64,000 nt of DNA from positions 62,001 through 126,000 of the forward strand of contig JAFECE010000009.1 of NCBI GenBank assembly GCA_018242295.1, written 5' to 3'. Made by a program: the position numbers and the translations under genes. The notes beneath the pieces are model-generated. The model was not told the DNA's origin. It searched no databases and was given only the letters and a program-made list of their open reading frames with translations. The DNA is from Pseudomonadota bacterium. Its GTDB lineage: Bacteria > Pseudomonadota > Alphaproteobacteria > Rhizobiales > Hyphomicrobiaceae. Positions 1 to 64,000 of this stretch are shown here, piece after piece. The first letter of the stretch is position 1. Every line of letters starts with the position of its first letter.

Positions 1-247
1 GGTGATTTACACGCTCGCCACGCCCGCGGATAAATACAAGGTGCAGAATTTTATCGACACGGTCGTATTCCGCGGTGGCGACGCAACGTCCGGATGGCTC
101 TATGCGCTTGCCGGCGGCAGCCTCGGATTTGCCGGAGGAGCAACCGGCGCAATCGCCGTCCCGATGGTCGTCGCGTGGCTCTGGATCGCGAGGCGCCTTG
201 GCGACAATCACAAAGAGCGCGTCGCCGAACTTTCCGCTGGCGACTGA
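1..247 (+). CDS. C-terminal end of an MFS transporter of the NTP/NDP-exchanger-like family (partial)
   Basis: Only the last 81 residues lie in the window; the frame is open to the left edge, so the start is outside. The visible part has the segment DKYKVQNFIDTVVFRGGD followed by a glycine-rich stretch and a final hydrophobic helix ending in a charged tail. This pattern matches the C-terminal region of bacterial MFS proteins related to ATP/ADP translocases (COG3202). In free-living alphaproteobacteria the transported substrate is not established, so the family name should not be read as proof of nucleotide exchange. It is convergent with infA, which lies on the other strand about 60 bases downstream. 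Confidence 0.7.
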   Translation, partial: VIYTLATPADKYKVQNFIDTVVFRGGDATSGWLYALAGGSLGFAGGATGAIAVPMVVAWLWIARRLGDNHKERVAELSAGD

Positions 248-306
248 ATCCCGTTACGTCACGGGAGAGCACTGCGGTTGAAGGCAGCGCGCAATCCGTC
301 GTTCAA

Positions 307-606
307 TTAGCGTCCGCCGCGACGAGGGGGACCGCCGCTCGAGCGTTGAGCGCCTGTTTGTTCGCCGCCGCCAGCGCCCGGACGACCGTCCTTGTGACGG
401 AAGTTGATGCGGCCCTTGGTCAAATCATAAGGGGTCATCTCGACCGTCACGCGGTCACCGGCGAGAATGCGGATGCGGTTCTTCTTCATGCGCCCCGAAG
501 TGTAGGCAATCACTTCATGCCCATTGTCGAGCTTCACGCGACAGCGGGCGTCCGGCAGAACTTCGTCCACCACGCCCTCGAACTCGAGCATCTCTTCTTT
601 CGCCAT
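307..606 (-). CDS. infA: Translation initiation factor IF-1
   Basis: IF-1 binds the ribosomal A site of the 30S subunit during initiation, with IF-2 and IF-3. The 99-residue product starts [18 protein letters not shown] and carries the OB-fold signature with [20 protein letters not shown], the usual IF-1 core of about 72 residues. It then has a roughly 25-residue Gly/Arg/Gln-rich basic tail ([14 protein letters not shown]...). Such extensions occur in some alphaproteobacteria; this one is likely disordered. A cold-shock gene lies directly upstream on the same strand, separated by an intrinsic terminator, so the two are probably separate transcripts. Confidence 0.96.
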
Positions 607-639
607 TCGATCTCCCGAACTTCTTTGTTTGATAACCGG

Positions 640-675
640 ATAAGAAAAGCGGGGAGCAGCCGAGCTGCTCCCCGC
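640..675 (-). terminator. Intrinsic terminator of cspA
   Basis: A perfect 12-bp stem (649-660 with 664-675) and a 3-base loop are followed on the minus strand by TTTTCTT. It begins 25 bases past the cspA stop codon and separates cspA from infA. Confidence 0.85.
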
Positions 676-699
676 ATGAGTGGAGTGGCCTCGAAAACC

Positions 700-906
700 T
701 TAGAGCGGACGGAGGTTTACGGCAGCGATCTTGCCGTTACGTCCACGCTCGGTTTCGAAGTAGATCTTCTGGCCCTCACGAAGCGACTGAAGACCGGCTC
801 TCTCAACTGCGGAGATGTGGACGAAAACATCGTTTCCACCTTCTTCCGGCTGGATGAAACCGTAGCCCTTCTGGCCATTGAACCACTTCACAGTCCCGTT
901 CGACAT
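700..906 (-). CDS. cspA: Cold-shock domain protein (CspA family)
   Basis: The 68-residue product begins MSNGTVKWFNGQKGYGFIQP and contains both RNA-binding motifs of the cold-shock domain, RNP1 (KGYGFI) and RNP2 (VFVHISA). These proteins bind single-stranded RNA or DNA and loosen RNA structure. The open frame extends six codons upstream, but the start at 906 matches the family length. About 285 bases of gene-free sequence lie upstream, as is common for csp genes with long leaders, but I cannot identify a cold-shock box. A strong terminator follows the gene. Confidence 0.95.
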   Translation of the reverse strand: MSNGTVKWFNGQKGYGFIQPEEGGNDVFVHISAVERAGLQSLREGQKIYFETERGRNGKIAAVNLRPL

Positions 907-1191
907 CAATTGCCTCCAAAGCAAACATGCATTCTCCGGCAGAATGACCGGAGTGAATCAAATCGCGCGATGGAGACGTCTTAGGGCAGGCGGTAGCGCT
1001 GTCGAAGAGTAAGCCAAGGCGTGTTCGATGGCGACCTATATGCCTTGCAAATCCAAGAAAGGCAAGATCGTCGCAGGCGGCCGGAGGGCTACCGGAACAT
1101 GCTTCAGGGCCCTGAAATGCATGCTCTTTCGCCATTCTGCCAACAACGCCCGATTGAAAATAAGGCGGCCTGCACGGGCCCCCTTTCGCCC

Positions 1192-1647
1192 TCAGGTGCG
1201 GCCGCTCGGACGGTTAAGAGCCACGAACCGAGCGCCGACATCGACATGGATATGGTCCATGTCGTTGTAAGTCATGGTGCCCCCGTTCTTATGATTGGCG
1301 ATCAGCCATTGCACCACTTCGGCTTTCCGTCCCGGAACGCGGAAATCGATTGCCTGTCCCGAGGCATGCTTCGAGGGATAGTTCGTGCCGGCGATCTTGG
1401 CGCCGGGGCGGCAGGTCGAGACGATCTGGACATTGTTGAACTTGCTGCGGATTCGCGCGAGGAGGTTGCGCGCTTCCGATGTCAGGCACGTGATGCTGTC
1501 GCCGGTCGATCGAACGTTGTGACTGGTCATCGCCCGGTCCCTGAGGCGGTATCCATTGCCATTGTACGACTTTGCCTCCACCAGGCTTGGCCCGGTCGTG
1601 GCGGTAAGTACAAGCGAAAGCACAGCAATAGTCGATCCCTTACGCAT
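1192..1647 (-). CDS. Secreted M15-family (YcbK/DUF882-like) peptidase
   Basis: The 151-residue protein starts MRKGSTIAVLSLVLTATTG, a typical signal peptide, so it should act in the periplasm. The zinc-site motifs of D,D-carboxypeptidase-like M15 peptidases are present: KHASGQAIDF (H-x-x-G-x-A-x-D) and DHIHVD near the C-terminus. The likely substrate is peptidoglycan cross-links or stem peptides, inferred from the family. I chose the internal ATG at 1647 because it is preceded by GAGGACCTCC and starts the signal peptide; the longer upstream frame looks non-coding. It stands alone, divergent from the membrane protein gene at 2062. Confidence 0.85.
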   Translation of the reverse strand: MRKGSTIAVLSLVLTATTGPSLVEAKSYNGNGYRLRDRAMTSHNVRSTGDSITCLTSEARNLLARIRSKFNNVQIVSTCRPGAKIAGTNYPSKHASGQAIDFRVPGRKAEVVQWLIANHKNGGTMTYNDMDHIHVDVGARFVALNRPSGRT

Positions 1648-2061
1648 GGGAGGTCCTCGTGATTGATGATGGGAAATGGCCAATCGACGTCGGCCCGCTT
1701 CCATGGGGAGCGGCTGGGGACGAGCGCGAAGCTCATGCGGCGAAGTGATTGGAATGGGCAGGGGACCGCGAGCGCCAGCCCCCCGGAGCGCCTCACAACC
1801 GTGATCTCGACGAGACCGGAGATGCCTTGTCACCAAGGACAAGCTGCATCGTTTGTGCGGCGTACACTGAAAGCCTGATGCGATCGGCTAAAATAAGGCG
1901 TGTTGTATCACCCTGAGTAAAACCGTTGCATCTCGCGAACAGCCCTGTGCCCGAAATCCGCAAATCGAGCATCGAGCCATGGAATAGTTGGCAAAGGCAA
2001 TGTAGCAAGGAGAGTATGGGGCGCTTTGCGCAAAAGGGGATAGTCGGGGAAGGGGACGACC
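1648..2061. other. Divergent intergenic region
   Basis: This 414-base gap separates two divergently transcribed genes and should hold both promoters. I see no repeat, no convincing promoter pair and no credible small gene in it. Confidence 0.4.
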
Positions 2062-2523
2062 ATGAATGCCTTGAAGAGTATCGTTTTGGGCTTCATCGCC
2101 GGGGCGATTGCGGCAGCCACCGCCCAGGAGGCGATCAGTTGGATATTCGTGCACTATTGGACTGGCTGGGACGCCATGCCCTGGAGCACGGAACCGGTGC
2201 CGAGCCTGCTCGTGCCAACACTCGAGCTGCCTTGGATCGTCGGCACCGCTCTGACAGGCGGCCTCTGGGGCGCGCTGTTCGGTTTGATCCTCGGTTGGAG
2301 GCCTCAGGGCATGATGACCATTCGCGGTGCCATCCTCGGCCTCTTCGGACCAGGCATCATCAGCGCGTTTATCGTGATTCCTTATCTCGCGCATCGGCCG
2401 TCGCCGCTGCTCGAAGGCAACCTCGACGTCAGCCAGGTTATCCCGATCCTCTGCATCTCAGCCGGCTTCGGCGCGGTGGCTGCTTGGCTGTACGGCCTCT
2501 TCAGCTGGGGTCGCATGCCCTGA
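2062..2523 (+). CDS. Four-helix membrane protein of unknown function
   Basis: The 153-residue protein has four predicted membrane segments, at about residues 5-22, 57-80, 86-108 and 126-147. The glycine-rich helix segments (GGLWGALFGLILGW) are typical of small inner-membrane proteins in Hyphomicrobiales. No catalytic or binding motif is visible. An A/G-rich stretch (GGGGAAGGGGAC) directly precedes the ATG and could serve as ribosome binding site. I do not recognise the family and assign no function. Confidence 0.75.
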   Translation: MNALKSIVLGFIAGAIAAATAQEAISWIFVHYWTGWDAMPWSTEPVPSLLVPTLELPWIVGTALTGGLWGALFGLILGWRPQGMMTIRGAILGLFGPGIISAFIVIPYLAHRPSPLLEGNLDVSQVIPILCISAGFGAVAAWLYGLFSWGRMP

Positions 2524-2750
2524 CATCGGGCTAGATAAGAGCCGGAACGACGTTCCGGCTCTCAACGGCGCAACTCGCAATCGGCGCGGCGGTCATTGCT
2601 CCGCACGCGGTTGAATTTTGCGGCAAGCCGCCAAGGCGCCCGAGACATTCGCGCCGTCAAGCGCCCACCTCACTGGTGGTTGTCGTGCGGAATGCCTAAG
2701 TTCAAAGGCGTGGCGCCAGGAACGCGGCGGCCGAACAAAGGACATCCGTC

Positions 2751-3008
2751 GTGAAAACTGCTCTGGTCGTCATCGGCATCGCCCTTGCTATGACCACGGT
2801 CGCTGCAACTTCGCAGGCATCGGCCGGCCACGCTGCAAAGAGCAAAGAGAAAGGTTGGCGTGCGCCGCCGCCGTACGAACGCGCCGAGCGCGACTGCACG
2901 CCGATCAACGGCCGTTTCGGCTACTACGGCAATCCCTGGTGCGACACCGGCTCGAGCCGTCCGCCGGATGTAGAATTTCGTGAGCGCCACAGGCTGCGGT
3001 ATCGCTAA
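2751..3008 (+). CDS. Small secreted protein, unknown function
   Basis: The 85-residue product begins with a clear signal peptide (MKTALVVIGIALAMTTVAAT, with a likely cut after ASA). The mature part is short and basic, rich in Arg, Pro and Tyr, with two cysteines (DCTP, WCDT) that could form a disulfide in the periplasm. The start is a GTG at 2751 with AAAGGA nine bases upstream. I recognise no domain. Confidence 0.6.
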   Translation: MKTALVVIGIALAMTTVAATSQASAGHAAKSKEKGWRAPPPYERAERDCTPINGRFGYYGNPWCDTGSSRPPDVEFRERHRLRYR

Positions 3009-3042
3009 GCTGCAAAGCACCGGACGCGCCGCCGCCCATCGG

Positions 3043-3273
3043 TTAGTCGCTCGCTCTCGGCTGCGCGCGCGCTTTCAGCCGGTCGAGTAACCAGACGCGC
3101 ACGGCGCTCGAAAGCCCCGCTTCGCCACGCCCCTTGTCGATGGAGCTGATCAAGTTCGCGATGGTCGTGCCGTCTTCGGCGGCAGCTTCCTTCAGTGCGA
3201 TCCAGAACGCCTCCTCGAGCGAGACCGACGTTCGATGCCCCTGGATCGAAAACGAGCGCTTCTCAGGCCTCAT
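3043..3273 (-). CDS. Ribbon-helix-helix domain protein (RHH_4 type)
   Basis: The 76-residue protein reads RSFSIQGHRTSVSLEEAFW and then a conserved helical part ending SSAVRVWLLDRL. This is the pattern of the RHH_4 family of small proteins with a ribbon-helix-helix fold, likely DNA-binding. Its ATG follows the stop codon of the upstream DUF4169 gene with no intervening base (TAA-ATG), so the two are translationally coupled. With fumC they form a three-gene minus-strand run. Its target is unknown; autoregulation of the cluster is a guess. Confidence 0.85.
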   Translation of the reverse strand: MRPEKRSFSIQGHRTSVSLEEAFWIALKEAAAEDGTTIANLISSIDKGRGEAGLSSAVRVWLLDRLKARAQPRASD

Positions 3274-3501
3274 TTAAGAGGCTGTGCCGGGATCGATATC
3301 GTCGCCGTCGTCGGTGCCGCGATTGTCGTCGCGCCGCGCCCTGTCAAGCTCCGCCTGGGACTTGCGATGTTGCGCGTCGACCAGACTGCGTTCCGACTTC
3401 GATTGCCCGAACTTAATCCGGTTCTCTTGTGCCTCGCGTTCGCGGTCGGTGCGCTCGCGGGCTTTTCGGACCTTGTTGAGATTGATGATCTCGGCGGTCA
3501 T
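3274..3501 (-). CDS. DUF4169 family protein
   Basis: The 75-residue product starts MTAEIINLNKVRKARER and continues with a strongly charged helical stretch including NRIKFGQSKSER. This layout (a short hydrophobic start, then Arg/Lys/Glu-rich helices with NRxKFG) is typical of DUF4169, a small alphaproteobacterial family with no assigned function. The frame extends 16 codons further upstream, but the start at 3501 matches the family. It lies between fumC and the RHH gene and directly abuts the latter. Confidence 0.85.
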   Translation of the reverse strand: MTAEIINLNKVRKARERTDREREAQENRIKFGQSKSERSLVDAQHRKSQAELDRARRDDNRGTDDGDDIDPGTAS

Positions 3502-3690
3502 AAAATGCACTCCGCAAAGGATGCAAATCACATCCAGAGTTTCGGTCATTTTATCTGCAGCAATGCAAATCCGTCAAACGGCGACACGGCACTCGCTGCA
3601 GCAAGCGCCGTTCGGTCGCGATGAAGGGGTAAATGTAAGTCTCTCCGCGAATGCATCGAGCATCGGGAAGAGTGCCGAAAATCGTTTGCG

Positions 3691-5082
3691 TCACTCGGGG
3701 CCGATCATCTTCTCCGGCCGCACGATCTCATCGAACTCCTTGTCCGTCACATAGCCGCCGCCAACGGCTTCCTCGCGCAGCGTCGTGCCCTTCTTGTGCG
3801 CAGTTTTGGCGATCTTGGCAGCGTTGTCGTAACCGATCTTCGGAGCCAAAGCCGTGACGAGCATGAGCGAACGCTCGAGACCAGCCTTGATGTTGTCTTC
3901 CCTCGGCTCGATGCCGGTGACGCAATTGTCGGTGAAGGATACCGCCGCATCGCTCATCAGGCGGACCGATTGCAGGAAGTTGTAGGCCATTACGGGATTG
4001 TAAACATTGAGTTCGAAATGTCCCTGGCTGCCGGCGAACGAGATCGCGGCGTTGTTGCCGAAGATCTGAATGCAAACCTGCGTCAGCGCCTCGCACTGCG
4101 TCGGGTTAACCTTGCCCGGCATGATCGACGAGCCCGGCTCGTTTTCCGGCAGCGACAGCTCGCCGAGGCCTGAACGCGGACCCGAGCCGAGCAGGCGGAT
4201 GTCGTTCGCGATCTTGAAGAGCGACGCGGCGACCGTGTTGATAGCGCCGTGCGAGAACACCATCGCGTCGTGCGCGGCGAGGGCCTCGAACTTGTTGGGC
4301 GCGCTCTTGAACGGCAGACCCGTGATGGCCGCGATGCGCTCGGCCACTTTCTCCGCGAAGCCTATTGGCGCGTTAAGACCGGTGCCGACAGCAGTGCCGC
4401 CCTGCGCCAGTTCCATCAGCGCCGGAAGCGTTTGCTCGATGCGCGCGATGCCGTTCTCAACTTGCTGGGCATAACCCGAGAACTCTTGGCCCAGCGTCAG
4501 CGGCGTCGCGTCCTGCGTGTGCGTGCGCCCGATCTTGATGATCTTCGACCAGGCGCGCGCCTTGTCGGAGAGCCCCTTATGCAAATGACGAAGCGCGGGT
4601 AGCAGGCGATGATGGATCTCTTCGACGCACGCGATGTGCATGGCCGTCGGATAGGTGTCGTTCGACGACTGGCTCATGTTGACGTGATCGTTGGGATGCA
4701 CGGGCTTTTTCGAGCCCTGCTCTCCGCCGAGCATCTCGATCGCGCGGTTCGAGATGACCTCGTTGGCGTTCATGTTCGATTGCGTGCCCGAGCCCGTCTG
4801 CCAGACGACGAGCGGGAAGTGCGCGTCGAGCTTGCCGTCGATGACTTCCTGCGACGCCATGACGATCGTTTCGCCGATTTTCCGATCGAGCCTGCCGAGC
4901 CCCATATTCGTCTCGGCCGCGGCGCGCTTGACGACGCCGAGCGCGCGGACGATCGGGGCGGGCTGCTTCTCCCAGCCGATTTTGAAATTGCCGAGGCTGC
5001 GCTCCGCCTGCGCGCCCCAATAGCGATCGGCCGCCACTTCGATTGGGCCAAAGGTGTCGGTCTCGGTGCGCGTCTTGGTCAT
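3691..5082 (-). CDS. fumC: Class II fumarate hydratase
   Basis: This enzyme interconverts fumarate and L-malate in the TCA cycle. In a serine-cycle methylotroph it also helps regenerate glyoxylate precursors. The 463-residue length fits class II fumarases, which need no iron-sulfur cluster. The superfamily signature [11 protein letters not shown] is present, as are the substrate-binding segments [24 protein letters not shown] and [13 protein letters not shown]4169 and an RHH gene follow on the same strand after a gap of about 190 bases. map lies upstream on the same strand, separated by about 400 bases that include a repeat. Confidence 0.97.
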
Positions 5083-5249
5083 GGTCTACTCAGTCCCGGT
5101 GATGGTTCGCGGACGAAAATTTTCGTGCTTCGTCGCGCATGAAGCGCCCTTTGTCGAGCATTTTCATAAGCTACCCGTCGCAGTCGGCGTAGCTGCGCCG
5201 CCGTCGGCCGAGGATGACATCTGCGGAACGCGCTTCGACCCAACTCCCC

Positions 5250-5390
5250 GTCACCCCGGCGCAGGCCGGGATCCAGGCAATGTGCAGCGCCTGCACGCAT
5301 GCTGACGGCCAAGGCGCGACCCGCCTCTGCCGTTGTGCTGCAGCTTGTCTGGCTGCCGACCTGACGGAGGAAGGTCGGGACCGTCAGGGT
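5250..5390. repeat. Composite palindromic repeat, family B (degenerate copy)
   Basis: It begins with the palindrome CCCCGGCGCAGGCCGGG followed by ATCCAGGCAATG. It ends with GTCTGGCTGCCGACCT and an AGGTCGG arm. The same order of parts, about 130 bases in total, recurs at 61276-61403 and inverted at 40699-40827 and 43433-43522. The rest of the 405-base gap 5083-5487 shows no gene. Confidence 0.6.
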
Positions 5391-5487
5391 CACCGCAGCG
5401 GAGATACGTTTCGGCGGTGAAATTCGCGAGATGGTTAGTGTGCAGAATTAAATCTGCTAAGGGTGAGAAGCAGCCTTAGCGTGAGAG

Positions 5488-6246
5488 CTACCCCGGTAAG
5501 GTCACGACGAGAGGTCCCCTGCGCGTCGCGACAACAGTGTGCTCGTATTGCACGGTCGGCGCTCGGGGGCTGCTGAAGAGCGTCCACGCATCTCCATCTT
5601 TGCCGCCATCTTCCGCCCACTCGGCACCGAGCGAAAGAAACGGCTCCACGGTAAAGACGAGGCCTTCATTCATGATCCGCCGCTCGAATTGAACCGGCCA
5701 GGTTGCGATCTCCGTCGGCTCCTCGTGCAACGAATGCCCGACGCCGTGGCTGGCAAGATTTTGAACGAGCGTATAGCGGTTTCGGCGAGCGAACGCGCCG
5801 ATCGCCTTTCCGATGCCGTTGAGCGGCTTGTTCGCGCCAACCTGCCTGATGCCGGTCCACATAGCTCGTCGCCCATCACGACAAAGCCGCTCGATCGCTT
5901 TGGAGACCGGCGGGACGGCGAAAGATGCGCCCGTGTCTGCAAAAACACCATTCTTTTGCGCGGAAACGTCGATATTGACCAGGTCACCTGCAGCGATCCG
6001 GCGGTTTCCCGGTATGCCGTGAGCGATCTCTTCGTTGACACTGATGCAGGTCGCACCGGGAAAACCGTAGCAAAGCTCGGGAGCAGGTGTAGCCCCTGCT
6101 CTTTCCAGAAGAGCTCGGCCCAATTCATCCAGCTCGCCCGTCGTCATTCCTGGCTCGATGGCCTTTCCCATTGCTGCCAGCGTGTCGGCAACAATGCGGC
6201 CGATCTCCTTGAGCCTGTCTAACTCGTCATCGCTTGAAATCGTCAT
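5488..6246 (-). CDS. map: Type I methionine aminopeptidase
   Basis: The enzyme removes the initiator methionine from nascent proteins. The 252-residue product shows the metal ligands of the family: Asp in NIDVSAQKNGVFADTG, His in SHGVGHSLHEEP, Glu in FTVEPF and Glu in YEHTV. I chose the ATG at 6246 (MTISSDDELDRLKEIG), where homology to the family begins; the 105-codon upstream extension is basic and non-coding in character. A methyltransferase gene lies upstream on the same strand. Confidence 0.93.
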   Translation of the reverse strand: MTISSDDELDRLKEIGRIVADTLAAMGKAIEPGMTTGELDELGRALLERAGATPAPELCYGFPGATCISVNEEIAHGIPGNRRIAAGDLVNIDVSAQKNGVFADTGASFAVPPVSKAIERLCRDGRRAMWTGIRQVGANKPLNGIGKAIGAFARRNRYTLVQNLASHGVGHSLHEEPTEIATWPVQFERRIMNEGLVFTVEPFLSLGAEWAEDGGKDGDAWTLFSSPRAPTVQYEHTVVATRRGPLVVTLPG

Positions 6247-6356
6247 TCGCCATCCCGTCAGCTTGTGGGAGTACATACCCACGGGATGTGCTTCTCGCAA
6301 ACACCTCAACGGCGTACGGCTGGCGGCGGTCTTTTCACGTCGGCCCTGAGATGGCC

Positions 6357-7034
6357 TCAGTTGGCGTAGGACAGCCATCCCCTGAAGCTGAGGCCTGCAT
6401 AGAACAGGCTGACGTTTGCAAAGCCTGCTTCGGCGAGCATGGCCTCTTCGTCCTGCGGCGCCAGGATCGAGAGCCGAGTGGCGATGGCCTGCCGCGAGTT
6501 TTCGAGCCGAACTCGGTCCGTTACGTCCGGCGATCCGAAGGCGACGTGGCGAGCGATCCATTGCGATCGTTCGGGTTCGCCCTGCGGAAAGCTGATGTGG
6601 GCGACGATGAAGGGAGCACCGGGCTTGAGGCGGTCGTGAATCTGCTTAAGCGTCGCGAGGCGCTCCTCGCGAGGGATGAAGTGGAACGTTAGCAGTGATG
6701 TGGCGGCATCGAACGGGCCTGCCGGCGCGCTGTCGATGTAGCCCTGATGAAGGCGGACGCGAGCAGCATGCGGGCGGACCGTTTGCTCGGCCAATCGCAA
6801 CATGTCGGCCGAAGGGTCTACGCCATCGAACGACCAGCCCGGATGGGCTTCAGCAAATGCGTTGAGCTCTAGCCCGCCGCCCGCGCCGAGGACCAACACG
6901 CGGCCATTCGAAGGCGTCCGCTCGGCGAGCAGCATCGCCGTCATCCGGTGCAAGTCCGCGAAGCCAGGCACTTGGCGCGGCGGACCATCGGCGTAGGCGT
7001 TGACGGATTGTCCGGAGAAGGGAGGCGCGTCCAT
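6357..7034 (-). CDS. Class I SAM-dependent methyltransferase
   Basis: The 225-residue protein has the Rossmann-type SAM site: motif I VLVLGAGGGLELNAFA at about residues 46-61, then the acidic residue in FDGVDPS and motif IV FDAATSLLTFHFI. A helical cap follows. Substrate specificity cannot be read from the sequence. Its spacing of about 110 bases to map makes joint transcription possible but not shown. Confidence 0.85.
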   Translation of the reverse strand: MDAPPFSGQSVNAYADGPPRQVPGFADLHRMTAMLLAERTPSNGRVLVLGAGGGLELNAFAEAHPGWSFDGVDPSADMLRLAEQTVRPHAARVRLHQGYIDSAPAGPFDAATSLLTFHFIPREERLATLKQIHDRLKPGAPFIVAHISFPQGEPERSQWIARHVAFGSPDVTDRVRLENSRQAIATRLSILAPQDEEAMLAEAGFANVSLFYAGLSFRGWLSYAN

Positions 7035-7159
7035 ATACGACCTTTGGCTCAGTCTCGGCCGGATATGATGAGCGCATATAGAACTTCAAGACAAGGCAGC
7101 TTGACCGGCGCGAACAAGCTGAAGCCCGGCGCGGCGCAACAATGTGCGGACGCGGCAGC

Positions 7160-7840
7160 TCACTTCTTGCGGAACTGATCGAGGCTCAAGATCTTGGCGC
7201 CACCTTCGGGGGCCGCTTCCTTGGCGGCGTCGGAGTCGTTACCGTCCTTCGGCGCGTCTTCTCCGGCGCGCGTCGCGGGTTCCGGATTGGGCGGCATCGA
7301 ATGCTCGGGTTTAACAGCGGCCAGAGGCGGCGCGCTGGTGAGCGCATCCTTGTCGCCGCGCGGCTTGCGCGACGTTCGCGGCTTTTTGGTTTGCGTGCGC
7401 GGAACGTCCGTCGCGTCGCCAGTCTCGTAGGCAGCGTCCGCAGTCACCGCGCGCGGCACTGGCGGCGCATCGCGATCGCTCGCTTCCTCGTCGAACTGCA
7501 AGCCGTAGCGCACGCTCGGATCGATGAAGACCTTGATGGCGGCGAAGGGAATGACGAGCCTTTCAGGAATGCCGTCGAACGTCAGCTTCACCTCGAAGCG
7601 GTCGTCGGACACGATCAGATCCCAGAACCGGTGCTGGAGAACGATCGTCATCTCGGTCGGATATTTTTCCTTCAGCCGCTTCGACAGGATCACGCCGTGC
7701 GCCTGGGTGTGGAACGAGATGTAGAAATGGTGCTCGTTGGGCAACCCGGTCTTCACGACCTGTTGCAGAACCGCTCGCACAACGCCCCGCATCGCCTCCT
7801 GTTGCAGCTTTGCGTAATCTATGGACGGCCCCGATGCCAT
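7160..7840 (-). CDS. sspB: SspB-family ClpXP adaptor protein (alpha type)
   Basis: SspB binds ssrA-tagged proteins and delivers them to the ClpXP protease. The first 120 residues match the alphaproteobacterial SspB fold (IDYAKLQQEAMRGVVRAVL, LPNEHHFYISF, SKRLKEKYPTEMTIVLQHRF). A low-complexity linker of about 90 residues, rich in Pro, Ala, Lys and Asp, follows. The tail ends GGAKILSLDQFRKK, the position and type of the ClpX-tethering peptide. The tmRNA gene that encodes the tag lies directly upstream on the same strand, so tag and adaptor are adjacent here. Confidence 0.93.
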   Translation of the reverse strand: MASGPSIDYAKLQQEAMRGVVRAVLQQVVKTGLPNEHHFYISFHTQAHGVILSKRLKEKYPTEMTIVLQHRFWDLIVSDDRFEVKLTFDGIPERLVIPFAAIKVFIDPSVRYGLQFDEEASDRDAPPVPRAVTADAAYETGDATDVPRTQTKKPRTSRKPRGDKDALTSAPPLAAVKPEHSMPPNPEPATRAGEDAPKDGNDSDAAKEAAPEGGAKILSLDQFRKK

Positions 7841-7939
7841 GCCTCAGCCTTCAATAGCTAATTCCTCGCCTGACCTCTGAAATCAGATTTGCCGTCCCGT
7901 CAAGCCCAAGTGCCATGGGACTTGCTTGGAACGCAGTAA

Positions 7940-8285
7940 AGAAGTGGAGGGCTTCTGTTGCCCGGTGCCCTCCGGACCGCGCCTTATCCGGCTAGGGATA
8001 AGGGCTTCAAGTTCAGGCTAGTCGCGCTGCATTACGCAGCGAGAGCGGCCTCAGCATAGTTGTCATTGGCAACTATTCTGTATGACCCGATAACGGTGGT
8101 ATCATGCCGGGCAAAAGCTAAGTCCTTTACGCCTTCGTCGATCCTATTTCGCCCCCAGCAGATGCCGCCTTGTTCGCCCGATGTGCGAGGAAAGGCGGCA
8201 TATGGTGGAGGCGCCGGGTACCGCCCCCGGGTCCGATCGGCTTATTACGACCGCGTTTATCGCCATAGCTGGCAGAGCCAGCACT
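7940..8285 (-). ncRNA. ssrA: Transfer-messenger RNA, circularly permuted two-piece form
   Basis: tmRNA rescues stalled ribosomes and appends a degradation tag. The tag frame runs from 8070 down to 8032 and encodes ANDNYAEAALAA followed by TAA. The 5' end of the coding piece is at 8156 (GGGGGCGAAATAGGATCGAC). The acceptor piece ends CGCCTCCACCA at 8203, upstream of the coding piece, which is the permuted order of alphaproteobacteria. The two ends form a 7-bp acceptor stem with a G3-U pair, the alanyl-tRNA synthetase identity element. About 46 bases between the pieces should be removed on processing. Hairpins at 7982-8003 (8 bp) and 7946-7973 (7 bp) lie in the 3' part. The outer ends given are estimates. 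Confidence 0.93.
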
Positions 8286-8501
8286 CCGAATATAAGGGGC
8301 AATCCTTGCGAAAAAAAGCGTTTCGACGCCTAGGCCTGCGTTCTGACGAGGAAATCTGTTGCCGGCAGGCGACGATTGGACGGACTGTCGCCCGGGGAAC
8401 CGCTTTATTCTGGCGTTGTCGTTGAGTTTGACGAGTTTGACGCGGTGATCTGATCGTGGTGCGCGAAACGCGCCAGAGGACTTATCCAGAGAACTTATAG
8501 A

Positions 8502-9284
8502 GTGAGCGTTTCGTCGCAAGATAAGGTTCCGGTGCAGACGCCGTCTGAGATTTGGAAGGGAGTCGCCGTCGCGATCAGCCTCGCCGTCGTGATCGTCGCA
8601 GCGGCGAAAGCCTCAGGCGATGTTGCAGCGCGCGTTTTCGACACGTGGAGCCAGATCAATGAGGCGCGCGCCTTCAAGGCTGGCGAACCCGAAGCCCTGC
8701 TGACGGGCCGCGTCGCCGCATCTCTCTTCGCCTTTCAGGCCGTGACGGTCGGCTCGCTGCTTTTACTTAACGCCTTTCGGCGCCGCGTCTCGGGCCTGCC
8801 GTTTTTGAACTTCGGCATGCCTCCCGGCGGCATCAAGACGCTTTTGCTCTCCATCGTTGCCCTGGCGGCGCTCGCCATGGTCTTCGCCTCCTGCGTTTTC
8901 TTCTTCGATCCGGAGGCGCTGAAACACGACCTGCAGCCCTTCTCCGAAATGATGACCTCGCGGACGTGGTGGCTCATCCTCATCGCGGCCGGGATCGGCG
9001 CCCCGCTTGCCGAAGAGTGCCTGTTCCGAGGCCTGCTCTTCAAAGCCCTGCGCCCGTCGCCGTTGGGATTTGCGGGCACCGCGTTCATCACCGCCATTAC
9101 GTGGGCAGTCCTGCACGCCAATTATTCGCTCTACGGCGTCGCCGCGATTACCCTGATCGGACTTTATCTGGCCTGGCTTCGCGAGCGCACCGGATCGCTA
9201 TTGACTCCAGTTATCTGTCATGGCGCCTACAACTCGTTGATCATTCTCGTGATGGCGTTCTCGGGCGGCGGCTCGCTCGGCTGA
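8502..9284 (+). CDS. CPBP-family intramembrane protease
   Basis: The 260-residue membrane protein has about six hydrophobic segments. It carries the family motifs: EECLFRG (EExxxR type) near residue 170, a His in the following helix (WAVLHANYS), and a His in the last helix (VICHGAYNS). These form the glutamate/histidine metal site of the CAAX-prenyl-protease/bacteriocin-processing (CPBP, Abi) family. Substrates in alphaproteobacteria are unknown. The start is a GTG at 8502. thyA follows 47 bases downstream. Confidence 0.88.
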   Translation: MSVSSQDKVPVQTPSEIWKGVAVAISLAVVIVAAAKASGDVAARVFDTWSQINEARAFKAGEPEALLTGRVAASLFAFQAVTVGSLLLLNAFRRRVSGLPFLNFGMPPGGIKTLLLSIVALAALAMVFASCVFFFDPEALKHDLQPFSEMMTSRTWWLILIAAGIGAPLAEECLFRGLLFKALRPSPLGFAGTAFITAITWAVLHANYSLYGVAAITLIGLYLAWLRERTGSLLTPVICHGAYNSLIILVMAFSGGGSLG

Positions 9285-9331
9285 GGCCACCGGGTTAGAT
9301 CCGCGGTCCAGAATCGATTATTGCTCTTGGG

Positions 9332-10126
9332 ATGCAACAATACCTCGACCTGCTGCGCCGCGTACGAACCGAAGGCGCGAAGAAAACCGACCGCACCGGC
9401 ACCGGCACGCTGTCGGTCTTTGGCCATCAAATGCGCTTCGACCTTTCCGAAGGTTTTCCGCTGGTCACGACGAAGAAGCTGCACCTGAAGTCGATCATCG
9501 TCGAGCTGCTCTGGTTTTTATCGGGCGCGACGAACACCCAGTATCTGAAAGAGCACGGCGTCAGCATCTGGGACGAATGGGCGGACGCCGAAGGCAACCT
9601 CGGTCCGGTCTACGGCAAGCAGTGGCGGAGTTGGGAAACCCCTGATGGCGCGACGATCGACCAGATCGCGACTGCCGTCTCCGATCTAAAGCGCAATCCG
9701 GATTCCCGCCGCATCATCGTGACGGCGTGGAATCCCGGCGACCTTTCGAAGATGGCGCTCGCGCCCTGCCATTGTCTCTTCCAGTTCTACGTCATCGACG
9801 GCAAGCTTTCCTGCCAGCTCTATCAGCGCTCGGCCGACGTGTTCCTCGGCGTGCCGTTCAACATCGCGAGCTACGCATTGCTGACGATGATGATGGCGCA
9901 GGTGACGGGCCTGAAGCCGGGAGACTTCGTGCACACCTTCGGCGATGCGCACCTGTATCTCAATCACCTCGAGCAGGCCGACTTGCAGTTGTCGCGCGCG
10001 CCGCGCCAGCTGCCTGAGATGAAAATAAATCCCGAGGTGTCGTCAATTTTCGATTTCAAATACGAAGACTTCGAACTCTCCGGCTACGACCCCTGGCCCC
10101 ACATCAAGGCGCCGGTTGCGGTTTAG
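9332..10126 (+). CDS. thyA: Thymidylate synthase
   Basis: ThyA methylates dUMP to dTMP using methylenetetrahydrofolate, releasing dihydrofolate. The 264-residue length is that of the E. coli enzyme. The catalytic cysteine lies in [13 protein letters not shown], and the phosphate-binding arginines in [12 protein letters not shown]; the folate site end KAPVAV is intact. folA, which recycles the dihydrofolate product, lies 0.7 kb downstream with a small lipoprotein and a repeat between them. Confidence 0.97.
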
Positions 10127-10217
10127 AACGCGATTTTCAGCCTGCTGAAGGCTAGACCCCGAGGCGTCCGTCTTCTAAACCTCATTTCAAGGATAATGGG
10201 GTTGGGGGAGGCCGGGG

Positions 10218-10628
10218 ATGGGGAAGCTGAGCACAGTAGCGTGTGCTGTTTTATGCGCCGCACAATTTCCGGGATGTGCGACCATTACAAAAGGTACGAC
10301 GCAAGCAGTCGCGATCGACACTCCCGGCGCCGCTGGCGCGACGTGCACACTGACCTCGCCGGGAATCGGCTCCAAAAGTATCGTGACGCCCGCGAGCCTA
10401 GTGTTGGATAAGAGCCAGCAAAATATATCGGTGACGTGCAAGAAAAAATGTTTTCAGGACGCAGTGGGCATCATTCCCTCGTACACTGAGACCATGACAG
10501 CCGGAAATGTTTTGGTTGGCGGCGTCGTCGGATTGGGAGTCGATGCCATGAGCGGCGCAATGAACAAATACGTCGACAACAACCAGTTCGCGATGGTCCC
10601 TATTCAGGGATGCAAGCCAGAAATCTAG
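10218..10628 (+). CDS. Putative lipoprotein, unknown function
   Basis: The 136-residue protein begins MGKLSTVACAVLCAAQFPGCATITKGTTQ, a signal sequence with a lipobox-like FPGC, so it is probably lipid-anchored after cleavage at Cys20. The mature part has a CATITKGTTQxVxIxTPG pattern, common in small proteobacterial envelope lipoproteins, and a glycine-rich hydrophobic segment (LVGGVVGLGVDAMSG) near residue 100. It sits between thyA and folA but shows no functional link to folate metabolism. Confidence 0.7.
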   Translation: MGKLSTVACAVLCAAQFPGCATITKGTTQAVAIDTPGAAGATCTLTSPGIGSKSIVTPASLVLDKSQQNISVTCKKKCFQDAVGIIPSYTETMTAGNVLVGGVVGLGVDAMSGAMNKYVDNNQFAMVPIQGCKPEI

Positions 10629-10670
10629 GTGCATTGAAAGTTTGACTTGTCGTCGCCGTTTCCGCCTTTC

Positions 10671-10816
10671 GTCATCCTCGGCCGAGCGCGGCGCAGTCGC
10701 GTCAAAGGCCGGGGATCCAGCGTAAGAATCGCCGAAGGCGCAAATAGAGTGTCTCCGACGGCTCTTACGCTAGATCCCCGAACGTCCTCGCGATGCTAGT
10801 CCGTTCGAGGATGACG
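10671..10816. repeat. Palindromic repeat, family A, copy 1
   Basis: This 146-bp element starts GTCATCCTCG and ends CGAGGATGAC. Nested inside are a second pair of arms, GGGGATCCAGCGTAAG and CTTACGCTAGATCCCC. The same arrangement recurs at 28167-28306 and 43651-43795. As RNA or single-stranded DNA it would fold into one long interrupted hairpin. No flanking duplication is obvious. Confidence 0.85.
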
Positions 10817-10854
10817 AATTTGCTTCTTGCGGCGGTCGTTGCTATGCGGTCGCC

Positions 10855-11379
10855 ATGAATGAAATCACTGTTTCACTGATTGTCGCCGTCTCCGAGAACG
10901 GCGTTATCGGCCGCGATGGCGGCTTGCCGTGGCGGCTCTCGTCAGACCTGAAGACCTTTCGCCGTCTGACGATGGATAAGCCCATTATCATGGGTCGCAA
11001 AACTTTCCAGTCGATCGGCAAGCCGCTCGACGGCCGCGACAACATCGTCGTCACGCGCGACCCGTCGTTCGAGGTTTCGGGCGTATCGGCATGCGATACT
11101 GTGCGCGACGCGCTGATCCTCGCCCGCGTTCTCGCGAGGACCCGCGGCGCCGAGGAAATCATGGTTATCGGCGGTGCCGGTGTCTATGATGTCGCGCTTC
11201 CCGTTGCAGATCGCATCTATCTGACGCGCGTGCACGCGGTCGTTGAAGGCGACCGCCACTTCGCAGCCCTCGATGCATCCGAATGGATCGAGGTGAGCCG
11301 CGAAGAGTTGCCGAAGGGCCCGCGCGACGATCATGCCTCGACGCTTTACGTTTACGACCGCCGGATCGCAAAAGCATGA
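10855..11379 (+). CDS. folA: Dihydrofolate reductase
   Basis: DHFR reduces dihydrofolate to tetrahydrofolate with NADPH. The 174-residue protein shows the N-terminal active site (VSLIVAVSENGVIGRDGGLPWRL, with the Trp/Pro pair and the loop acidic residue replaced by the usual DLKTFRR helix start), the NADPH-binding IIMGRKTFQSIGKPL, and IMVIGGAGVYDVAL. It completes a thymidylate pair with thyA upstream. The next gene cluster, hflKC, begins 246 bases downstream. Confidence 0.95.
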   Translation: MNEITVSLIVAVSENGVIGRDGGLPWRLSSDLKTFRRLTMDKPIIMGRKTFQSIGKPLDGRDNIVVTRDPSFEVSGVSACDTVRDALILARVLARTRGAEEIMVIGGAGVYDVALPVADRIYLTRVHAVVEGDRHFAALDASEWIEVSREELPKGPRDDHASTLYVYDRRIAKA

Positions 11380-11625
11380 GGCTTTGCGGCCCCGAAGCCC
11401 TTGAAGCGGTGCCACAAAGCCCCAAATTGCAGATTAGCCAATTTAAGCGGAATTTGCGATCAATCGGGCACTGCCCTATAAGCTCCCGCAAAATCTGTTT
11501 TTACGGCGTGGCTCAAGCCTTTGCAGGCATGACTAACGTCCGGCGACAGCCAAACGTTGCCGGCATCTTCAAAGCGGGGGTCACGATTTCACTTTTCAGC
11601 TCAAATGCAAATGAGGCCCTGAGTT

Positions 11626-12825
11626 ATGCCCTGGACTAATCAAGGCGGTGGCGGCAGCCCCGGTGGGAACGGCGGCCGCAAGGGCGGCGGCGGTCCATGG
11701 GGCCAAGGGCCATGGGGTCCATCCGGTGGCGGCGGGGGCGGCGGTAAGGAACCCCCTGATCTCGACGAGATTCTGCGGCGCGGCCAGGATCGCGTGCGCA
11801 AGGTGATGCGCGGCGGTGGCGGCAACGGCAATGGCGGCGACGGCTTCGGCGGCGGCGTACCAAAACCCTTCATCTTTTTCATCGCGATGCTGCTTCTCGC
11901 AGGCGTCGCGTTCTATGGCTTCTTCTTCCGCGTCAATCCGGACGAGCAGGGCATCGTCCTCCGCTTCGGCAAGTTCGACCGTTGGGAACCGTCGGGCCTG
12001 CATTTCCGCTGGCCCTATCCGATTGAGGAAGTCCGCCTGCCGAAGGTCACGCAGCAGCGTACGATCGAGGTCGGCGCCGGTCGCAGCGTCATCGGCGGCC
12101 AGGACAGCGGTTTGATGCTGACGGGCGACGGCAGCGTCGTCGACGTGCGCTTCGTCGTCTTCTGGCGCATCAGCCCGGAATCGGATGCCGCGACAGGCGA
12201 GACGGGCGTCGAGCAATATCTCTTCAACATCGCCCAGCCCGAGACGACCGTTCGCGAGGTCGCCGAAAGCGCGATGCGTGAGGTCGTCGGCCAGTCGAAC
12301 CTCCAGCCGCTTCTGACGGGCGGCCGTCAAAAGACGCAGGAAGACGTTCGCAACCTGATGCAGAAGACGCTCGATTACTATCGCTCGGGCATCAAGATCG
12401 ATCAGATCCAGCTCAAGGAAGTCGACCCGCCGGCGGAAGTCATCGGTTCATTCCGCGAAGTTGCGGCGGCCGGTCAGGAGAAGGAAACGCTGATCAAGCA
12501 GGCGCAAACCTATCAGGATCAGGTGACGCCGCGTGCCCACGGCGACGCCGACCGCATCATCGCGGCCGCCGAGGGCTACCGTGATCAGACGGTCGCCGAG
12601 GCGACGGGTCAGGCTGCCCGCTTCCTCAAGGTTTACGACGAATACAAGAAGGCGCCCGACGTGACACGCGAACGGCTCTATCTCGAAATGCAGGAACGCG
12701 TTCTGTCGGGAGCTGACAAGATCATTCTCGATCAGAAGAACACCGGACAGGGCGTTGTGCCGTTCCTGCCGCTGGAGCAGCTCCAGAGACCGCGCGACCA
12801 GCAACAGACCGACGGAGCGAAATAA
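11626..12825 (+). CDS. hflK: FtsH protease modulator HflK
   Basis: HflK is an SPFH/prohibitin-type membrane protein that forms a large cage with HflC around FtsH. The 399-residue product has a glycine-rich N-terminal tail (about residues 5-75), one transmembrane segment (FIFFIAMLLLAGVAFYGFFF, about 84-103), then the SPFH domain (NPDEQGIVLRFGKFDRWEPS, GLHFRWPYPIEEV) and a long helical part. Its stop codon is one base from the hflC start, so the two are coupled. Confidence 0.96.
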   Translation: MPWTNQGGGGSPGGNGGRKGGGGPWGQGPWGPSGGGGGGGKEPPDLDEILRRGQDRVRKVMRGGGGNGNGGDGFGGGVPKPFIFFIAMLLLAGVAFYGFFFRVNPDEQGIVLRFGKFDRWEPSGLHFRWPYPIEEVRLPKVTQQRTIEVGAGRSVIGGQDSGLMLTGDGSVVDVRFVVFWRISPESDAATGETGVEQYLFNIAQPETTVREVAESAMREVVGQSNLQPLLTGGRQKTQEDVRNLMQKTLDYYRSGIKIDQIQLKEVDPPAEVIGSFREVAAAGQEKETLIKQAQTYQDQVTPRAHGDADRIIAAAEGYRDQTVAEATGQAARFLKVYDEYKKAPDVTRERLYLEMQERVLSGADKIILDQKNTGQGVVPFLPLEQLQRPRDQQQTDGAK

Positions 12826-12826
12826 T

Positions 12827-13726
12827 ATGCGCGCGTTCTTCGCATTTATCCTGACCGTTCTCGGTCTCGCCGCGTTGGCGCTCTATGCCTCCGCATTCAT
12901 CGTCCATCAGAACGAGCAGGCGCTCGTGCTCCGCTTCGGTAATCCGCAGCAGGCGATCACGACGCCGGGTCTCAAGTGGAAGGTGCCGTTCATCGACACC
13001 GTCGAAAAGTTCGACAAGCGCATCCTCGATCTCGATACGACCGAGCAGGAAGTGACAGCGTCGGATCAGCAGCGGCTGATCGTCGACGCTTACGCCCGCT
13101 ATCGCATCATCGACCAGCTGAAGTTCTATCAGAACGTCCGCTACGAGGATCGTGTCCGCGAGGTCGTCGGCCCGCTGATCGAATCCGAGATCCGCCGCGT
13201 TCTTGGCTCTGCAACTCTGCAGGAAGTGGTCAAGGACAAGCGCGAGAGTCTGATGAAGCAGATCGCAGCGCAGGTGAACAAGGAAGGCCGCGACTACGGT
13301 CTCGAAGTCGTCGACGTGCGCATCAAGCGCGCCGACCTTCCGAAGGAAAACCTGGTTAAGGTCTATGACCGGATGCGGGCCGACCGTGTTCGCGAAGCGA
13401 CCGAGCTGCGCGCCCAGGGTGAAGCGGAAAGCAACCGCATCCGCGCCAACGCCGACAAGGACGTGACGATCATCAAGGCGACGGCTACGCAGAAGTCCGA
13501 CGAAATCCGTGGTGACGGCGAAGCCGAGCGCAGCCGGATCTTCGCGGATGCCTTCGGCAAGGACCCTGAATTTTTCCGGTTCTATCGTTCGATGCAGGCC
13601 TACACGTCGGCCATCAAGCCTGACGACACGCGCATGCTGTTATCGCCGGACAGCCAGTTCTTCCGGTATTTTCAGGACCCTAACGGCAAGGCACCAGCCG
13701 CGCCGGCGCCGTCCGCCGAGCGATGA
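12827..13726 (+). CDS. hflC: FtsH protease modulator HflC
   Basis: The 299-residue partner of HflK starts MRAFFAFILTVLGLAALALY, its membrane anchor, followed by the SPFH domain (HQNEQALVLRFGNP, TPGLKWKVPFIDTV) and a helical region with GEAESNRIRANADKD. I chose the ATG at 12827, one base after the hflK stop; the longer upstream frame overlaps hflK. It ends in a 4-base ATGA overlap with a DUF2065 gene, making a three-gene operon. Confidence 0.96.
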   Translation: MRAFFAFILTVLGLAALALYASAFIVHQNEQALVLRFGNPQQAITTPGLKWKVPFIDTVEKFDKRILDLDTTEQEVTASDQQRLIVDAYARYRIIDQLKFYQNVRYEDRVREVVGPLIESEIRRVLGSATLQEVVKDKRESLMKQIAAQVNKEGRDYGLEVVDVRIKRADLPKENLVKVYDRMRADRVREATELRAQGEAESNRIRANADKDVTIIKATATQKSDEIRGDGEAERSRIFADAFGKDPEFFRFYRSMQAYTSAIKPDDTRMLLSPDSQFFRYFQDPNGKAPAAPAPSAER

Positions 13727-13908
13727 ACGATCTTCTCGCCGGATTAGGCATCGCCCTCGTGCTCGAGGGCCTGCTTTGGGCCGCCGCGCCTCACCAGGCG
13801 CGGCGGGCCGTTGAAGAAATTGCAAGTTTAAATACCAACCGGATCCAGGTTTGCGCCGTCGCCGCCGTGGCGCTCGGCGTTTTTGTCGTTTGGCTGGCAC
13901 GGGGATAA
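13723..13908 (+). CDS. DUF2065 (YjeT-like) small membrane protein
   Basis: The 61-residue protein has two hydrophobic helices (LLAGLGIALVLEGLLWAAAP and VCAVAAVALGVFVVWLARG) separated by a short polar turn with ARRAVEEI. This matches DUF2065, small inner-membrane proteins commonly encoded next to hflC. The ATGA overlap with hflC indicates coupled translation. Its function is unknown; a role in the HflKC-FtsH complex is suggested only by position. Confidence 0.85.
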   Translation: MNDLLAGLGIALVLEGLLWAAAPHQARRAVEEIASLNTNRIQVCAVAAVALGVFVVWLARG

Positions 13909-13930
13909 GCCGCACGGCCAGCTTATCCCC
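13901..13930 (+). terminator. Stem-loop at the end of the hflKC operon
   Basis: A perfect 10-bp stem (GGGGATAAGC with GCTTATCCCC) and a 10-base loop overlap the DUF2065 stop codon. No T-run follows, so it may be an mRNA 3' end stabiliser or an attenuating hairpin and not a simple terminator. Confidence 0.5.
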
Positions 13931-14064
13931 GCCGCACGCCGGTGTGCTAACGTCGCCATGTTGACGCTCGGATGTTGCGCCAATAACGCCTGTCCGGCTG
14001 AATCCGGTCCCCTGGAACGGGGCCGAATTGGCATGCGACCCGATCTGATCCTGGAGCCCTCGCG

Positions 14065-15531
14065 ATGATCAATAGACCTTCGGCACTTTTTGTCGGTATT
14101 GGCTTCGTCGCGTTGCTGATCGCCGGAGCGGCAACGCCGGCTCTCGCCGAATTCGCTAACGGGCCGCAGTCCGTTGCGCCGCTCGCCAAGCGCCTCTCCG
14201 ATGCCGTCGTCAACATCGCGACCTCGCAAACCGTCAAAGGCCCGGCTGGCGTCCCCTTGCCGAAGGTACCGAAGGGGGCGCCCTTCGAAGATTTCTTCGA
14301 CGACTTCTTCAATAAGCGCGGCGGCGTGCCCCACGGCGATCGCAAAATTTCCTCGCTCGGCTCGGGTTTCGTGGTCGACGGCAAGGAAGGCCTGATCGTC
14401 ACCAACAATCACGTCATCGAAGGTGCCGAGGAGATCGACATCAATTTCCACGACGGCTCGAAGCTCGTCGTCGACAAGATCCTCGGCCGCGATACCAAGG
14501 CCGACCTCGCGCTGCTGAAGGTCTCGCCGAAGAAGCCGCTCGCCGACGTGAAATTCGGCTCCTCCGCCGATATCGAAGTCGGCGATTGGGTGCTGGCCAT
14601 CGGTAACCCGTTTGGCCTCGGCGGCTCCGTTTCGGTCGGTATCATCTCGGCGAAAAGCCGCGATATCAATTCCGGCCCCTATGACGATTATCTGCAGACC
14701 GATGCCGCGATCAACAAAGGCAACTCGGGCGGCCCGCTGTTCAACATGAACGGCGAGGTGATCGGCGTGAACACCGCGATCATCTCTCCGACCGGCGGCT
14801 CGATCGGCATCGGCTTCGCCGTTCCTTCCGATACCGTCTCGAAAGTCATCGCGCAGCTGAAGCAGTATGGCGAAGTGCGGCGCGGCTGGCTCGGCGTCAA
14901 AATCCAGACGGTCACCGGCGACATCGCCGAGACGCTGGGATTGCCGGAAAACACGGGCGCACTCGTCGCCGCCGTAACGCCCGACAGTCCCGCATCGAAA
15001 GCCGGACTTGTCGCCGGCGACGTCATTTTGAAGTTCGACGGCAAGGACGTGACGAGCATGCGCGGCCTGCCGAAGATGGTCGCCCAGGCCGCTGTCGGCC
15101 AAGCGGTCGACATCGAGCTTTTGCGCAAAGGTCAGAAGCAGAACACGCAAGTGACTGTCGGACGCCTCGAGGACGACGATGACAATGCGAGCGACCTGAA
15201 GACCGACACCGGCAAAGACGACGACCCGAAGGGTTCGGCCATCATCGGCTTGCAGCTTTCGCCCCTGAACGATGATCTGCGCAAGAAATACAACCTGGAC
15301 GACAAGATCAAAGGCGTGGTCGTCGAAGCGGTCGATCCGCAGAGCCCCGCCGCCAGCAAGGGCCTGAAAGTGGGCGATGTCATTGTCGAGGCGGCGCAGG
15401 ACAGCGTCTCCGAACCCGACGACGTCGCGAAGAGCATCGAGAAGGTCAAGAAGGCCGGCCGCAAAGCCGTTCTGCTCCGTGTCGAGAATGGCAAAGGCGA
15501 CCTCCGCTTCGTCGCAGTGCCCGTGTCATGA
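14065..15531 (+). CDS. degP: DegP/HtrA-type periplasmic serine protease
   Basis: This Do-family protease degrades misfolded envelope proteins. The 488-residue product has a signal peptide (ending TPALAEFA), a trypsin-like domain with His in TNNHVIEGA, Asp in TKADLALLKV and Ser in NKGNSGGPLF, then two PDZ domains (about residues 270-365 and 395-485, with GWLGVKIQ and GLKVGDVIVEA). An acidic linker rich in Asp separates the PDZ domains. It stands downstream of hflKC with about 155 bases between, a neighbourhood common in alphaproteobacteria. Confidence 0.95.
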   Translation: MINRPSALFVGIGFVALLIAGAATPALAEFANGPQSVAPLAKRLSDAVVNIATSQTVKGPAGVPLPKVPKGAPFEDFFDDFFNKRGGVPHGDRKISSLGSGFVVDGKEGLIVTNNHVIEGAEEIDINFHDGSKLVVDKILGRDTKADLALLKVSPKKPLADVKFGSSADIEVGDWVLAIGNPFGLGGSVSVGIISAKSRDINSGPYDDYLQTDAAINKGNSGGPLFNMNGEVIGVNTAIISPTGGSIGIGFAVPSDTVSKVIAQLKQYGEVRRGWLGVKIQTVTGDIAETLGLPENTGALVAAVTPDSPASKAGLVAGDVILKFDGKDVTSMRGLPKMVAQAAVGQAVDIELLRKGQKQNTQVTVGRLEDDDDNASDLKTDTGKDDDPKGSAIIGLQLSPLNDDLRKKYNLDDKIKGVVVEAVDPQSPAASKGLKVGDVIVEAAQDSVSEPDDVAKSIEKVKKAGRKAVLLRVENGKGDLRFVAVPVS

Positions 15532-15575
15532 TCCGCGTGCTATCGCAGTCAGAAATTCTCTTCAGGAGGTAATTC

Positions 15576-16289
15576 GTGTCCAACGGTCACGGCATTCTCG
15601 ATACGATCTTCGACCAGCTATCGCCCGTGCATCCCGATGGACACAAGTTCGTTGCCATTGGCGCGGCGGTGACGCTGCTGTTCTTCTTCCTCTATCCGCC
15701 GCTCGGCTGGCTCTGCGCCGGCATCACCGCCTGGATCATCTACTTCTTCCGCGATCCGCAGCGCGTCACGCCGCTACGGCCGGGCCTGGTCGTATCCGCC
15801 GCTGACGGCAAGATCTCCGGCATTGAGAAGGTCGTGCCCCCCGTCGAGCTCGGCATGGGACCGGAGCCGCGGACCCGGATTTCGACGTTCCTCTCCGTGT
15901 TCGACGTTCACATCAATCGCGCTCCCGTTGCCGGCCGCGTCCTGAAATCGGTCTACGTCCCCGGCACCTTTGTGAACGCGGCCCTCGACAAGGCCAGCGA
16001 AGACAACGAGCGCCGCCTTATCGTCATCGAGACCCCAGATGGGGGCGACGTCGGCGTGGTCCAGATCGCCGGGCTTGTCGCCCGGCGCATCGTGACGTTT
16101 GTCGAGGTTGGCGATGCGGTTGGCGTGGGCCAGCGGTTCGGCCTGATCCGCTTTGGGTCGCGCGTGGACGTTTATCTGCCACCCGGCAAAACGGCACTTG
16201 TTAGTGTTGGACAACGTGCGATTGCAGGCGAGACGGTTTTGGCAGATCTTCAGTCCGTCGAACCGGAACGCGAGTCGCGCCGCGCCTGA
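15576..16289 (+). CDS. psd: Phosphatidylserine decarboxylase proenzyme (short form)
   Basis: The enzyme converts phosphatidylserine to phosphatidylethanolamine. The 237-residue protein is the short bacterial type with two N-terminal hydrophobic stretches. The self-cleavage site is in [13 protein letters not shown], where the Ser would become the pyruvoyl group; the histidine of [12 protein letters not shown] is also present. The start is a GTG at 15576 with a strong AGGAGGT upstream. pssA, which makes its substrate, follows 48 bases later. Confidence 0.95.
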
Positions 16290-16337
16290 TCTAGGGCGCG
16301 CCGTTGCAACTCAGGCGAAGGCCATAAGGAGCCTGCC

Positions 16338-17285
16338 ATGGATACGGATGAGCCATTCATCGAGACCGAAACGCGCCGCCGCAGACGCCGGTCTCTGTTT
16401 CGTCACCGGCGCGTTCCGGTCCGGATGCTCGTGCCAAATTTCTTCACGCTCCTCGGCCTTTGCGCCGGCCTGACGTCGATCCGCATGGGCATCGAGGGCC
16501 GTTACGATCTGGCGCTCGCAGCGATCGTCTTTGCCGCCTGCCTCGATGGCATTGATGGCCGCATCGCGCGCCTCTTGAAAGCATCCTCGCGCTTCGGCGC
16601 CGAACTCGACAGCCTCGCCGACTTCGTGAACTTTGGCGTCGCGCCCGCGTTCCTGATTTTCAATTGGGGATTGGGCGACTTGAAGAGCGCCGGCTGGATC
16701 TGCGTCATGATCTTCGCGCTGGCTTCCGCGCTCCGCCTCGCGCGCTTCAATGCGGCGCTCGACGACGACAAGCCGAAATGGCAATCGAACTACTTCATGG
16801 GCATGCCGACGCCTGCGGCCGCCATTGCGGTTCTGCTGCCGCTCTATCTCGACCAGCTCGGCCTCACCGACATCAAGGCGCAGTGGTCGCTGAAGATCGT
16901 GCTCGTCTACACGGTATTCATCGCCTTCATGATGGTGTCGTCGATCCCGACTTATTCGGGCAAGCTCGTCGGTGAGCGCGTCGGACGTGAGTGGGTGCTA
17001 CCGATCTTCGTCGTCGCCATCGGCATCGTCGCGTTCCTGTTCACGTATCCCTACGAAACGCTGACGGCGCTGACGCTCCTGTATCTCGGCTTCATTCCGG
17101 CGAGCTCGCGAAACTTCCGCGACCGCAGTGAGGGAGAGAGTGCCGCCGCAGCAGCAGCTGCGGCAGAGGCGCCACCTGCCGGGAGCGACGCGCCAGCGGG
17201 GCAGCAAAACAGCGGCGAGCAAAGCGCAGGACAGCAGAATTCAGGGCGGATTTTCACCTTCCGCCCGACCGACCCGCCGAAGTAG
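16338..17285 (+). CDS. pssA: CDP-diacylglycerol-serine O-phosphatidyltransferase
   Basis: PssA makes phosphatidylserine from CDP-diacylglycerol and serine. The 315-residue membrane protein has a basic N-terminus (RRRRRRSLFRHRR) and the CDP-alcohol phosphotransferase motif DGIDGRIAR...GAELDSLADF with all acidic residues, followed by several hydrophobic helices. The last 60 residues form an Ala/Pro/Gln-rich, low-complexity tail with a duplicated QQNSG unit; this is unusual and probably disordered. psd and pssA form a two-gene unit for phosphatidylethanolamine synthesis. Confidence 0.95.
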   Translation: MDTDEPFIETETRRRRRRSLFRHRRVPVRMLVPNFFTLLGLCAGLTSIRMGIEGRYDLALAAIVFAACLDGIDGRIARLLKASSRFGAELDSLADFVNFGVAPAFLIFNWGLGDLKSAGWICVMIFALASALRLARFNAALDDDKPKWQSNYFMGMPTPAAAIAVLLPLYLDQLGLTDIKAQWSLKIVLVYTVFIAFMMVSSIPTYSGKLVGERVGREWVLPIFVVAIGIVAFLFTYPYETLTALTLLYLGFIPASSRNFRDRSEGESAAAAAAAAEAPPAGSDAPAGQQNSGEQSAGQQNSGRIFTFRPTDPPK

Positions 17286-17332
17286 CGCGCTGGCGGCCGG
17301 CTCGCGGAACGCGAGTCGCCAGCGCCAGATGC

Positions 17333-18778
17333 TCACTTCGTCTCTTCGGGCTGGCGATTGTAGATGTCGTCGGTCCGCATGATGTCGTCTTCGCCGAGAT
17401 ACGAGCCAATCTGCACTTCGATGATTTCGACCGGAACCTTGCCCGGGTTCTGCAGGCGGTGCCACTGCGTCGCAAATATATAGACGCTTTCGTTCTCGCG
17501 AACGAGTTGCTCCTTCTCGCCGATCGAAACCTGCGCCGTTCCCTGCACGACGATCCAGTGCTCCGAGCGGTGATGATGCATTTGCATGGAGAGCTTGCCG
17601 CCGGGCTTCACATGCAGAAGCTTCACTTGAAAGCGCGGCCCGATGTTGAGCGTCTCGAAATAGCCCCATGGCCGGTAGTTCCGGAGGTGCTGCTCCTGCT
17701 CCTTGCGGTTCGATTGCTTCAGCCGCTGCACGATCTTCGAAACGTCCTGCGCCCGGCCCTTGTCGGCGACCAGTAGCGCGTCAGGCGTGTTGACGATGAC
17801 GAGATCGTTGACGCCGAGCGTCGACACCATCGCGCGCTCGGAGTGCACGTAGCACCCCGACGTGTCCTCGAGCACCGCTTCGCCCCGGATGAAGTTGCCC
17901 TTGTCGTCGCGGGGCGCAATTTCCCACAGCGACGACCACGAGCCAACATCGTTCCAGCCGACGTCCATCGGCAGAATCGCCGCCGCCCGCGTCTTCTCCA
18001 TCACCGCATAGTCGATCGAGATGTTGGGAGCCGCCGCAAAGCCATTGCGATCGAGGCGAAGGAAGCCGAGGTCTTCGGTCGCCCCGGCGAGAGCCGCGCG
18101 CGCCGCCTCGAGAATTTTCGGCTCCAGGCGCTCGATCTCCGAAAGATACGTCTTAGCGTTGAGCGCGAAGATTCCGCTGTTCCAGAAATAAGACCCGTCT
18201 GCGAGATAGCTCTCGGCCGTCGCGCGATTGGGCTTTTCGGCAAAGCTCTCGACGGTGAACGCGTGCCCGTCGAAACCCGGCAGCGCCGCACCGCGCTTGA
18301 TGTAGCCATAACCCGTGTGCGGCTCCGTCGGCTTGATGCCGAAGAGGACGAGTTTGCCGGTTGCCGCGACTTCAGCAGCGCGGCGGATGTTCTCCGCGAA
18401 CGCCGCCCCGTCTTCGATGACGTGGTCGGACGGCATCACCGCAAGGATGGCGTCCGGATCTTTCTGAAGCGCAATCAGCGCCGCCACCGCGATTGCGGGC
18501 GCGGTGTTGCGCGCGATGGGTTCGAGCACGATCGCACGCGGGTCGAGGCCCGCGCGTTCCAGTTCCTCGCGCACGAGAAAGCGATGATCGTTATTGCAAA
18601 GGAGGATGGGCCGCTCGAAGCCCGCCTGCGGCGGGAGCCTGCCGAGGGCCGTTCCGAGAAACGACGCGCTTTGGCCGTTGAAGAAGCGAATGAACTGTTT
18701 CGGGTACATCGCCCGCGAAAGCGGCCACAGCCGCGTGCCCGATCCGCCTGATAAAATGACTGGGTGAATATTGCTCAT
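17333..18778 (-). CDS. manC: Mannose-1-phosphate guanylyltransferase/mannose-6-phosphate isomerase
   Basis: This bifunctional enzyme makes GDP-mannose for exopolysaccharide or O-antigen. The 481-residue product has the nucleotidyltransferase start HPVILSGGSGTRLWPLSR and YPKQF. The C-terminal half is a cupin domain with VKPGGKLSMQMHHHRSEHWI and GTAQV, the type II isomerase site. No other sugar-nucleotide gene flanks it. A Wzc/Wzz-like gene lies about 6 kb away on the same strand and could belong to the same polysaccharide programme. Confidence 0.95.
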   Translation of the reverse strand: MSNIHPVILSGGSGTRLWPLSRAMYPKQFIRFFNGQSASFLGTALGRLPPQAGFERPILLCNNDHRFLVREELERAGLDPRAIVLEPIARNTAPAIAVAALIALQKDPDAILAVMPSDHVIEDGAAFAENIRRAAEVAATGKLVLFGIKPTEPHTGYGYIKRGAALPGFDGHAFTVESFAEKPNRATAESYLADGSYFWNSGIFALNAKTYLSEIERLEPKILEAARAALAGATEDLGFLRLDRNGFAAAPNISIDYAVMEKTRAAAILPMDVGWNDVGSWSSLWEIAPRDDKGNFIRGEAVLEDTSGCYVHSERAMVSTLGVNDLVIVNTPDALLVADKGRAQDVSKIVQRLKQSNRKEQEQHLRNYRPWGYFETLNIGPRFQVKLLHVKPGGKLSMQMHHHRSEHWIVVQGTAQVSIGEKEQLVRENESVYIFATQWHRLQNPGKVPVEIIEVQIGSYLGEDDIMRTDDIYNRQPEETK

Positions 18779-18938
18779 AAGGAATGATACCCCCCAAATC
18801 TAAAAGGATGATGTCCGGCCGCGCTCATGGAGCAAAGATATTAGGGAGAAGCCGTTCCGCTCCAAACGCCATTCTGACGCAACGTGTACGGCGGAAATGC
18901 CCAATTCGCATGGAAATCTTCCGCAAATCTTACTTCAA

Positions 18939-20918
18939 TCAGCCGATGGGACGGGTCAGCCGTTCCCTGAGCGACCGGAGTGCCTCGGAAGACGTTGCCG
19001 GCTTGTTTCCCGGCTGCGAGCCTTGAGCGTTGCCCGAGGGCAAGGGCGGCGGAGCCTCACGGCGCGGCAACGGCGCGCTGGTCCGTGGCGGCGAGACCGG
19101 CGACGAGCCGGAGTGAGGTAACAGCTGTTCACGAACCTCGGACTCGGCCGGGTGCGCGTGCGCAAGTGTGTGGAGGCCGAGCGCATCGGCCATCATCGCG
19201 AGATGCTGCGGCCCGTCGCCGGACGACGGAATTCCCGAAGCGCGCCAACGCTCGACGATTTGATCGAGGAAGCCTTCGTCGCCGAGCGACGTCTGCCACC
19301 GCTCGGAGAAATTCGCCGACGACGATTTCGGCAGCGCGCGTTTCGGCAATTCGTCGAATTTGATGCGAACGGGCAAAGCCATGCCGTCGCCGAACGCGAT
19401 GGCTTCGCGCTGGCCGAGCGAGGGCAGGAATTCGAGGAGCCCGGCGCCCGTATCGGCAACCGCCGACGCGACGATCTCCTGGTCGCGGTCGTTCGACATG
19501 CGCAGCGCAAAGACCGTATTGCACTGGGAAAGGATGGTCGGATCGATTTCGGCCGGACGCTGCGTGACGATGCACAGCGAAGCACCGTACTTGCGGCCTT
19601 CCTTTGCGATCTTGGCGATGGCGCGCTTGCACGGCTCGAAGCCAAGCGTCGAATTCACCGGAACATAGCGATGCGCCTCTTCGCACACGAGCGTCACCGG
19701 CACTTGTCCTTCGCTCCATAGCGCGAAGTCGAAGGTCATTCGGCACAGCACCGAGACGACGACGTTGACGACTTCCGACGGAATGCCGGTCAGCTCGAGG
19801 ATCGTAATCGGCTTGCTGTTGACTGGAACCCGGAAAATGCGTCCGAGAACTTGCGTCATGCCGTCGTAAACGGTCAGCGAGCCGAACATGAAGGCGTAAC
19901 GGCCGTCCTGCGAGATCGTCTCGATCCGGTGCTTCAATATCCGGTAGGGCGCGAGATCTTTTCTGTTCTCGAGCTTGCCGAGCCGTTCATCGATCAGCAG
20001 CAGAAGATCGGAAATGCGATAGGGAACGGGCGTGTCGACCGTAAAGCGGCTGGCATCGCCGAAGCCGCGGCGAAGCTTCGCCGGTTCCGACGAGCGGCTG
20101 CTGTTGTAGCGTGCCTTCGCGATCGGGATCACTTCCTGCAGGATCTCGATCTCGGCCTTCCGGTCGCCGTCGCCGACGAGAACTTCCTGGATTTCCTCAA
20201 ATGTCAGCAGCCAGTACGGAAGCTGCATGTTCCGCGGCGAGATCACCTCGGCCCACTCGCTGAACGCCGTGGCATACTCGTTGTGCGGATCGAGCAGAAC
20301 AATGTGGGCGTTCGGATTTTTTTCGACGATTGATCGAAGGATCAGCGCCGTCGTGCAGGATTTGCCGGTGCCGGTCGTGCCGAGGATCGCGAAGTGCTTG
20401 CCGAGCAGTTCGTCGACCCGCACCATTGCCGGGATCGAGCTATCCTGCCGGATGGAGCCGACGCGGACCATGGCTTCGCTATCGCCGCAGAATGTCGCCT
20501 CGAGCTCCGTCCGCAATGCAAGCCGCACGCGGTCGCCGAGCCCGGGATAGCCGCTGACGCCGCGGTTGAATCTCGGCGGCTTGCCTTCGCCGGCGCTGGT
20601 CAATTCGCCGACCATTCCGAGTTCCGCGATCCAGACTTCGCTGTCGCCTTCGCGCTGCGAGGGAACCGGAACGCTCAGCGCCGAAACGATGGCGAGGACG
20701 GTCGTACGTGCGGTCTCGATGGCGAGTAGCGTGCCCATTTCGGGCCGCCTGTCGGGCGAGCGCGCGCGCAGCTCGCCGGCGCCGTCAAGCAGAACGATCG
20801 CCTTCGATCCGGTGACCGAAACGATGCGCCCGATGGAGGCATTGGAGCCGCCGTTCAGTTGGTTCTGGTTGTGATTGCCTGACATTCCCATCCGGATCTC
20901 GGGCTCATTCACAGCCAT
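18939..20918 (-). CDS. HerA-like ATPase (DUF87) of unknown role
   Basis: The 659-residue protein is a hexameric-type ATPase of the HerA/FtsK class. An N-terminal beta domain ([18 protein letters not shown], the HAS-barrel type) precedes the ATPase core with Walker A GTTGTGKS (residues 180-187), LDPHNEYA, Walker [10 protein letters not shown] (409-417) and the late motif [17 protein letters not shown]. The last 70 residues are Pro/Ser-rich and probably disordered. HerA usually works with the NurA nuclease in archaea or Sir2-type effectors in bacterial defence; none is nearby. Instead its start overlaps the end of a histidine kinase gene by 14 bases. Another possible start is the ATG at 20885. 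Confidence 0.85.
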
Positions 20919-21783
20919 TGGAATTAATGGACTGGGTATCGACCGCGCTTACGCTGTTCCGGCCGGGAAGGTCGATGACGACCTCGGTGCCCGTGCCCTT
21001 GCTCGAACGGAGTTCGACCGACCCCCCATGCAGCTCGACGAGCGCTTTGGCGATCGGCAATCCGAGGCCCGCGCCCTCGCGCCAGCGCGAACGGCCGCCG
21101 TCCACCTGTCCGAAGGGCGTCATCGCGATTTTGATTTCTTCGTCCGTCATTCCGACCCCGCTGTCGCGAATGGCGATGATGACGCCGCCGTTGTTGGTCC
21201 GCCGTGCACTGACGTCCACGGTGCCGTCCGCCGGCGTGAACTTCAGCGCGTTGGAAATAATGTTCGTGAAGATCTGGCGCAGCTTTTCGGCGTCGCCTCG
21301 GATGGGCTGCAGATCGGGCGCTATTGCGAACCGCAAATCGACGTGCGCCTCGGTGGCCATCATCCGGAACGCGCTGATGCTGCCGGCGAGGATCTCACCG
21401 ACATTAACCTCGCGCGCATCGAGCGCATATTTTCCGCTCTGAATTTTAGAGATATCGAGAATATCGTTGATGACGGAGAGCAGCTGCCCCGCTGCATCCT
21501 GGATGAGCGTCGCGTACTCGACGATCTCCTTATCGGGCAGGCGCCGCAGGTGATGCTGCGTCAGGAGCTTCGAAAATCCGATGACGGTATTCAGCGGCGT
21601 CCTGAGCTCATGGCTCATGTTGGCGATGAACTCGGATTTCACTTTACCGGCGAGTTCCGCCTCGATACGCGCCGATTGCTCTGCAATGACCGCGCGATGA
21701 CGCAACACGGCATCGCTCAAAAGCGTGGCATACTCATTCATCAAGGAGTTGGATTTGGCGTTTCCAACTGATCCAAAAATCAT
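20905..21783 (-). CDS. Soluble sensor histidine kinase
   Basis: The 292-residue protein has a short coiled N-terminus, the phosphoacceptor motif [11 protein letters not shown] (His58), the N box [11 protein letters not shown], and G boxes DSGVGMT and [18 protein letters not shown]. There is no membrane segment and no recognisable PAS or GAF sensor, so the input must come through the first 45 residues or a partner protein. No response regulator is adjacent. It is co-transcribed with, and overlaps, the HerA-like ATPase gene, making that protein the obvious candidate partner. Confidence 0.88.
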
Positions 21784-22041
21784 AACGCGAAACCCAAGGC
21801 ACAGCCTGTAGCGGATTCAATCTAGGGGCGAGTAGCTAACTCAAGGTTAATCCAAGAACCGTGAAAACGACGGCGCGCCGCAGCAAATCGTCGGCCTTTT
21901 AGAAAAATTTCTTGAATTTTCCGGCGGCTACAATTCGCGGTTGCGAGGTTTGCCCAGACGGGGCGTCGGAAGCGCGCACCCCAGGTCTCGCCGGGCTCGC
22001 TTCGCCGGCGCCACAAGCCCTAATCAAGTTCTGTAAAAATT

Positions 22042-22788
22042 TTAGCGCATTATGAATTTGAACGGCTGGGTAAACGCCAGCGGCTTGATGCTGATCTCCG
22101 GCGGGATCGGCGGAAACGGTGCCGCCCGGTCGAGGGCCGCGGTTGCCGCTTCATCCAAAAGCTTCGAACCCGAGCTTGTGGCGACTTCCTTCGACAGCAG
22201 CCTGCCGTCGATGTCGACCGTGAATCTCATCACCACGGTACCGGCGACGGACGACCGCGGATTGATCTTCGCCCGCTGCACGTGATCGTTGATCTGGCCG
22301 AGATAGCGGCCGAACGCCTTGGCATCGCCGCCCGATTTCGCTTCGCCCGAACTCTGTTCAGTCACGATGGCGACCTGTTCCGGCTGCGACTTGGTCTCGA
22401 CGACCTGCGGCTCCGGCGGCGGAGCATCCGGGGGCGGCGGCTCATCCGTCTTCACCGTTTCGGACTGGACCTCGCTCGCATCCGACGTGATGACGTCGCG
22501 AAGCTCGTCAGGCTTGACCTCCTCGGGCGGCTTGACGTGCTGCTCCTGGATCGGAACGATCTCGCTCGTCTCGATGGTTTCCATCGCGTCGCCGAGCTTC
22601 GAAATGCCCTCGCTCGCAATGCCCTGTTGGACGAGAACGACGTCCATGCCCTTGCCGAGATCGAGAGCCTCGATATTGGAATTCTGCAGTTCCGGTAGCA
22701 CGGCGTAGCCGATCGTGCCGTGAATGACCACGGACAGCAGAACAGCAATCGCTCGCAACGCATTCATTCCGGCGGCTCTCGGCATCAA
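22042..22788 (-). CDS. tonB: Energy transducer TonB
   Basis: TonB couples the proton motive force to outer-membrane receptors. The 248-residue protein has an N-terminal anchor ([21 protein letters not shown], including the conserved His), an acidic and proline-rich spacer with [13 protein letters not shown], and a TonB C-terminal domain ([19 protein letters not shown] through FPPIPPEI). The start overlaps the exbD stop as ATGA. It is the last gene of a four-gene minus-strand run. Confidence 0.92.
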
Positions 22789-23234
22789 TTCTTGGCGGTC
22801 GCTCCTGATGGCGACGGTTGCGACAGCAGCGAGACACGGGCGAAGCCCGACTCTCCAACCCGTCCCAACAGCTCCATCACGTCGCCGTAAGCAATCTTCC
22901 TGTCGGCGCGGACATAGACGATGCCGTCACCCTCGCTCGACTTGATCTGCATGAGACGGGAAACGAGCGACTCGCGCGTCACTTCCTCGTCGCGGATGTA
23001 CAGCTTGCCGTCCGGCGCCAGCGAAACGACCATCGGTTTTTTCTGCGCCCCGAGCTTCGAGGCAGATGTCTTAGGCAGATCGAGGGGCACGCCCTGCACC
23101 ATCAACGGCGCCGCGACCATGAAGATGATCAGCAGCACGAGCATCACGTCGACGAACGGCGTGACGTTGATCTCGGCGAGAGGTTTGTAAGTATCGCCGT
23201 CTTCGCCGGACGAACTGCCAACGGACATTCCCAT
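22785..23234 (-). CDS. exbD: Biopolymer transport protein ExbD
   Basis: ExbD/TolR proteins form the proton channel with ExbB. The 149-residue product has [20 protein letters not shown], containing the membrane aspartate needed for proton translocation, followed by a periplasmic domain. Its ATG overlaps the exbB stop by one base (23234), and its own stop overlaps tonB, so translation is coupled through the operon. Confidence 0.95.
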
Positions 23235-23896
23235 CAGTTCACACCCTCAACGCCACGACGGGAAAGCGTCCGCGCCAAATTGACGATGGCAGGCGTAACG
23301 CGGTCCGACGCCCTGCCGAGCGCAACCGTGATCTGGTTGTAGAAGATGACGGCCGGGATTGCGGCGGCGAGACCAACGGCCGTTGCGAACAGCGCTTCGG
23401 CGATGCCGGGCGCGACGACGGCCAAGCTCGTGTCTTTCTGCTGCGCGATCGCCGTGAACGAATTCATGATGCCCCAGACGGTGCCGAACAATCCGATGAA
23501 CGGCGCGGCCGATCCGAGCGTCGCGAGAAACGGCAAGCCCTGTTCAATGCTCTTCAGCTTGCGCTTGACGGCGCCGCGCATGGCCGTCTCGAGACGGTCG
23601 CGAACTTCGCCTGACGAAGCGTCCGAGTTTTCTGCCCACTCCGTACGGGCGGCATCGCCCACGGCGCCGACGAGGCTGCTCGCGCGGCCTGCAGGAAGAG
23701 TAGCGGAAGCGCCGCCCTTTTCGAGAGTGCCGATCTCGCGATTGACGAGCCACACCCTGATGAGCTTCTCGAAGGCCATGGCCCAGCACACGACGGAGGC
23801 GAGCAACAGCCCAATGATGATGCACTTCACGACGATATCGGCATGTTGGAAGAGGCCGAGGATCGACAAGTCTCTTCCGGTAATTTCTTCAGTCAT
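23234..23896 (-). CDS. exbB: MotA/TolQ/ExbB proton channel protein
   Basis: The 220-residue protein has three hydrophobic segments (about 20-42, 120-145 and 165-188) and the family core [25 protein letters not shown] with [20 protein letters not shown]. With TonB next door, the ExbB assignment is better than TolQ, although TolQ-like sequence features are shared. It lies 15 bases downstream of a small secreted-protein gene in the same operon. Confidence 0.93.
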
Positions 23897-23911
23897 CGGG
23901 CGGTCACCGCG

Positions 23912-24370
23912 TTACTTTGAAAGTTGCACGTTCGTGAGAGTCGACGTCTTGAGGTTATCGAGGCAGCCGGAAACCGCACCGCCTTCAGCCTTGCATTCCA
24001 TTACGTCGTTGATGAGGAGCGAGCCGATTTTATCGCACTGGATTCCGTCGATCTCGAAGAGCTTCACGGATTTCTTCTTAGGCTTGAGCGGCGCCAGATC
24101 GATGGAAAAGCGCTTGCCGATAACGCCATCTGTCTGAAACAGAACGAGATCGATCTTGAACGACTGATAGGCCGTTTCGGCCGGATTATTGACGACCATG
24201 TAGGCTCGGCAGCCCTTCTCTGAAGCCTCGAGCTTGTTCAATTCTACGTGGGTTCCGGACGTCGAGGCCGCCGGCGTTTGCGCAGGATCAGCAACAACCT
24301 GTGACGCGAATGCACCGATCGGCAAGGCGAGCGCTCCGGCCAGCCATGAATGTTTGGAAGTTCTGATCAC
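23912..24370 (-). CDS. Secreted protein leading the exbB-exbD-tonB operon, unknown function
   Basis: The 152-residue protein has a signal peptide (KHSWLAGALALPIGAFASQVVA). The mature part contains four cysteines (GCRAY, GIQCDK, VMECKA, SGCLDN), compatible with two disulfides in the periplasm. A beta-rich stretch resembles a fibronectin-like or immunoglobulin-like fold, with YQSFKIDLVLFQTDGVIGKR, but I cannot name a domain. It is separated from exbB by 15 bases, so it is almost certainly co-transcribed. A role in TonB-dependent uptake is inferred only from this position. Confidence 0.75.
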   Translation of the reverse strand: MIRTSKHSWLAGALALPIGAFASQVVADPAQTPAASTSGTHVELNKLEASEKGCRAYMVVNNPAETAYQSFKIDLVLFQTDGVIGKRFSIDLAPLKPKKKSVKLFEIDGIQCDKIGSLLINDVMECKAEGGAVSGCLDNLKTSTLTNVQLSK

Positions 24371-24690
24371 GCGATGACCTATTCTTATCGAAAGGATGTC
24401 GGATTTCCGAAACGCGTGTAGCGACTTTACCCGCCGGTTGCCAGTGTGAAATTCGTAAGATTAGTAGGTTGAGTTCAGCCCGTGGGAATTTGATTTAGAA
24501 CAGTTTTCAGGTGCCGCCAAATGACAATCCGAGTGCCGGATTTTGCAATCGCACCGCGTCGAGAATTTTTCCTGAGCAGTTAGGAAAAACTTCCCAAAAC
24601 CAGAATTTCATCACCCTCTACGGAAGGTCGTTTTGCGCGCTGTAAATCGGCCGCCAATCCATTTCGGATGGTTGTGGTGTCGATGCAATC
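24371..24690. promoter_or_regulatory. Upstream region of the TonB operon with a weak Irr-like box
   Basis: The 320-base gap precedes the secreted-protein/exbB/exbD/tonB operon and must contain its promoter. At 24494-24510 the sequence TTTAGAACAGTTTTCAG resembles the iron-control element (TTTAGAA, short spacer, TTCTAAA), but the right half matches poorly. No gene or repeat is visible elsewhere in the gap. Confidence 0.3.
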
Positions 24691-26343
24691 TTAGGCGGCG
24701 CGCTCGATTGTCGATATGCGGGCAGCTCGGCGGATCTCGTCAAAAATCGCGGCGAAGCTCATGATGCCGGTGGCCTGATCCTCGGCGACATCCGTCAGCA
24801 CTGCGCCGACGACTTTCTTCTGATTGGCCTCGAGCAACGTCAGCGCCTTTCGCGCGAGCGATTGCGGTGTCCGGTGCCAGGCGGTCAGAAACACGATGTC
24901 GTCGGCAAGTTCCGCAAGCACGCGCGCGTCCGAAATCGGCAGCAACGGCGGCGCCGAGAGCACGATGATCGGGAAGCGCGATTTGAGGCCGGTGATCGCG
25001 CTCGAAAACTCCAGAGAGCGGATGGCGGTCGGCACCGCGAGCGGAATGGGTGCGGGTCCGGAAGCAGGCAAGAAATGCAGCCCCGTGAGGCAATCGCGAA
25101 GGATAGCGTCTTCGATCGGCGCCCGTGCCGCGATTTGATTGAGAAGCCCGCCGGAAGTCTGCGGCGTCAGCTCGCGCGTCAGGCCCTTGCCGCGAAAATC
25201 GCAATCGACGAGGAGCGTCTGCAGAGCTGAGACAGCGAAATAGTGCGCGATGTTCGACGCGAATATTTCCGAGCCTTCATCAGGCAGCGCCGACGCGACC
25301 AAAATCACGCGCCCAGTGGCATGCTCAGTCTCATGTGCAGTCTCTTCCCTTTTACGCTGTCCGAGTTCGTTGCAGACCTTCCGGACCGCGTCGGCGTAAA
25401 TGCCCTGAGGCTCGGCGACAATCATCCGCGCGCCGCGGGCGCTCGCCAACGGATCGCTCGGCGGCGCCATCGCGGGGATGGAGATCATGTGCGGACAGGC
25501 GAGCGTCTTCTCGACCTTCCGCGTGCGTAGCAGCGCTTCGCGTTCGAGCCATAGCGCAAGCATGATGGTAAGCAGCAGCGCCGATCCGCCGGTAATCGCG
25601 ACGATGCGGATGCGCTTCGGCCCTGCAGCGCGAACGTGTGGACTTGCCGTGGTGACAATGCGTGGACCCGCGAAGGTCACGGCCGAGCCGTACTTCTCGA
25701 CAAGCGATGAAAACATCCGCTCCGAAGCGGTGAGTTCACCCGGCTTGCGCACGGCCACGGCGGCTTTCGCAATAGGCGATGGTCTCTGCGCCAGAAATTG
25801 GTTCGCGATGGCATTGGCGATCCGCGCGGATTTTGCGCCATCGGCCGACGTAAAGTGCACGTCGACGAGAAACGTGCTGCGCACGCGGCTGATGCTGAGC
25901 CTATTCAAAATCGCCGCGCGAAGGTCTTCCCCTGGAGCCGGGCTGCGGAAAAGCGCCATGACCCGCGAGAACATCGATCGCTTGTTGAACTCGGGATCGT
26001 CCGCAAGATGCAGCTCGGCGGCGACGGCATCGAGGATCGACGCCGATTGCAGGAATTCCATTTGCGTCTCGATCTCCTTCCGCTCCGCTTCCGAGGCGAG
26101 CGTATCGGATGATGCCGCGTCGTCTTCGACGGTCGGGGTCGGAGCCTTCCGCAGCGGATCCGTCTGGATCATGGCCGAGGCGGTATATCGATCGGGAATG
26201 ACAGCGACGATGGCGGCAGCAAAGAGCGCGGCGGCGAGGGGCACGCAGGCGACAGCCCTGGCGCGCTTGACGACGGCCGAACGGGCACCCGAAAGCCCGA
26301 AACGGGTTCCTCGCTTTGCCGTAGGTGCCGCTTGTTGGTCCAT
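24691..26343 (-). CDS. Wzc/Wzz-like polysaccharide protein with a degenerate kinase domain
   Basis: The 550-residue protein has two membrane helices (about 32-50 and 246-266) flanking a periplasmic chain-length (Wzz-type) domain, then a cytoplasmic BY-kinase-like domain. The domain layout is that of Wzc/ExoP regulators of exopolysaccharide assembly. The active-site motifs are lost: the Walker A position reads SALPDEGSEIFA (351-362) without the Lys-Ser/Thr pair, and the Walker B position reads VLSAPP (461-466), where the family has an Asp. Walker A' (LLVDCDFRG) survives. There is no tyrosine-rich tail. It is therefore probably kinase-dead. Confidence 0.85.
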   Translation of the reverse strand: MDQQAAPTAKRGTRFGLSGARSAVVKRARAVACVPLAAALFAAAIVAVIPDRYTASAMIQTDPLRKAPTPTVEDDAASSDTLASEAERKEIETQMEFLQSASILDAVAAELHLADDPEFNKRSMFSRVMALFRSPAPGEDLRAAILNRLSISRVRSTFLVDVHFTSADGAKSARIANAIANQFLAQRPSPIAKAAVAVRKPGELTASERMFSSLVEKYGSAVTFAGPRIVTTASPHVRAAGPKRIRIVAITGGSALLLTIMLALWLEREALLRTRKVEKTLACPHMISIPAMAPPSDPLASARGARMIVAEPQGIYADAVRKVCNELGQRKREETAHETEHATGRVILVASALPDEGSEIFASNIAHYFAVSALQTLLVDCDFRGKGLTRELTPQTSGGLLNQIAARAPIEDAILRDCLTGLHFLPASGPAPIPLAVPTAIRSLEFSSAITGLKSRFPIIVLSAPPLLPISDARVLAELADDIVFLTAWHRTPQSLARKALTLLEANQKKVVGAVLTDVAEDQATGIMSFAAIFDEIRRAARISTIERAA

Positions 26344-26511
26344 CGTTCCGTAAAGCCGGTGAAAACCGTTCGCCGAAGGCGTTCGTCCGCGAGCCGCGAA
26401 AGCCGACTCACTCGGCTATTGTCAGGATCAATTATGAACAGGGCGTTTTTGGTTAACACTTGTCCGTGCGATACGTGCATCAGCAACGGTCCCGCGATAC
26501 CTATCAAGGTC

Positions 26512-26537
26512 GTCATCCCCGCCTACGCGGGGATGAC
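26512..26537. repeat. Short REP-like palindrome
   Basis: A hairpin of ATCCCCGC and GCGGGGAT, extended by outer GTC/GAC pairs, lies in the gap before a minus-strand gene end. The same core heads the elements at 43044 and 50348. Confidence 0.7.
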
Positions 26538-26556
26538 GGGGGGAGTGGGTCCGGCG

Positions 26557-26946
26557 CTACCTGAGCGAGAGTTTCGCGCCGCCCTCGTGCACGTCATAGG
26601 CGCAGCGGGCGCTACCGGAGCCGGTCGTGGCGGTCAGGATGAGGTGCGGATCACGAAAGCGCTGGGTCCAGAGCGGGTTTTGCGTATCCCAGATCGCGAC
26701 GTTGATATCGGGATTGCCGATGACGGCCTCGATCGACGAAGCCGGTCCCCAAGAAACTGTCGAGGCAACCGTCGCATCGTCGCGCGCCCCGGCCGGGCGC
26801 TTCGGAGCATTCCGCCGGCACACCTCGATAGCGCGCTCGCGATAGGCTTCGATCACGGCTTCGCCCATGGCGGTGCGATAGGCGTGGTCCTGATACCAGA
26901 CCTTGGCAGCAGCGAGCAGGAGTAAGCCAAGCAGAATCTTACGCAT
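26557..26946 (-). CDS. Membrane-anchored protein of unknown function
   Basis: The 129-residue protein begins MRKILLGLLLLAAAKVWYQD, a single N-terminal anchor or uncleaved signal. The rest is soluble, with two cysteines (VCRRNA, ARCAYD) and a central NPDINVAIWDTQNPLW segment. I chose the ATG at 26946; the longer frame upstream is an extension with no family character. It is divergent from hprA. I recognise no domain. Confidence 0.65.
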   Translation of the reverse strand: MRKILLGLLLLAAAKVWYQDHAYRTAMGEAVIEAYRERAIEVCRRNAPKRPAGARDDATVASTVSWGPASSIEAVIGNPDINVAIWDTQNPLWTQRFRDPHLILTATTGSGSARCAYDVHEGGAKLSLR

Positions 26947-27139
26947 GACGAGTGTCTCGGACGAGAAGGCGGGCCAACGGCTGGCGAAGCGCCATTCTGG
27001 CCCCTCTTGGTGAAAAAAGCGTTTCGCTTCGGCCGGTTGCGGTGCAGTGCAGCGGCGTACCGGGCTTGTCAGGACCGCCCTGGTCGGGCACAAGCGGTGC
27101 CTGCGATCAACGTCCGATCTCCCGGAGAACACTCATCCA

Positions 27140-28108
27140 ATGTCGAAAAAGAAGATCCTGATCACCTGGCCTCTGCCTGAAGCCGCCATGGCCCGCGCCC
27201 GAGAGACTTATGATGTTATCGCGCACGGCGACAACCCGAAGATCACCATCGACGAGATGCTCGAGACGGCGAAGTCGGTGGACGCCATTCTGTTGACCCT
27301 CAACGAGAAATGTCCGGCGCCGGTGATCGAGAAGATCCCCGAGAACATCAAGTGCATCTCGACGTTCTCGATCGGCTTCGATCACATCGATCTCGAAGCT
27401 TGCAAGAAGCGCGGCATCAAGGTCGGCAACGCACCGCACGGCGTCACCGTCGCGACCGCGGAAATCGCCATGCTGTTGTTGCTTGGTTCGGCACGCCGCG
27501 CGTCCGAAGGCGAGAAGATGCTCCGTACGCGCTCCTGGCCCGGCTGGCAGCCGCTGCAGCTCGTCGGTCAGCGTCTCGACAACAAGAACCTCGGCATCTA
27601 TGGCTTCGGCAAGATCGGCCAGGCCCTCGCGCAGCGTGCGCGCGGCTTCGACATGAATGTCCACTACTACGACATCTATCGCGCAAAGCCCGACGTCGAG
27701 GCGAAGTACAACGCCACCTACCACGACAGCCTCGACAGTCTCTTGAAGGTCTCGCAATTCTTCTCGATCAACGCGCCTTCGACGCCGGAGACGCGCTACT
27801 TCTTCAACAAGGACGTGATCGAGAAGCTGCCGCAGGGCGCCATCGTCGTGAACACGGCGCGCGGCGACCTCGTCAAGGACGAGGACATGATCGCGGCGCT
27901 GAAGTCCGGACGCTTGGGCTACGCCGGCCTCGATGTCTTCGCCGGTGAGCCGAAGATCAACGAAGGCTATTACGATCTGCCGAACACGTTCCTGTTCCCG
28001 CATCTGGGATCGGCGGCAATCGAAGCGCGCAACCAGATGGGCTTCGAAGCGCTCGACAACGTCGACGCCTTCTTCGCCGGCAAGGACATGCCGTTCAAGC
28101 TGGCCTGA
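27140..28108 (+). CDS. hprA: Hydroxypyruvate reductase (glycerate dehydrogenase)
   Basis: The enzyme reduces hydroxypyruvate to D-glycerate in the serine cycle of formaldehyde assimilation. The 322-residue sequence closely resembles the structurally known Hyphomicrobium methylovorum enzyme (KKKILITWPLPEAAMARAR start, IKVGNAPHGVTVATAEIAM, LLGSARRASEGEKM, NEGYYDLPNTFLFPH). The NAD site is GIYGFGKIGQALA. The catalytic Arg (NTARGDLV), Glu (AGEP) and His (FPHLGSAA) of D-2-hydroxyacid dehydrogenases are present. I chose the ATG at 27140 after GGAG. A good terminator follows. Confidence 0.97.
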   Translation: MSKKKILITWPLPEAAMARARETYDVIAHGDNPKITIDEMLETAKSVDAILLTLNEKCPAPVIEKIPENIKCISTFSIGFDHIDLEACKKRGIKVGNAPHGVTVATAEIAMLLLLGSARRASEGEKMLRTRSWPGWQPLQLVGQRLDNKNLGIYGFGKIGQALAQRARGFDMNVHYYDIYRAKPDVEAKYNATYHDSLDSLLKVSQFFSINAPSTPETRYFFNKDVIEKLPQGAIVVNTARGDLVKDEDMIAALKSGRLGYAGLDVFAGEPKINEGYYDLPNTFLFPHLGSAAIEARNQMGFEALDNVDAFFAGKDMPFKLA

Positions 28109-28133
28109 ATTCGATTATCGTAATTTTCAGATC

Positions 28134-28165
28134 ATGGCCGGGCTCGCCCCGGCCATTTTCTTTTC
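28134..28165 (+). terminator. Intrinsic terminator of hprA
   Basis: A perfect 9-bp stem (ATGGCCGGG with CCCGGCCAT) and 5-base loop are followed by TTTCTTTTCC. It lies 25 bases after the hprA stop codon. Confidence 0.85.
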
Positions 28166-28166
28166 C

Positions 28167-28306
28167 GTCATCCTCGAACGGCGAGCCTGTAGCCGTTCGG
28201 GGATCCAGCGTTAAACTGCCGAAGGCTCGATACATTTCGTGTTTTCGACGACTCTTACGCTGGATCCCCGACCATCATTCGCTTCGCTCATTCGGTCGAG
28301 GATGAC
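28167..28306. repeat. Palindromic repeat, family A, copy 2
   Basis: This 140-bp element begins GTCATCCTCGAACGG and ends GTCGAGGATGAC, with inner arms GGGGATCCAGCGTTAA and TTACGCTGGATCCCC. It lies between the hprA terminator and the 3' end of the convergent amidase gene. Confidence 0.85.
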
Positions 28307-28318
28307 GTGATGAGAAGC

Positions 28319-29734
28319 TCAACTCGGATTTCGCGTATGATTCCGCATCATCCACGCCGCCGCCCGGAGTAGCCGGGCATCGTCGCCGCGCGCACCGACA
28401 AGCTGCACGCCGAGGGGAAGCCCGCCGATATTCAACAGCGGCAGCGAAATGCACGGCATCTCGAGATAGGTCCAAAGCCCGTTGAACATCGGACTGCCCG
28501 TGCTGCTAAGCCCGATGGGAGCGACGCCTTGCGCGGCAGGTGTCAGAATGGCGTCGCACGTCGCGAGGACCGAACGAAGCGCGTCGTAGAGCGCGGTCTG
28601 TTTCTTCCGCGCGGCCGCGTAGTCCGCCTCGGAAAACGTCCGGCCCTCCGCGATGATCTCCTTGAGTTTCCCCGACACGCGATCCGGATTGGCATCGGCA
28701 ATCGGACCATAGTTTCGCGCGATATCGGAAAACTGCACGATCTGCTGGAGCCGCAGGATCTCGTCGAACTCCGGCGGCAACGGCACCTCAGCAATTCCGA
28801 AGCGCGAAGCGAACCCTTCGAACGCCGCGCGCATGGCTTCGTCGCCTTGCGGCCATGCCGGAGTTTTGACGAACGCCAGCCGCGGCGCCTGCAACTCGGA
28901 TGCTTTGAGCGCTGCCAGAAGCGATGGCTTCGCTTTGTCCGTCATGTCGGGATCGGCCGCATCGGTGTCGCTGATGCAGTCGAACAAGAGCGCGATGTCC
29001 TCGACCGACCGTGCATAGCCGCCGATCGTATCCAAAGGCTGCGACTGCCCAAGAACGCCGGTGCGCGATGTGTAGCCGAACGTCGGTTTGAAACCGATGA
29101 CCCCACAATAGGCGGCGGGCCTGATGACCGATCCCGCCGTCTGCGTGCCGAGCGCCAGTGCAACCTGATTGTCCGCGACGGCCGCCGCCGAGCCCGACGA
29201 GGAACCGCCCGGCGTCCGCTCGGGATCGTGCGGATTGCGCGTTTTGCCGGGCCCGAAGAATGCCAGCTCCGTCGTTACCGTTTTGCCGAGGATGATGGCA
29301 CCAGCGGCCTTGAGCGCCGTCACGACGAATGCGTCTTGCGACGGCTGTCGACCGGCAAAAACCTCCGAACCGAGTTCGGTCGGAAAGTCTTTCGTATCGA
29401 TGACGTCCTTTACGCCGACAGGAATGCCCGCGAGCGGGGGCATCGCTTCGCCGCTGGCTCGCTTGGCGTCGCTCTCGCGCGCGGCTGCGAGCGCACGATC
29501 GGCATCGAAGTGCGTCCAGGCACCGACGCCCACGTCGCGCTCGCCGATCCGGGAAATGTAGGCACCCACAAGATCTGCCGACGTGACGTCGCCCGCGATC
29601 AGCGCCTCGCGCGCTTCGGAAGCGGTGAGCCGCGTGAGGTTGTTTCGGCTGACATGTGGTTTACCCAACGTTTTGTCCCCTTGTTTCGATCGCTTGCCGG
29701 CTGCACGGGCGCGGCAAGCCAGCGCGCGTGTCAA
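28319..29734 (-). CDS. Amidase (amidase-signature family)
   Basis: The 471-residue protein carries the amidase-signature core: catalytic Lys in IPVGVKDVIDT, the Gly/Ser-rich loop TPGGSSSGSAAAVA with the cis-Ser, and the nucleophile Ser in TQTAGSVIRPAAYCG. Family members hydrolyse amides such as indole-acetamide, allophanate or Gln-tRNA-linked substrates, and specificity cannot be told here. It is not GatA, judging from length and context. The N-terminus is uncertain: an in-frame TTG about 22 codons downstream could also be the start. It sits between the serine-cycle genes on the opposite strand. Confidence 0.88.
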   Translation of the reverse strand: MTRALACRARAAGKRSKQGDKTLGKPHVSRNNLTRLTASEAREALIAGDVTSADLVGAYISRIGERDVGVGAWTHFDADRALAAARESDAKRASGEAMPPLAGIPVGVKDVIDTKDFPTELGSEVFAGRQPSQDAFVVTALKAAGAIILGKTVTTELAFFGPGKTRNPHDPERTPGGSSSGSAAAVADNQVALALGTQTAGSVIRPAAYCGVIGFKPTFGYTSRTGVLGQSQPLDTIGGYARSVEDIALLFDCISDTDAADPDMTDKAKPSLLAALKASELQAPRLAFVKTPAWPQGDEAMRAAFEGFASRFGIAEVPLPPEFDEILRLQQIVQFSDIARNYGPIADANPDRVSGKLKEIIAEGRTFSEADYAAARKKQTALYDALRSVLATCDAILTPAAQGVAPIGLSSTGSPMFNGLWTYLEMPCISLPLLNIGGLPLGVQLVGARGDDARLLRAAAWMMRNHTRNPS

Positions 29735-29902
29735 TATCGCGGCATTTACGGGAAAGAAGCATTTTTTCTGCTCGAGGCTCTAGCCGAGACAAAAAGCGCC
29801 GCGGATCGGCCGAAATCGCGCTCTCAGACAATTGTATCCGGCGCGGTTCGGTACTAGGACACCCCCGGAGACGAATAAGAAGATCCTTGAGGACTATAAA
29901 TA

Positions 29903-31105
29903 ATGACGAGAGAAAACCGCCGCCCCGGCCGCCACTTCTTGCAGATCCCAGGGCCGACGCCCGTGCCGGAGCGCATTTTGGCGGCTATGTCGCGTCAGAT
30001 TCTCGATCATCGTGGCCTTGAGTTCGGTCAGCTCGGCAGGCGCGTCCTCTCAGGGATCAAGGGCCTGTTCAAGACGCAGGGCCACGTCATCATCTATCCG
30101 TCGTCCGGTTCGGGCGCCTGGGAAGCTGGTCTCAGCAACACGCTGTCCCCCGGCGACAAAGTCCTGATGTGCGAGACGGGCCAGTTCGCCGTTCTCTGGG
30201 AAGCCATGGCGCGCCGCCTCGGCCTCGAGACCGAAGTTATTCCGACCGACTGGCGTATCGGCGCCGATGCCAATCTCATCGAGAAGAGGCTGAAGGCCGA
30301 CACGTCTCATAAGATCAAGGCGGTTTGCGTCGTTCACAACGAGACGTCGACGGGTTGCCTCACGCGGCTCGACGAGGTGCGAAAGGCTCTCGATGCTACA
30401 AAGCATCCGGCGCTGCTCATGGTCGACGCGATTTCCTCGCTCGCCGCAGCCGACATCCGCCACGACGAGTGGGGTATCGACGTCACCGTTTCCGGTTCGC
30501 AGAAGGGCATGATGCTGCCGCCCGGCCTGTCGTTCACGGCCATCAGCGCCAAGGCGATCGAAGCATCGAAGACGGCTCAGCTCAAGAAGTCGTACTTCGC
30601 TTGGGACGACATGCTGGCGCTGAATGCGACGGGCTACTTCCCGTACACCCCGGCGACGGGCTTGCTCTATGGCCTTGCCGAGTCGATCGATATGCTCAAC
30701 GAGGAAGGCCTCGAGAACGTCTTCGCGCGTCACCGCCGCTTGGCGGAAGCGACACGCCGCGCCGTTGAGGCATGGGGCTTCGAGATCCAGTGCCGCGATT
30801 CGAAGTACTACTCGCCCGCGGTGACGACGGTTGTCATGCCCGAGGGCCACAACGCGGATACCTATCGCAAGCTTGTTCTCGACAACTTCAACATGTCACT
30901 CGGAACCGGTCTGAACAAGATCGCGGGCAAAGCCTTCCGCATCGCCCATTTGGGCGACACCAACGAGCTGACGGTTCTCGGCGCGTTGACTGGTGTCGAG
31001 ATGGGCTTCGAGCTTGCGGGCGTTCCGCATAAGAAGGGCGGCGTCGCCGCCGCGATGAGCTACATCGCCGAAACGGCTGCCTCGGTGAAGGCCGTCGCCG
31101 CCTAA
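29903..31105 (+). CDS. sgaA: Serine-glyoxylate aminotransferase
   Basis: This PLP enzyme transfers the amino group of serine to glyoxylate, giving hydroxypyruvate and glycine, the step before hprA in the serine cycle. The 400-residue class V aminotransferase shows the PLP lysine in VSGSQKGMMLPPG, the Asp in MVDAISSL, and the N-terminal FLQIPGPTPVPERIL. The C-terminal GTGLNKIAGKAFRIAHLGD is characteristic of this subgroup. Its promoter region is shared with the divergent amidase gene. Confidence 0.96.
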   Translation: MTRENRRPGRHFLQIPGPTPVPERILAAMSRQILDHRGLEFGQLGRRVLSGIKGLFKTQGHVIIYPSSGSGAWEAGLSNTLSPGDKVLMCETGQFAVLWEAMARRLGLETEVIPTDWRIGADANLIEKRLKADTSHKIKAVCVVHNETSTGCLTRLDEVRKALDATKHPALLMVDAISSLAAADIRHDEWGIDVTVSGSQKGMMLPPGLSFTAISAKAIEASKTAQLKKSYFAWDDMLALNATGYFPYTPATGLLYGLAESIDMLNEEGLENVFARHRRLAEATRRAVEAWGFEIQCRDSKYYSPAVTTVVMPEGHNADTYRKLVLDNFNMSLGTGLNKIAGKAFRIAHLGDTNELTVLGALTGVEMGFELAGVPHKKGGVAAAMSYIAETAASVKAVAA

Positions 31106-31139
31106 GACCAAGCGCTCAAGACGAACGAAGCAGCGCACG

Positions 31140-31322
31140 TTCCTCTCCCGGTACGGGAGAGGATTCCGGTCGAGCCGGAGGCTCGCAGCTTCACTTTCCT
31201 CTCCCAGTATGGGAGAGGATGCCCGGAGGGCAGGTGAGGGACTTGCCGTCAGCCGGAGCGCCACCGTCGGCATCAAGCCCCTCATCCGGCCTTCGGCCAC
31301 CTTCTCCCGATGGGAGAAGGAA
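31140..31322. repeat. Intergenic palindromic block, family C
   Basis: Three hairpins follow one another: CCTCTCCCGGTACGGGAGAGG at 31142 (21 bases with its loop), a near-identical one at 31198-31218, and CCTTCTCCCGATGGGAGAAG at 31300. Between them lie GC-rich spacers also seen, rearranged, at 43113-43340. It fills the gap between sgaA and the ligase gene. Confidence 0.7.
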
Positions 31323-31361
31323 AACGTCCGCTGCGATCCCGTCGCAAGATTGGGATTGCGC

Positions 31362-33182
31362 CTAAACGAGATCGGGGGGTGCCGCTGCAGTGGCACCGCT
31401 GTCCGCGAGCTTCAGTACTGACTCGAGACTATCGGCCTCCGCCGCGGGCTTGTCCCAGCGGATGCGATGAATGCGCGGAAATCGCATCGCGACACCGGAT
31501 TTGTGCCGCGTCGATTCCTGAACCGCATCGAACGCCACTTCAAAAACGAGTTCCGGCTCGACGGCTCGCACCGGCCCGAACGTCTCGGTCGTATGGCTTC
31601 TGATCCACTTGTCGATCAGCAACAGCTCTTCGTCGGTAAATCCCGAATACGCCTTGCCGACGGGCACGAGCTGGTGATCGCCGTTTTCGTCCGTGCGCCA
31701 GACGCCGAAGGTATAATCCGAATAGTACGACGAGCGCTTGCCGGAGCCGCGCTGGGCGTACATCAGCACGCAGTCGAGCGTCAGCGCCGCGCGTTTCCAC
31801 TTGAACCATTCGCCTTTGACGCGCCCCGCCTGATAAGGGCTTGCGCGCCGCTTCAGCATCAGCCCTTCGATGCCCTCCGCGCGCGCCGACGACCAGAGCG
31901 CGCCGAGTTCGTCGAACGATTTGAAGTCGACGAGGGGGGAAACGTCCGTCAGCCGCGGATGATGCTTCGCATGCCACATTTCGAGACGTTGGCGGCGCTC
32001 GCCGAATGAAAGCGCGCGAAGATCTTCCTGACCATCGAAGAGAAGATCGTAGAGCCGCACATGCGGCGGATATGCCGTCATCATCTTCGCCGTCACCGAC
32101 TTGCGATTGAGACGCTGCTGCAAGTCGTTGAATGGCGCGATGACGCCATCACGCATAATGAGCAACTCGCCGTCGACGACGCAGTCGTGGCCCTGGAACG
32201 CCGAGCGGATTTCGGGAAATGCGCCGGAGATGTCGTCGCCCTGCCGCGAGAACATCCGCACGTCGCCGCCGCGCGCCGCGACCTGCACGCGGATGCCGTC
32301 CCATTTCCATTCTGCCGCGAAGTCTTCTGGTGCGAGGCGCGACCAGTCTTCCTCTTCGATCGGATGCGCCAGCATGACGGGACGGAAAACCGGCTTCGCG
32401 CCAGGGTCCGGACGCTCCGCCTTGCCGTCGAGCCATTGGAAAAGTTCGAGGTAGGGCGGCGCGAGCGCATGCCAGATCTCTTCAATCTCGGAAACGTCCC
32501 GGCCGTAGCTCTCGGCGAGGGCCGTTCGCGCCAGACGTGCCGAAACGCCGACGCGCGGTGCGCCACCGAGCAGCTTCAAAAGCGCCCATCGGCCGGACGC
32601 GTCGAGCTGATCGAGGAGGTGCCCGAGGCGTTCCGTACGTTCCGCCGTCGTGCCGCTCGCCATCGCGTCGATGACGTCACCAAGCGAGAGTTCTGGCGGC
32701 TCGCCGGAGTTGTGCCCTATCTCACCCCACCCCCGACCCCTCCCCGTCAAGGGAAGGGGAAAAGTGGGCTGTCCCCCTCCCGCTTGCGGGGAGGGGATAG
32801 GGGTGGGGGTGAGCTCAAGGACAAGCTGTTTCGGCTTTTCGCCATCGTTGTCGCTTTTCTCACGCTGGCTTTCCGCCATCTCCTTTTCCAACGATGGAAC
32901 GACGGCGCGATCCTCCGGCCACAGCAGCGCCACCGTCTCGGCCGTATCGCCCACGTAATCGCGCGACAACCGGTAGAGCGTCGGATCGATGAAGCGGCAG
33001 ACGAGATCGGTCAGCATCCGCCGGAGCGGCAGCCGGATCGGCACGCCGTCGGTCAAAGCCGCAAGCGCCCAGCCGCGATCGGGATCCGGTGCTGTGCGGA
33101 AATAATGGCCGAGCAGCGCGATCTTGCGGTTGCGGCTCTGCGTGTAGACGAGACAATCGAGAAGACCGGCGAATGCGCGCAT
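31362..33182 (-). CDS. ATP-dependent DNA ligase (ligase-exonuclease DNA-damage module)
   Basis: The 606-residue protein has an N-terminal DNA-binding domain and the nucleotidyltransferase core with the adenylated Lys in AEWKWDGIRVQ, then DGELLIMRDG, EGLMLKRR and KGEWFKWKR. Together with the MBL exonuclease gene two bases upstream it matches the alphaproteobacterial ligase-associated DNA-damage (cisplatin) module. I chose the ATG at 33182; the 157-codon upstream extension overlaps the exonuclease gene out of frame. Residues about 123-154 (ELTPTPIPSPQAGGG...) are the translation of a 93-bp palindromic repeat and look like an insertion. The helicase and PdeM nuclease usual for this module are absent here. 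Confidence 0.9.
   Translation of the reverse strand: MRAFAGLLDCLVYTQSRNRKIALLGHYFRTAPDPDRGWALAALTDGVPIRLPLRRMLTDLVCRFIDPTLYRLSRDYVGDTAETVALLWPEDRAVVPSLEKEMAESQREKSDNDGEKPKQLVLELTPTPIPSPQAGGGQPTFPLPLTGRGRGWGEIGHNSGEPPELSLGDVIDAMASGTTAERTERLGHLLDQLDASGRWALLKLLGGAPRVGVSARLARTALAESYGRDVSEIEEIWHALAPPYLELFQWLDGKAERPDPGAKPVFRPVMLAHPIEEEDWSRLAPEDFAAEWKWDGIRVQVAARGGDVRMFSRQGDDISGAFPEIRSAFQGHDCVVDGELLIMRDGVIAPFNDLQQRLNRKSVTAKMMTAYPPHVRLYDLLFDGQEDLRALSFGERRQRLEMWHAKHHPRLTDVSPLVDFKSFDELGALWSSARAEGIEGLMLKRRASPYQAGRVKGEWFKWKRAALTLDCVLMYAQRGSGKRSSYYSDYTFGVWRTDENGDHQLVPVGKAYSGFTDEELLLIDKWIRSHTTETFGPVRAVEPELVFEVAFDAVQESTRHKSGVAMRFPRIHRIRWDKPAAEADSLESVLKLADSGATAAAPPDLV
32721..32813. repeat. Family C palindromic repeat inserted in the ligase coding sequence
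   Basis: The 93-bp element starts CTCACCCCACCCCCGACC and ends GGGGTGGGGGTGAG, with internal hairpins of GGGGAGGGG type. Similar sequence lies in the gap at 43609-43642. At exactly 31 codons it keeps the ligase reading frame open. Confidence 0.75.
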
Positions 33183-33184
33183 CG

Positions 33185-34216
33185 CTATTCGGCCTCCTCG
33201 CCGTATCCGACGAGCGCGAGCGCACGAGCCTTGCGGCCGAGCGAGCCGAGATAATGCACGAGCGCATCCTCGCGGCCATGCGTCACCCAGATTTCTTCGG
33301 CCTCCGTTTCGATGACCGTTTGAATGAGCTCCGGCCAATCGACATGGTCCGAGACGACGAGCGGCAGCTCGACGCCGAGTTGACGGGCTCGGCCGCGCAC
33401 GCGCATCCACCCGCTCGCGAACGCATTGACCGGATCGCCGAAGCGGCGCGACCAACGGTCGCCGAGCGCCGACGGCGGACACATGACGATGCCGCCGCGC
33501 ATGGACTTCGGATCCGCGTCCGCAACCGGCTGAAGCTGGCCGAGATCGATGCCGAGCTTCTGATAGAGTTCCGTCAACGCTACGACCGCGCCGTGCAGAT
33601 AGATCGGCTTGTCGTAACCAGCATCGCGAACGACGCGGATCATCCGCTGGCACTTGCCGAGATTGTAGGCGCCGATGAGATGCGTCCGGTCCGGCTCAGC
33701 CTTGAGGGAGGACAACAGTTTCTTCGCTTCGTGCTCCGCCTTCTCGTGACGAAAAACCGGGAGAGCAAATGTCGCTTCCGTAACGAACACGTCGCAGGTG
33801 ACGAGTTCGAACGGCGCGCAGGTCGGGTCGCTCGCGCGCTTGTAATCGCCGGAAATGACGGCGCGTCGCCCGGCCCACTCGATGACGACTTGCGCCGAGC
33901 CGAGGATATGTCCGGCCGGCACCAGGCGTACTGAGACGCCGTTGATGCTGATGGTTTCGCCAAGGGCCAAGGGTTGGAATGCGCCCGCGCAGTCCTCGCC
34001 GTAGCGCACTTTCATGATCTCGATGGTTTCAGCCGTCGCCAGCACCGCGCGATGACCAGAGCGCGCATGGTCGCTGTGCCCATGCGTTATCACGGCACGA
34101 TCGACGGCCCGGCCGGGGTCGATATAGAAATCGCCGGGCTCGCAATAGATGCCGGAACCGACCGGGTAAAGCCACGTATCGACGGCCGGGGCTGAGGCAA
34201 TTGGAGTCGGGGTCAT
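33185..34216 (-). CDS. Ligase-associated DNA exonuclease (MBL fold)
   Basis: The 343-residue protein is a metallo-beta-lactamase-fold nuclease of the beta-CASP/Artemis-like kind. It has the HGHSDHA metal motif near residue 45, the His in PAGHILGSAQVVIE and the Asp in ISGDYKR. It matches the exonuclease that accompanies the ATP-dependent ligase in alphaproteobacterial DNA-damage operons. Its stop codon is two bases from the ligase start, so the pair is co-translated. The likely role is DNA end processing before sealing. Confidence 0.92.
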   Translation of the reverse strand: MTPTPIASAPAVDTWLYPVGSGIYCEPGDFYIDPGRAVDRAVITHGHSDHARSGHRAVLATAETIEIMKVRYGEDCAGAFQPLALGETISINGVSVRLVPAGHILGSAQVVIEWAGRRAVISGDYKRASDPTCAPFELVTCDVFVTEATFALPVFRHEKAEHEAKKLLSSLKAEPDRTHLIGAYNLGKCQRMIRVVRDAGYDKPIYLHGAVVALTELYQKLGIDLGQLQPVADADPKSMRGGIVMCPPSALGDRWSRRFGDPVNAFASGWMRVRGRARQLGVELPLVVSDHVDWPELIQTVIETEAEEIWVTHGREDALVHYLGSLGRKARALALVGYGEEAE

Positions 34217-34265
34217 GAACCATTAAACGCGCTGAACTGCCAAGCAGCCAAGCGCGAAACATCGT

Positions 34266-34472
34266 TCACGCGATAATGTCGGGAAGCAGCTTGTCCTCGA
34301 TCTGCGTGATCCGGTCCTTCAGGACAAGCTTCTTCTTTTTCAGCCGCTTGATGAGAAGTTGGTCGGCCGAGGGGTTGCCTTCAAGAGCGGCGATTTCGCA
34401 GTCGAGCTGACGGTGCTCGCCCCGCAAAGTCACTAGCTCTTCTCTGAGCTCGCGTTCGTCGCGCCGCTCCAT
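34266..34472 (-). CDS. DUF465 (YdcH-like) small coiled protein
   Basis: The 68-residue protein starts MERRDERELREELVTLRGEH and ends with the family core IKRLKKKKLVLKDRITQIED. DUF465 proteins are short helical hairpins of unknown function, common in alphaproteobacteria. I chose the ATG at 34472, where family similarity begins. A second DUF465 gene starts about 250 bases away on the other strand. Confidence 0.88.
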   Translation of the reverse strand: MERRDERELREELVTLRGEHRQLDCEIAALEGNPSADQLLIKRLKKKKLVLKDRITQIEDKLLPDIIA

Positions 34473-34719
34473 TTCGATTCCCTGCCCGCTGCCCGGTCGA
34501 TCGCAGCCTTTTGGGTGATTGCCCACGAGATGGCAACAGGGCAAAAGCGCGATCCGGGACGATCTTTCTAATCCTATGAATTTATTTCACGAATCACTAA
34601 ATGCAAAATCAGGCTTCGTAACAAAAATCAAACATCGCGGCTTTGCCGCAGGACACGTTGGACAACCAGGAAAACGTGTGGCACGATTCCCACGTCTGCA
34701 GCTCTATAGGAGGCAACTG

Positions 34720-34896
34720 ATGACGATTACGGCTCATCTGGCTGAACTCGCGGAGAAGCATCGGGCTCTCGAACAAAAAATCAATCAAGCTGCTGCGAGT
34801 CCCGGATCTGACGACATCGAAATACGTAGATTGAAGCAAGAAAAACTGAAGCTCAAGGACGAGATGGAGCGGTTGAGACGGGAAACGCGCCACTAG
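34720..34896 (+). CDS. DUF465 (YdcH-like) small coiled protein, second copy
   Basis: The 58-residue product starts MTITAHLAELAEKHRALEQK and has the same core as its neighbour (IRRLKQEKLKLKDEMERL). The ATG at 34720 has AGGAGG nine bases upstream and is better than the earlier in-frame starts. It is divergent from the other DUF465 gene and followed by an intrinsic terminator, so it is a single-gene transcript. Function unknown. Confidence 0.88.
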   Translation: MTITAHLAELAEKHRALEQKINQAAASPGSDDIEIRRLKQEKLKLKDEMERLRRETRH

Positions 34897-34921
34897 GCTC
34901 GCGCGCAAAAATTTCCCTTCC

Positions 34922-34976
34922 AAGCCCTGGCACCGGAGCACGCATCATCAGCTCCGGGCAGGGCTTTTATATTTTT
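34922..34976 (+). terminator. Intrinsic terminator of the plus-strand DUF465 gene
   Basis: Outer arms AAGCCCTG and CAGGGCTT and inner arms CCGGAGC and GCTCCGG form an interrupted hairpin, followed by TTTTATATTTTT. Confidence 0.85.
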
Positions 34977-35072
34977 GGGGCCTCCATCCTCGCTCTGAAT
35001 TCCCGCGATCCGCCGCCAAAACTCTTTCCTCTGATACCCCTCACGCCTCGCATTTTCTTTGAAGTACGCCGC

Positions 35073-35128
35073 TTGACTCGTGAAGTCGACGCCTGTATTT
35101 AACCGAATAGTTATTTAACTGAATGGCT
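35073..35128 (+). promoter_or_regulatory. arsR promoter and tandem operator
   Basis: A sigma-70-like pair, TTGACT (35073-35078) and TATTTA (35096-35101), has ideal 17-base spacing. Overlapping the -10 and start site are two 16-base direct repeats, ATTTAACCGAATAGTT (35097-35112) and ATTTAACTGAATGGCT (35113-35128), identical at 13 positions. Each has an AAC...GTT type dyad. This is the expected place for an autorepressor to bind, and the second repeat reaches the first ATG of the gene. Confidence 0.7.
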
Positions 35129-35494
35129 AAATACATGCCAACTGCCGACCGGCTGAGTGAAACGTTTGCAGCGCTTGCCGACCCGACGCGGCGTGCGATC
35201 CTGGCGCGGCTGGCGCTGGGCGAAACGTCCGTCACCGATCTCGCCGAACCGTTCGACATGAGCCTTCCCGCCGTTTCCAAGCACCTCAAGGTTCTGGAGC
35301 GCGCGGGGCTGATCGCGCGGGGACGCGAGGCGCAGTGGCGCCCCTGCCGCCTCGAGCCGGGGCCGCTGAAGGAAGTCGACGACTGGGTCGAGCACTATCG
35401 CAAGTTCTGGGAGCAGAGCTTCGATCGGCTCGATGAGTACCTACGTGTGTTGCAGGCGAAGGAGAAAAAGGGTGGCCGCAAAAAATCGAAATGA
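35123..35494 (+). CDS. ArsR/SmtB-family transcriptional repressor
   Basis: The 123-residue winged-helix protein has FAALADPTRRAILARLALGE and the recognition helix SLPAVSKHLKVLERAGLI. No cysteine metal site is visible, so it belongs to the metal-independent branch often paired with AHSA1/SRPBCC genes. The first ATG at 35123 lies inside the operator, and no Shine-Dalgarno is visible before it or before the next ATG at 35135. With a start site near 35108 the mRNA would be nearly leaderless. The SRPBCC gene overlaps its end by 23 bases. Confidence 0.92.
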   Translation: MAKYMPTADRLSETFAALADPTRRAILARLALGETSVTDLAEPFDMSLPAVSKHLKVLERAGLIARGREAQWRPCRLEPGPLKEVDDWVEHYRKFWEQSFDRLDEYLRVLQAKEKKGGRKKSK

Positions 35495-36485
35495 TGGGAG
35501 CGAAGCCGAAAGGGAAATTGTCGCCACGCGCGTCTTCGATGCCCCGCGCGAACTCGTGTTCGAAGCTTTCACGGACCCCGTTCACATCAGCAACTGGTGG
35601 GGGCCGAACGGCTTCACCACGACGACATATAAGAAGGACGTTCGCCCTGGCGGCCAATGGCTGTTCACGATGCACGGGCCTGACGGCACGGATTACCCCA
35701 ACCGCGTCCGATACACTGAAGTGAAGGCTCCCGAACTTCTCGCCTATGATCACGACGCCGGCGAAGAGAGGCCCGACTTTCAGCCGTTCAAGGTCTGGAT
35801 CACGTTCGAAAACGAAGGACGCAAGACGCGTGTCACACTGCGCCTCCTCGCTGCAACACGCGAACGGCGCGACGAGATGGCGAAGTTCGGTGCTGTAGAG
35901 GGCGCCCACCAGACGCTCGCCCGCCTCGATCTCCATTTGTCTCGAAAGGAAGGAAGCGCCGTGAGTAAAGTTGCCGGAAATCCAAAGACCGAGCCGTTCG
36001 TCATCTCGCGCGTGTTCGATGCCCCGCGCGAGCTTGTCTTCAAGGCCTTTACCGACCCGGAGCACATGAAGCACTGGTGGGGTCCGAAGGGCTTCAAGGT
36101 CCTCGCCTCCGAAATGGATCTCCGTCCTGGCGGCATGTACCACTATGGACTGCAGACGCCCGACGGCGCGACGATGTGGGGACGCTTCATCTATCAGGAG
36201 ATCGCTGCGCCGGAACTGATCGTTTTGGTTAGCTCATTCTCGGACGCGAAGGGCGGGATCACTCGCCACCCGATGAGCCCAGGCTGGCCACTGGAGATGT
36301 TGTCCCGGTTTTCGTTCGAAGAAGCCGGTGACGGAAAGACCAAGCTCACCATCTCGTGGGCGCCGATCAACGAGAGCGATGACGAGCTTGCGACTTTCGA
36401 GAAGGGCCGCCCCAGCATGATGCAGGGCTGGTCCGGCACGTTCGAGCAGCTGGAAGCTTACCTGGCGCGCATTCAGAAGCGCTGA
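35472..36485 (+). CDS. Tandem SRPBCC (AHSA1-type) domain protein
   Basis: The product has two homologous SRPBCC domains, each opening with FDAPRELVFxAFTDP and WWGPxGF and continuing with VRPGG or LRPGG (about residues 20-160 and 185-335 of the 337-residue product). These domains bind hydrophobic ligands; specific roles are unknown. The likely start is the GTG at 35472, inside the end of arsR. Between the domains, AAAGGAAGGAAG and an in-frame GTG at 35961 look like a complete second start, so this may be a gene fusion that still allows separate translation of the second domain. Confidence 0.85.
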   Translation: MAAKNRNDGSEAEREIVATRVFDAPRELVFEAFTDPVHISNWWGPNGFTTTTYKKDVRPGGQWLFTMHGPDGTDYPNRVRYTEVKAPELLAYDHDAGEERPDFQPFKVWITFENEGRKTRVTLRLLAATRERRDEMAKFGAVEGAHQTLARLDLHLSRKEGSAVSKVAGNPKTEPFVISRVFDAPRELVFKAFTDPEHMKHWWGPKGFKVLASEMDLRPGGMYHYGLQTPDGATMWGRFIYQEIAAPELIVLVSSFSDAKGGITRHPMSPGWPLEMLSRFSFEEAGDGKTKLTISWAPINESDDELATFEKGRPSMMQGWSGTFEQLEAYLARIQKR

Positions 36486-36509
36486 TCGCGAACACAATTG
36501 CACGGAATG

Positions 36510-36536
36510 TCATCCTCGGCCAGAAGCCGAGGATGA
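36510..36536. terminator. Hairpin between convergent genes (family A arms)
   Basis: A perfect 11-bp stem, TCATCCTCGGC with GCCGAGGATGA, and 5-base loop lies between the SRPBCC and catalase gene ends. The arms equal the outer arms of the family A repeats. Confidence 0.6.
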
Positions 36537-36551
36537 CGGATTTCCTTGCTA

Positions 36552-37538
36552 TTATTGCTGCGGCGCTTCTCGGCGTGAGAACGACACGGCGTAAGCCTGC
36601 GAGCGCATCGGGAAGATCTTGTCGTTCTCCGGACCTTCGATGCCGTCGACGACGTTCGTCGGATCGAAGATCGCCTCATCGCACGTTTTCGCGTCCTCGA
36701 AATCGGTGATCGAGATCGTGCCGAGAGTAACCGACTTGCGCTTGTCTTCCGGCCAGAACGCAGTCGGATCGTCGAGCGGATCGCCGGGTTCGCCGAGGAT
36801 CGCCGTCAGCGTGAACTGCACCGGCCCCTTGGCCAGGCGGTCCTTGAGTTCAGGCCGGTAGAAGTCGGGGTCTTTCTTCTTTGCCTCGTCATCCGAAATG
36901 CCAACTTCGCCACCGACCGGCAGCGCCTTGTACTTGATGATCTGTTTCTTGCCGTCAGCGTTCGTGAACGTGAAGGCATGGATGCCCCAATAATTGACCG
37001 TTCCGTAGCTCGCCGGCACCGGTCGCGCCTTGAGCCACTCGCCCTGCCTCGTCGAATTCGGGTTCTCCTTGAAGTAGGCTCCGATCTTGTCCTTGTCTTT
37101 CGTCGCAACGGTCGTCAGCAACTTCAGGAATTGATCCGGGTCTTTCGCGGCGAATACGGGAGCCGAGACCATCAGCAGGTCCGTGTTGTTCCCCTTGCCG
37201 AGGTCGAAATGCATGGCAATGCCGCGCACGTTATCCTTCTGCGCATTCGGCGCATCAGGATCGCCGCCGCCCATCGAGAAGCGGCCGATGACGCCAACCG
37301 GCGTCTTCGAATTGAAATGCGGGGCCTTGGTGAGGCTCGCGGCGTCGGCTGACGGCACAAAGTTCCCTTTGACACAGATGCCGTGCGTGTGCGCGGCGCG
37401 CACGCCGGGATGCTTGCCGAAGACGGCATTGAGCGCATTGACGAGACTTTCCGCGTCGGCCTCGGCATAGGCACGAGCCATCGGAACACTGATAACCGCC
37501 GCGGCGGCCAGGGCGGCAACGAGCCGTTTGGAAACCAT
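36552..37538 (-). CDS. Periplasmic catalase-family peroxidase (SrpA-like)
   Basis: The 328-residue protein is a short catalase-fold haem peroxidase. It has a signal peptide (KRLVAALAAAAVISVPMARA), the distal His in RAAHTHGICVKG, the FSMGGGDPDAPNAQKDNVRG segment and a proximal Tyr in FPMRSQAYAVSF. Such enzymes usually act as peroxidases in the periplasm and are shorter than true catalases. I chose the ATG at 37538 because GGAG lies nine bases upstream; a second ATG five codons earlier is possible. Confidence 0.88.
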   Translation of the reverse strand: MVSKRLVAALAAAAVISVPMARAYAEADAESLVNALNAVFGKHPGVRAAHTHGICVKGNFVPSADAASLTKAPHFNSKTPVGVIGRFSMGGGDPDAPNAQKDNVRGIAMHFDLGKGNNTDLLMVSAPVFAAKDPDQFLKLLTTVATKDKDKIGAYFKENPNSTRQGEWLKARPVPASYGTVNYWGIHAFTFTNADGKKQIIKYKALPVGGEVGISDDEAKKKDPDFYRPELKDRLAKGPVQFTLTAILGEPGDPLDDPTAFWPEDKRKSVTLGTISITDFEDAKTCDEAIFDPTNVVDGIEGPENDKIFPMRSQAYAVSFSRREAPQQ

Positions 37539-37595
37539 CGAGACACACTCCATTGCAGGGGGGTTGTCGTACGCAAGGACATTGGTCGAAAGACA

Positions 37596-37643
37596 CTATC
37601 CTCATAACCTGCACGATGGATTGTGCACAGAGGGTTACGATAG
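37596..37643. promoter_or_regulatory. Imperfect inverted repeat upstream of the catalase gene
   Basis: Nested arms CTATC/GATAG, TAACC/GGTTA and GCAC/GTGC lie 60-105 bases upstream of the catalase start. It could be an operator or an mRNA leader hairpin; nothing else distinguishes these. Confidence 0.35.
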
Positions 37644-37768
37644 GAGCAGAGCGCATCGCGCAATTTTTAGCCCCACCCTATGAGATCAAATCAATTTAAA
37701 ATACTCATGTATGGCCGGACGTTGGAGAACGCCCGGCTCAGTTTGATCATTTCTGTGCCACCGATCCG

Positions 37769-39028
37769 TTATGCTGCGTCCCGCCGCCACTCGGGGAAGG
37801 GATCGGCAAGCCGCCTCCAGGCTGAGGTGTCGATCGGTCCGCTCTCCGAGATGGGAAGCAGGCATGCGTCGAGGTCCGACTTGATCTTCTCCTTGTCCAT
37901 GTCGCGCGTGCCGATGAAGACGATCTCTTGCCTGCGATCGCCCCAAATCTTGTGCCAGCCCTTGTCGATGCGCGCGACAAGACTTTCGTCGCTCGGCCAG
38001 TTCTCTTTCGGCACCGCGGCCCACCAGTAGCCGATCGCCTCGTGGCGGACGAGGGCGCCGGCCTGGCTGAGCTCCCCGACCCATTGAGGACGTGAGGCCA
38101 GCCAGAAAAAGCCTTTTGCGCGTACCACGCCTTGCCACGACGTGTTGAAGAACGCGTGCAGCTTCGCCGGTTCGAATGGGCGTCGCGCGCGGTAGACGAA
38201 ACTTACGATGCCGTATTCGTCGGTTTCCGGCGTGTGTTGGTCGAAGCTGTTGAGCTCTCGAAGCCAAGTCGGGTGACGGTGGGCCTGTTCGAAGTCGAAG
38301 AGGCCGGTATCGAGGATGTCGCGCGGATCGACGCGCGCGTGGCTCGTTTCGATGATGCGTGCATCGGCGTTGAGCGACCGGATGATCGTCCGCGCCGCCA
38401 CGATGTCTTCGGGCTTCGCAATGTCGGTCTTGTTGAGAATGATGACGTCGGCAAATTCGATCTGCTCGACCAGCAGCTGCACGAGCGGGCGTTCGTCATC
38501 CTCGCCCGCGATTTCGCCGCGATCCTTCAGAAAATCCCGCGAGGAATAATCCTTGAGGAGATGCGCGGCATCGACCACAGTCACCATGGTGTCGAGGCGC
38601 GCGACGTCCGACAGGCTGCGCCCCGCTTCATCGCGAAACTCGAATGTCGTCGCAACGGGAAGCGGTTCGGCGATGCCGGTCGATTCGATCAGCAGATAGT
38701 CGAAACGGCGTTCAGCCGCGAGCCGGTGCACTTCCTTTAAGAGGTCGTCGCGCAGCGTGCAGCAGATGCAACCGTTCGACATCTCGACGAGCGTTTCGTC
38801 CGTCCGCGAGAGATTGGCCCCGCCCATCGCGACGAGATCGGCATCGACATTGACCTCGCTCATGTCGTTGACGATCACCGCGACCTTGAGACCGTCACGG
38901 TTGTTCAGAACGTGATTGAGAAGCGTTGTCTTCCCCGCGCCGAGAAATCCGGAAAGGACGGTGACGGGCAAGCGCCGGTCCGGCGTCGCGGCCGTCGATT
39001 TCAAGTGAGCGATGATGTCGGAGTCCAT
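37769..39028 (-). CDS. zigA: COG0523 GTPase, ZigA-type zinc metallochaperone
   Basis: The 419-residue G3E GTPase has Walker [16 protein letters not shown], the metal-binding motif CICC ([14 protein letters not shown]), ESTGIAEP and NKTD, then the CobW C-terminal domain. The long form with a C-terminal extension and the Zur-type operator upstream point to the zinc-starvation branch (ZigA), which is thought to move zinc to client enzymes. I chose the ATG at 39028, preceded by GGGAG, over the upstream TTG. Confidence 0.9.
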
Positions 39029-39064
39029 GGGCAATCTCCCGGGGTTGAAGACGGCACATATATT

Positions 39065-39082
39065 CGGATGTTATAACATCCG
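39065..39082 (-). promoter_or_regulatory. Zur-type operator upstream of zigA
   Basis: CGGATGTTATAACATCCG is a perfect 18-bp palindrome, 36 bases upstream of the zigA ATG. Its core ATGTTATAACAT matches the known alphaproteobacterial Zur motif. It predicts repression when zinc is sufficient. Confidence 0.88.
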
Positions 39083-39125
39083 TCAACTCCGCCGGTCACG
39101 GCGCGGGAATCTGTTCGAAGTTCCC

Positions 39126-39165
39126 ATAAAAAAAAGCCGCCAGCACCAAGCCGGCGGCTTTCGCT
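39126..39165 (-). terminator. Intrinsic terminator of the DUF1236 gene
   Basis: On the minus strand AAAGCCGCCGG, a short loop and GGCGGCTTT are followed by a run of T. It lies 20 bases past the stop codon of the DUF1236 gene and just upstream of the Zur box. Confidence 0.85.
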
Positions 39166-39183
39166 TTGTTTGTGTGCGGTTCG

Positions 39184-39981
39184 CTACGCGACGACGATGA
39201 TGTCGACGACTTCGAGCGTATCCGGATCGACGATCGCAACGTGATCCTCGTCGATCATGAAATATTCGTACCCACGATAACTCGGAACGATTGAGACGAT
39301 CTCTAGAGGTACAGAATAGATGCGAACCGAGCGCGGAATCCTGACGCCGACATTGACGGCGACGCCGATGTTATGCGCAGGGGCCACACGATGGCCGGCA
39401 AAGGCCGCCCTGACGCGCGTTTTTTGTTCGGGGCTGACGCTGGTAATCGAGCCCTTAGCGCCGCCCTTGCCTTCAGTTCCTTCGCTCGCACCCGTCGAAG
39501 ATCTGTCGTTCCTCGACCTCTCGGAAGCGCCCATCCTCTCGTCACGGTCGTTGCGATTATTCCGATCGGCGCGGTCTGATGATCTGTGCTTGGCGTTGTA
39601 ATCTTCGTCTTTCGCTTGCCGGTCCCGGCCTTGCCGTTCGCGATCGCCGGCCTGTCTCTCGTTCTTCATCTGGCGATCGTTATCGCTGGCATGATGTTTC
39701 GAGTGATCGCGCGCACCTTCATCGGCAGCCGAACTTTCACGTGCCGATCCATGCTCGGCGCCCCGCGAACCGCGATCTCCCTTCATGGAGCCGCCGGATT
39801 CTCTCGATGGTCCGGCGCCTTTTTCCATTGAATCGCCGCGCATCGATGAACCGCCGGAACGCTCCATCGCGGCGCCACCGCCAGCACCAGCCGGGGACGG
39901 TCCCGCGTTGCCGTTTGGATCTGCGAATGCGCAGGTCGATCCCGCAACAAGAGCAAGGGCAGCAATAGAATATTTCAGCAT
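39184..39981 (-). CDS. DUF1236 protein with a charged low-complexity region
   Basis: The 265-residue protein has a signal peptide (LKYSIAALALVAGSTCAFA), a 130-residue Gly/Ser/Arg/Asp-rich low-complexity region, and a C-terminal DUF1236-like domain (VRIPRSVRIYSVPLEIVSIV, DHVAIVDPDTLEVVDIIV). Such periplasmic proteins are abundant in Hyphomicrobiales and of unknown function. GGAGAG precedes the start. A terminator follows, so it is transcribed alone. Confidence 0.85.
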   Translation of the reverse strand: MLKYSIAALALVAGSTCAFADPNGNAGPSPAGAGGGAAMERSGGSSMRGDSMEKGAGPSRESGGSMKGDRGSRGAEHGSARESSAADEGARDHSKHHASDNDRQMKNERQAGDRERQGRDRQAKDEDYNAKHRSSDRADRNNRNDRDERMGASERSRNDRSSTGASEGTEGKGGAKGSITSVSPEQKTRVRAAFAGHRVAPAHNIGVAVNVGVRIPRSVRIYSVPLEIVSIVPSYRGYEYFMIDEDHVAIVDPDTLEVVDIIVVA

Positions 39982-40265
39982 TATGGGGTCTCTCCTGTGT
40001 TGACCTGTTTTGGTTGATCGCGACTGCCCCCACGATCAGGTGGTCAACGTATTCACGCGCGTGCTGTTCCGGCTCAGAGAACGTCACGCGAGAAGCCCGG
40101 CAACAGGCGGAGAGACAAGGGATTATGAGGCCGTTGCGGTGCGAAATACTGCGCCGCACAAGAATTAACATCGAAAAACTGGGATCAAATATTGAAGCGC
40201 AATTCGAACTCGTCTTGTAACGAGCGCGTTCTCATCATACGATTTGAAGTAACCAAACTTTTCAA

Positions 40266-40583
40266 ATGGCGAATGCAATGACCGACACTGCAACAGCCAC
40301 CCGCACAGCGGAAACGTCCACCCCAACCCGCGACCTGACGAAAGCCGAGGTTGACCGCTTTCTGTTCGGCAAACACATAACAAGTTGTCCTGTATGCGGA
40401 CGGTTTCGCTCGAACTGCGACGTCGACATTCACATGCTGACCTGCGAGCGCAAATCTTCGTCAAGCAATGCGCCGGTCAATGTCCTGATGATCGTCTGCC
40501 AGAACTGCGGCGCGATCCAATTCCACGACCGCTCCGTCATCGCGCACTGGCTGGATTGTCAGCATAAGGTCTGGGTGAAATAG
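40266..40583 (+). CDS. Zinc-ribbon-like protein of unknown function
   Basis: The 105-residue protein has a low-complexity Thr/Ala N-terminus and two CxxC knuckles, CPVCGR at about 41 and CQNCGA at about 78, with two further pairs of Cys and His (HMLTCER, HWLDCQH). This suggests one or two bound zinc ions. I do not recognise the family. It stands alone, divergent from the DUF1236 gene, with a repeat downstream. An internal ATG at codon 5 could also be the start. Confidence 0.65.
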   Translation: MANAMTDTATATRTAETSTPTRDLTKAEVDRFLFGKHITSCPVCGRFRSNCDVDIHMLTCERKSSSSNAPVNVLMIVCQNCGAIQFHDRSVIAHWLDCQHKVWVK

Positions 40584-40639
40584 CGAAGTCGCTTTCGCCG
40601 TTTCGACGCGACGCCCTCCAGTTCGCGCAATCCTCGGAC

Positions 40640-40827
40640 TCTGCGCTCCACTCCGGCCGGGATGACGAGGGGGTGGAGAAGCGAGCATCCAGGACCACCG
40701 TCATGCCGACGAAGGTCGGCACCCAGACAAGCTTCAAAAAAACGACAGGTGTGGTCCGCTCCGCGTGAACAACGCGCGCCGAATGCGTTGCCCGTTGCAT
40801 GGATCCGGCCTGCGCCGGGATGACGGG
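40640..40827. repeat. Composite palindromic repeat, family B, inverted copy
   Basis: A leader GGCCGGGATGACGAGGGGG and GGAGAAGCGAGCATCC is followed by GTCATGCCGACGAAGGTCGG and, about 90 bases on, by a GCCTGCGCCGGGATGACGG arm. The leader is nearly identical at 43370-43430. It occupies half of the gene-free stretch 40584-41022; the rest shows no feature. Confidence 0.75.
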
Positions 40828-41022
40828 GCTGCTTCCGTTTGCCGTTGGAATTTTCAGCGAATAGGGTCTCGAAGCCAACAACCAATGATTGTCGTAAAAT
40901 AAAATTATCTATCCACAGATGTATGGCATCGTCGGGTTCAAGTCCCCAAGGGGTCGCGGCATAGTCAGATTCTGATCCCAGTGTCGGGACGGGTGGAGGG
41001 GGGAATTTCCATTTGAAATCTC

Positions 41023-43002
41023 ATGCCTTGCGCGTCGAGAACGCGCTTGTCTGATCGCAAGTCTCATCAGGGCCTCCTCTATCGCCGCGACCTGGACGGC
41101 CTGAGGGGCATCGCCGTCGCAGTCGTCGTCGCCTATCACCTGGGCCTCCCCATCACGCCCGGCGGCTTTGTCGGCGTCGATATCTTCTTCGTACTTTCCG
41201 GCTTTCTCATCACCGGCTTGATCGCCGCCGAATTGGAAGCTGGCGCCTTCAGCGTCGTGGGCTTCTACGACCGGCGCATTCGCAGGATCGTGCCCGCGCT
41301 CGTCTTCGTCTGCGCCTGTACGGCCGTTCCGGCGTGTATGTTTCTTCTGCCACATGAACTGAAGCAGTTCGCCTCGAGCCTGATCGCGACCGCCCTATCG
41401 GCCAGCAATTTCTGGTGCCTTCATCATTCCGGCTATTTCGACCACGCAGCCGGAACGCAGCCGCTGTTTCATACCTGGAGCCTCGGCGTCGAAGAGCAGT
41501 TCTATATTGTATTTCCGCTGCTTCTGATGGCCACCCTCAAATGGCGGAGAGATCGGATCGGAGTCATCATCTGGCTCTTGTTGGCGGGCTCATTGCTCTT
41601 GAGCGTAGTTCGTCTCGACGCGCATCCCCAAAGCACATTCTTCCTGCTTCCAACGCGCGCCTGGGAATTGTTGACCGGAAGCATCATCGCGCTGCGCCTC
41701 GTGCCGAAGCCGGCATCCCGCATCGAGTGCGATGCGGCCGGTGCGCTGGGCTTGCTCGCCATCGCGATTGCCGTCTTTAGCTACACGCCGAAAACGCCTT
41801 TCCCCGGATTGGCCGCGCTTCTCCCGTGCGTGGGAGCCGCTCTCGTCATTTGGGGAGGGCAAGGCGAGAACTCGCCAGGACGGCTGCTGCTGACCGCCCG
41901 GCCGCTCGTCTTCCTCGGGCTGATTTCCTACAGCCTCTATCTATGGCATTGGCCGCTGATCGTGTTCGCGAACCTGTTGAACGTCGAGGCGCTGACCGAA
42001 CTTCAGAAATTCGCCATTGCCGGAACCTCGGTAGCACTGGCGGCACTCACATGGCGCTTCATCGAGCAGCCATTCCGGCGGCGGGGCGCCGAAGGATTTT
42101 CGCGGCCGGCGATCCTTTGGAGCGGTGGAGTGAGCCTTGGAGGCCTGATTGCCGTCTCGCTCATTTTCATTTTATCGCAAGGCTTGCCGAGCCGATTTCC
42201 GCAGCAGGTTCTCGATCTCGCCGAGGCCGAAAGCGACTCGAGCCCACTTCGCAAGAAGTGCCATTTCGATGGAACGGCGAAAGGCAATTACGAAGATACC
42301 TGCGTTCTGGGCGAGGCCGTACCACCGAAGACCATTGTCTACGGCGATAGCCATGGCGCCGAGTTCAGCGTCGTGCTCGGGTCGCTCGCGAAATTAAGGA
42401 ACGAAAGCATTCGGGAGATTACGGCGTCCGCGTGTCCACCAGCTGCGGATTTTTCACTGCCAACCCGGAAGGAGTGCGGACGGTATAATGCTGCTATGTT
42501 GACGAAACTCGTCACGATCAGCCCGGCGACGATCATCATCGCCGCGAATTCCAGCGCCTGGTCAATGGAAATGCCCGACCAATATTGGCCGGGGCTGCGC
42601 AACTCGCTGACGGCGTTGAGCCGCGCCGGACACCGTCTGATCGTGCTCGGTCCGATCCCGCATCTTCCCAACCACATGCAGGCGCCGGCAACGGTTGCCC
42701 GGTGGACCGGCCAGGGCCATGACCCGGCAGACTTCAAATTTTCGCTAGGCGATCGCTTCCGCGACGTTGACGCGAACTTGCGAAGCATCGCCTCGGAGGT
42801 GAACGCGACCTACGTGCCGGTCGCCCCTGCGCTTTGCAAGGACGAGCAGTGCAGCGCGTACCTTGAGGACACTGTCCTCTACTATGACGATAACCACCTG
42901 TCGGTACGTGGAGCCGACATCATCGCGAAGAAGCTGCTGGCGCCGCTGCTATGGCCCGAACCGAATACGCAGATCTTCGCCGGGGGTCGGTCCTTCCCTT
43001 AG
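41023..43002 (+). CDS. OafA/YrhL-type membrane acyltransferase with SGNH domain
   Basis: The 659-residue protein has an acyltransferase_3 membrane domain (YRRDLDGLRGIAVAVVVAYH, GFVGVDIFFVLSGFLITG, about ten helices) and a C-terminal SGNH hydrolase-like domain with VYGDSHGAEF and the late DDNHLSVRGA. The combination O-acetylates surface or secreted polysaccharides: the membrane part carries acetyl groups across and the SGNH part transfers them. Its acceptor is unknown. It is flanked on both sides by repeat-rich gaps. Confidence 0.9.
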   Translation: MPCASRTRLSDRKSHQGLLYRRDLDGLRGIAVAVVVAYHLGLPITPGGFVGVDIFFVLSGFLITGLIAAELEAGAFSVVGFYDRRIRRIVPALVFVCACTAVPACMFLLPHELKQFASSLIATALSASNFWCLHHSGYFDHAAGTQPLFHTWSLGVEEQFYIVFPLLLMATLKWRRDRIGVIIWLLLAGSLLLSVVRLDAHPQSTFFLLPTRAWELLTGSIIALRLVPKPASRIECDAAGALGLLAIAIAVFSYTPKTPFPGLAALLPCVGAALVIWGGQGENSPGRLLLTARPLVFLGLISYSLYLWHWPLIVFANLLNVEALTELQKFAIAGTSVALAALTWRFIEQPFRRRGAEGFSRPAILWSGGVSLGGLIAVSLIFILSQGLPSRFPQQVLDLAEAESDSSPLRKKCHFDGTAKGNYEDTCVLGEAVPPKTIVYGDSHGAEFSVVLGSLAKLRNESIREITASACPPAADFSLPTRKECGRYNAAMLTKLVTISPATIIIAANSSAWSMEMPDQYWPGLRNSLTALSRAGHRLIVLGPIPHLPNHMQAPATVARWTGQGHDPADFKFSLGDRFRDVDANLRSIASEVNATYVPVAPALCKDEQCSAYLEDTVLYYDDNHLSVRGADIIAKKLLAPLLWPEPNTQIFAGGRSFP

Positions 43003-43043
43003 GAAGAAAATTTAGGAACTGCCCCGTTTTCATTTTTCACGAC

Positions 43044-43072
43044 GTCATCCCCGTGTAGGCGGGGATCCGTCC
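43044..43072. repeat. Short REP-like palindrome
   Basis: GTCATCCCCGTGTAGGCGGG with following GATCCGTCC matches the first part of the element at 50348-50418. Confidence 0.6.
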
Positions 43073-43112
43073 AAGAAAATTTATTCGTCGCCAATCTCTA
43101 ACTTGGACGAAG

Positions 43113-43340
43113 TCCCTCTCCTGCCCATCTCGCCGAAGGCGAGCCTCCGGCTCGACAGGCATCCTCTCCCGTGCCGGGAGAGGAAAGGAGCTTCCAATCT
43201 CGTTTAAGCTCGCTCACGGAATACGGGCTGTCTCGTTGAGTGCGACCCTAGTCTTGCAATGAAAGCGGCAACCCGCGTTTCCTTCTCCCGCCGGGAGAAG
43301 GTGGCCAAAGGCCGGATGAGGGGACTTGAGGTAGCCGGAA
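43113..43340. repeat. Intergenic palindromic block, family C
   Basis: Hairpins CCTCTCCCGTGCCGGGAGAG near 43163 and CCTTCTCCCGCCGGGAGAAG near 43281 are joined by spacers including GAGCCTCCGGCTCGACAGGC. The parts resemble those at 31140-31322, in another order and orientation. Confidence 0.65.
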
Positions 43341-43369
43341 CCCGACACCTGCCGCGCAGTCATGGGTCC

Positions 43370-43522
43370 CGGCGCTGCGCTTCGCTCCGGCCGGGATGAC
43401 AAGGGGGTGGAGAAGCGAGCATCCAAAGACCACCGTCATGCCGACGAAGGTCGGCACCCAGTCAGCGATCCACACGCGTTATGGTGATGTTTGCATGGAT
43501 CCCGGCCTTCGCCGGGATGACG
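43370..43522. repeat. Composite palindromic repeat, family B, inverted copy
   Basis: The 60-base leader and GTCATGCCGACGAAGGTCGG match 40640-40720 closely. The unit ends GGATCCCGGCCTTCGCCGGG and ATGACGG. Confidence 0.75.
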
Positions 43523-43534
43523 GGGATGGGGCAT

Positions 43535-43642
43535 CCCCTCTCCCCATTCCTTCAATGGGGAGAGGGCTAGGGTGAGGGGCGGCCGCTTGTTCGTTCGATG
43601 CGGCCCCTCACCCCGACCCTCTCCCCGCTTGCGGGGAGAGGG
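43535..43642. repeat. Nested palindrome, family C
   Basis: Two CCCTCTCCCC/GGGGAGAGGG hairpins flank a central inverted repeat of GTGAGGGGCGGCCGC against GCGGCCCCTCAC. It shares its end sequence with the element inside the ligase gene. Confidence 0.7.
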
Positions 43643-43650
43643 TCGAATTA

Positions 43651-43795
43651 GTCATCCTCGGCCGAGCGCGGCAAGGCCGCGTCGAAGGCCGGGGATCCAG
43701 CGTTAGACTCGTCGAAGACGCTTATATCGTGCCTCTGGCGCTTCTTACGCTGGATCCTCGAACGGCCTCGCGGTGCTCGTCCGTTCGAGGATGAT
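43651..43795. repeat. Palindromic repeat, family A, copy 3
   Basis: The 145-bp element starts GTCATCCTCGGCCGAGCGCG, as in copy 1, and ends TTCGAGGATGAT. Inner arms GGGGATCCAGCGTTAG and CTTACGCTGGATCCTC are conserved. With its neighbours it makes the 876-base gap 43003-43878 almost entirely repeat. Confidence 0.85.
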
Positions 43796-43878
43796 GTAGG
43801 TAGTGTAGCTTCCGGCTCTGCGCTCCGCTCTGGCCGGGATGACATGGTGGGGGTTTGCGCGACCGTGAAATTTGACCG

Positions 43879-45504
43879 TCACGCCTCCTTTGCCAGCTCG
43901 CGCAGCTTGAACTTCTGGATCTTGCCTGTGGACGTTTTCGGCACTTCCGCGAAGACGATGTGCCGGGGCACCTTGTAGCGTGCGAGGCCCGCGCGGCACC
44001 ACTCGATGATCTCGTCTTCCGTCGCCGAGGTTCCAGGGCGCAGCTCGACGAAGGCGCACGGCGTCTCGCCCCATTTTTCGTCGGGCTTCGCGACGACGGC
44101 GCAGAACGCCACGGACGGATGCTTGTAAAGCACTTCCTCGACCTCGATCGACGAGATGTTCTCGCCGCCCGAGATGATGATGTCCTTCGAGCGGTCCTTG
44201 AGCTGGATGTAGCCGTCGGGATGCAAAACGCCGAGGTCGCCCGAATGGAACCATCCACCTGCGAACGCTTCATCCGTTGCCTTGGGATTCTTGAGATAGC
44301 CTTTCATCACGATGTTGCCGCGGAACATGACCTCGCCGAGCGTCTCGCCGTCGGCCGGAACTTCCTTCATCGTCTCGGCGTCCATCACGGTCAGGCCTTC
44401 GAGCGCGACATAGCGAATGCCCTGGCGGATCCGCTTGGCGCCACGTTCGAGCGGCGGCAGGTCGTTCCACGATGAGTCCCACTCGTTGATCGTCGCCGGG
44501 CCATAGGTTTCGGTCAGCCCGTAAAGGTGCGTCAGCTCAAAACCGGCATCCGTCATCGCGTTGACGACGGAGGCGGGAGGCGGTGCTGCGGCGTGGTTGA
44601 ACGCTACGACATGGTCGATTTTCTGCTTCTCCGCATCCGGCGCGTTGAGAAGCGTCGACATGACGATTGGCGCCCCGGAGAGGTGCGTGACCTTGTGTGA
44701 GACGATGGACTCATAAATCGCGGCGGCACGGACCCACCGGAGGCACACATGCGTGCCTTGAACCATCGTCACCGTCCACGGGAAGCACCAGCCGTTGCAG
44801 TGGAACATCGGCAGTGTCCAGAGGTACACAGGAAAGCGCGTCATACCGGTAGAGATGCTGTTCGCATAACACATCAGCGCCGCGCCGCGGTGATGATAGA
44901 CGACGCCCTTCGGATTGCCTGTCGTGCCCGAAGTGTAATTGAGCGAGATCGCCTCCCACTCGTCCTTCGGCCACCGCCATTCGAAGTTCGAATCGCCCTT
45001 GGTGACGAACGCTTCGTAGTCGTCCGGCGACAGCGGTTCGCCTGCCTGCGGAAACTCTGGATCGTCATAGTCGATGATGATCGGCTTCACCGTCGCGAGC
45101 GCGAGGGCGGCCTTCATGACGGACGAAAATTCGCGGTCCGTGATCAATAGCTTCGTGCCGGCGTGATCGAGCTGGAACGCGATGATCGCCGGATCGAGCC
45201 GCGTGTTGATCGAATGAAGAACGGCCCCCGTCATCGGCACGGCGTAGTGCGCTTCCAGCATCGGCGGCGTATTGGCGAGCATAACCGATACCGTATCGCC
45301 GACAGTGATGCCCCGGCTAGCGAGAGCCGACGCGAGCTGCCGGCTGCGCGCATAGAATTGGGCGTAGGAGACCCGAGCCTTGCCATGAATGATGGCCGTG
45401 TGGTTTGGCGCGGCGACGGCGGAGCGGGAGAGAAACGATAGGGGCGTCAGCGGCTGAAAGTTTGCCGCGTTCTTATCGAGATGCTGCTCAAATGGGTTCG
45501 ACAC
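43879..45504 (-). CDS. Acyl-CoA synthetase (ANL superfamily)
   Basis: The 541-residue enzyme activates a carboxylic acid with ATP and CoA. It carries the AMP-binding loop NYTSGTTGNPKGVVYHHRG, the LYGLTETYGPATI motif, the hinge GWFHSGDLGVLHPDGYIQ, and the C-terminal Lys in TSTGKIQKFKLREL. Overall it resembles medium-chain or methylthiopropionate-type ligases (DmdB/FadD-like), but the substrate is open. I chose the GTG at 45504 with AAGGA upstream over the TTG at 45537. Confidence 0.9.
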   Translation of the reverse strand: MSNPFEQHLDKNAANFQPLTPLSFLSRSAVAAPNHTAIIHGKARVSYAQFYARSRQLASALASRGITVGDTVSVMLANTPPMLEAHYAVPMTGAVLHSINTRLDPAIIAFQLDHAGTKLLITDREFSSVMKAALALATVKPIIIDYDDPEFPQAGEPLSPDDYEAFVTKGDSNFEWRWPKDEWEAISLNYTSGTTGNPKGVVYHHRGAALMCYANSISTGMTRFPVYLWTLPMFHCNGWCFPWTVTMVQGTHVCLRWVRAAAIYESIVSHKVTHLSGAPIVMSTLLNAPDAEKQKIDHVVAFNHAAAPPPASVVNAMTDAGFELTHLYGLTETYGPATINEWDSSWNDLPPLERGAKRIRQGIRYVALEGLTVMDAETMKEVPADGETLGEVMFRGNIVMKGYLKNPKATDEAFAGGWFHSGDLGVLHPDGYIQLKDRSKDIIISGGENISSIEVEEVLYKHPSVAFCAVVAKPDEKWGETPCAFVELRPGTSATEDEIIEWCRAGLARYKVPRHIVFAEVPKTSTGKIQKFKLRELAKEA

Positions 45505-45807
45505 GTTCCTTGCCCCGGTTTCTATTTTTGACTCCAAGCTCTAGCGAGCGGAATGCGGCGACGCTAGCGAAACCGGAAACGGCCGACAATGCCGGATTTA
45601 TGACCGCCGAACCTCCGGCAGGTCAAGTTTCGAGCGGGCGTCTCCGTTGGAGCAGACGGCCAAAATATCGAGACCGGGCCCCACTTAGCGAGAGAAAGGG
45701 CGAGAGCCGGGCGCCTCTGATCCATATCATGTTTCAAAAGTTTAAGTTGATGTATAAAGCATCATAATTTAGATTTTTTCGATGACTTTTCGCAAGGAGG
45801 ACAGCAC

Positions 45808-46125
45808 TTGATTACTGCCGCGCAAATGCGCGCTGCGCGTGCGCTCCTCGGCATCGACCAGCAGACGCTGGCGTATCGTGCTGGTGTTTCGTTGCCGACG
45901 ATTCAGCGCATGGAGGCAAGTGAAGGCAATGTTCGCGGCGTCGTCGATACGCTGACGAAGGTCGTTGCCGCCTTCGACGCGGCCGGCATTGAGCTCATCG
46001 GCGAGAATATGCCGAGCCTGGGTCAGGGACGTGGCGTGCGTTTCAAGGAACGTCTTCCGGTCAGGACTTCAGCACCGGCCCTGACGCAAGGGCGCAGAAA
46101 GAAAGGCCTGTTCGCGCGCTCGTAG
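45808..46125 (+). CDS. XRE-family small transcriptional regulator
   Basis: The 105-residue protein has a helix-turn-helix (LLGIDQQTLAYRAGVSLPTI) followed by a short C-terminal part with AAFDAAGIELIGEN, a layout seen in many one-domain alphaproteobacterial regulators. The start is a TTG at 45808, supported by AAGGAGG seven bases upstream; the next ATG is six codons in. It lies 73 bases upstream of a SulP transporter gene, which it may regulate. Confidence 0.88.
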   Translation: MITAAQMRAARALLGIDQQTLAYRAGVSLPTIQRMEASEGNVRGVVDTLTKVVAAFDAAGIELIGENMPSLGQGRGVRFKERLPVRTSAPALTQGRRKKGLFARS

Positions 46126-46198
46126 CACTTTCACCACTGCGACGACGACCGCCGACGATTTGACCGACGATCTCGCCGCTCCATAATGGGGACGGACA

Positions 46199-47941
46199 AT
46201 GGATATGCCGGCAAGACGCGAAGCCACTCGGGCCCGTCCGAGTCTGGCTGAGCTGTTTACGCCAAAGCTCGTCACGGTTCTGCGCGAGGGCTATCGCTTA
46301 AATGATCTGCGTGCCGATACGATCTCCGGCTTGACGGTCGCGATCGTGGCGCTGCCGCTGTCGATGGCAATTGCCATCGGCTCCGGTCTATCGCCCGAAA
46401 AGGGTCTCTTTACCGCGATCGTTGGCGGCTTCCTGATCTCGGCACTCGGAGGCAGCCGATACCAGATCGGCGGCCCGGCGGGAGCCTTTATCGTTCTGAT
46501 CGCGACGATCGTTGAGCAGCGAGGCTACGACGGCTTGGTTCTCGCGACGGCGATGGCCGGCTTGATCATGATCGTTGCAGGGTCCCTGCGGCTCGGGACC
46601 TACATCAAATACATCCCATTCCCGGTGACGGTCGGATTCACTGCCGGTATCGCCATCATTATCTTTACAAGCCAGATCAAGGACCTGCTCGGTCTCGACA
46701 TGGCGCATGAGCCGGCGCAGCTTCTCCCGAAGCTTGGCGCGATCGCCTCGAATCTCGGTACGCTCAAACCCGCAACGATCGCGATCTCCCTGCTCTCGAT
46801 AGCGATTATTGTCGGGCTTCGCCGCATCAGGCCGAACTGGCCGGGAATGCTCATCGCAGTCGGCGTCACGGCAGCCGTCGCCTGGGCCCTGGGGCTCGAC
46901 GTAGCGACGATAGGCTCGCGGTTCGGCGAGGTGCCGCGAATGCTACCCGCGCCGCATGTGCCGGCCTTCGATCTAGCCAAGTTGCAGGCCGCTTTGCCCG
47001 ACGCGATATCGATCGCATTGCTTGGCTCCATCGAGAGCTTGCTTTCTGCTGTCGTCGCCGACGGCATGACCGGACGCAGGCATCGTTCGAATTGTGAGCT
47101 GGTGGCTCAAGGCGTCGCCAACGTCGCCGCTGTCACCTTCGGCGGTATGTGCGTGACGGGCACGATCGCCCGCACGGCGACCAACGTACGTGCCGGTGCG
47201 CATGGGCCTGTCTCAGGTGTCCTGCATGCGCTGTTCATCCTGCTCTTCATGCTGGTTGCGGCGCCACTCGCCGCATACATCCCACTTGCGAGCCTCGGCG
47301 GTGTTCTCGCCGTGGTTGCCTGGAACATGGCCGAGAAGGAAGAATTTGTAACGCTTCTGAGATCGTCCTGGGGTGATGCAGCCGTTCTGCTGTCAACATT
47401 CCTGCTGACGATCTTCGTTGACCTGACAACGGCCATCTCAGTCGGCGTTACGCTCGGGGCATTTCTCTTTCTGCATCGCATGGCAGAAGCGGTTGAAGTC
47501 GAGACCGGTCGCACGCTCGTCGCCGGCGACGTGGCGGACACGCCAGAATCGGAACAACCTTCAAGTCAGCCTGCAGGTGCCGACGGTGACGTCATGGTCT
47601 ACAGGATTTCAGGCGCATTCTTCTTCGGCGCGACAGCATCAGTCAGTGCCGTGCTCGACCGGATCGGTGCCCATCCGAAGGCGTTCATTCTCGACTTTGC
47701 GGACGTGCCGATCGTTGATAGTACCGCAGCCCGCACCCTCGAAGCTTTCGCTAAAAAGCTCAAACGGGGCGGCACGAAACTATACTTCACCTCCGCGACC
47801 AGGAGCGTTCGCCGGACGCTCCTTGCTGCGGGTTTGAGAAAGCCACTCGTGCAATACGCGGCTCAAATCGAGGACGCCGTCGCGATGAGTCGCGGAGAAA
47901 GACCGGACCGTCGCAACGTCGCGAATTACTCGTCCTCCTGA
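46199..47941 (+). CDS. SulP-family anion transporter with STAS domain
   Basis: The 580-residue protein has the SulP membrane domain with 10-14 helices (TISGLTVAIVALPLSMAIAI, GFTAGIAIIIFTSQIKDLLG) and a C-terminal STAS domain with the phosphorylatable-type loop DVPIVDSTAARTL. SulP proteins move sulfate, bicarbonate or other anions; the substrate here is unknown. Its last 16 bases overlap the 3' end of trcR on the other strand. Confidence 0.92.
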   Translation: MDMPARREATRARPSLAELFTPKLVTVLREGYRLNDLRADTISGLTVAIVALPLSMAIAIGSGLSPEKGLFTAIVGGFLISALGGSRYQIGGPAGAFIVLIATIVEQRGYDGLVLATAMAGLIMIVAGSLRLGTYIKYIPFPVTVGFTAGIAIIIFTSQIKDLLGLDMAHEPAQLLPKLGAIASNLGTLKPATIAISLLSIAIIVGLRRIRPNWPGMLIAVGVTAAVAWALGLDVATIGSRFGEVPRMLPAPHVPAFDLAKLQAALPDAISIALLGSIESLLSAVVADGMTGRRHRSNCELVAQGVANVAAVTFGGMCVTGTIARTATNVRAGAHGPVSGVLHALFILLFMLVAAPLAAYIPLASLGGVLAVVAWNMAEKEEFVTLLRSSWGDAAVLLSTFLLTIFVDLTTAISVGVTLGAFLFLHRMAEAVEVETGRTLVAGDVADTPESEQPSSQPAGADGDVMVYRISGAFFFGATASVSAVLDRIGAHPKAFILDFADVPIVDSTAARTLEAFAKKLKRGGTKLYFTSATRSVRRTLLAAGLRKPLVQYAAQIEDAVAMSRGERPDRRNVANYSSS

Positions 47942-48675
47942 TCCTTGTCCTTGGTGGGCGAAGTCAAACCCTTGAGCTTTGCGAGAACGCGGGCCTGCTC
48001 CTGCTCCGGCGTCTCTTCCGCAGCCTCTTCCGGACCCTTCGGCGTCAGGATCTCCGCCCGAGCCGGTGCGGCGCCGGTGGTCTCCGACGTCGGCAGCAGC
48101 GTGCCCGCCTTTTCCTCGTCGCCCGCGTCCTTGGCCCGGTCGGTACGGCGAGCGGCCTTCTTCACTTCCGCATCGAGGTCAATCTGCGAGCAGAGGCCGA
48201 GCGTCACCGGGTCCTGCGGCGTCAGCTGAGCCGAGTTCCAGTGCGTCCGCTCGCGGATCTGGGCGATCGTCGGCTTGGTCGTGCCGACGAGGCGCATGAT
48301 CTGGCTGTCCTTGAGCTCCGGGTGGTTGCGAAGAAGCCAGAGCACCGCGTTCGGCCGGTCGTGACGGCGCGAGACCGGCGTGTAGCGCGGGCCTTTACGT
48401 GTCTGCGGCAGCGGCGGCAGCTGCACCTTGCTCTCGGCGAGATGCAGCTTGTACTTCCCGTCCTTCTCGGCACGCGCGATCTCCTCGCGCGTCAGCTGGC
48501 CGTTGGTCACGGGGTCCATGCCCTTGATGCCCTGCGCGACCTCGCCGTCGGCGATACCCTTGACCTCGAGCGGATGAAGACCGCAGAATTCGGCAATCTG
48601 ATCGAATGAGAGCGCCGTGTTTTCCACCAGCCAAACGGCGGTGGCTTTCGGCATAAGGGGGCGGCGGTCGCTCAT
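47926..48675 (-). CDS. trcR: Cell-cycle transcriptional regulator TrcR (DUF1013)
   Basis: The 249-residue protein has two helix-turn-helix-like segments (ENTALSFDQIAEFCGLHPLE and SRRHDRPNAVLWLLRNHPEL with the following SQIMRLVGTTKPTI), the pattern of DUF1013, annotated TrcR in alphaproteobacteria. The last 70 residues are acidic and Glu/Pro-rich. I chose the ATG at 48675 (MSDRRPLMPKA), preceded by AGAGGAC. It is divergent from the MaoC gene and its 3' end overlaps the SulP gene. Confidence 0.88.
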   Translation of the reverse strand: MSDRRPLMPKATAVWLVENTALSFDQIAEFCGLHPLEVKGIADGEVAQGIKGMDPVTNGQLTREEIARAEKDGKYKLHLAESKVQLPPLPQTRKGPRYTPVSRRHDRPNAVLWLLRNHPELKDSQIMRLVGTTKPTIAQIRERTHWNSAQLTPQDPVTLGLCSQIDLDAEVKKAARRTDRAKDAGDEEKAGTLLPTSETTGAAPARAEILTPKGPEEAAEETPEQEQARVLAKLKGLTSPTKDKDQEDE

Positions 48676-48918
48676 GGGTGTCCTCTTTCGGTCTTTCGCG
48701 GTGGGGGTCGCGAAAGCCACTTAAAACGGTAAATTAAGGGAATTGCCCTTTATAACGCCTCACGAGGCCCTGACGCAAGGCTCAAAGCCACCGCGCCTGC
48801 AACAAGGCCGCAGCCAGAAGCGGGCCGCCGCGGTTGCAGCGAGCGTTTGTGACGGGTTAGTGTTACCCAAAAAGGGTCCGTTCGTCGATTGGCCCACATA
48901 ACGTGCAGGGATGCCTGA

Positions 48919-49356
48919 ATGCTCGCAACCGCCGGCCGGACAAAATATTTCGAGGATTTAGAGGTCGGGCAGGAAGCCTCGATGTCGAGGATTGTCGGAG
49001 AGGCCGACATCGTCGCCTATGCCGCTCTCTCGGGTGACTACAACCCGGTTCACCTCGATTCCGAGTACGCGGCCAAGACGATATTCAAGGAACGCATCGC
49101 GCACGGAATCCTGTCGGCCGGTTACATCTCGGCCATTTTCGGGATGAAGCTTCCCGGCCCCGGTGCCATTTACGTGTCCCAGTCGCTGTTCTTCAAAGGC
49201 CCGGTGAAGATCGACGATCGCGTTGAAACCCTTGTGAGACTTGTCGAGCTGATCCCCGACAAGAAACGGGCCCGGTTCGAGTGCATCTGCACGGTTGCCG
49301 GCAAGCCCGTCCTCACGGGCGAAGCGGTATTGATGGTGCCGGCACGGCCGCGATAG
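48919..49356 (+). CDS. MaoC-like (R)-specific enoyl-CoA hydratase
   Basis: The 145-residue hot-dog-fold protein has YFEDLEVGQEASMSR and the hydratase motif SGDYNPVHLDSEYA, where Asp and His are the catalytic pair, followed by IAHGILSAGYIS. Such enzymes hydrate trans-2-enoyl-CoA to (R)-3-hydroxyacyl-CoA, often for polyhydroxyalkanoate synthesis; the physiological substrate here is unknown. It lies 54 bases before ribF and may be co-transcribed with it. Confidence 0.92.
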   Translation: MLATAGRTKYFEDLEVGQEASMSRIVGEADIVAYAALSGDYNPVHLDSEYAAKTIFKERIAHGILSAGYISAIFGMKLPGPGAIYVSQSLFFKGPVKIDDRVETLVRLVELIPDKKRARFECICTVAGKPVLTGEAVLMVPARPR

Positions 49357-49410
49357 GCGCAGATACCAATCCGCAGTACTCGAGAGGACCGGGGCGAGGC
49401 CGCATCAAGC

Positions 49411-50337
49411 ATGCACGTCATCCATGGTCACAAGCACGTTCTGCCGGAGTTTCGCGGCTCCGCCATCGCCATCGGAAATTTCGATGGCGTGCATCGCGGC
49501 CATCGCGCCCTGATCGCTGAAGCCAGGCGGCACGCGCGCGCCTCGAAAGTGCCTTCGGCAGTAATGATCTTCGAGCCGCATCCGCGCGAGTTCTTCCAGC
49601 CGGACGAAACGCACTTTCGTTTGACGCCACTGAAAAGGAAGATCGTGCTGCTCGAGACGCTGGGGATCGACGTCGCATTCGTCGAGCCCTTTAACGCCGA
49701 GCTCGCCGCGCTCACCGCCGAGCACTTCATTGAGCGCGTGCTCGTCGCCGGGCTTGGCGTCGTTCACGTGGTCATCGGCTACGATTTCTATTTCGGCTAT
49801 AAACGCGGCGGCAATCCGGAGCTGATGGTTCGCGCAGGGGAAGAACTCGGTTTTGGAGTGACCGTCATGCCGCCGATTGCTGAAGCAGGCGAACCGTTCT
49901 CATCCTCCGGAGTGAGGCTCTATCTCGCCCAGGGCGACGTCAAAGGCGCAGCCCACGTGCTCGGCGAAAATTGGCGGGTCGCAGGCCGGGTCGTCGGCGG
50001 CGCCAAGCGCGGCACCGGGATGGGCTATCCGACCGCCAACCTGCCGATGCCGAAAGGCACGACGCTCGGCCACGGGATTTACGCGGTCCGGGCCTATTTT
50101 GACGGCGTGCCGCACGACGCGGCGGCCTATCTCGGCACCCGGCCGACCTTCGACGATGGAATGCCCGTCCTCGAAGTCTACCTGTTCAATTTCAGCGGCG
50201 ACCTGTACGGCCGCGAGATGGAGGTCGAATTCATCGACTTCATACGCGGCGACCGCAAATTTCACTCGGTTGACGAACTTGTCGCTCAGATGGACGAAGA
50301 CATCGCCAAGGTACAGGCGGTGCTGGCGAAGGCTTAA
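49411..50337 (+). CDS. ribF: Bifunctional riboflavin kinase/FAD synthetase
   Basis: RibF phosphorylates riboflavin to FMN and adenylates it to FAD. The 308-residue protein has the adenylyltransferase part with IAIGNFDGVHRGHRALI and FVIGYDF-type VVIGYDFYFGYKRGG, and the kinase part with GTGMGYPTANLP and HGIYAVRAYFDG. It opens the conserved ribF-ileS-lspA order. A 185-base gap with a repeat separates it from ileS. Confidence 0.95.
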   Translation: MHVIHGHKHVLPEFRGSAIAIGNFDGVHRGHRALIAEARRHARASKVPSAVMIFEPHPREFFQPDETHFRLTPLKRKIVLLETLGIDVAFVEPFNAELAALTAEHFIERVLVAGLGVVHVVIGYDFYFGYKRGGNPELMVRAGEELGFGVTVMPPIAEAGEPFSSSGVRLYLAQGDVKGAAHVLGENWRVAGRVVGGAKRGTGMGYPTANLPMPKGTTLGHGIYAVRAYFDGVPHDAAAYLGTRPTFDDGMPVLEVYLFNFSGDLYGREMEVEFIDFIRGDRKFHSVDELVAQMDEDIAKVQAVLAKA

Positions 50338-50347
50338 ACCCTGACCC

Positions 50348-50418
50348 GTCATCCCCGCGTAGGCGGGGATCGGTCCAACTTTCCGGCCTGGACAGATCCC
50401 GGCCTTCGCCGGGATGAC
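50348..50418. repeat. REP-like palindromic pair
   Basis: ATCCCCGCGTAGGCGGGGAT, then a 22-base spacer, then GATCCCGGCCTTCGCCGGG. The first half matches 43044-43072 and the second the arm of the family B copies. Confidence 0.7.
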
Positions 50419-50522
50419 GTTCTAAAAAGCGGTTCCGGCGTGACCGGGCCGCGCAGGATGACTTGGCAGGCGCGCCTTGCTAGAACCCGCGCAGATTTCC
50501 ATTGGATTTGAAAGTTTAAGCG

Positions 50523-53500
50523 ATGTCGAAAGACTCAAAGGCTGCCGGAAAAGCTGGTGCTGCAACTGAAGCTTCGCCAGCCGAGGGTGGCCGCGACTGG
50601 GGCAAGACGCTGTACTTGCCGCAGACGGAATTTCCGATGCGCGCCGGCTTGCCCGAACTCGAGCCGAAGCTTCTGAAGCGCTGGGACGAAATCGGCCTCT
50701 ATGAAAAGCTGCGCACGCAGTCGAAAGGCCGCGTGAAGTTCACGCTGCACGATGGCCCGCCCTACGCCAACGGCAACATCCACATCGGTCATGCGCTCAA
50801 CAAGATCCTGAAGGATCTCGTCGTCAAATCGCAGCAGATGCTCGGTCACGATTCCAATTACGTGCCGGGCTGGGATTGCCACGGCCTACCGATCGAATGG
50901 AAAATCGAGGAGCAGTACCGCGCCAAGGGCAAGGAGAAGCCGAACTTCTCCGATCCTGCCGCCATCAATGCCTTCCGCGACGAGTGCCGCAAGTTCGCCG
51001 CCCATTGGCTGAACATCCAGCGTGACGAGTTCAAGCGCCTGGGCGTCGTCGGCGACTGGGAGCGTCCCTACTCGACGATGGACTACCGCGCCGAAAGCAT
51101 CATCGCCCGCGAGCTGATGAAGTTCGCAGCGTCCGGCCAGCTCTATCGCGGCTCGAAGCCTGTCATGTGGAGCGTCGTCGAGAAGACCGCGCTGGCCGAG
51201 GCCGAGGTCGAATACCAGGACTATCAGTCCGACATGATCTGGGTGAAGTTCCCGGTAAAGCCGCGGCCTGTTAGCGAAGAGCCCGCGGAAAAGGACATCC
51301 CGCCGGAGATCCATCCCGAGCAGACGCCTGAAGACCTCGACGGCGCATCCGTCGTCATCTGGACCACCACGCCGTGGACGATCCCCGGCAACCGCGCGAT
51401 CAGCTTCTCGTCGCGCATCCAGTACGGCCTTTACGAAGTGACCGAAGCGCCGGAGAACAATTGGGCGAAGAAGGGCGATCGCTACATCCTGGCCGACAAG
51501 CTCGCCGCCGATGTGATGAAAGCGGCGAAGGTCGAAGCCTATGAGCGCCGCTGGCCCGTGAGCGCCTTCGAGCTCAATCATCTCGTCTGCGAGCATCCGC
51601 TGCGCGATCTCGGCTACACGTTCGACGTGCCGCTGCTCGATGGCGATCACGTGACCGACGATACGGGTACGGGCTTCGTCCATACCGCGCCCGGCCACGG
51701 CGCCGACGACTATGTCATCTGGATCAAGAACCAGAAAGCACTGCGCGACCGCAATATCGACACGACCGTTCCGTTCACCGTCGACGCTGACGGCGTGATG
51801 ACGAAGGCCGCCCCGGGCTTCGAAGGCAAGCGCGTGCTGAAGGACAACGGCGACAAGGGCGATGCCAACGACGCCGTCATCAAGGCGCTGGCCGAAGCCG
51901 GCAATATCATCGCCCGCGGCCGCCTGAAGCATCAGTATCCGCACTCGTGGCGCTCGAAGAAGCCCGTTATCTTCCGCAACACGCCGCAGTGGTTCATCGC
52001 GATGGACAAACCCCTTGCGTCGGGCGGCGGCCTTGCCGAAGGCGGGTCGCCGAGCGCAAGCAAAATGGGTCACAATTCTCCGACACTCCGCCAGATCGCG
52101 CTCGACGAAATCAAACGCGTCGCGTGGGTGCCGAGCGCGGGCGAGAACCGCATCACCGGCATGATCGAGAACCGGCCCGATTGGGTCGTATCGCGCCAGC
52201 GTGCCTGGGGCGTGCCGATCACCGTCTTCCGCAATACCGAGACCGACCAGGTCATCCCGGGACCCGGCTTTGAAAAGTCGGATGAGCTGATTGCGCGCAT
52301 CGAAAAGGCCTTCGCCGAAAAGGGCGCCGACGTCTGGTTCGAGGAAGGCGCCAAGGACCGCTTCCTCAAAGGCTTCGTGCCCGCGAAAGATCTCAAGAAG
52401 TGGGAGCAGGTCAAGGACGTGCTCGACGTCTGGTTTGACTCAGGCTCGACGCACGCTTTCACGCTCGAAGACCCAACGGCCTTTCCGGGATTCAAAGGCC
52501 TGAAGCGTAAGCGCGACGGCGGCCAGGACCGCGTGATGTACCTCGAAGGTTCAGACCAGCATCGCGGCTGGTTCCACTCGTCCCTGCTCGAAAGCTGCGG
52601 CACGCGCGCAGAAGCGCCCTACGACATCGTGCTGACTCACGGCTTCGTCCTCGACGAGAAGGGGCAGAAGATGTCGAAGTCGCTCGGCAACGTCGTCGCA
52701 CCGCAGGACGTGATGGCGAAGTCGGGCGCGGATATTTTGCGGCTCTGGGTGGCGGCGTCCGATTATTCGGACGACCTTCGCATCGGCAACGAAATCCTGA
52801 AGACGTTCTCCGAAACCTACCGCAAGCTCCGAAACACGCTGCGGTGGATGCTCGGCGCGCTCGCGCATTTCAAACCCGAGGATGCCGTTAGCCTGAAGGA
52901 TATGAAGCAGTTCGAGCTCGAACGGCTGATGCTGCATCGTCTCGCCGAGCTCGATCACGACATCCGCAAGGCTTACGAACATTACGATTACCGGAAAATC
53001 GTTGGCCTGCTGACGCAGTTCATGAACACCGAGCTGTCGGCCTTCTATTTCGACATCCGGAAGGACGCGCTTTATTGCGAAGCGCCATCGAGCATGAAGC
53101 GAAAGGCGGCGCTGACCGTCATCGACAAGCTTTGCGATACGCTGATCCGGTGGCTGGCGCCGATCCTTTCGTTCACGGCGGAAGAGGCCTGGCTTCTTTA
53201 TCGGCCCGACGAAGCCGAAAGCGTGCACCTGCTGCCGTTCCCGAAAATCCCGCGCGAATGGCGCGACGACAATCTTGCTGCCAAGTGGGATCGGGTGAAA
53301 GAAGTCAGAGGCGTCGTCACCGGCGCTCTCGAAATCGCGCGCGCCGAAAAGAAAATCGGCTCGTCGCTCGAAGCGGCGCCTGAGGTCTACGTCGCCGATC
53401 CCGATCTGATGTTGGGGCTCGACGGGGTCGATATGGCGGAAGTTTCGATCACGTCGGACATTTCGATTTTGACCGAACAGCCGCCGGAAGGCGCGTTCAC

Positions 53501-53669
53501 GCTTCCGAACGAGCCGGGCGTCGGCGTCGTCGTCAAACGCGCGGAAGGGAAGAAGTGCGCACGCTCGTGGCGCATCACCAAGGACGTCGGCTCCGATCCC
53601 GATTATCCCGAGCTGTCGGCGCGCGATGCGGCCGCCATGCGCGAGATCGATTCCGGAGCAACGGCATGA
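50523..53669 (+). CDS. ileS: Isoleucyl-tRNA synthetase
   Basis: The 1048-residue class I synthetase has HIGH ([16 protein letters not shown]), the editing domain with [29 protein letters not shown], and KMSKS ([13 protein letters not shown]). The C-terminal zinc finger found in E. coli is degenerate: only one Cys (KKCARSW) of the usual four remains, as in other alphaproteobacteria. An insertion of about 20 residues ([20 protein letters not shown], about 498-517) interrupts the conserved MDKP...TLRQIA segment. Its TGA overlaps the lspA start. Confidence 0.97.
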
Positions 53670-54175
53670 GCGAGGTGGCGGAATCGAGAAGCGTCGTCTG
53701 GAGTAGATGGGCGCTGCTCGCGCTCGTTGTCCTCGTCGCGACGGTGGCTGTCGATCAGGCGCACAAGTTCTGGATGCTGGAGATCTACGGCATCGAGGCA
53801 AAGGGCCGCGTCGAGGTCACGCGGTTTCTCGATCTGGTGTTCGTGAAGAACATCGGCGTCAGCTATTCGCTGTTCAATCAGGAAAGCGCCGAGGGCCAAT
53901 ACATGCTGGTCGCGTTCGCGGTTCTGGCGAGCGCGGGCCTCTGGTTCTGGTTGAATTGGAGCAAGGGGAGCCGGCTAATGGCGGTTAGCCTCGGCCTGAT
54001 CATCGGCGGCGCCATTGGCAACGCCATCGACCGGCTGCGAATCGGCGGCGTCGCCGATTTCATCTCGCTGCACGCCTTCGGTTTCCACTGGTATGTCTTT
54101 AATGTCGCCGACGTAGCTATCGTTGCTGGCGTCATTGGCCTGTTGTATGAGTCCTTCAGGGGCGAGTCGCATTAG
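53666..54175 (+). CDS. lspA: Lipoprotein signal peptidase
   Basis: LspA cleaves the signal peptide of lipid-modified prolipoproteins in the inner membrane. The 169-residue protein has four hydrophobic helices and the two catalytic aspartates in [18 protein letters not shown] and [10 protein letters not shown] chose the ATG at 53666, which overlaps the ileS stop (ATGA) and gives the family length. A lipoprotein gene, itself a predicted substrate type, follows. Confidence 0.95.
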
Positions 54176-54237
54176 CGCCGCAAAGTCGGCTTATCCGGGC
54201 TCGGGGGCGTGTCGGTTAGAGACACGGGCAAATAAGC

Positions 54238-54714
54238 ATGTCATTGAATTCTGTGCACAAAATCGGTATTGTCGTCGCGCTTTCGCTTTTCATGGCGGGC
54301 TGTGGCGGTTTTGATGGCGTCCAGCTCAATGGCAAGGTTTTCGACGCCATGGGCTTCAATGGCGACGGCGCCCCGAAGGGCGATCCCAAGATGGCTGTGC
54401 GCCAGCCTCTCGTCGTGCCGCCTGGCCTCGATGCCCTGCCACCTCCCGGTAGCGGCAAGGTGGACCAGCCGTCGCTCGCCGAAATCCAAGACCCCGACAA
54501 AAAGCTGAAGGTGTCACAGGCGGATCTCGAACGGCAGCAGGCTGAATACTGCAAGAAGAACTACGAAGAAGCGAAGTTCCGCGGCGATGCCACCGCCGAT
54601 TTGGCGAAAGGCCCGTTGGGCTCGTGCGCGCCGTCGATCCTCTCGTCCGTCAAGAAGTGGACGACCGGATCAACCAATACCGACGACGGCGACGACGATT
54701 CTCAGACCCAGTAA
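54238..54714 (+). CDS. Conserved lipoprotein, unknown function
   Basis: The 158-residue protein has a signal sequence with the lipobox LFMAGCGG (Cys22), followed by a Pro-rich part with RQPLVVPPGLDALPPPG and a C-terminal region with two Cys. The VVPPGLDALPPP stretch is shared by small alphaproteobacterial envelope lipoproteins encoded after lspA. Position suggests an outer-membrane or periplasmic role; no function is known. Confidence 0.8.
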   Translation: MSLNSVHKIGIVVALSLFMAGCGGFDGVQLNGKVFDAMGFNGDGAPKGDPKMAVRQPLVVPPGLDALPPPGSGKVDQPSLAEIQDPDKKLKVSQADLERQQAEYCKKNYEEAKFRGDATADLAKGPLGSCAPSILSSVKKWTTGSTNTDDGDDDSQTQ

Positions 54715-54963
54715 GTTCTGTTCAGCCGCCTCATAATCAATTCTTTTCTGCCGCATAGAAATGCTGATTCGGCCGCATATTTCCGGCCCGAGATGAACGC
54801 CTTGTCATTTGACATTCATCTGCCGAGCGCCGCTCATTGGCGAAACTTTTCGCACTGGCGAACATCGTACTAGACTCAAAAGTAATCCCCGCTTTTCGCT
54901 TTCGGTTTAGGATGAACAACGTCAGGCAGCGCTTTAACGCTTACGGATCGAAGGATCTCCATA

Positions 54964-56379
54964 ATGCGTCTTGCGACGTCCTCCGGATTTAGCCTCTTAA
55001 CCCTATTGGCAACGCTCATGCTCGCAGTGAACCCACAAGCCCACGCCGCCGACGGGACGACCCGCGCCAGCGAGTTCAAGCTCGCGAACGGTATGGACGT
55101 GGTCGTAATCCCCGACCACCGCTCGCCCGTCGTCACGCACATGGTGTGGTACAGGGTCGGCGCCGCGGACGAAGTGCGCGGAACCTCTGGCATCGCCCAC
55201 TTCCTCGAGCATCTGATGTTCAAGTCGACGGACAAGATTCCCGTCGGCGAATTCTCGAAGATCGTCGGCCGCCTGGGTGGCCAGGACAATGCCTTCACCG
55301 GCAACGACGCGACGGCCTACTTCCAGCGCGTCTCGAAAGACCGTCTCGGCAAGATGATGGAGATGGAAGCCGACCGCATGGTCCATCTTCGTCTCGATGA
55401 GAAGGAAGTGCTGACCGAGCGCAACGTCATCCTCGAAGAACGCCGCTCGCGCATCGAGAACAATCCGTCGTCGATCCTCGATGAGCAGATGAACGCGGCG
55501 CTTTACCAGAACCATCCCTACGGCAAGCCGGTCATCGGCTGGTACCACGAGATGGCGAAGCTCTCGCGCCAGAACGCACTCGATTTCTACAAGCACTATT
55601 ACGCGCCGAACAATGCCATCCTGGTCGTCTCGGGCGACGTGACGGCCGACGAAGTTCGCAAGCTCGCGGACGAGACCTACGGCAAGATCCCCGCGAACCC
55701 GACCGTGCCGACGACGCGCCAGCGGCCGACCGACCCGCCGCAGCTCGTCGCACGCCGCCTGACGCTCAAAGATCCGCGCGCCGGCAACTACTCGTTCCAG
55801 CGCTATTATCAGACGCCGAGCTACGTCACGGCTAAGCCGGGTGAAGCCGAAGCGCTCGACATCCTGATGAAGATCGCAGGCTCGGGGTCGACCAGCCGCA
55901 TCTACAAGAAGCTTGTCGTTGAATCGAAACTCGCATCGAGCGCAGGCGGCGACTATTCGGGATACGGCCTCGATGGCGGAACGATCTCGCTCTACGCCGT
56001 TGCCGCCGACGGCGTGCCGCTGGAGAAAGTCGAGGCCGCGACGGACGACGTTCTGGCCAACATCGTCAAGAACGGCGTCACCGAGACCGAGCTGACCCGC
56101 GCCAAGAACAGCTACCTCGCTGACTACGTCTACGACAGCGACAACCAGGCAACGCTGGCGCGCCGCTATGGCTGGAACCTCGCGGTTGGCCGCACCGTCG
56201 CCGACGTCGAGGCCTGGCCCGCGAACATCTCGAAGGTGACGGCGGACGACGTCAAGAAGGTCGCCGCCAAGTATCTCGATCTCAAGGACTCGGTTACCGG
56301 CTATCTCATTCCTGATCAGTCCGGTGTCGCGCAGGCCGAAGATCTTCCCGCCCCATCACCGTCCGGCGAATTGAGGTGA
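54964..56379 (+). CDS. M16-family zinc metallopeptidase (active subunit)
   Basis: The 471-residue protein has a signal peptide (LLTLLATLMLAVNPQAHA) and the inverted zinc motif HFLEH (residues 79-83) with the later Glu in LTERNVILEERRSR. It is a periplasmic pitrilysin-like peptidase of the PqqL/YmxG type. It is encoded with a second M16 gene whose start overlaps this stop, the usual active/inactive two-subunit arrangement. Confidence 0.93.
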   Translation: MRLATSSGFSLLTLLATLMLAVNPQAHAADGTTRASEFKLANGMDVVVIPDHRSPVVTHMVWYRVGAADEVRGTSGIAHFLEHLMFKSTDKIPVGEFSKIVGRLGGQDNAFTGNDATAYFQRVSKDRLGKMMEMEADRMVHLRLDEKEVLTERNVILEERRSRIENNPSSILDEQMNAALYQNHPYGKPVIGWYHEMAKLSRQNALDFYKHYYAPNNAILVVSGDVTADEVRKLADETYGKIPANPTVPTTRQRPTDPPQLVARRLTLKDPRAGNYSFQRYYQTPSYVTAKPGEAEALDILMKIAGSGSTSRIYKKLVVESKLASSAGGDYSGYGLDGGTISLYAVAADGVPLEKVEAATDDVLANIVKNGVTETELTRAKNSYLADYVYDSDNQATLARRYGWNLAVGRTVADVEAWPANISKVTADDVKKVAAKYLDLKDSVTGYLIPDQSGVAQAEDLPAPSPSGELR

Positions 56380-57803
56380 AATTGATGATAGGTTTTTATC
56401 GAACGGCTGCTGTGCTTGCTCGCAAAGCAGTCCGTCCCAACATCGCCTTGGCCCTTCCGGTGCTGGCTGTGTTGTTCACTGCATCCGTCAGTCACCAAGC
56501 AGCCGCAATGAACATTCAGAAAATCAAAACACCCGGCGGAATTGAAGCGTGGCTCGTCGAAGAGCACAGCGTTCCGCTCATCTCGTTGCGCTACGCTTTC
56601 GATGGCGGCAACACCCAGGACCCGCCGGGCAAGGAGGGGCTGTCCAACTTCCTCACCGCGATGATGGATGAGGGCGCTGGCGACATCAAATCCGAGCAAT
56701 ATCAGGAGCGCATGGAAGATATCGCCATGCGCATGAGCTACGACGACAGCAAGGATTCGCTCTACGGATCATTCGAAACGCTGTCGGCGAACCGTGACAA
56801 GGCCGTCGATCTCCTGAAGCTTTCCGTGCAGAAGCCGCGCTTCGATACCGACGCCGTTGAGCGTATTCGCCAGCAGCTCATCGCCAACCTGATCTATGCC
56901 GACAAGGACCCCGAGAAGGTCGCGATGCGCGAATGGTACGCGCAGGCCTTCCCTGGCCATCCCTATTCGCGCCCGTCGAACGGCACGGTGGAGACGGTCT
57001 CGAAGATCACGCGCGAAGATCTCCTCGAATATCACAAGCGCACGTTCGCGCGTGACAATCTGAAAGTCGTCGCCGTCGGCGACATCACGCCGGAGCAGCT
57101 CGGCAAGCTCATCGACGATGTGTTCGGCGCGTTGCCCGAGAAGGCCAATCTCTTCCCTGTCGCACAAACGGAACCGGCGAAGGGTGGAAGCCAGAAGATC
57201 GTCGAGATGGGCGTGCCGCAGTCGGTCGCCGTGTTCGGGCTCGGCGCCATGCCGCGCAAGGACCCCGACTTCATTACGGCATTCGTCGTCAACCACATCC
57301 TGGGCGGTGGCGGCTTCTCGGCGAAGCTGATGGAAGAGGTGCGCGAGAAGCGCGGCCTTGCCTATTCCGTCTACACTTACGTCCAGCCCTACCAGCAAAC
57401 CTCGATTCTCGTCGGCAGCGTGGCGACGAAGAACGCGGCAATGGGCGAGAGCCTCGACATCATCCGCAACGAGCTGAAGAAGATGGCCGAGAACGGTCCG
57501 TCGAAAGAGGATCTCGAAGCGGCCAAGGCCTATCTCACCGGCTCTTACGCGTTGCGCTTCGACACGAACTCGAAGATCGCCTCTCAGCTCTTGGGGCTGA
57601 TGCAGGAAGGCTTCGGACCGGATTATGTCGAGAACCGCAACAAGCTGATCAACGCGGTCACGGTTGAGGATGCCAAGCGCGTCGCCGCACGGCTTCTGAA
57701 GCCGAACGATCTGGTCGTCACAATCGTCGGCAAGCCCGCCGGCATGAAGTCGGCCTCGCCGGCCGCGCTGCAACCGGTACTCGCAGGTCCTGACCGCGGT
57801 TAA
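56376..57803 (+). CDS. M16-family peptidase-like protein (inactive partner subunit)
   Basis: The 475-residue protein has the same fold but lacks the zinc motif: the HxxEH position reads GLSNFLTAMMDEG. It keeps the C-terminal substrate-binding Arg/Tyr segment (EKRGLAYSVYTYV). Such subunits pair with the active M16 enzyme to close the chamber around peptides. The GTG start at 56376 overlaps the upstream stop; an ATG lies three codons further in. The N-terminus is hydrophobic, suggesting export. Confidence 0.9.
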   Translation: MKLMIGFYRTAAVLARKAVRPNIALALPVLAVLFTASVSHQAAAMNIQKIKTPGGIEAWLVEEHSVPLISLRYAFDGGNTQDPPGKEGLSNFLTAMMDEGAGDIKSEQYQERMEDIAMRMSYDDSKDSLYGSFETLSANRDKAVDLLKLSVQKPRFDTDAVERIRQQLIANLIYADKDPEKVAMREWYAQAFPGHPYSRPSNGTVETVSKITREDLLEYHKRTFARDNLKVVAVGDITPEQLGKLIDDVFGALPEKANLFPVAQTEPAKGGSQKIVEMGVPQSVAVFGLGAMPRKDPDFITAFVVNHILGGGGFSAKLMEEVREKRGLAYSVYTYVQPYQQTSILVGSVATKNAAMGESLDIIRNELKKMAENGPSKEDLEAAKAYLTGSYALRFDTNSKIASQLLGLMQEGFGPDYVENRNKLINAVTVEDAKRVAARLLKPNDLVVTIVGKPAGMKSASPAALQPVLAGPDRG

Positions 57804-57898
57804 GCTCATTGCTCCAGAAACGGCCAAGAGCATCTTGCGCTCTTGGCCGCACATCTGAAATCGGCTAGGCCGGGACAGATTTGAACAAGGAGCGTTGA

Positions 57899-59260
57899 GT
57901 GGCAATGCAGGACGGGCACCGGCACGAAGAAAGTGCGTTTCGGCAGAGCATTGACGGATGTCTTGAAGGCGCGATTGGCGAATATGGCCTCGCGCCTTCC
58001 AAGCATTCGGCATGGGTCGATCGCATCGCGCCTCACGTCGAAACGCTGAAAGACGAGTATCTCACGGGCAAGCTCCCGCTTCTTCGGATTGCCGAGGAAG
58101 AACGCGACATCGCCGACGCGGAAGCTGCATATGCCAAGCTCAGCGAAGGCGCGAAAACGATCGTGTTTTTCGGCACCGGCGGCTCGAGCCTCGGCGGCGA
58201 ATTGTTCGCGCAGCTTGCCGGTTGGAATATCGCAGGTGTTGCCCTGCCGGGTCAGCGCAACCGCCCGCGCACGAGATTTTACGCCAACCTCGACGGCGCC
58301 ACGCTTGAGAGTGTTCTCAAATCCCTCGAACTCGCATCGACACGCTTCATCGTGACGTCGAAGTCCGGCGGCACCGCCGAGACATTGGCTCAGGCCATCG
58401 CGGCGCTGACAGCGGTCAAGGCGGCCGGACTCGAAGCAGAGATCCCGAAACTTTTCCTCGGCATCACCGAACCGGATAAGCCCGGCAAGGCGAATGGCCT
58501 CAGAACGCTGTTCGCGAAATTCGGCATTCCACTGCTGGAACATCACACCGGCATCGGCGGCCGCTTCTCATGCCTGACCAACGTCGGCCTGATGCCGGCC
58601 ATCGCCCGCGGCCTCGATCCGCGCGCTATCCGGAGAGGCGCCAAGACCGTGATCGATGCGCTTCTGGCAACGGGCAAGCCGCAGGATTTCGCCCCCGCCG
58701 TCGGTGCCGCGACCGCAGTCGCGCTCTCGAAAGAGAAGGGCATCAAGACGCTCGTTATGATGCCGTACAATGACAGGCTCGGGCGCCTTGCCGCATGGTT
58801 CGTGCAGCTCTGGGCGGAAAGCCTCGGTAAGGGCGGTGAGGGCACGACGCCGCTCGGCGCGCTCGGGCCTCTGGATCAGCACAGCCAGCTGCAGCTCTTC
58901 ATGGACGGCCCGCGCGACCATTATCTGACCATTGTTCGCGTCGCGAGCGAGGGCGTCGGCCCGCGGATCGATCGCGACCTGGCGGCCATCGCCGGTGCCG
59001 ATATGCTCGGCGGCCACACCGTCGGCGATATCGTCTCGGCCCAGTCGCACGCCATGCCGGAAGCTCTGGCCCAGGCCGGCCGCCCGGTGCGAACAATCGA
59101 CATTGCAAAACTTGACGAAAAAACCATCGGCGCGATCGTGATGCACTTTATGATCGAAACGATTCTCGCGGGCCGCCTGCTCGGGGTCGATCCGTTCGAT
59201 CAGCCGGGTGTCGAGCTTGCGAAAGTTTTGACGAAGGAGCGCCTCGCGAAAGGCGCTTAA
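57899..59260 (+). CDS. pgi: Glucose-6-phosphate isomerase
   Basis: PGI interconverts glucose-6-phosphate and fructose-6-phosphate. The 453-residue protein has two SIS-type lobes with FFGTGGSSLGGELFAQL, TSKSGGTAET, and the late QSHAMPEALAQ. It is shorter than the E. coli enzyme (549) but of the size of other compact bacterial forms. It could supply fructose-6-phosphate to manC for GDP-mannose synthesis. The start is a GTG at 57899; an in-frame ATG follows two codons on. Confidence 0.87.
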   Translation: MAMQDGHRHEESAFRQSIDGCLEGAIGEYGLAPSKHSAWVDRIAPHVETLKDEYLTGKLPLLRIAEEERDIADAEAAYAKLSEGAKTIVFFGTGGSSLGGELFAQLAGWNIAGVALPGQRNRPRTRFYANLDGATLESVLKSLELASTRFIVTSKSGGTAETLAQAIAALTAVKAAGLEAEIPKLFLGITEPDKPGKANGLRTLFAKFGIPLLEHHTGIGGRFSCLTNVGLMPAIARGLDPRAIRRGAKTVIDALLATGKPQDFAPAVGAATAVALSKEKGIKTLVMMPYNDRLGRLAAWFVQLWAESLGKGGEGTTPLGALGPLDQHSQLQLFMDGPRDHYLTIVRVASEGVGPRIDRDLAAIAGADMLGGHTVGDIVSAQSHAMPEALAQAGRPVRTIDIAKLDEKTIGAIVMHFMIETILAGRLLGVDPFDQPGVELAKVLTKERLAKGA

Positions 59261-59261
59261 A

Positions 59262-59365
59262 GCAATTCCAGCAAAAGTGTGCAGCGGTTTTGCGTCCGGA
59301 ATTGCGTCAAAACAAAAGGTTAGAGCGTTTTCTCTTTTCAGAGAGAAGAGGAAACGCTCTAAGCG
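59262..59365. repeat. Hyphomicrobiales-type intergenic repeat upstream of mutL
   Basis: Two inverted repeats follow one another: GCAATTCC and GGAATTGC, then TAGAGCGTTT and AAACGCTCTA. Very similar elements are common between genes of Rhizobium, Methylobacterium and relatives (established knowledge). It separates pgi from mutL. Confidence 0.8.
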
Positions 59366-59390
59366 CTTATTGATTGGGGGGACGTTCGCG

Positions 59391-61223
59391 GTGGCCATTC
59401 GGCAGCTTTCGCCAGAAACGGTCAACCGCATTGCGGCCGGCGAGGTCGTCGAGCGCCCAGCGAGCGTCGTCAAGGAACTCGTCGAGAACGCGATCGACGC
59501 CGGTGCGACGCAGATCGAGATCGTCATCGCCGCCGGCGGCCTGTCGCTCATCCGCGTGACGGACGACGGCTCCGGCATGACGCCCGAGGATTTGCTTCTC
59601 GCCGTTGAACGGCACGCCACGTCGAAGCTAGATGAAGAAGATCTCTTCGATATTCGCTGCCTCGGCTTTCGCGGCGAAGCGCTTCCGTCCATCGGCTCGA
59701 TCGCCCGTCTCGAAATCCGCTCGCGCCCCGCGGATGCAAACCAGGGCGCGGCCGTCGTCGTCACGCGAGGCGCAAAGGCGCCGGTCGGCCCCGCCGCCGT
59801 CAATCGTGGCACGGTCGTCGAAGTGCGCGATCTCTTTTCCGCGACGCCCGCCCGCCTGAAATTCCTGAAATCCGAGCGCGCCGAGGCGATGGCCGTGACG
59901 GACATCGTTCGCCGTCTTGCGATGGCGCATCCGGATATCGGCTTCACGCTGCAGACTGGGGAAAAAAAGCCTGCGATCTTCGCGCGCGGCGACCGCTCGT
60001 CTGCGGCCTGGCTCGAACGCATCGGCGCCATTATGGGTCGCGAATTCATGGATGACGCGCTCGAGGTCTCGGGCGCCGGAAGCGGCGCGAGCGCGCCGAT
60101 GCGCGTCTTCGGATTCGCAGGCCTGCCGACGCTTCACCGGCAGGACAGCACGCAGCAGTTTCTCTTCGTCAACGGCCGCCCGGTGAGGGACAAGCTGCTG
60201 ATTGGCGCTGTCCGCGCGGCCTATGGCGATCTCATTCCCCGCGGCCGCTCGCCGTTGCTCTCGCTGTTTCTCGACGTCGCGCCGTCCGATGTGGATGTGA
60301 ACGTCCATCCCGCCAAGGCTGAGGTTCGCTTTCGCGACGCCGGACGCGTGCGCGCGCTGATGGTTCGCGCGCTGTCGGATGCGCTGGCGACGGCCGGGCA
60401 TCGCGCATCCGCGCAAGGCGGTGTGCTGACGGTCGAAAGCTTCGCGGCCGGTGTTTTGCCGAACGCCGGGATGCCGCCGCCATCATCGTCGTATTCATCC
60501 GGCAGCGCGGGTTATAAATGGCAGCCGCCGGTCGCCTCGTCGGGCTTCTCCGAGACAGCTCAGACGCCCTTCAGCGTGCTCGACGCCCCAAGTGCCGACG
60601 CGCGGACTTTGGCAGAGCCAACGGCGGCAGGCGGAACGGTCGATAAGCCGCTCGGTGCCGTGCGGGCGCAGGTGCATGAAAACTATATCGTGGCGCAGAC
60701 GCGCGACGGTCTCGTCATCGTCGATCAACACGCCGCGCACGAACGCCTCGTCTACGAGAAGCTCAAGGCGTCGCTCGCGAGCGGCGGCGTCGCCCGGCAA
60801 GGACTTCTGATCCCCGCGATCGTCGAGCTCGACGATAACGACGCCGACAGTCTCGTCGCTCGCAGCGACGAGCTGGCCGAGCTTGGCCTTGTGATTGAAA
60901 GCTTCGGCGGCGGAGCGGTCGCGGTTCGCGAGGTTCCGGCGCTGCTCGGCGAGACCGACGTCGAAGGCCTCGTCAAGGATCTTGCAGCGGAGCTTCAGAG
61001 CGACGGCACCGCGCGCGCCTTGAAGGACCGGCTCGACAGCGTCGCGTCGCGGATGGCCTGCCACGGTAGCGTCCGCTCGGGACGCAGGCTAACGGTCGAG
61101 GAAATGAACGCCCTGCTTCGCCAGATGGAAGCGACGCCCTATTCCGGCCAATGCAACCACGGCCGCCCGACCTACGTCGCGCTGAAGCTGAGCGATATCG
61201 AGCGCCTGTTCGGGCGAAGGTAA
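59391..61223 (+). CDS. mutL: DNA mismatch repair protein MutL (endonuclease type)
   Basis: MutL links MutS mismatch recognition to strand incision. The 610-residue protein has the GHKL ATPase motifs NAIDAGA, DDGSGM and GFRGEALPSIGS, a 130-residue variable linker, and a C-terminal domain with DQHAAHERLVYE, the metal-binding endonuclease motif DQHA(x)2E(x)4E, and GQCNHGRPTY. It can therefore nick DNA itself, fitting the absence of MutH in alphaproteobacteria. The start is the GTG at 59391; the upstream in-frame stretch is repeat sequence. Confidence 0.95.
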   Translation: MAIRQLSPETVNRIAAGEVVERPASVVKELVENAIDAGATQIEIVIAAGGLSLIRVTDDGSGMTPEDLLLAVERHATSKLDEEDLFDIRCLGFRGEALPSIGSIARLEIRSRPADANQGAAVVVTRGAKAPVGPAAVNRGTVVEVRDLFSATPARLKFLKSERAEAMAVTDIVRRLAMAHPDIGFTLQTGEKKPAIFARGDRSSAAWLERIGAIMGREFMDDALEVSGAGSGASAPMRVFGFAGLPTLHRQDSTQQFLFVNGRPVRDKLLIGAVRAAYGDLIPRGRSPLLSLFLDVAPSDVDVNVHPAKAEVRFRDAGRVRALMVRALSDALATAGHRASAQGGVLTVESFAAGVLPNAGMPPPSSSYSSGSAGYKWQPPVASSGFSETAQTPFSVLDAPSADARTLAEPTAAGGTVDKPLGAVRAQVHENYIVAQTRDGLVIVDQHAAHERLVYEKLKASLASGGVARQGLLIPAIVELDDNDADSLVARSDELAELGLVIESFGGGAVAVREVPALLGETDVEGLVKDLAAELQSDGTARALKDRLDSVASRMACHGSVRSGRRLTVEEMNALLRQMEATPYSGQCNHGRPTYVALKLSDIERLFGRR

Positions 61224-61275
61224 TCCCCGTCATCCGCGCCACTGTCGGGCAGGAACGACGGCGTCACCACTCCCC

Positions 61276-61403
61276 GTCATCCCGGCGAAGGCCGGGATCC
61301 AGGCAACGATCAGTACATTCTCGCTTGCGGTCCGCTCAGGCCGAACGCCACCCATCACTTTTACTGAAGCCTGTCTGGGTGCCGACCTACGTCGGCATGA
61401 CGG
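61276..61403. repeat. Composite palindromic repeat, family B, forward copy
   Basis: It opens GTCATCCCGGCGAAGGCCGG and GATCCAGGCAACG and closes GTGCCGACCTACGTCGGCAT. Its order of parts is the mirror of 40699-40827. It fills much of the 357-base gap 61224-61580, which also holds the bfr terminator. Confidence 0.75.
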
Positions 61404-61530
61404 AGTGCGCGCGCGCATGCGGGCCGCTGGCGATACTTATCATCCCGGGCGAGCATCGTGCGAGACCCGGGATGACAGCCGGTAGGCCTTCTCCAGCAGC
61501 TCGTCGCGATCCACGGGCGCGGTTCGAAAT

Positions 61531-61571
61531 AAAAAACGCGTGCGGCCGCCTCAGAGGAGACGGCCGCACGC
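61531..61571 (-). terminator. Intrinsic terminator of bfr
   Basis: A perfect 11-bp stem (GCGTGCGGCCG with CGGCCGCACGC) and a 12-base loop are followed on the minus strand by TTTTTT. It lies 10 bases past the bfr stop codon. Confidence 0.9.
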
Positions 61572-61580
61572 GCTTGGAAG

Positions 61581-62078
61581 TTACGAGGCGTCGCCTTCCG
61601 CCTTGTCGGCGCTTGCCGCATTGAGCTGGCCGTAAAGCGCGACACCGATGTTGTTCAAAAGATCGAGCTGCGTTTCGAGGAAATCGATGTGGCTTTCCTC
61701 ATCCTTGAGGAGGTCATCGAACAGCATCTTCGACACGTGGTCGCCGAGGTTGAAGCAGATCTCGCGCGAGGCCTTGTAATAATCGCGGGCGATGTGCTCG
61801 CCCTTGAGATCGCATTCGAGAACTTCCTTGATGTTCTCACCGATCATCAACGGGGCGACGTACTGCAGGTTCGGATGCCCTTCGAGGAAGATAATGCGGT
61901 CGATAAGACGATCCGCATGGTGCATTTCTTCGATGGACTCTTCCCGCTCCTTCTTGGCGAGCTTTTTGAAGCCCCAGTTGTCCAGCAGTCTGTAGTGTAG
62001 CCAATATTGGTTGACGGCACCCAGTTCGAGCTTCAGTGCCTCGTTCAAACGGGTGATGATTTCGTCGTTACCCTTCAT
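61581..62078 (-). CDS. bfr: Bacterioferritin
   Basis: Bfr forms a 24-subunit haem-containing cage that oxidises and stores iron. The 165-residue protein has the ferroxidase ligands in [16 protein letters not shown] (Glu18), [14 protein letters not shown] (Glu51, His54; Met52 for haem), [13 protein letters not shown] (Glu94 region) and [13 protein letters not shown] chose the ATG at 62078, with GGAG upstream. A BFD-like gene lies upstream on the same strand, and an Irr-like box lies between them. Confidence 0.96.
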
Positions 62079-62120
62079 GCGCCGCTCCAAATATCTGCTT
62101 TGATGCTTCCGGCCTCGAAG

Positions 62121-62137
62121 TCCAGAAACATTCTAAA
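62121..62137 (-). promoter_or_regulatory. Irr-type iron-control element upstream of bfr
   Basis: On the minus strand TTTAGAATGTTTCTGGA resembles the ICE consensus (TTTAGAA, 3-base spacer, TTCTAAA) with two mismatches in the right half. It lies 42-59 bases upstream of the bfr start. Confidence 0.55.
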
Positions 62138-62222
62138 GTAGACACCTAGCGGATATGAGCGAGCTTAACCAGAGCCTACCGCCAACTTGACGGAAGGAAA
62201 TGCATAAACTTTTCTACTAGTT

Positions 62223-62570
62223 CTAAGCGATTGCGCGCTGAGGGCGCCGGCCACGACGGGCAATTTCGGCATTGATGCGCTGCTGGCGCTGCTGTCGCCG
62301 CTCCTCGATGCGGATGAGCTTGGCGCGGGCTTCAGCGAGAACGAAGGGGCAAACGTGGGTCGTCTCGGCCAACCGGTCCATCGCAGCATAAATTGCTGCA
62401 ACCGTTACGGGCGCACACGTGCAGCAGTTCATCTTTTTGTTGAGGTGCCGGAACACAACGCCCGGAGTCGGGAGGATGCCAGGTCCAGTGCTCATGATTT
62501 CGGTGACGGCGACATCGATATCGCGGTCAGATATTACGGCGCACGAGCAGACGATCACTTTCGGCTCCAA
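62223..62570 (-). CDS. BFD-like (2Fe-2S)-binding protein
   Basis: The 115-residue protein has CxC (IVCSCAVIS) and a later CCxC (KKMNCCTCAPV) spaced as in BFD/nitrite-reductase-type [2Fe-2S] domains, within a helical fold. A basic C-terminal tail rich in Arg and Gln (RRQQRQQRIN) extends beyond the usual 65-75 residues of bacterioferritin-associated ferredoxin. Next to bfr it probably supplies electrons for iron release, as Bfd does. The extra tail is unusual. Confidence 0.82.
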   Translation of the reverse strand: MEPKVIVCSCAVISDRDIDVAVTEIMSTGPGILPTPGVVFRHLNKKMNCCTCAPVTVAAIYAAMDRLAETTHVCPFVLAEARAKLIRIEERRQQRQQRINAEIARRGRRPQRAIA

Positions 62571-62833
62571 TCAAACGAGGTTCAAGGCCCCGGCATCGGA
62601 TACCCAGTAGGGTAACACGTGATAGTTGGTCAAAAAAGTATACTTCCGTCAAGCACCCTTTTTGCCACTTGGAAATAGTACGCCCGCGAAGAATAATCAA
62701 AAGAATCTAAGCAACCGAAGCGATTGAAGGTAGATTTTGCCTGCGGCCCGGCGTCCCGGCCACACGCGGGGGTGCGGATTGGCGCGAGTTTTCGGCAGTA
62801 ATCGTAGTTTACCATCGCTAATGCGGGTGCCCG
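62571..62833. other. Divergent promoter region of the BFD-like and transporter genes
   Basis: The 263-base gap is AT-richer than its surroundings and must contain two promoters. I cannot place convincing -35/-10 pairs or an operator in it. Confidence 0.4.
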
Positions 62834-64000
62834 ATGAGCTCACCGAAGGTTCAGACGGCCCAGGACGAGGCGACCGGCATCGTCACAATCGCCATCCTCT
62901 TCTTCATTTTTGGCTTCGTGGCGTGGCTCAACGGCCCCCTGATCAGCTTCGTCAAGCTCGCGTTCAATCTCGATGATGTGAACGCCTTTCTCGTGCCGAT
63001 GGCGTTTTACCTCTCTTACTTTTTCCTGGCCCTGCCTGCGTCTGCCGTTCTCCGCCGGACCGGCATGAAGCAGGGCATGGCGATTGGTCTATTCGTGATG
63101 GCGATCGGCTCCGTTGTGTTCGGTGAGTTCACAACGGCGCGCCAGTATTCCGGAACGCTTACGGGACTGTTCGTCATCGGAGCGGGCCTGTCGCTCCTGC
63201 AGACCGCTGCGAATCCCTATGTTTGCATCCTCGGCCCGCACGAGAGCGCGGCCCGCCGCATCGCCCTCATGGGCATCTGCCACAAGTTTGCAGGCGTCCT
63301 CGCGCCGTTCGTTTTCGCGGCGCTCGTGCTGAAGGGCCTCGACAGCTTCGATGCCGAAGTGGCGAGCGCGCCAACGCCTGAAGCCCGCGAAGCATTGCTC
63401 GACGCTTTCGCCGCGCGCGTCTACGGGCCGTACATGCTGATGGCGGCGTTGCTTGGAATGCTCGGACTATGGATTGCCCGCTCGGGGCTGCCCGATCTCA
63501 GAACCGCACCGGCCAAAGATCATTCGGGAAAGTCGAGCATTTTCGATTTTCCGCACCTCTGGCTCGGCGTGCTCTGTCTTTTCCTCTACGTCGGCGTCGA
63601 GGTGCTGGCGGGAGATGCGATCGGACTATACGGAACGGGTTTCGGCCTCTCGCTCGCAGCGACGCGGCTTTTCACGTCTTACACGCTCTTCGCGATGCTC
63701 ATCGGCTATGTCGCCGGCCTTCTCGTCGTGCCGAGCGTCTTCTCACAACAAACCTATCTCGCCCTGTCGGCAGCATTGGGCGTTGTGCTGACAGTCGGCG
63801 CCTATCTGACGACTGGCTACACGTCGGTTGCGTTCATCGCGGCGCTCGGTTTCGCCAACGCGATGATATGGCCCGCGATCTTTCCGCTCGCGATCCGTGG
63901 CCTTGGCGCCCACACCGAGACGGGCTCCGCGCTCCTCATCATGGCGATCTCGGGCGGCGCGCTAATGCCTTACGCGTTCGGCCTGCTGAAGGAACACGTC
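62834..64000 (+). CDS. FucP/GluP-type sugar MFS transporter (partial, runs off the window)
   Basis: The frame from the ATG at 62834 stays open to the window end, giving at least 389 residues starting MSSPKVQTAQDEATGIVTIA. It has ten or more membrane helices. The motifs FFIFGFVAWLNGPLI, MAFYLSYFFLALPAS, LLQTAANPYVCILGP and GICHKFAGVLAP are those of the FucP/GluP sugar:proton symporters. The likely substrate is glucose, galactose or fucose. It is divergent from the iron genes and unrelated to them. Confidence 0.92.
   Translation, partial: MSSPKVQTAQDEATGIVTIAILFFIFGFVAWLNGPLISFVKLAFNLDDVNAFLVPMAFYLSYFFLALPASAVLRRTGMKQGMAIGLFVMAIGSVVFGEFTTARQYSGTLTGLFVIGAGLSLLQTAANPYVCILGPHESAARRIALMGICHKFAGVLAPFVFAALVLKGLDSFDAEVASAPTPEAREALLDAFAARVYGPYMLMAALLGMLGLWIARSGLPDLRTAPAKDHSGKSSIFDFPHLWLGVLCLFLYVGVEVLAGDAIGLYGTGFGLSLAATRLFTSYTLFAMLIGYVAGLLVVPSVFSQQTYLALSAALGVVLTVGAYLTTGYTSVAFIAALGFANAMIWPAIFPLAIRGLGAHTETGSALLIMAISGGALMPYAFGLLKEHV

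Follow-up and report, generated by a model that had tools for sequence, protein, structure and literature searches.

How does a palindromic repeat of intergenic type come to be read as part of a DNA ligase, and why does it stay there? The question is raised by a Hyphomicrobium locus (assembly GCA_018242295.1), where the window, meaning the whole stretch of 64,000 nucleotides analyzed here, carries an ATP-dependent DNA ligase of the TIGR04120 family. Its gene starts with an ATG at position 33182 of the minus strand and is adjoined upstream, on the same strand, by the gene of a ligase-associated exonuclease (Table 1). A fold search with the ligase returned ATP-dependent ligases and nothing further. 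In an AlphaFold2 model built on a 24-row alignment (pTM 0.64), a linker predicted to be disordered separates the N-terminal domain from the DNA-binding/catalytic part, both of which are well folded. These two folded parts are under strong purifying selection, with dN/dS values of 0.05-0.10 against nine congeners. The initial annotation had placed a palindromic repeat, translated in frame, between these domains, and this is borne out: the edges of the insert fall on codon boundaries of the ligase, its 31 codons hold no stop, and it lies within the predicted disordered linker. Directly after it, every long-linker genome of the genus but G018 (14 of 15) has GHNSG or GDNSG. As a separate observation, GHN-like motifs (IGHNSGE, GHNNPPPP, AGHNRPP) recur in ligases of several families, immediately ahead of the DNA-binding part.

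Table 1. Features of the ligase locus and the comparison repeat, in window coordinates
Feature	Position	Strand	Remarks
ATP-dependent DNA ligase, TIGR04120 cisplatin damage response ligase, 606 aa	31362..33182	-	NCBIfam 740 bits (cut-off 400)
Linker, predicted disordered, residues 93-162	32697..32906	-	AlphaFold2 pLDDT <50
IGHNSGE, conserved stretch directly after the insert	32700..32720	-	genus alignment
Palindromic insert, predicted translated, 31 codons, residues 124-154	32721..32813	-	B1, then reversed B2 (coding strand)
B2 half-unit, loop GTCAA, reversed, head outward	32721..32759	-	B2- score 36.5
B1 half-unit, loop GCAAG, head outward	32772..32813	-	B1+ score 27.0
QLVLEL, fits the beta-clamp-binding consensus	32811..32828	-	last codon is the insert's first codon
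Ligase-associated exonuclease (TIGR04122)	33185..34216	-	NCBIfam 474.6 bits (cut-off 325)
A-type REP pair, related stems, heads inward, CCCTCTCCCC stems	43535..43645	.	comparison copy of the initial annotation

The insert and its repeat families

The palindromy of the insert is above chance, as had been proposed: its 93 nt of DNA fold with z = -6.26, and the RNA of 136 nt around it folds at -92.6 kcal/mol with z = -7.88, none of 200 shuffles being as good in either case. What had been described as one 93-bp unit is a pair of two related half-unit types, here called B1 and B2. On the coding strand, B1 is followed by a 12-nt spacer and a reversed B2, so that the CACCCC heads point outward; the score threshold for a half-unit, 14, was reached by 1 of 360 shuffled linkers. 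B units measure about 30-40 nt, start with CACCCC and have CCCCTCCCC/GGGGAGGGG stems. The insert had also been likened to an intergenic repeat at 43535-43642. The repeat there, spanning 43535-43645, is related and of a different type: its heads point inward and its stems are CCCTCTCCCC, whereas in the ligase the heads point outward and the stems are CCCCTCCCC-like, and the two match over 18 nt only (E = 0.86 in the own-genome search).

This own-genome search (G000; 4.05 Mb, 11 contigs), made with 131 nt around the insert, yielded 16 alignments at E <= 10 and 8 at E <= 0.01. The latter represent six sites, of which one is the ligase and five lie elsewhere; two of these five are matched on both strands, and all five are half-units, the best with 93% identity over 40 nt. 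The genome search that the initial annotation had called for thus recovers the repeat as half-units, with no second full copy of the 93-nt insert found. A strict B pattern gave 5 raw matches in this genome and an A pattern 20, with none for the reversed controls; across the genus, 15 of 22 genomes held 2 to 44 raw, overlapping strict B matches each, and the reversed control gave none in any. By the definition of repetitive extragenic palindromes (REPs) that we used (as given in PMC12306157), B units qualify: they are short palindromes with a common consensus, are repeated several to many times and lie mainly outside genes, the numbers in the own genome (5 raw B, 20 A) being low.

Outside the ligase, 58 loci (L178-L236 without L229) contained 21 close pairs, and all 16 that could be typed by their loops, under a rule set after some had been viewed, join B1 with B2. 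Hence B1 and B2 form a composite element, either head-in or head-out. Two inverted palindromes making one composite element are also what REPIN/RAYT systems have, as far as the consulted descriptions go; here, by contrast, no cognate RAYT was found. A search for Y1_Tnp (RAYT-type) genes, positive in 5 of 14 control genomes, matched 1 of 22 genus genomes (G010, itself without a ligase match) and neither the own genome nor any other of the 21 ligase-bearing ones, and RAYT was accordingly rejected as the mover of the units.

Two further kinds of palindrome were noticed in the window. A third type, recognized by eye from its TCCTCTCCC / CCTTCTCCC stems, lies at 31141-31320, shortly beyond the ligase gene's 3' end, and at 43162-43301, with similar stretches in loci L041 and L056. 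Palindromes resembling the CGTC type (GTCATCC... / ATCCCGGC...GCCGGGAT) lie at 26511-26538, 36509-36537, 43499-43518, 50396-50415 and 61279-61298.

The ligase linker across Hyphomicrobium

The ligase is present in 21 of 22 genus genomes, with a linker of 12-15 aa in 6 of them and of 56-154 aa in 15, the own genome included. Short probes detected B or A units in 13 of the 15 long linkers, the exceptions being G004 and G009, whose genomes also have no strict B match; none were detected in the six short linkers. At a stricter threshold, the linkers of the 21 genomes contained 31 units in 4,968 nt, against 0 in 52,841 nt of flanks, the latter consisting of the folded parts of the ligase and about 1 kb upstream (the exonuclease gene in the window, and taken to be the same in the other genomes). 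A units accompany B units in the linkers of G016, G005, G018 and G019 and stand alone in that of G014; some linker units are nested, doubled or reversed. In G003, whose linker is the same as that of Hyphomicrobium facile, the basis of the genus name used here, QLVLDL is flanked by two B1-B2 pairs, one before and one after it. The comparison of orthologues within the genus, suggested at the outset, therefore supports the presence of repeat units in the linker, and shows the insert to be shared and reworked in many congeners. The insertion in the genus linker is old, and the site has been hit repeatedly. Short tandem expansions in the linkers of L018 (G005; LTPTAR) and L016 (G003; TSPLDA-like) have seemingly grown from repeat-derived coding sequence.

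The reading frame is kept in 14 of the long-linker genomes. The exception, G020 (L012), is a one-contig genome in which the insert is present and the linker has four in-frame stops; the folded parts of its ligase look constrained (dN/dS 0.03 against G016). Either tolerance is imperfect or the assembly is in error; an assembly error, a recent break or a split gene would each account for the stops. A short-linker ligase, L024 (G021), has one in-frame stop in a fragmented assembly.

Against a simple copy-number account of how the linker was invaded stand G015 and G017, which have B matches in their genomes (11 and 2 raw, respectively), yet short, unit-free linkers. No clean empty site was found among the long linkers, the two unit-free ones (G009, G004) differing from the rest. 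The linker of G004, a genome branching close to the clade's base, is long and has QLTLDL with no recognizable unit, so that length may have come first.

The orientation of the pair is not constant. B1 precedes B2 in the linkers of G000, G006, G020, G003, G016, G005 and G002 and in the first pair of G018, B2 precedes B1 in G008 and G013, and the G019 linker has one reversed B1. Alignment scores agree with a reversal: the G008 element scores 66 forward and 136 reversed against that of G006, and the G013 element 39 forward and 87 reversed against that of G000. In the tree, G008 is the sister of G000 (support 100/96), with G006 next (94/92), while G013 belongs to another branch. Given these separate branches, the orientation changed at least twice if B1-B2 is ancestral, and both orientations are open in the ligase frame. 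A flip in place and a replacement by a reversed copy would each give this pattern.

Units also occur inside other genes. In the own genome, an A-type REP pair lies within dnaE2 (L039 centre, C2:195151), and G003 has a B pair at another site of dnaE2 (L230). Among 59 non-ligase loci, taken from G001, G002, G003 and G005 and, among the matches listed, from G006 (with L228 and L229 overlapping), five were accepted as gene-internal within a named family, namely recF (G002, G003), valS (G001), and dnaE2 and thiC (G003). The other 54 were not accepted by our screen, which required a unit to be preceded by at least 60 codons and followed by at least 40 and so would miss copies near gene ends. Near pbpC, lspA and other genes (named by eye), stop-to-stop open reading frames also span repeats; these were rejected, since by eye they lie upstream of the real starts.

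Repeat-filled linkers in other families

To the genus set we added the best 80 of 591 relatives, all confirmed, giving 101 loci that were read with one profile-based parser, and compared 98 ligases after setting aside L090, L091 and L092, whose linkers are identical to those of genus loci. Within this set, linkers are 12-20 aa long in 54 ligases and at least 40 aa in 30. On a quick tree of the 98, linker length crossed 40 aa at least 8 times (7 at a limit of 60 aa, 9 at 29 aa), a count in which changes may include losses and the long class includes linkers without demonstrated repeats. When linkers of five other lineages were searched against their own genomes, raw alignments at E <= 0.01 numbered 96 in Bradyrhizobium jicamae, 86 in Methylobacterium haplocladii, 81 in Jiella endophytica, 140 in a Sphingopyxis metagenome-assembled genome (MAG) and 45 in Prosthecomicrobium, each figure coming from one search with 40 candidates per genome scored and counting the linker itself and both strands of the palindromes. 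Together with Hyphomicrobium, all six lineages tested thus have repeats of their own genome in the linker.

These repeats are not all of one kind. In most pairings, the Hyphomicrobium, Bradyrhizobium, Prosthecomicrobium, Sphingopyxis and Xanthobacteraceae MAG repeats resemble each other more than dinucleotide shuffles do, and the idea that the repeats are unrelated in every family was rejected, most of the C/G-rich linker repeats being alike. The Jiella linker resembles the own one at a level near chance (11 of 100 shuffles as good), and the Methylobacterium linker does no better than chance with the own one (22 of 100) or with the Jiella, Prosthecomicrobium and Xanthobacteraceae linkers. Linkers were compared whole, conserved ends included, which may explain the likeness between Methylobacterium and Bradyrhizobium. 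From the likeness of most pairings and the unlikeness of Methylobacterium, we count at least two repeat kinds, not six, and given that the repeats of most lineages are alike, a separate origin of each filling is not proven. By eye, the Methylobacterium insert has CGTC ends, and it may belong to the CGTC-tagged REPs.

Residues like those of the insert, carried by B-like repeats, also occur in Xanthobacteraceae MAG ligases (PTPDPSPQGGGE in L132, PIPNPSPQGGGE in L133). The initial annotation had held that the same residues in orthologues outside the genus would speak against an insertion; taken literally, that is what these ligases have. We read the likeness as recurrent insertion, to which an older shared insertion would be the alternative.

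Across the order, 179 of 297 genomes surveyed have TIGR04120. Of 16 long-match rows picked by eye among the survey matches listed, about 10 appeared repeat-like by eye, one of which duplicates the M. haplocladii linker included above; L241, L242, L250 and L251 did not, and L245 and L248 were ambiguous. Perfect hairpins are more frequent in linkers than in the rest of the open reading frame (4.46 against 0.52 per kb; 81 loci, three duplicates included). Hairpin length was rejected as a sole criterion, since shuffling a linker at constant composition often yields stems equally long: among the 38 linkers of at least 80 nt, only 8 had a stem length that none of 30 shuffles reached. For this reason we relied on own-genome matches.

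Tolerance, rival explanations and known systems

The reading that we prefer, and hold to be probable, is that these are REP insertions tolerated in a predicted disordered tether, similar in behavior to the Rickettsia palindromic elements (RPEs). Specifically, a B1-B2 pair would have inserted into the predicted disordered ligase linker at an early stage of one Hyphomicrobium clade and would have stayed because it can be read in frame either way and is placed in a flexible tether between folded domains, a placement that would leave the enzyme working. Later copies would have entered the same place, nested, doubled, decayed or become reversed, and in other alphaproteobacterial families repeats native to each host would have filled the tolerant linker. 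Within this account, we infer that the units persist through tolerance and not through benefit, and that most linker fillings are separate events. Neutral insertion into a tether accounts for most of the observations.

Five rivals deserve weighing. First, the tether may be adaptive: the hexapeptide that overlaps the start of the insert would bind the sliding clamp, and a longer tether would let the clamp-held ligase core reach nicks, so that insertions were kept. QLVLEL matches the published beta-clamp-binding consensus, Q-phi-x-[L/M]-x-[F/L] (as given in the section of PMC11139829 consulted). All 14 intact long linkers of the genus retain QLxLx[LF], in surroundings that can hardly be aligned, and within the 98 ligases, which include the best 80 of 591 relatives, it occurs in these 14 alone, always in the linker and always in one Hyphomicrobium clade. 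Further, G001, G002, G003, G016 and G018 have units flanking it on either side. The kept hexapeptide stands against a purely neutral linker, and by its match to the consensus it may bind the clamp. The motif is, however, absent from the other repeat-filled lineages, and linker length ranges from 56 to 154 aa within the clade, and we consider it rather unlikely that insertions were kept for this use. Second, repeats might be copied preferentially into repair genes, so that the linker is hit more often and not merely tolerated. Gene-internal copies in the ligase, in dnaE2 (two species, two sites), in recF (two species), in valS and in thiC fit this idea, as does the same leaning in PMC3733652, to judge from the part of that study consulted; but the numbers are small (5 of 59 non-ligase loci) and the leaning was noticed after the fact, which leaves such targeting unlikely.

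Third, a single C/G-rich repeat might have been inserted before the families split, lost many times and kept like the other copies by gene conversion. The own linker does align with that of a Xanthobacteraceae MAG at 30.0 (best of 100 shuffles, 14.5), and the Prosthecomicrobium linker with the same MAG at 33.0 (best shuffle, 15.0). Against this, ligases between the lineages are mostly short-linkered, as the 54 of 98 above indicate, and the Methylobacterium insert is unlike the own, Jiella and Prosthecomicrobium ones, making one ancient event improbable. Fourth, the hairpin could act in the mRNA, slowing ribosomes between domains and thereby aiding folding or tuning expression. The strong RNA fold would suit such a role, which is nevertheless very doubtful, as no second half can be recognized downstream of the motif in G001 and G018, units are missing from G004 and G009, and the ligase of unit-free G009 is still under purifying selection. 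Finally, a Pro/Gly-rich low-complexity linker that only looks palindromic through its G+C composition would account for shuffles often reaching similar hairpin lengths, but it is practically excluded by the near-identical units elsewhere in the same genomes, the empty reversed-pattern controls and the DNA fold.

Tolerated insertion has precedents. RPEs are palindromic repeats of about 100-150 bp with terminal inverted repeats (Ogata 2000, 2002, as cited in PMC10969869 and PMC2229807), found, according to passages of the same two papers, between genes and in frame within conserved genes. The units described here share this behavior, being palindromic, read in frame in ligase, dnaE2, recF, valS and thiC, and present in further copies elsewhere; the likeness is one of behavior only. 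They differ from what those passages describe in belonging to another lineage, in forming half-unit pairs, in having reversed copies and in filling one protein linker repeatedly. The resemblance to RPEs noted by the initial annotation therefore stands as regards an in-frame palindromic family in a conserved gene, whereas in-frame REPs outside Rickettsia had already been published (PMC3733652). In that paper, according to the portions consulted, Di Nocera et al. (2013) described REPs and REP dimers that are translated in frame with a bias toward repair genes, including dnaE2 and a DNA ligase of Opitutus terrae, and proposed neutral insertion in flexible linkers, so that in-frame REPs in repair genes, including a DNA ligase, have been known since 2013. 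Both sets share this setting. Judging by the same portions, their REP families carry GTAG or CGTC tags and their inserts lie mostly at different sites, recB of two Xanthomonas being the exception, whereas the B units, which start with CACCCC, have neither tag by eye and here one linker is hit across families. Alphaproteobacteria have other palindromic repeats, such as Br-REP1 and Br-REP2 of Bradyrhizobium, the former with about 200 intergenic copies (from the excerpt of PMC5082802 consulted); the Br-REP1 consensus printed there differs by eye from the units in the Bradyrhizobium ligase linker.

What appears to be new, as far as literature searches show, is the recurrence across families of host-specific repeats at one ligase linker, together with reversed copies and a conserved clamp-type peptide. 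Searches that covered a minority of subscription papers and no supplements found no literature naming the ligase linker as a repeat site. A bolder proposal, which we put forward as speculative and rather unlikely, is that throughout Alphaproteobacteria the linker serves as a favored landing site and that palindromic repeats, of two kinds or more, have repeatedly been domesticated there as a coding tether, the Hyphomicrobium tether presenting a clamp peptide and its insert flipping in frame to give two alternative linker peptides.

Beyond this single gene, the linker amounts to a replicated natural experiment, in that one gene and one linker have been filled in six lineages, with repeats of the lineage's own genome confirmed there. 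Beyond Rickettsia, free-living bacteria now allow a test of whether insertions of this kind are tolerated, targeted or of use, and a possible clamp contact is indicated, from the motif, for a little-studied repair ligase. The linker is thus a natural test case for junk DNA turning into protein.
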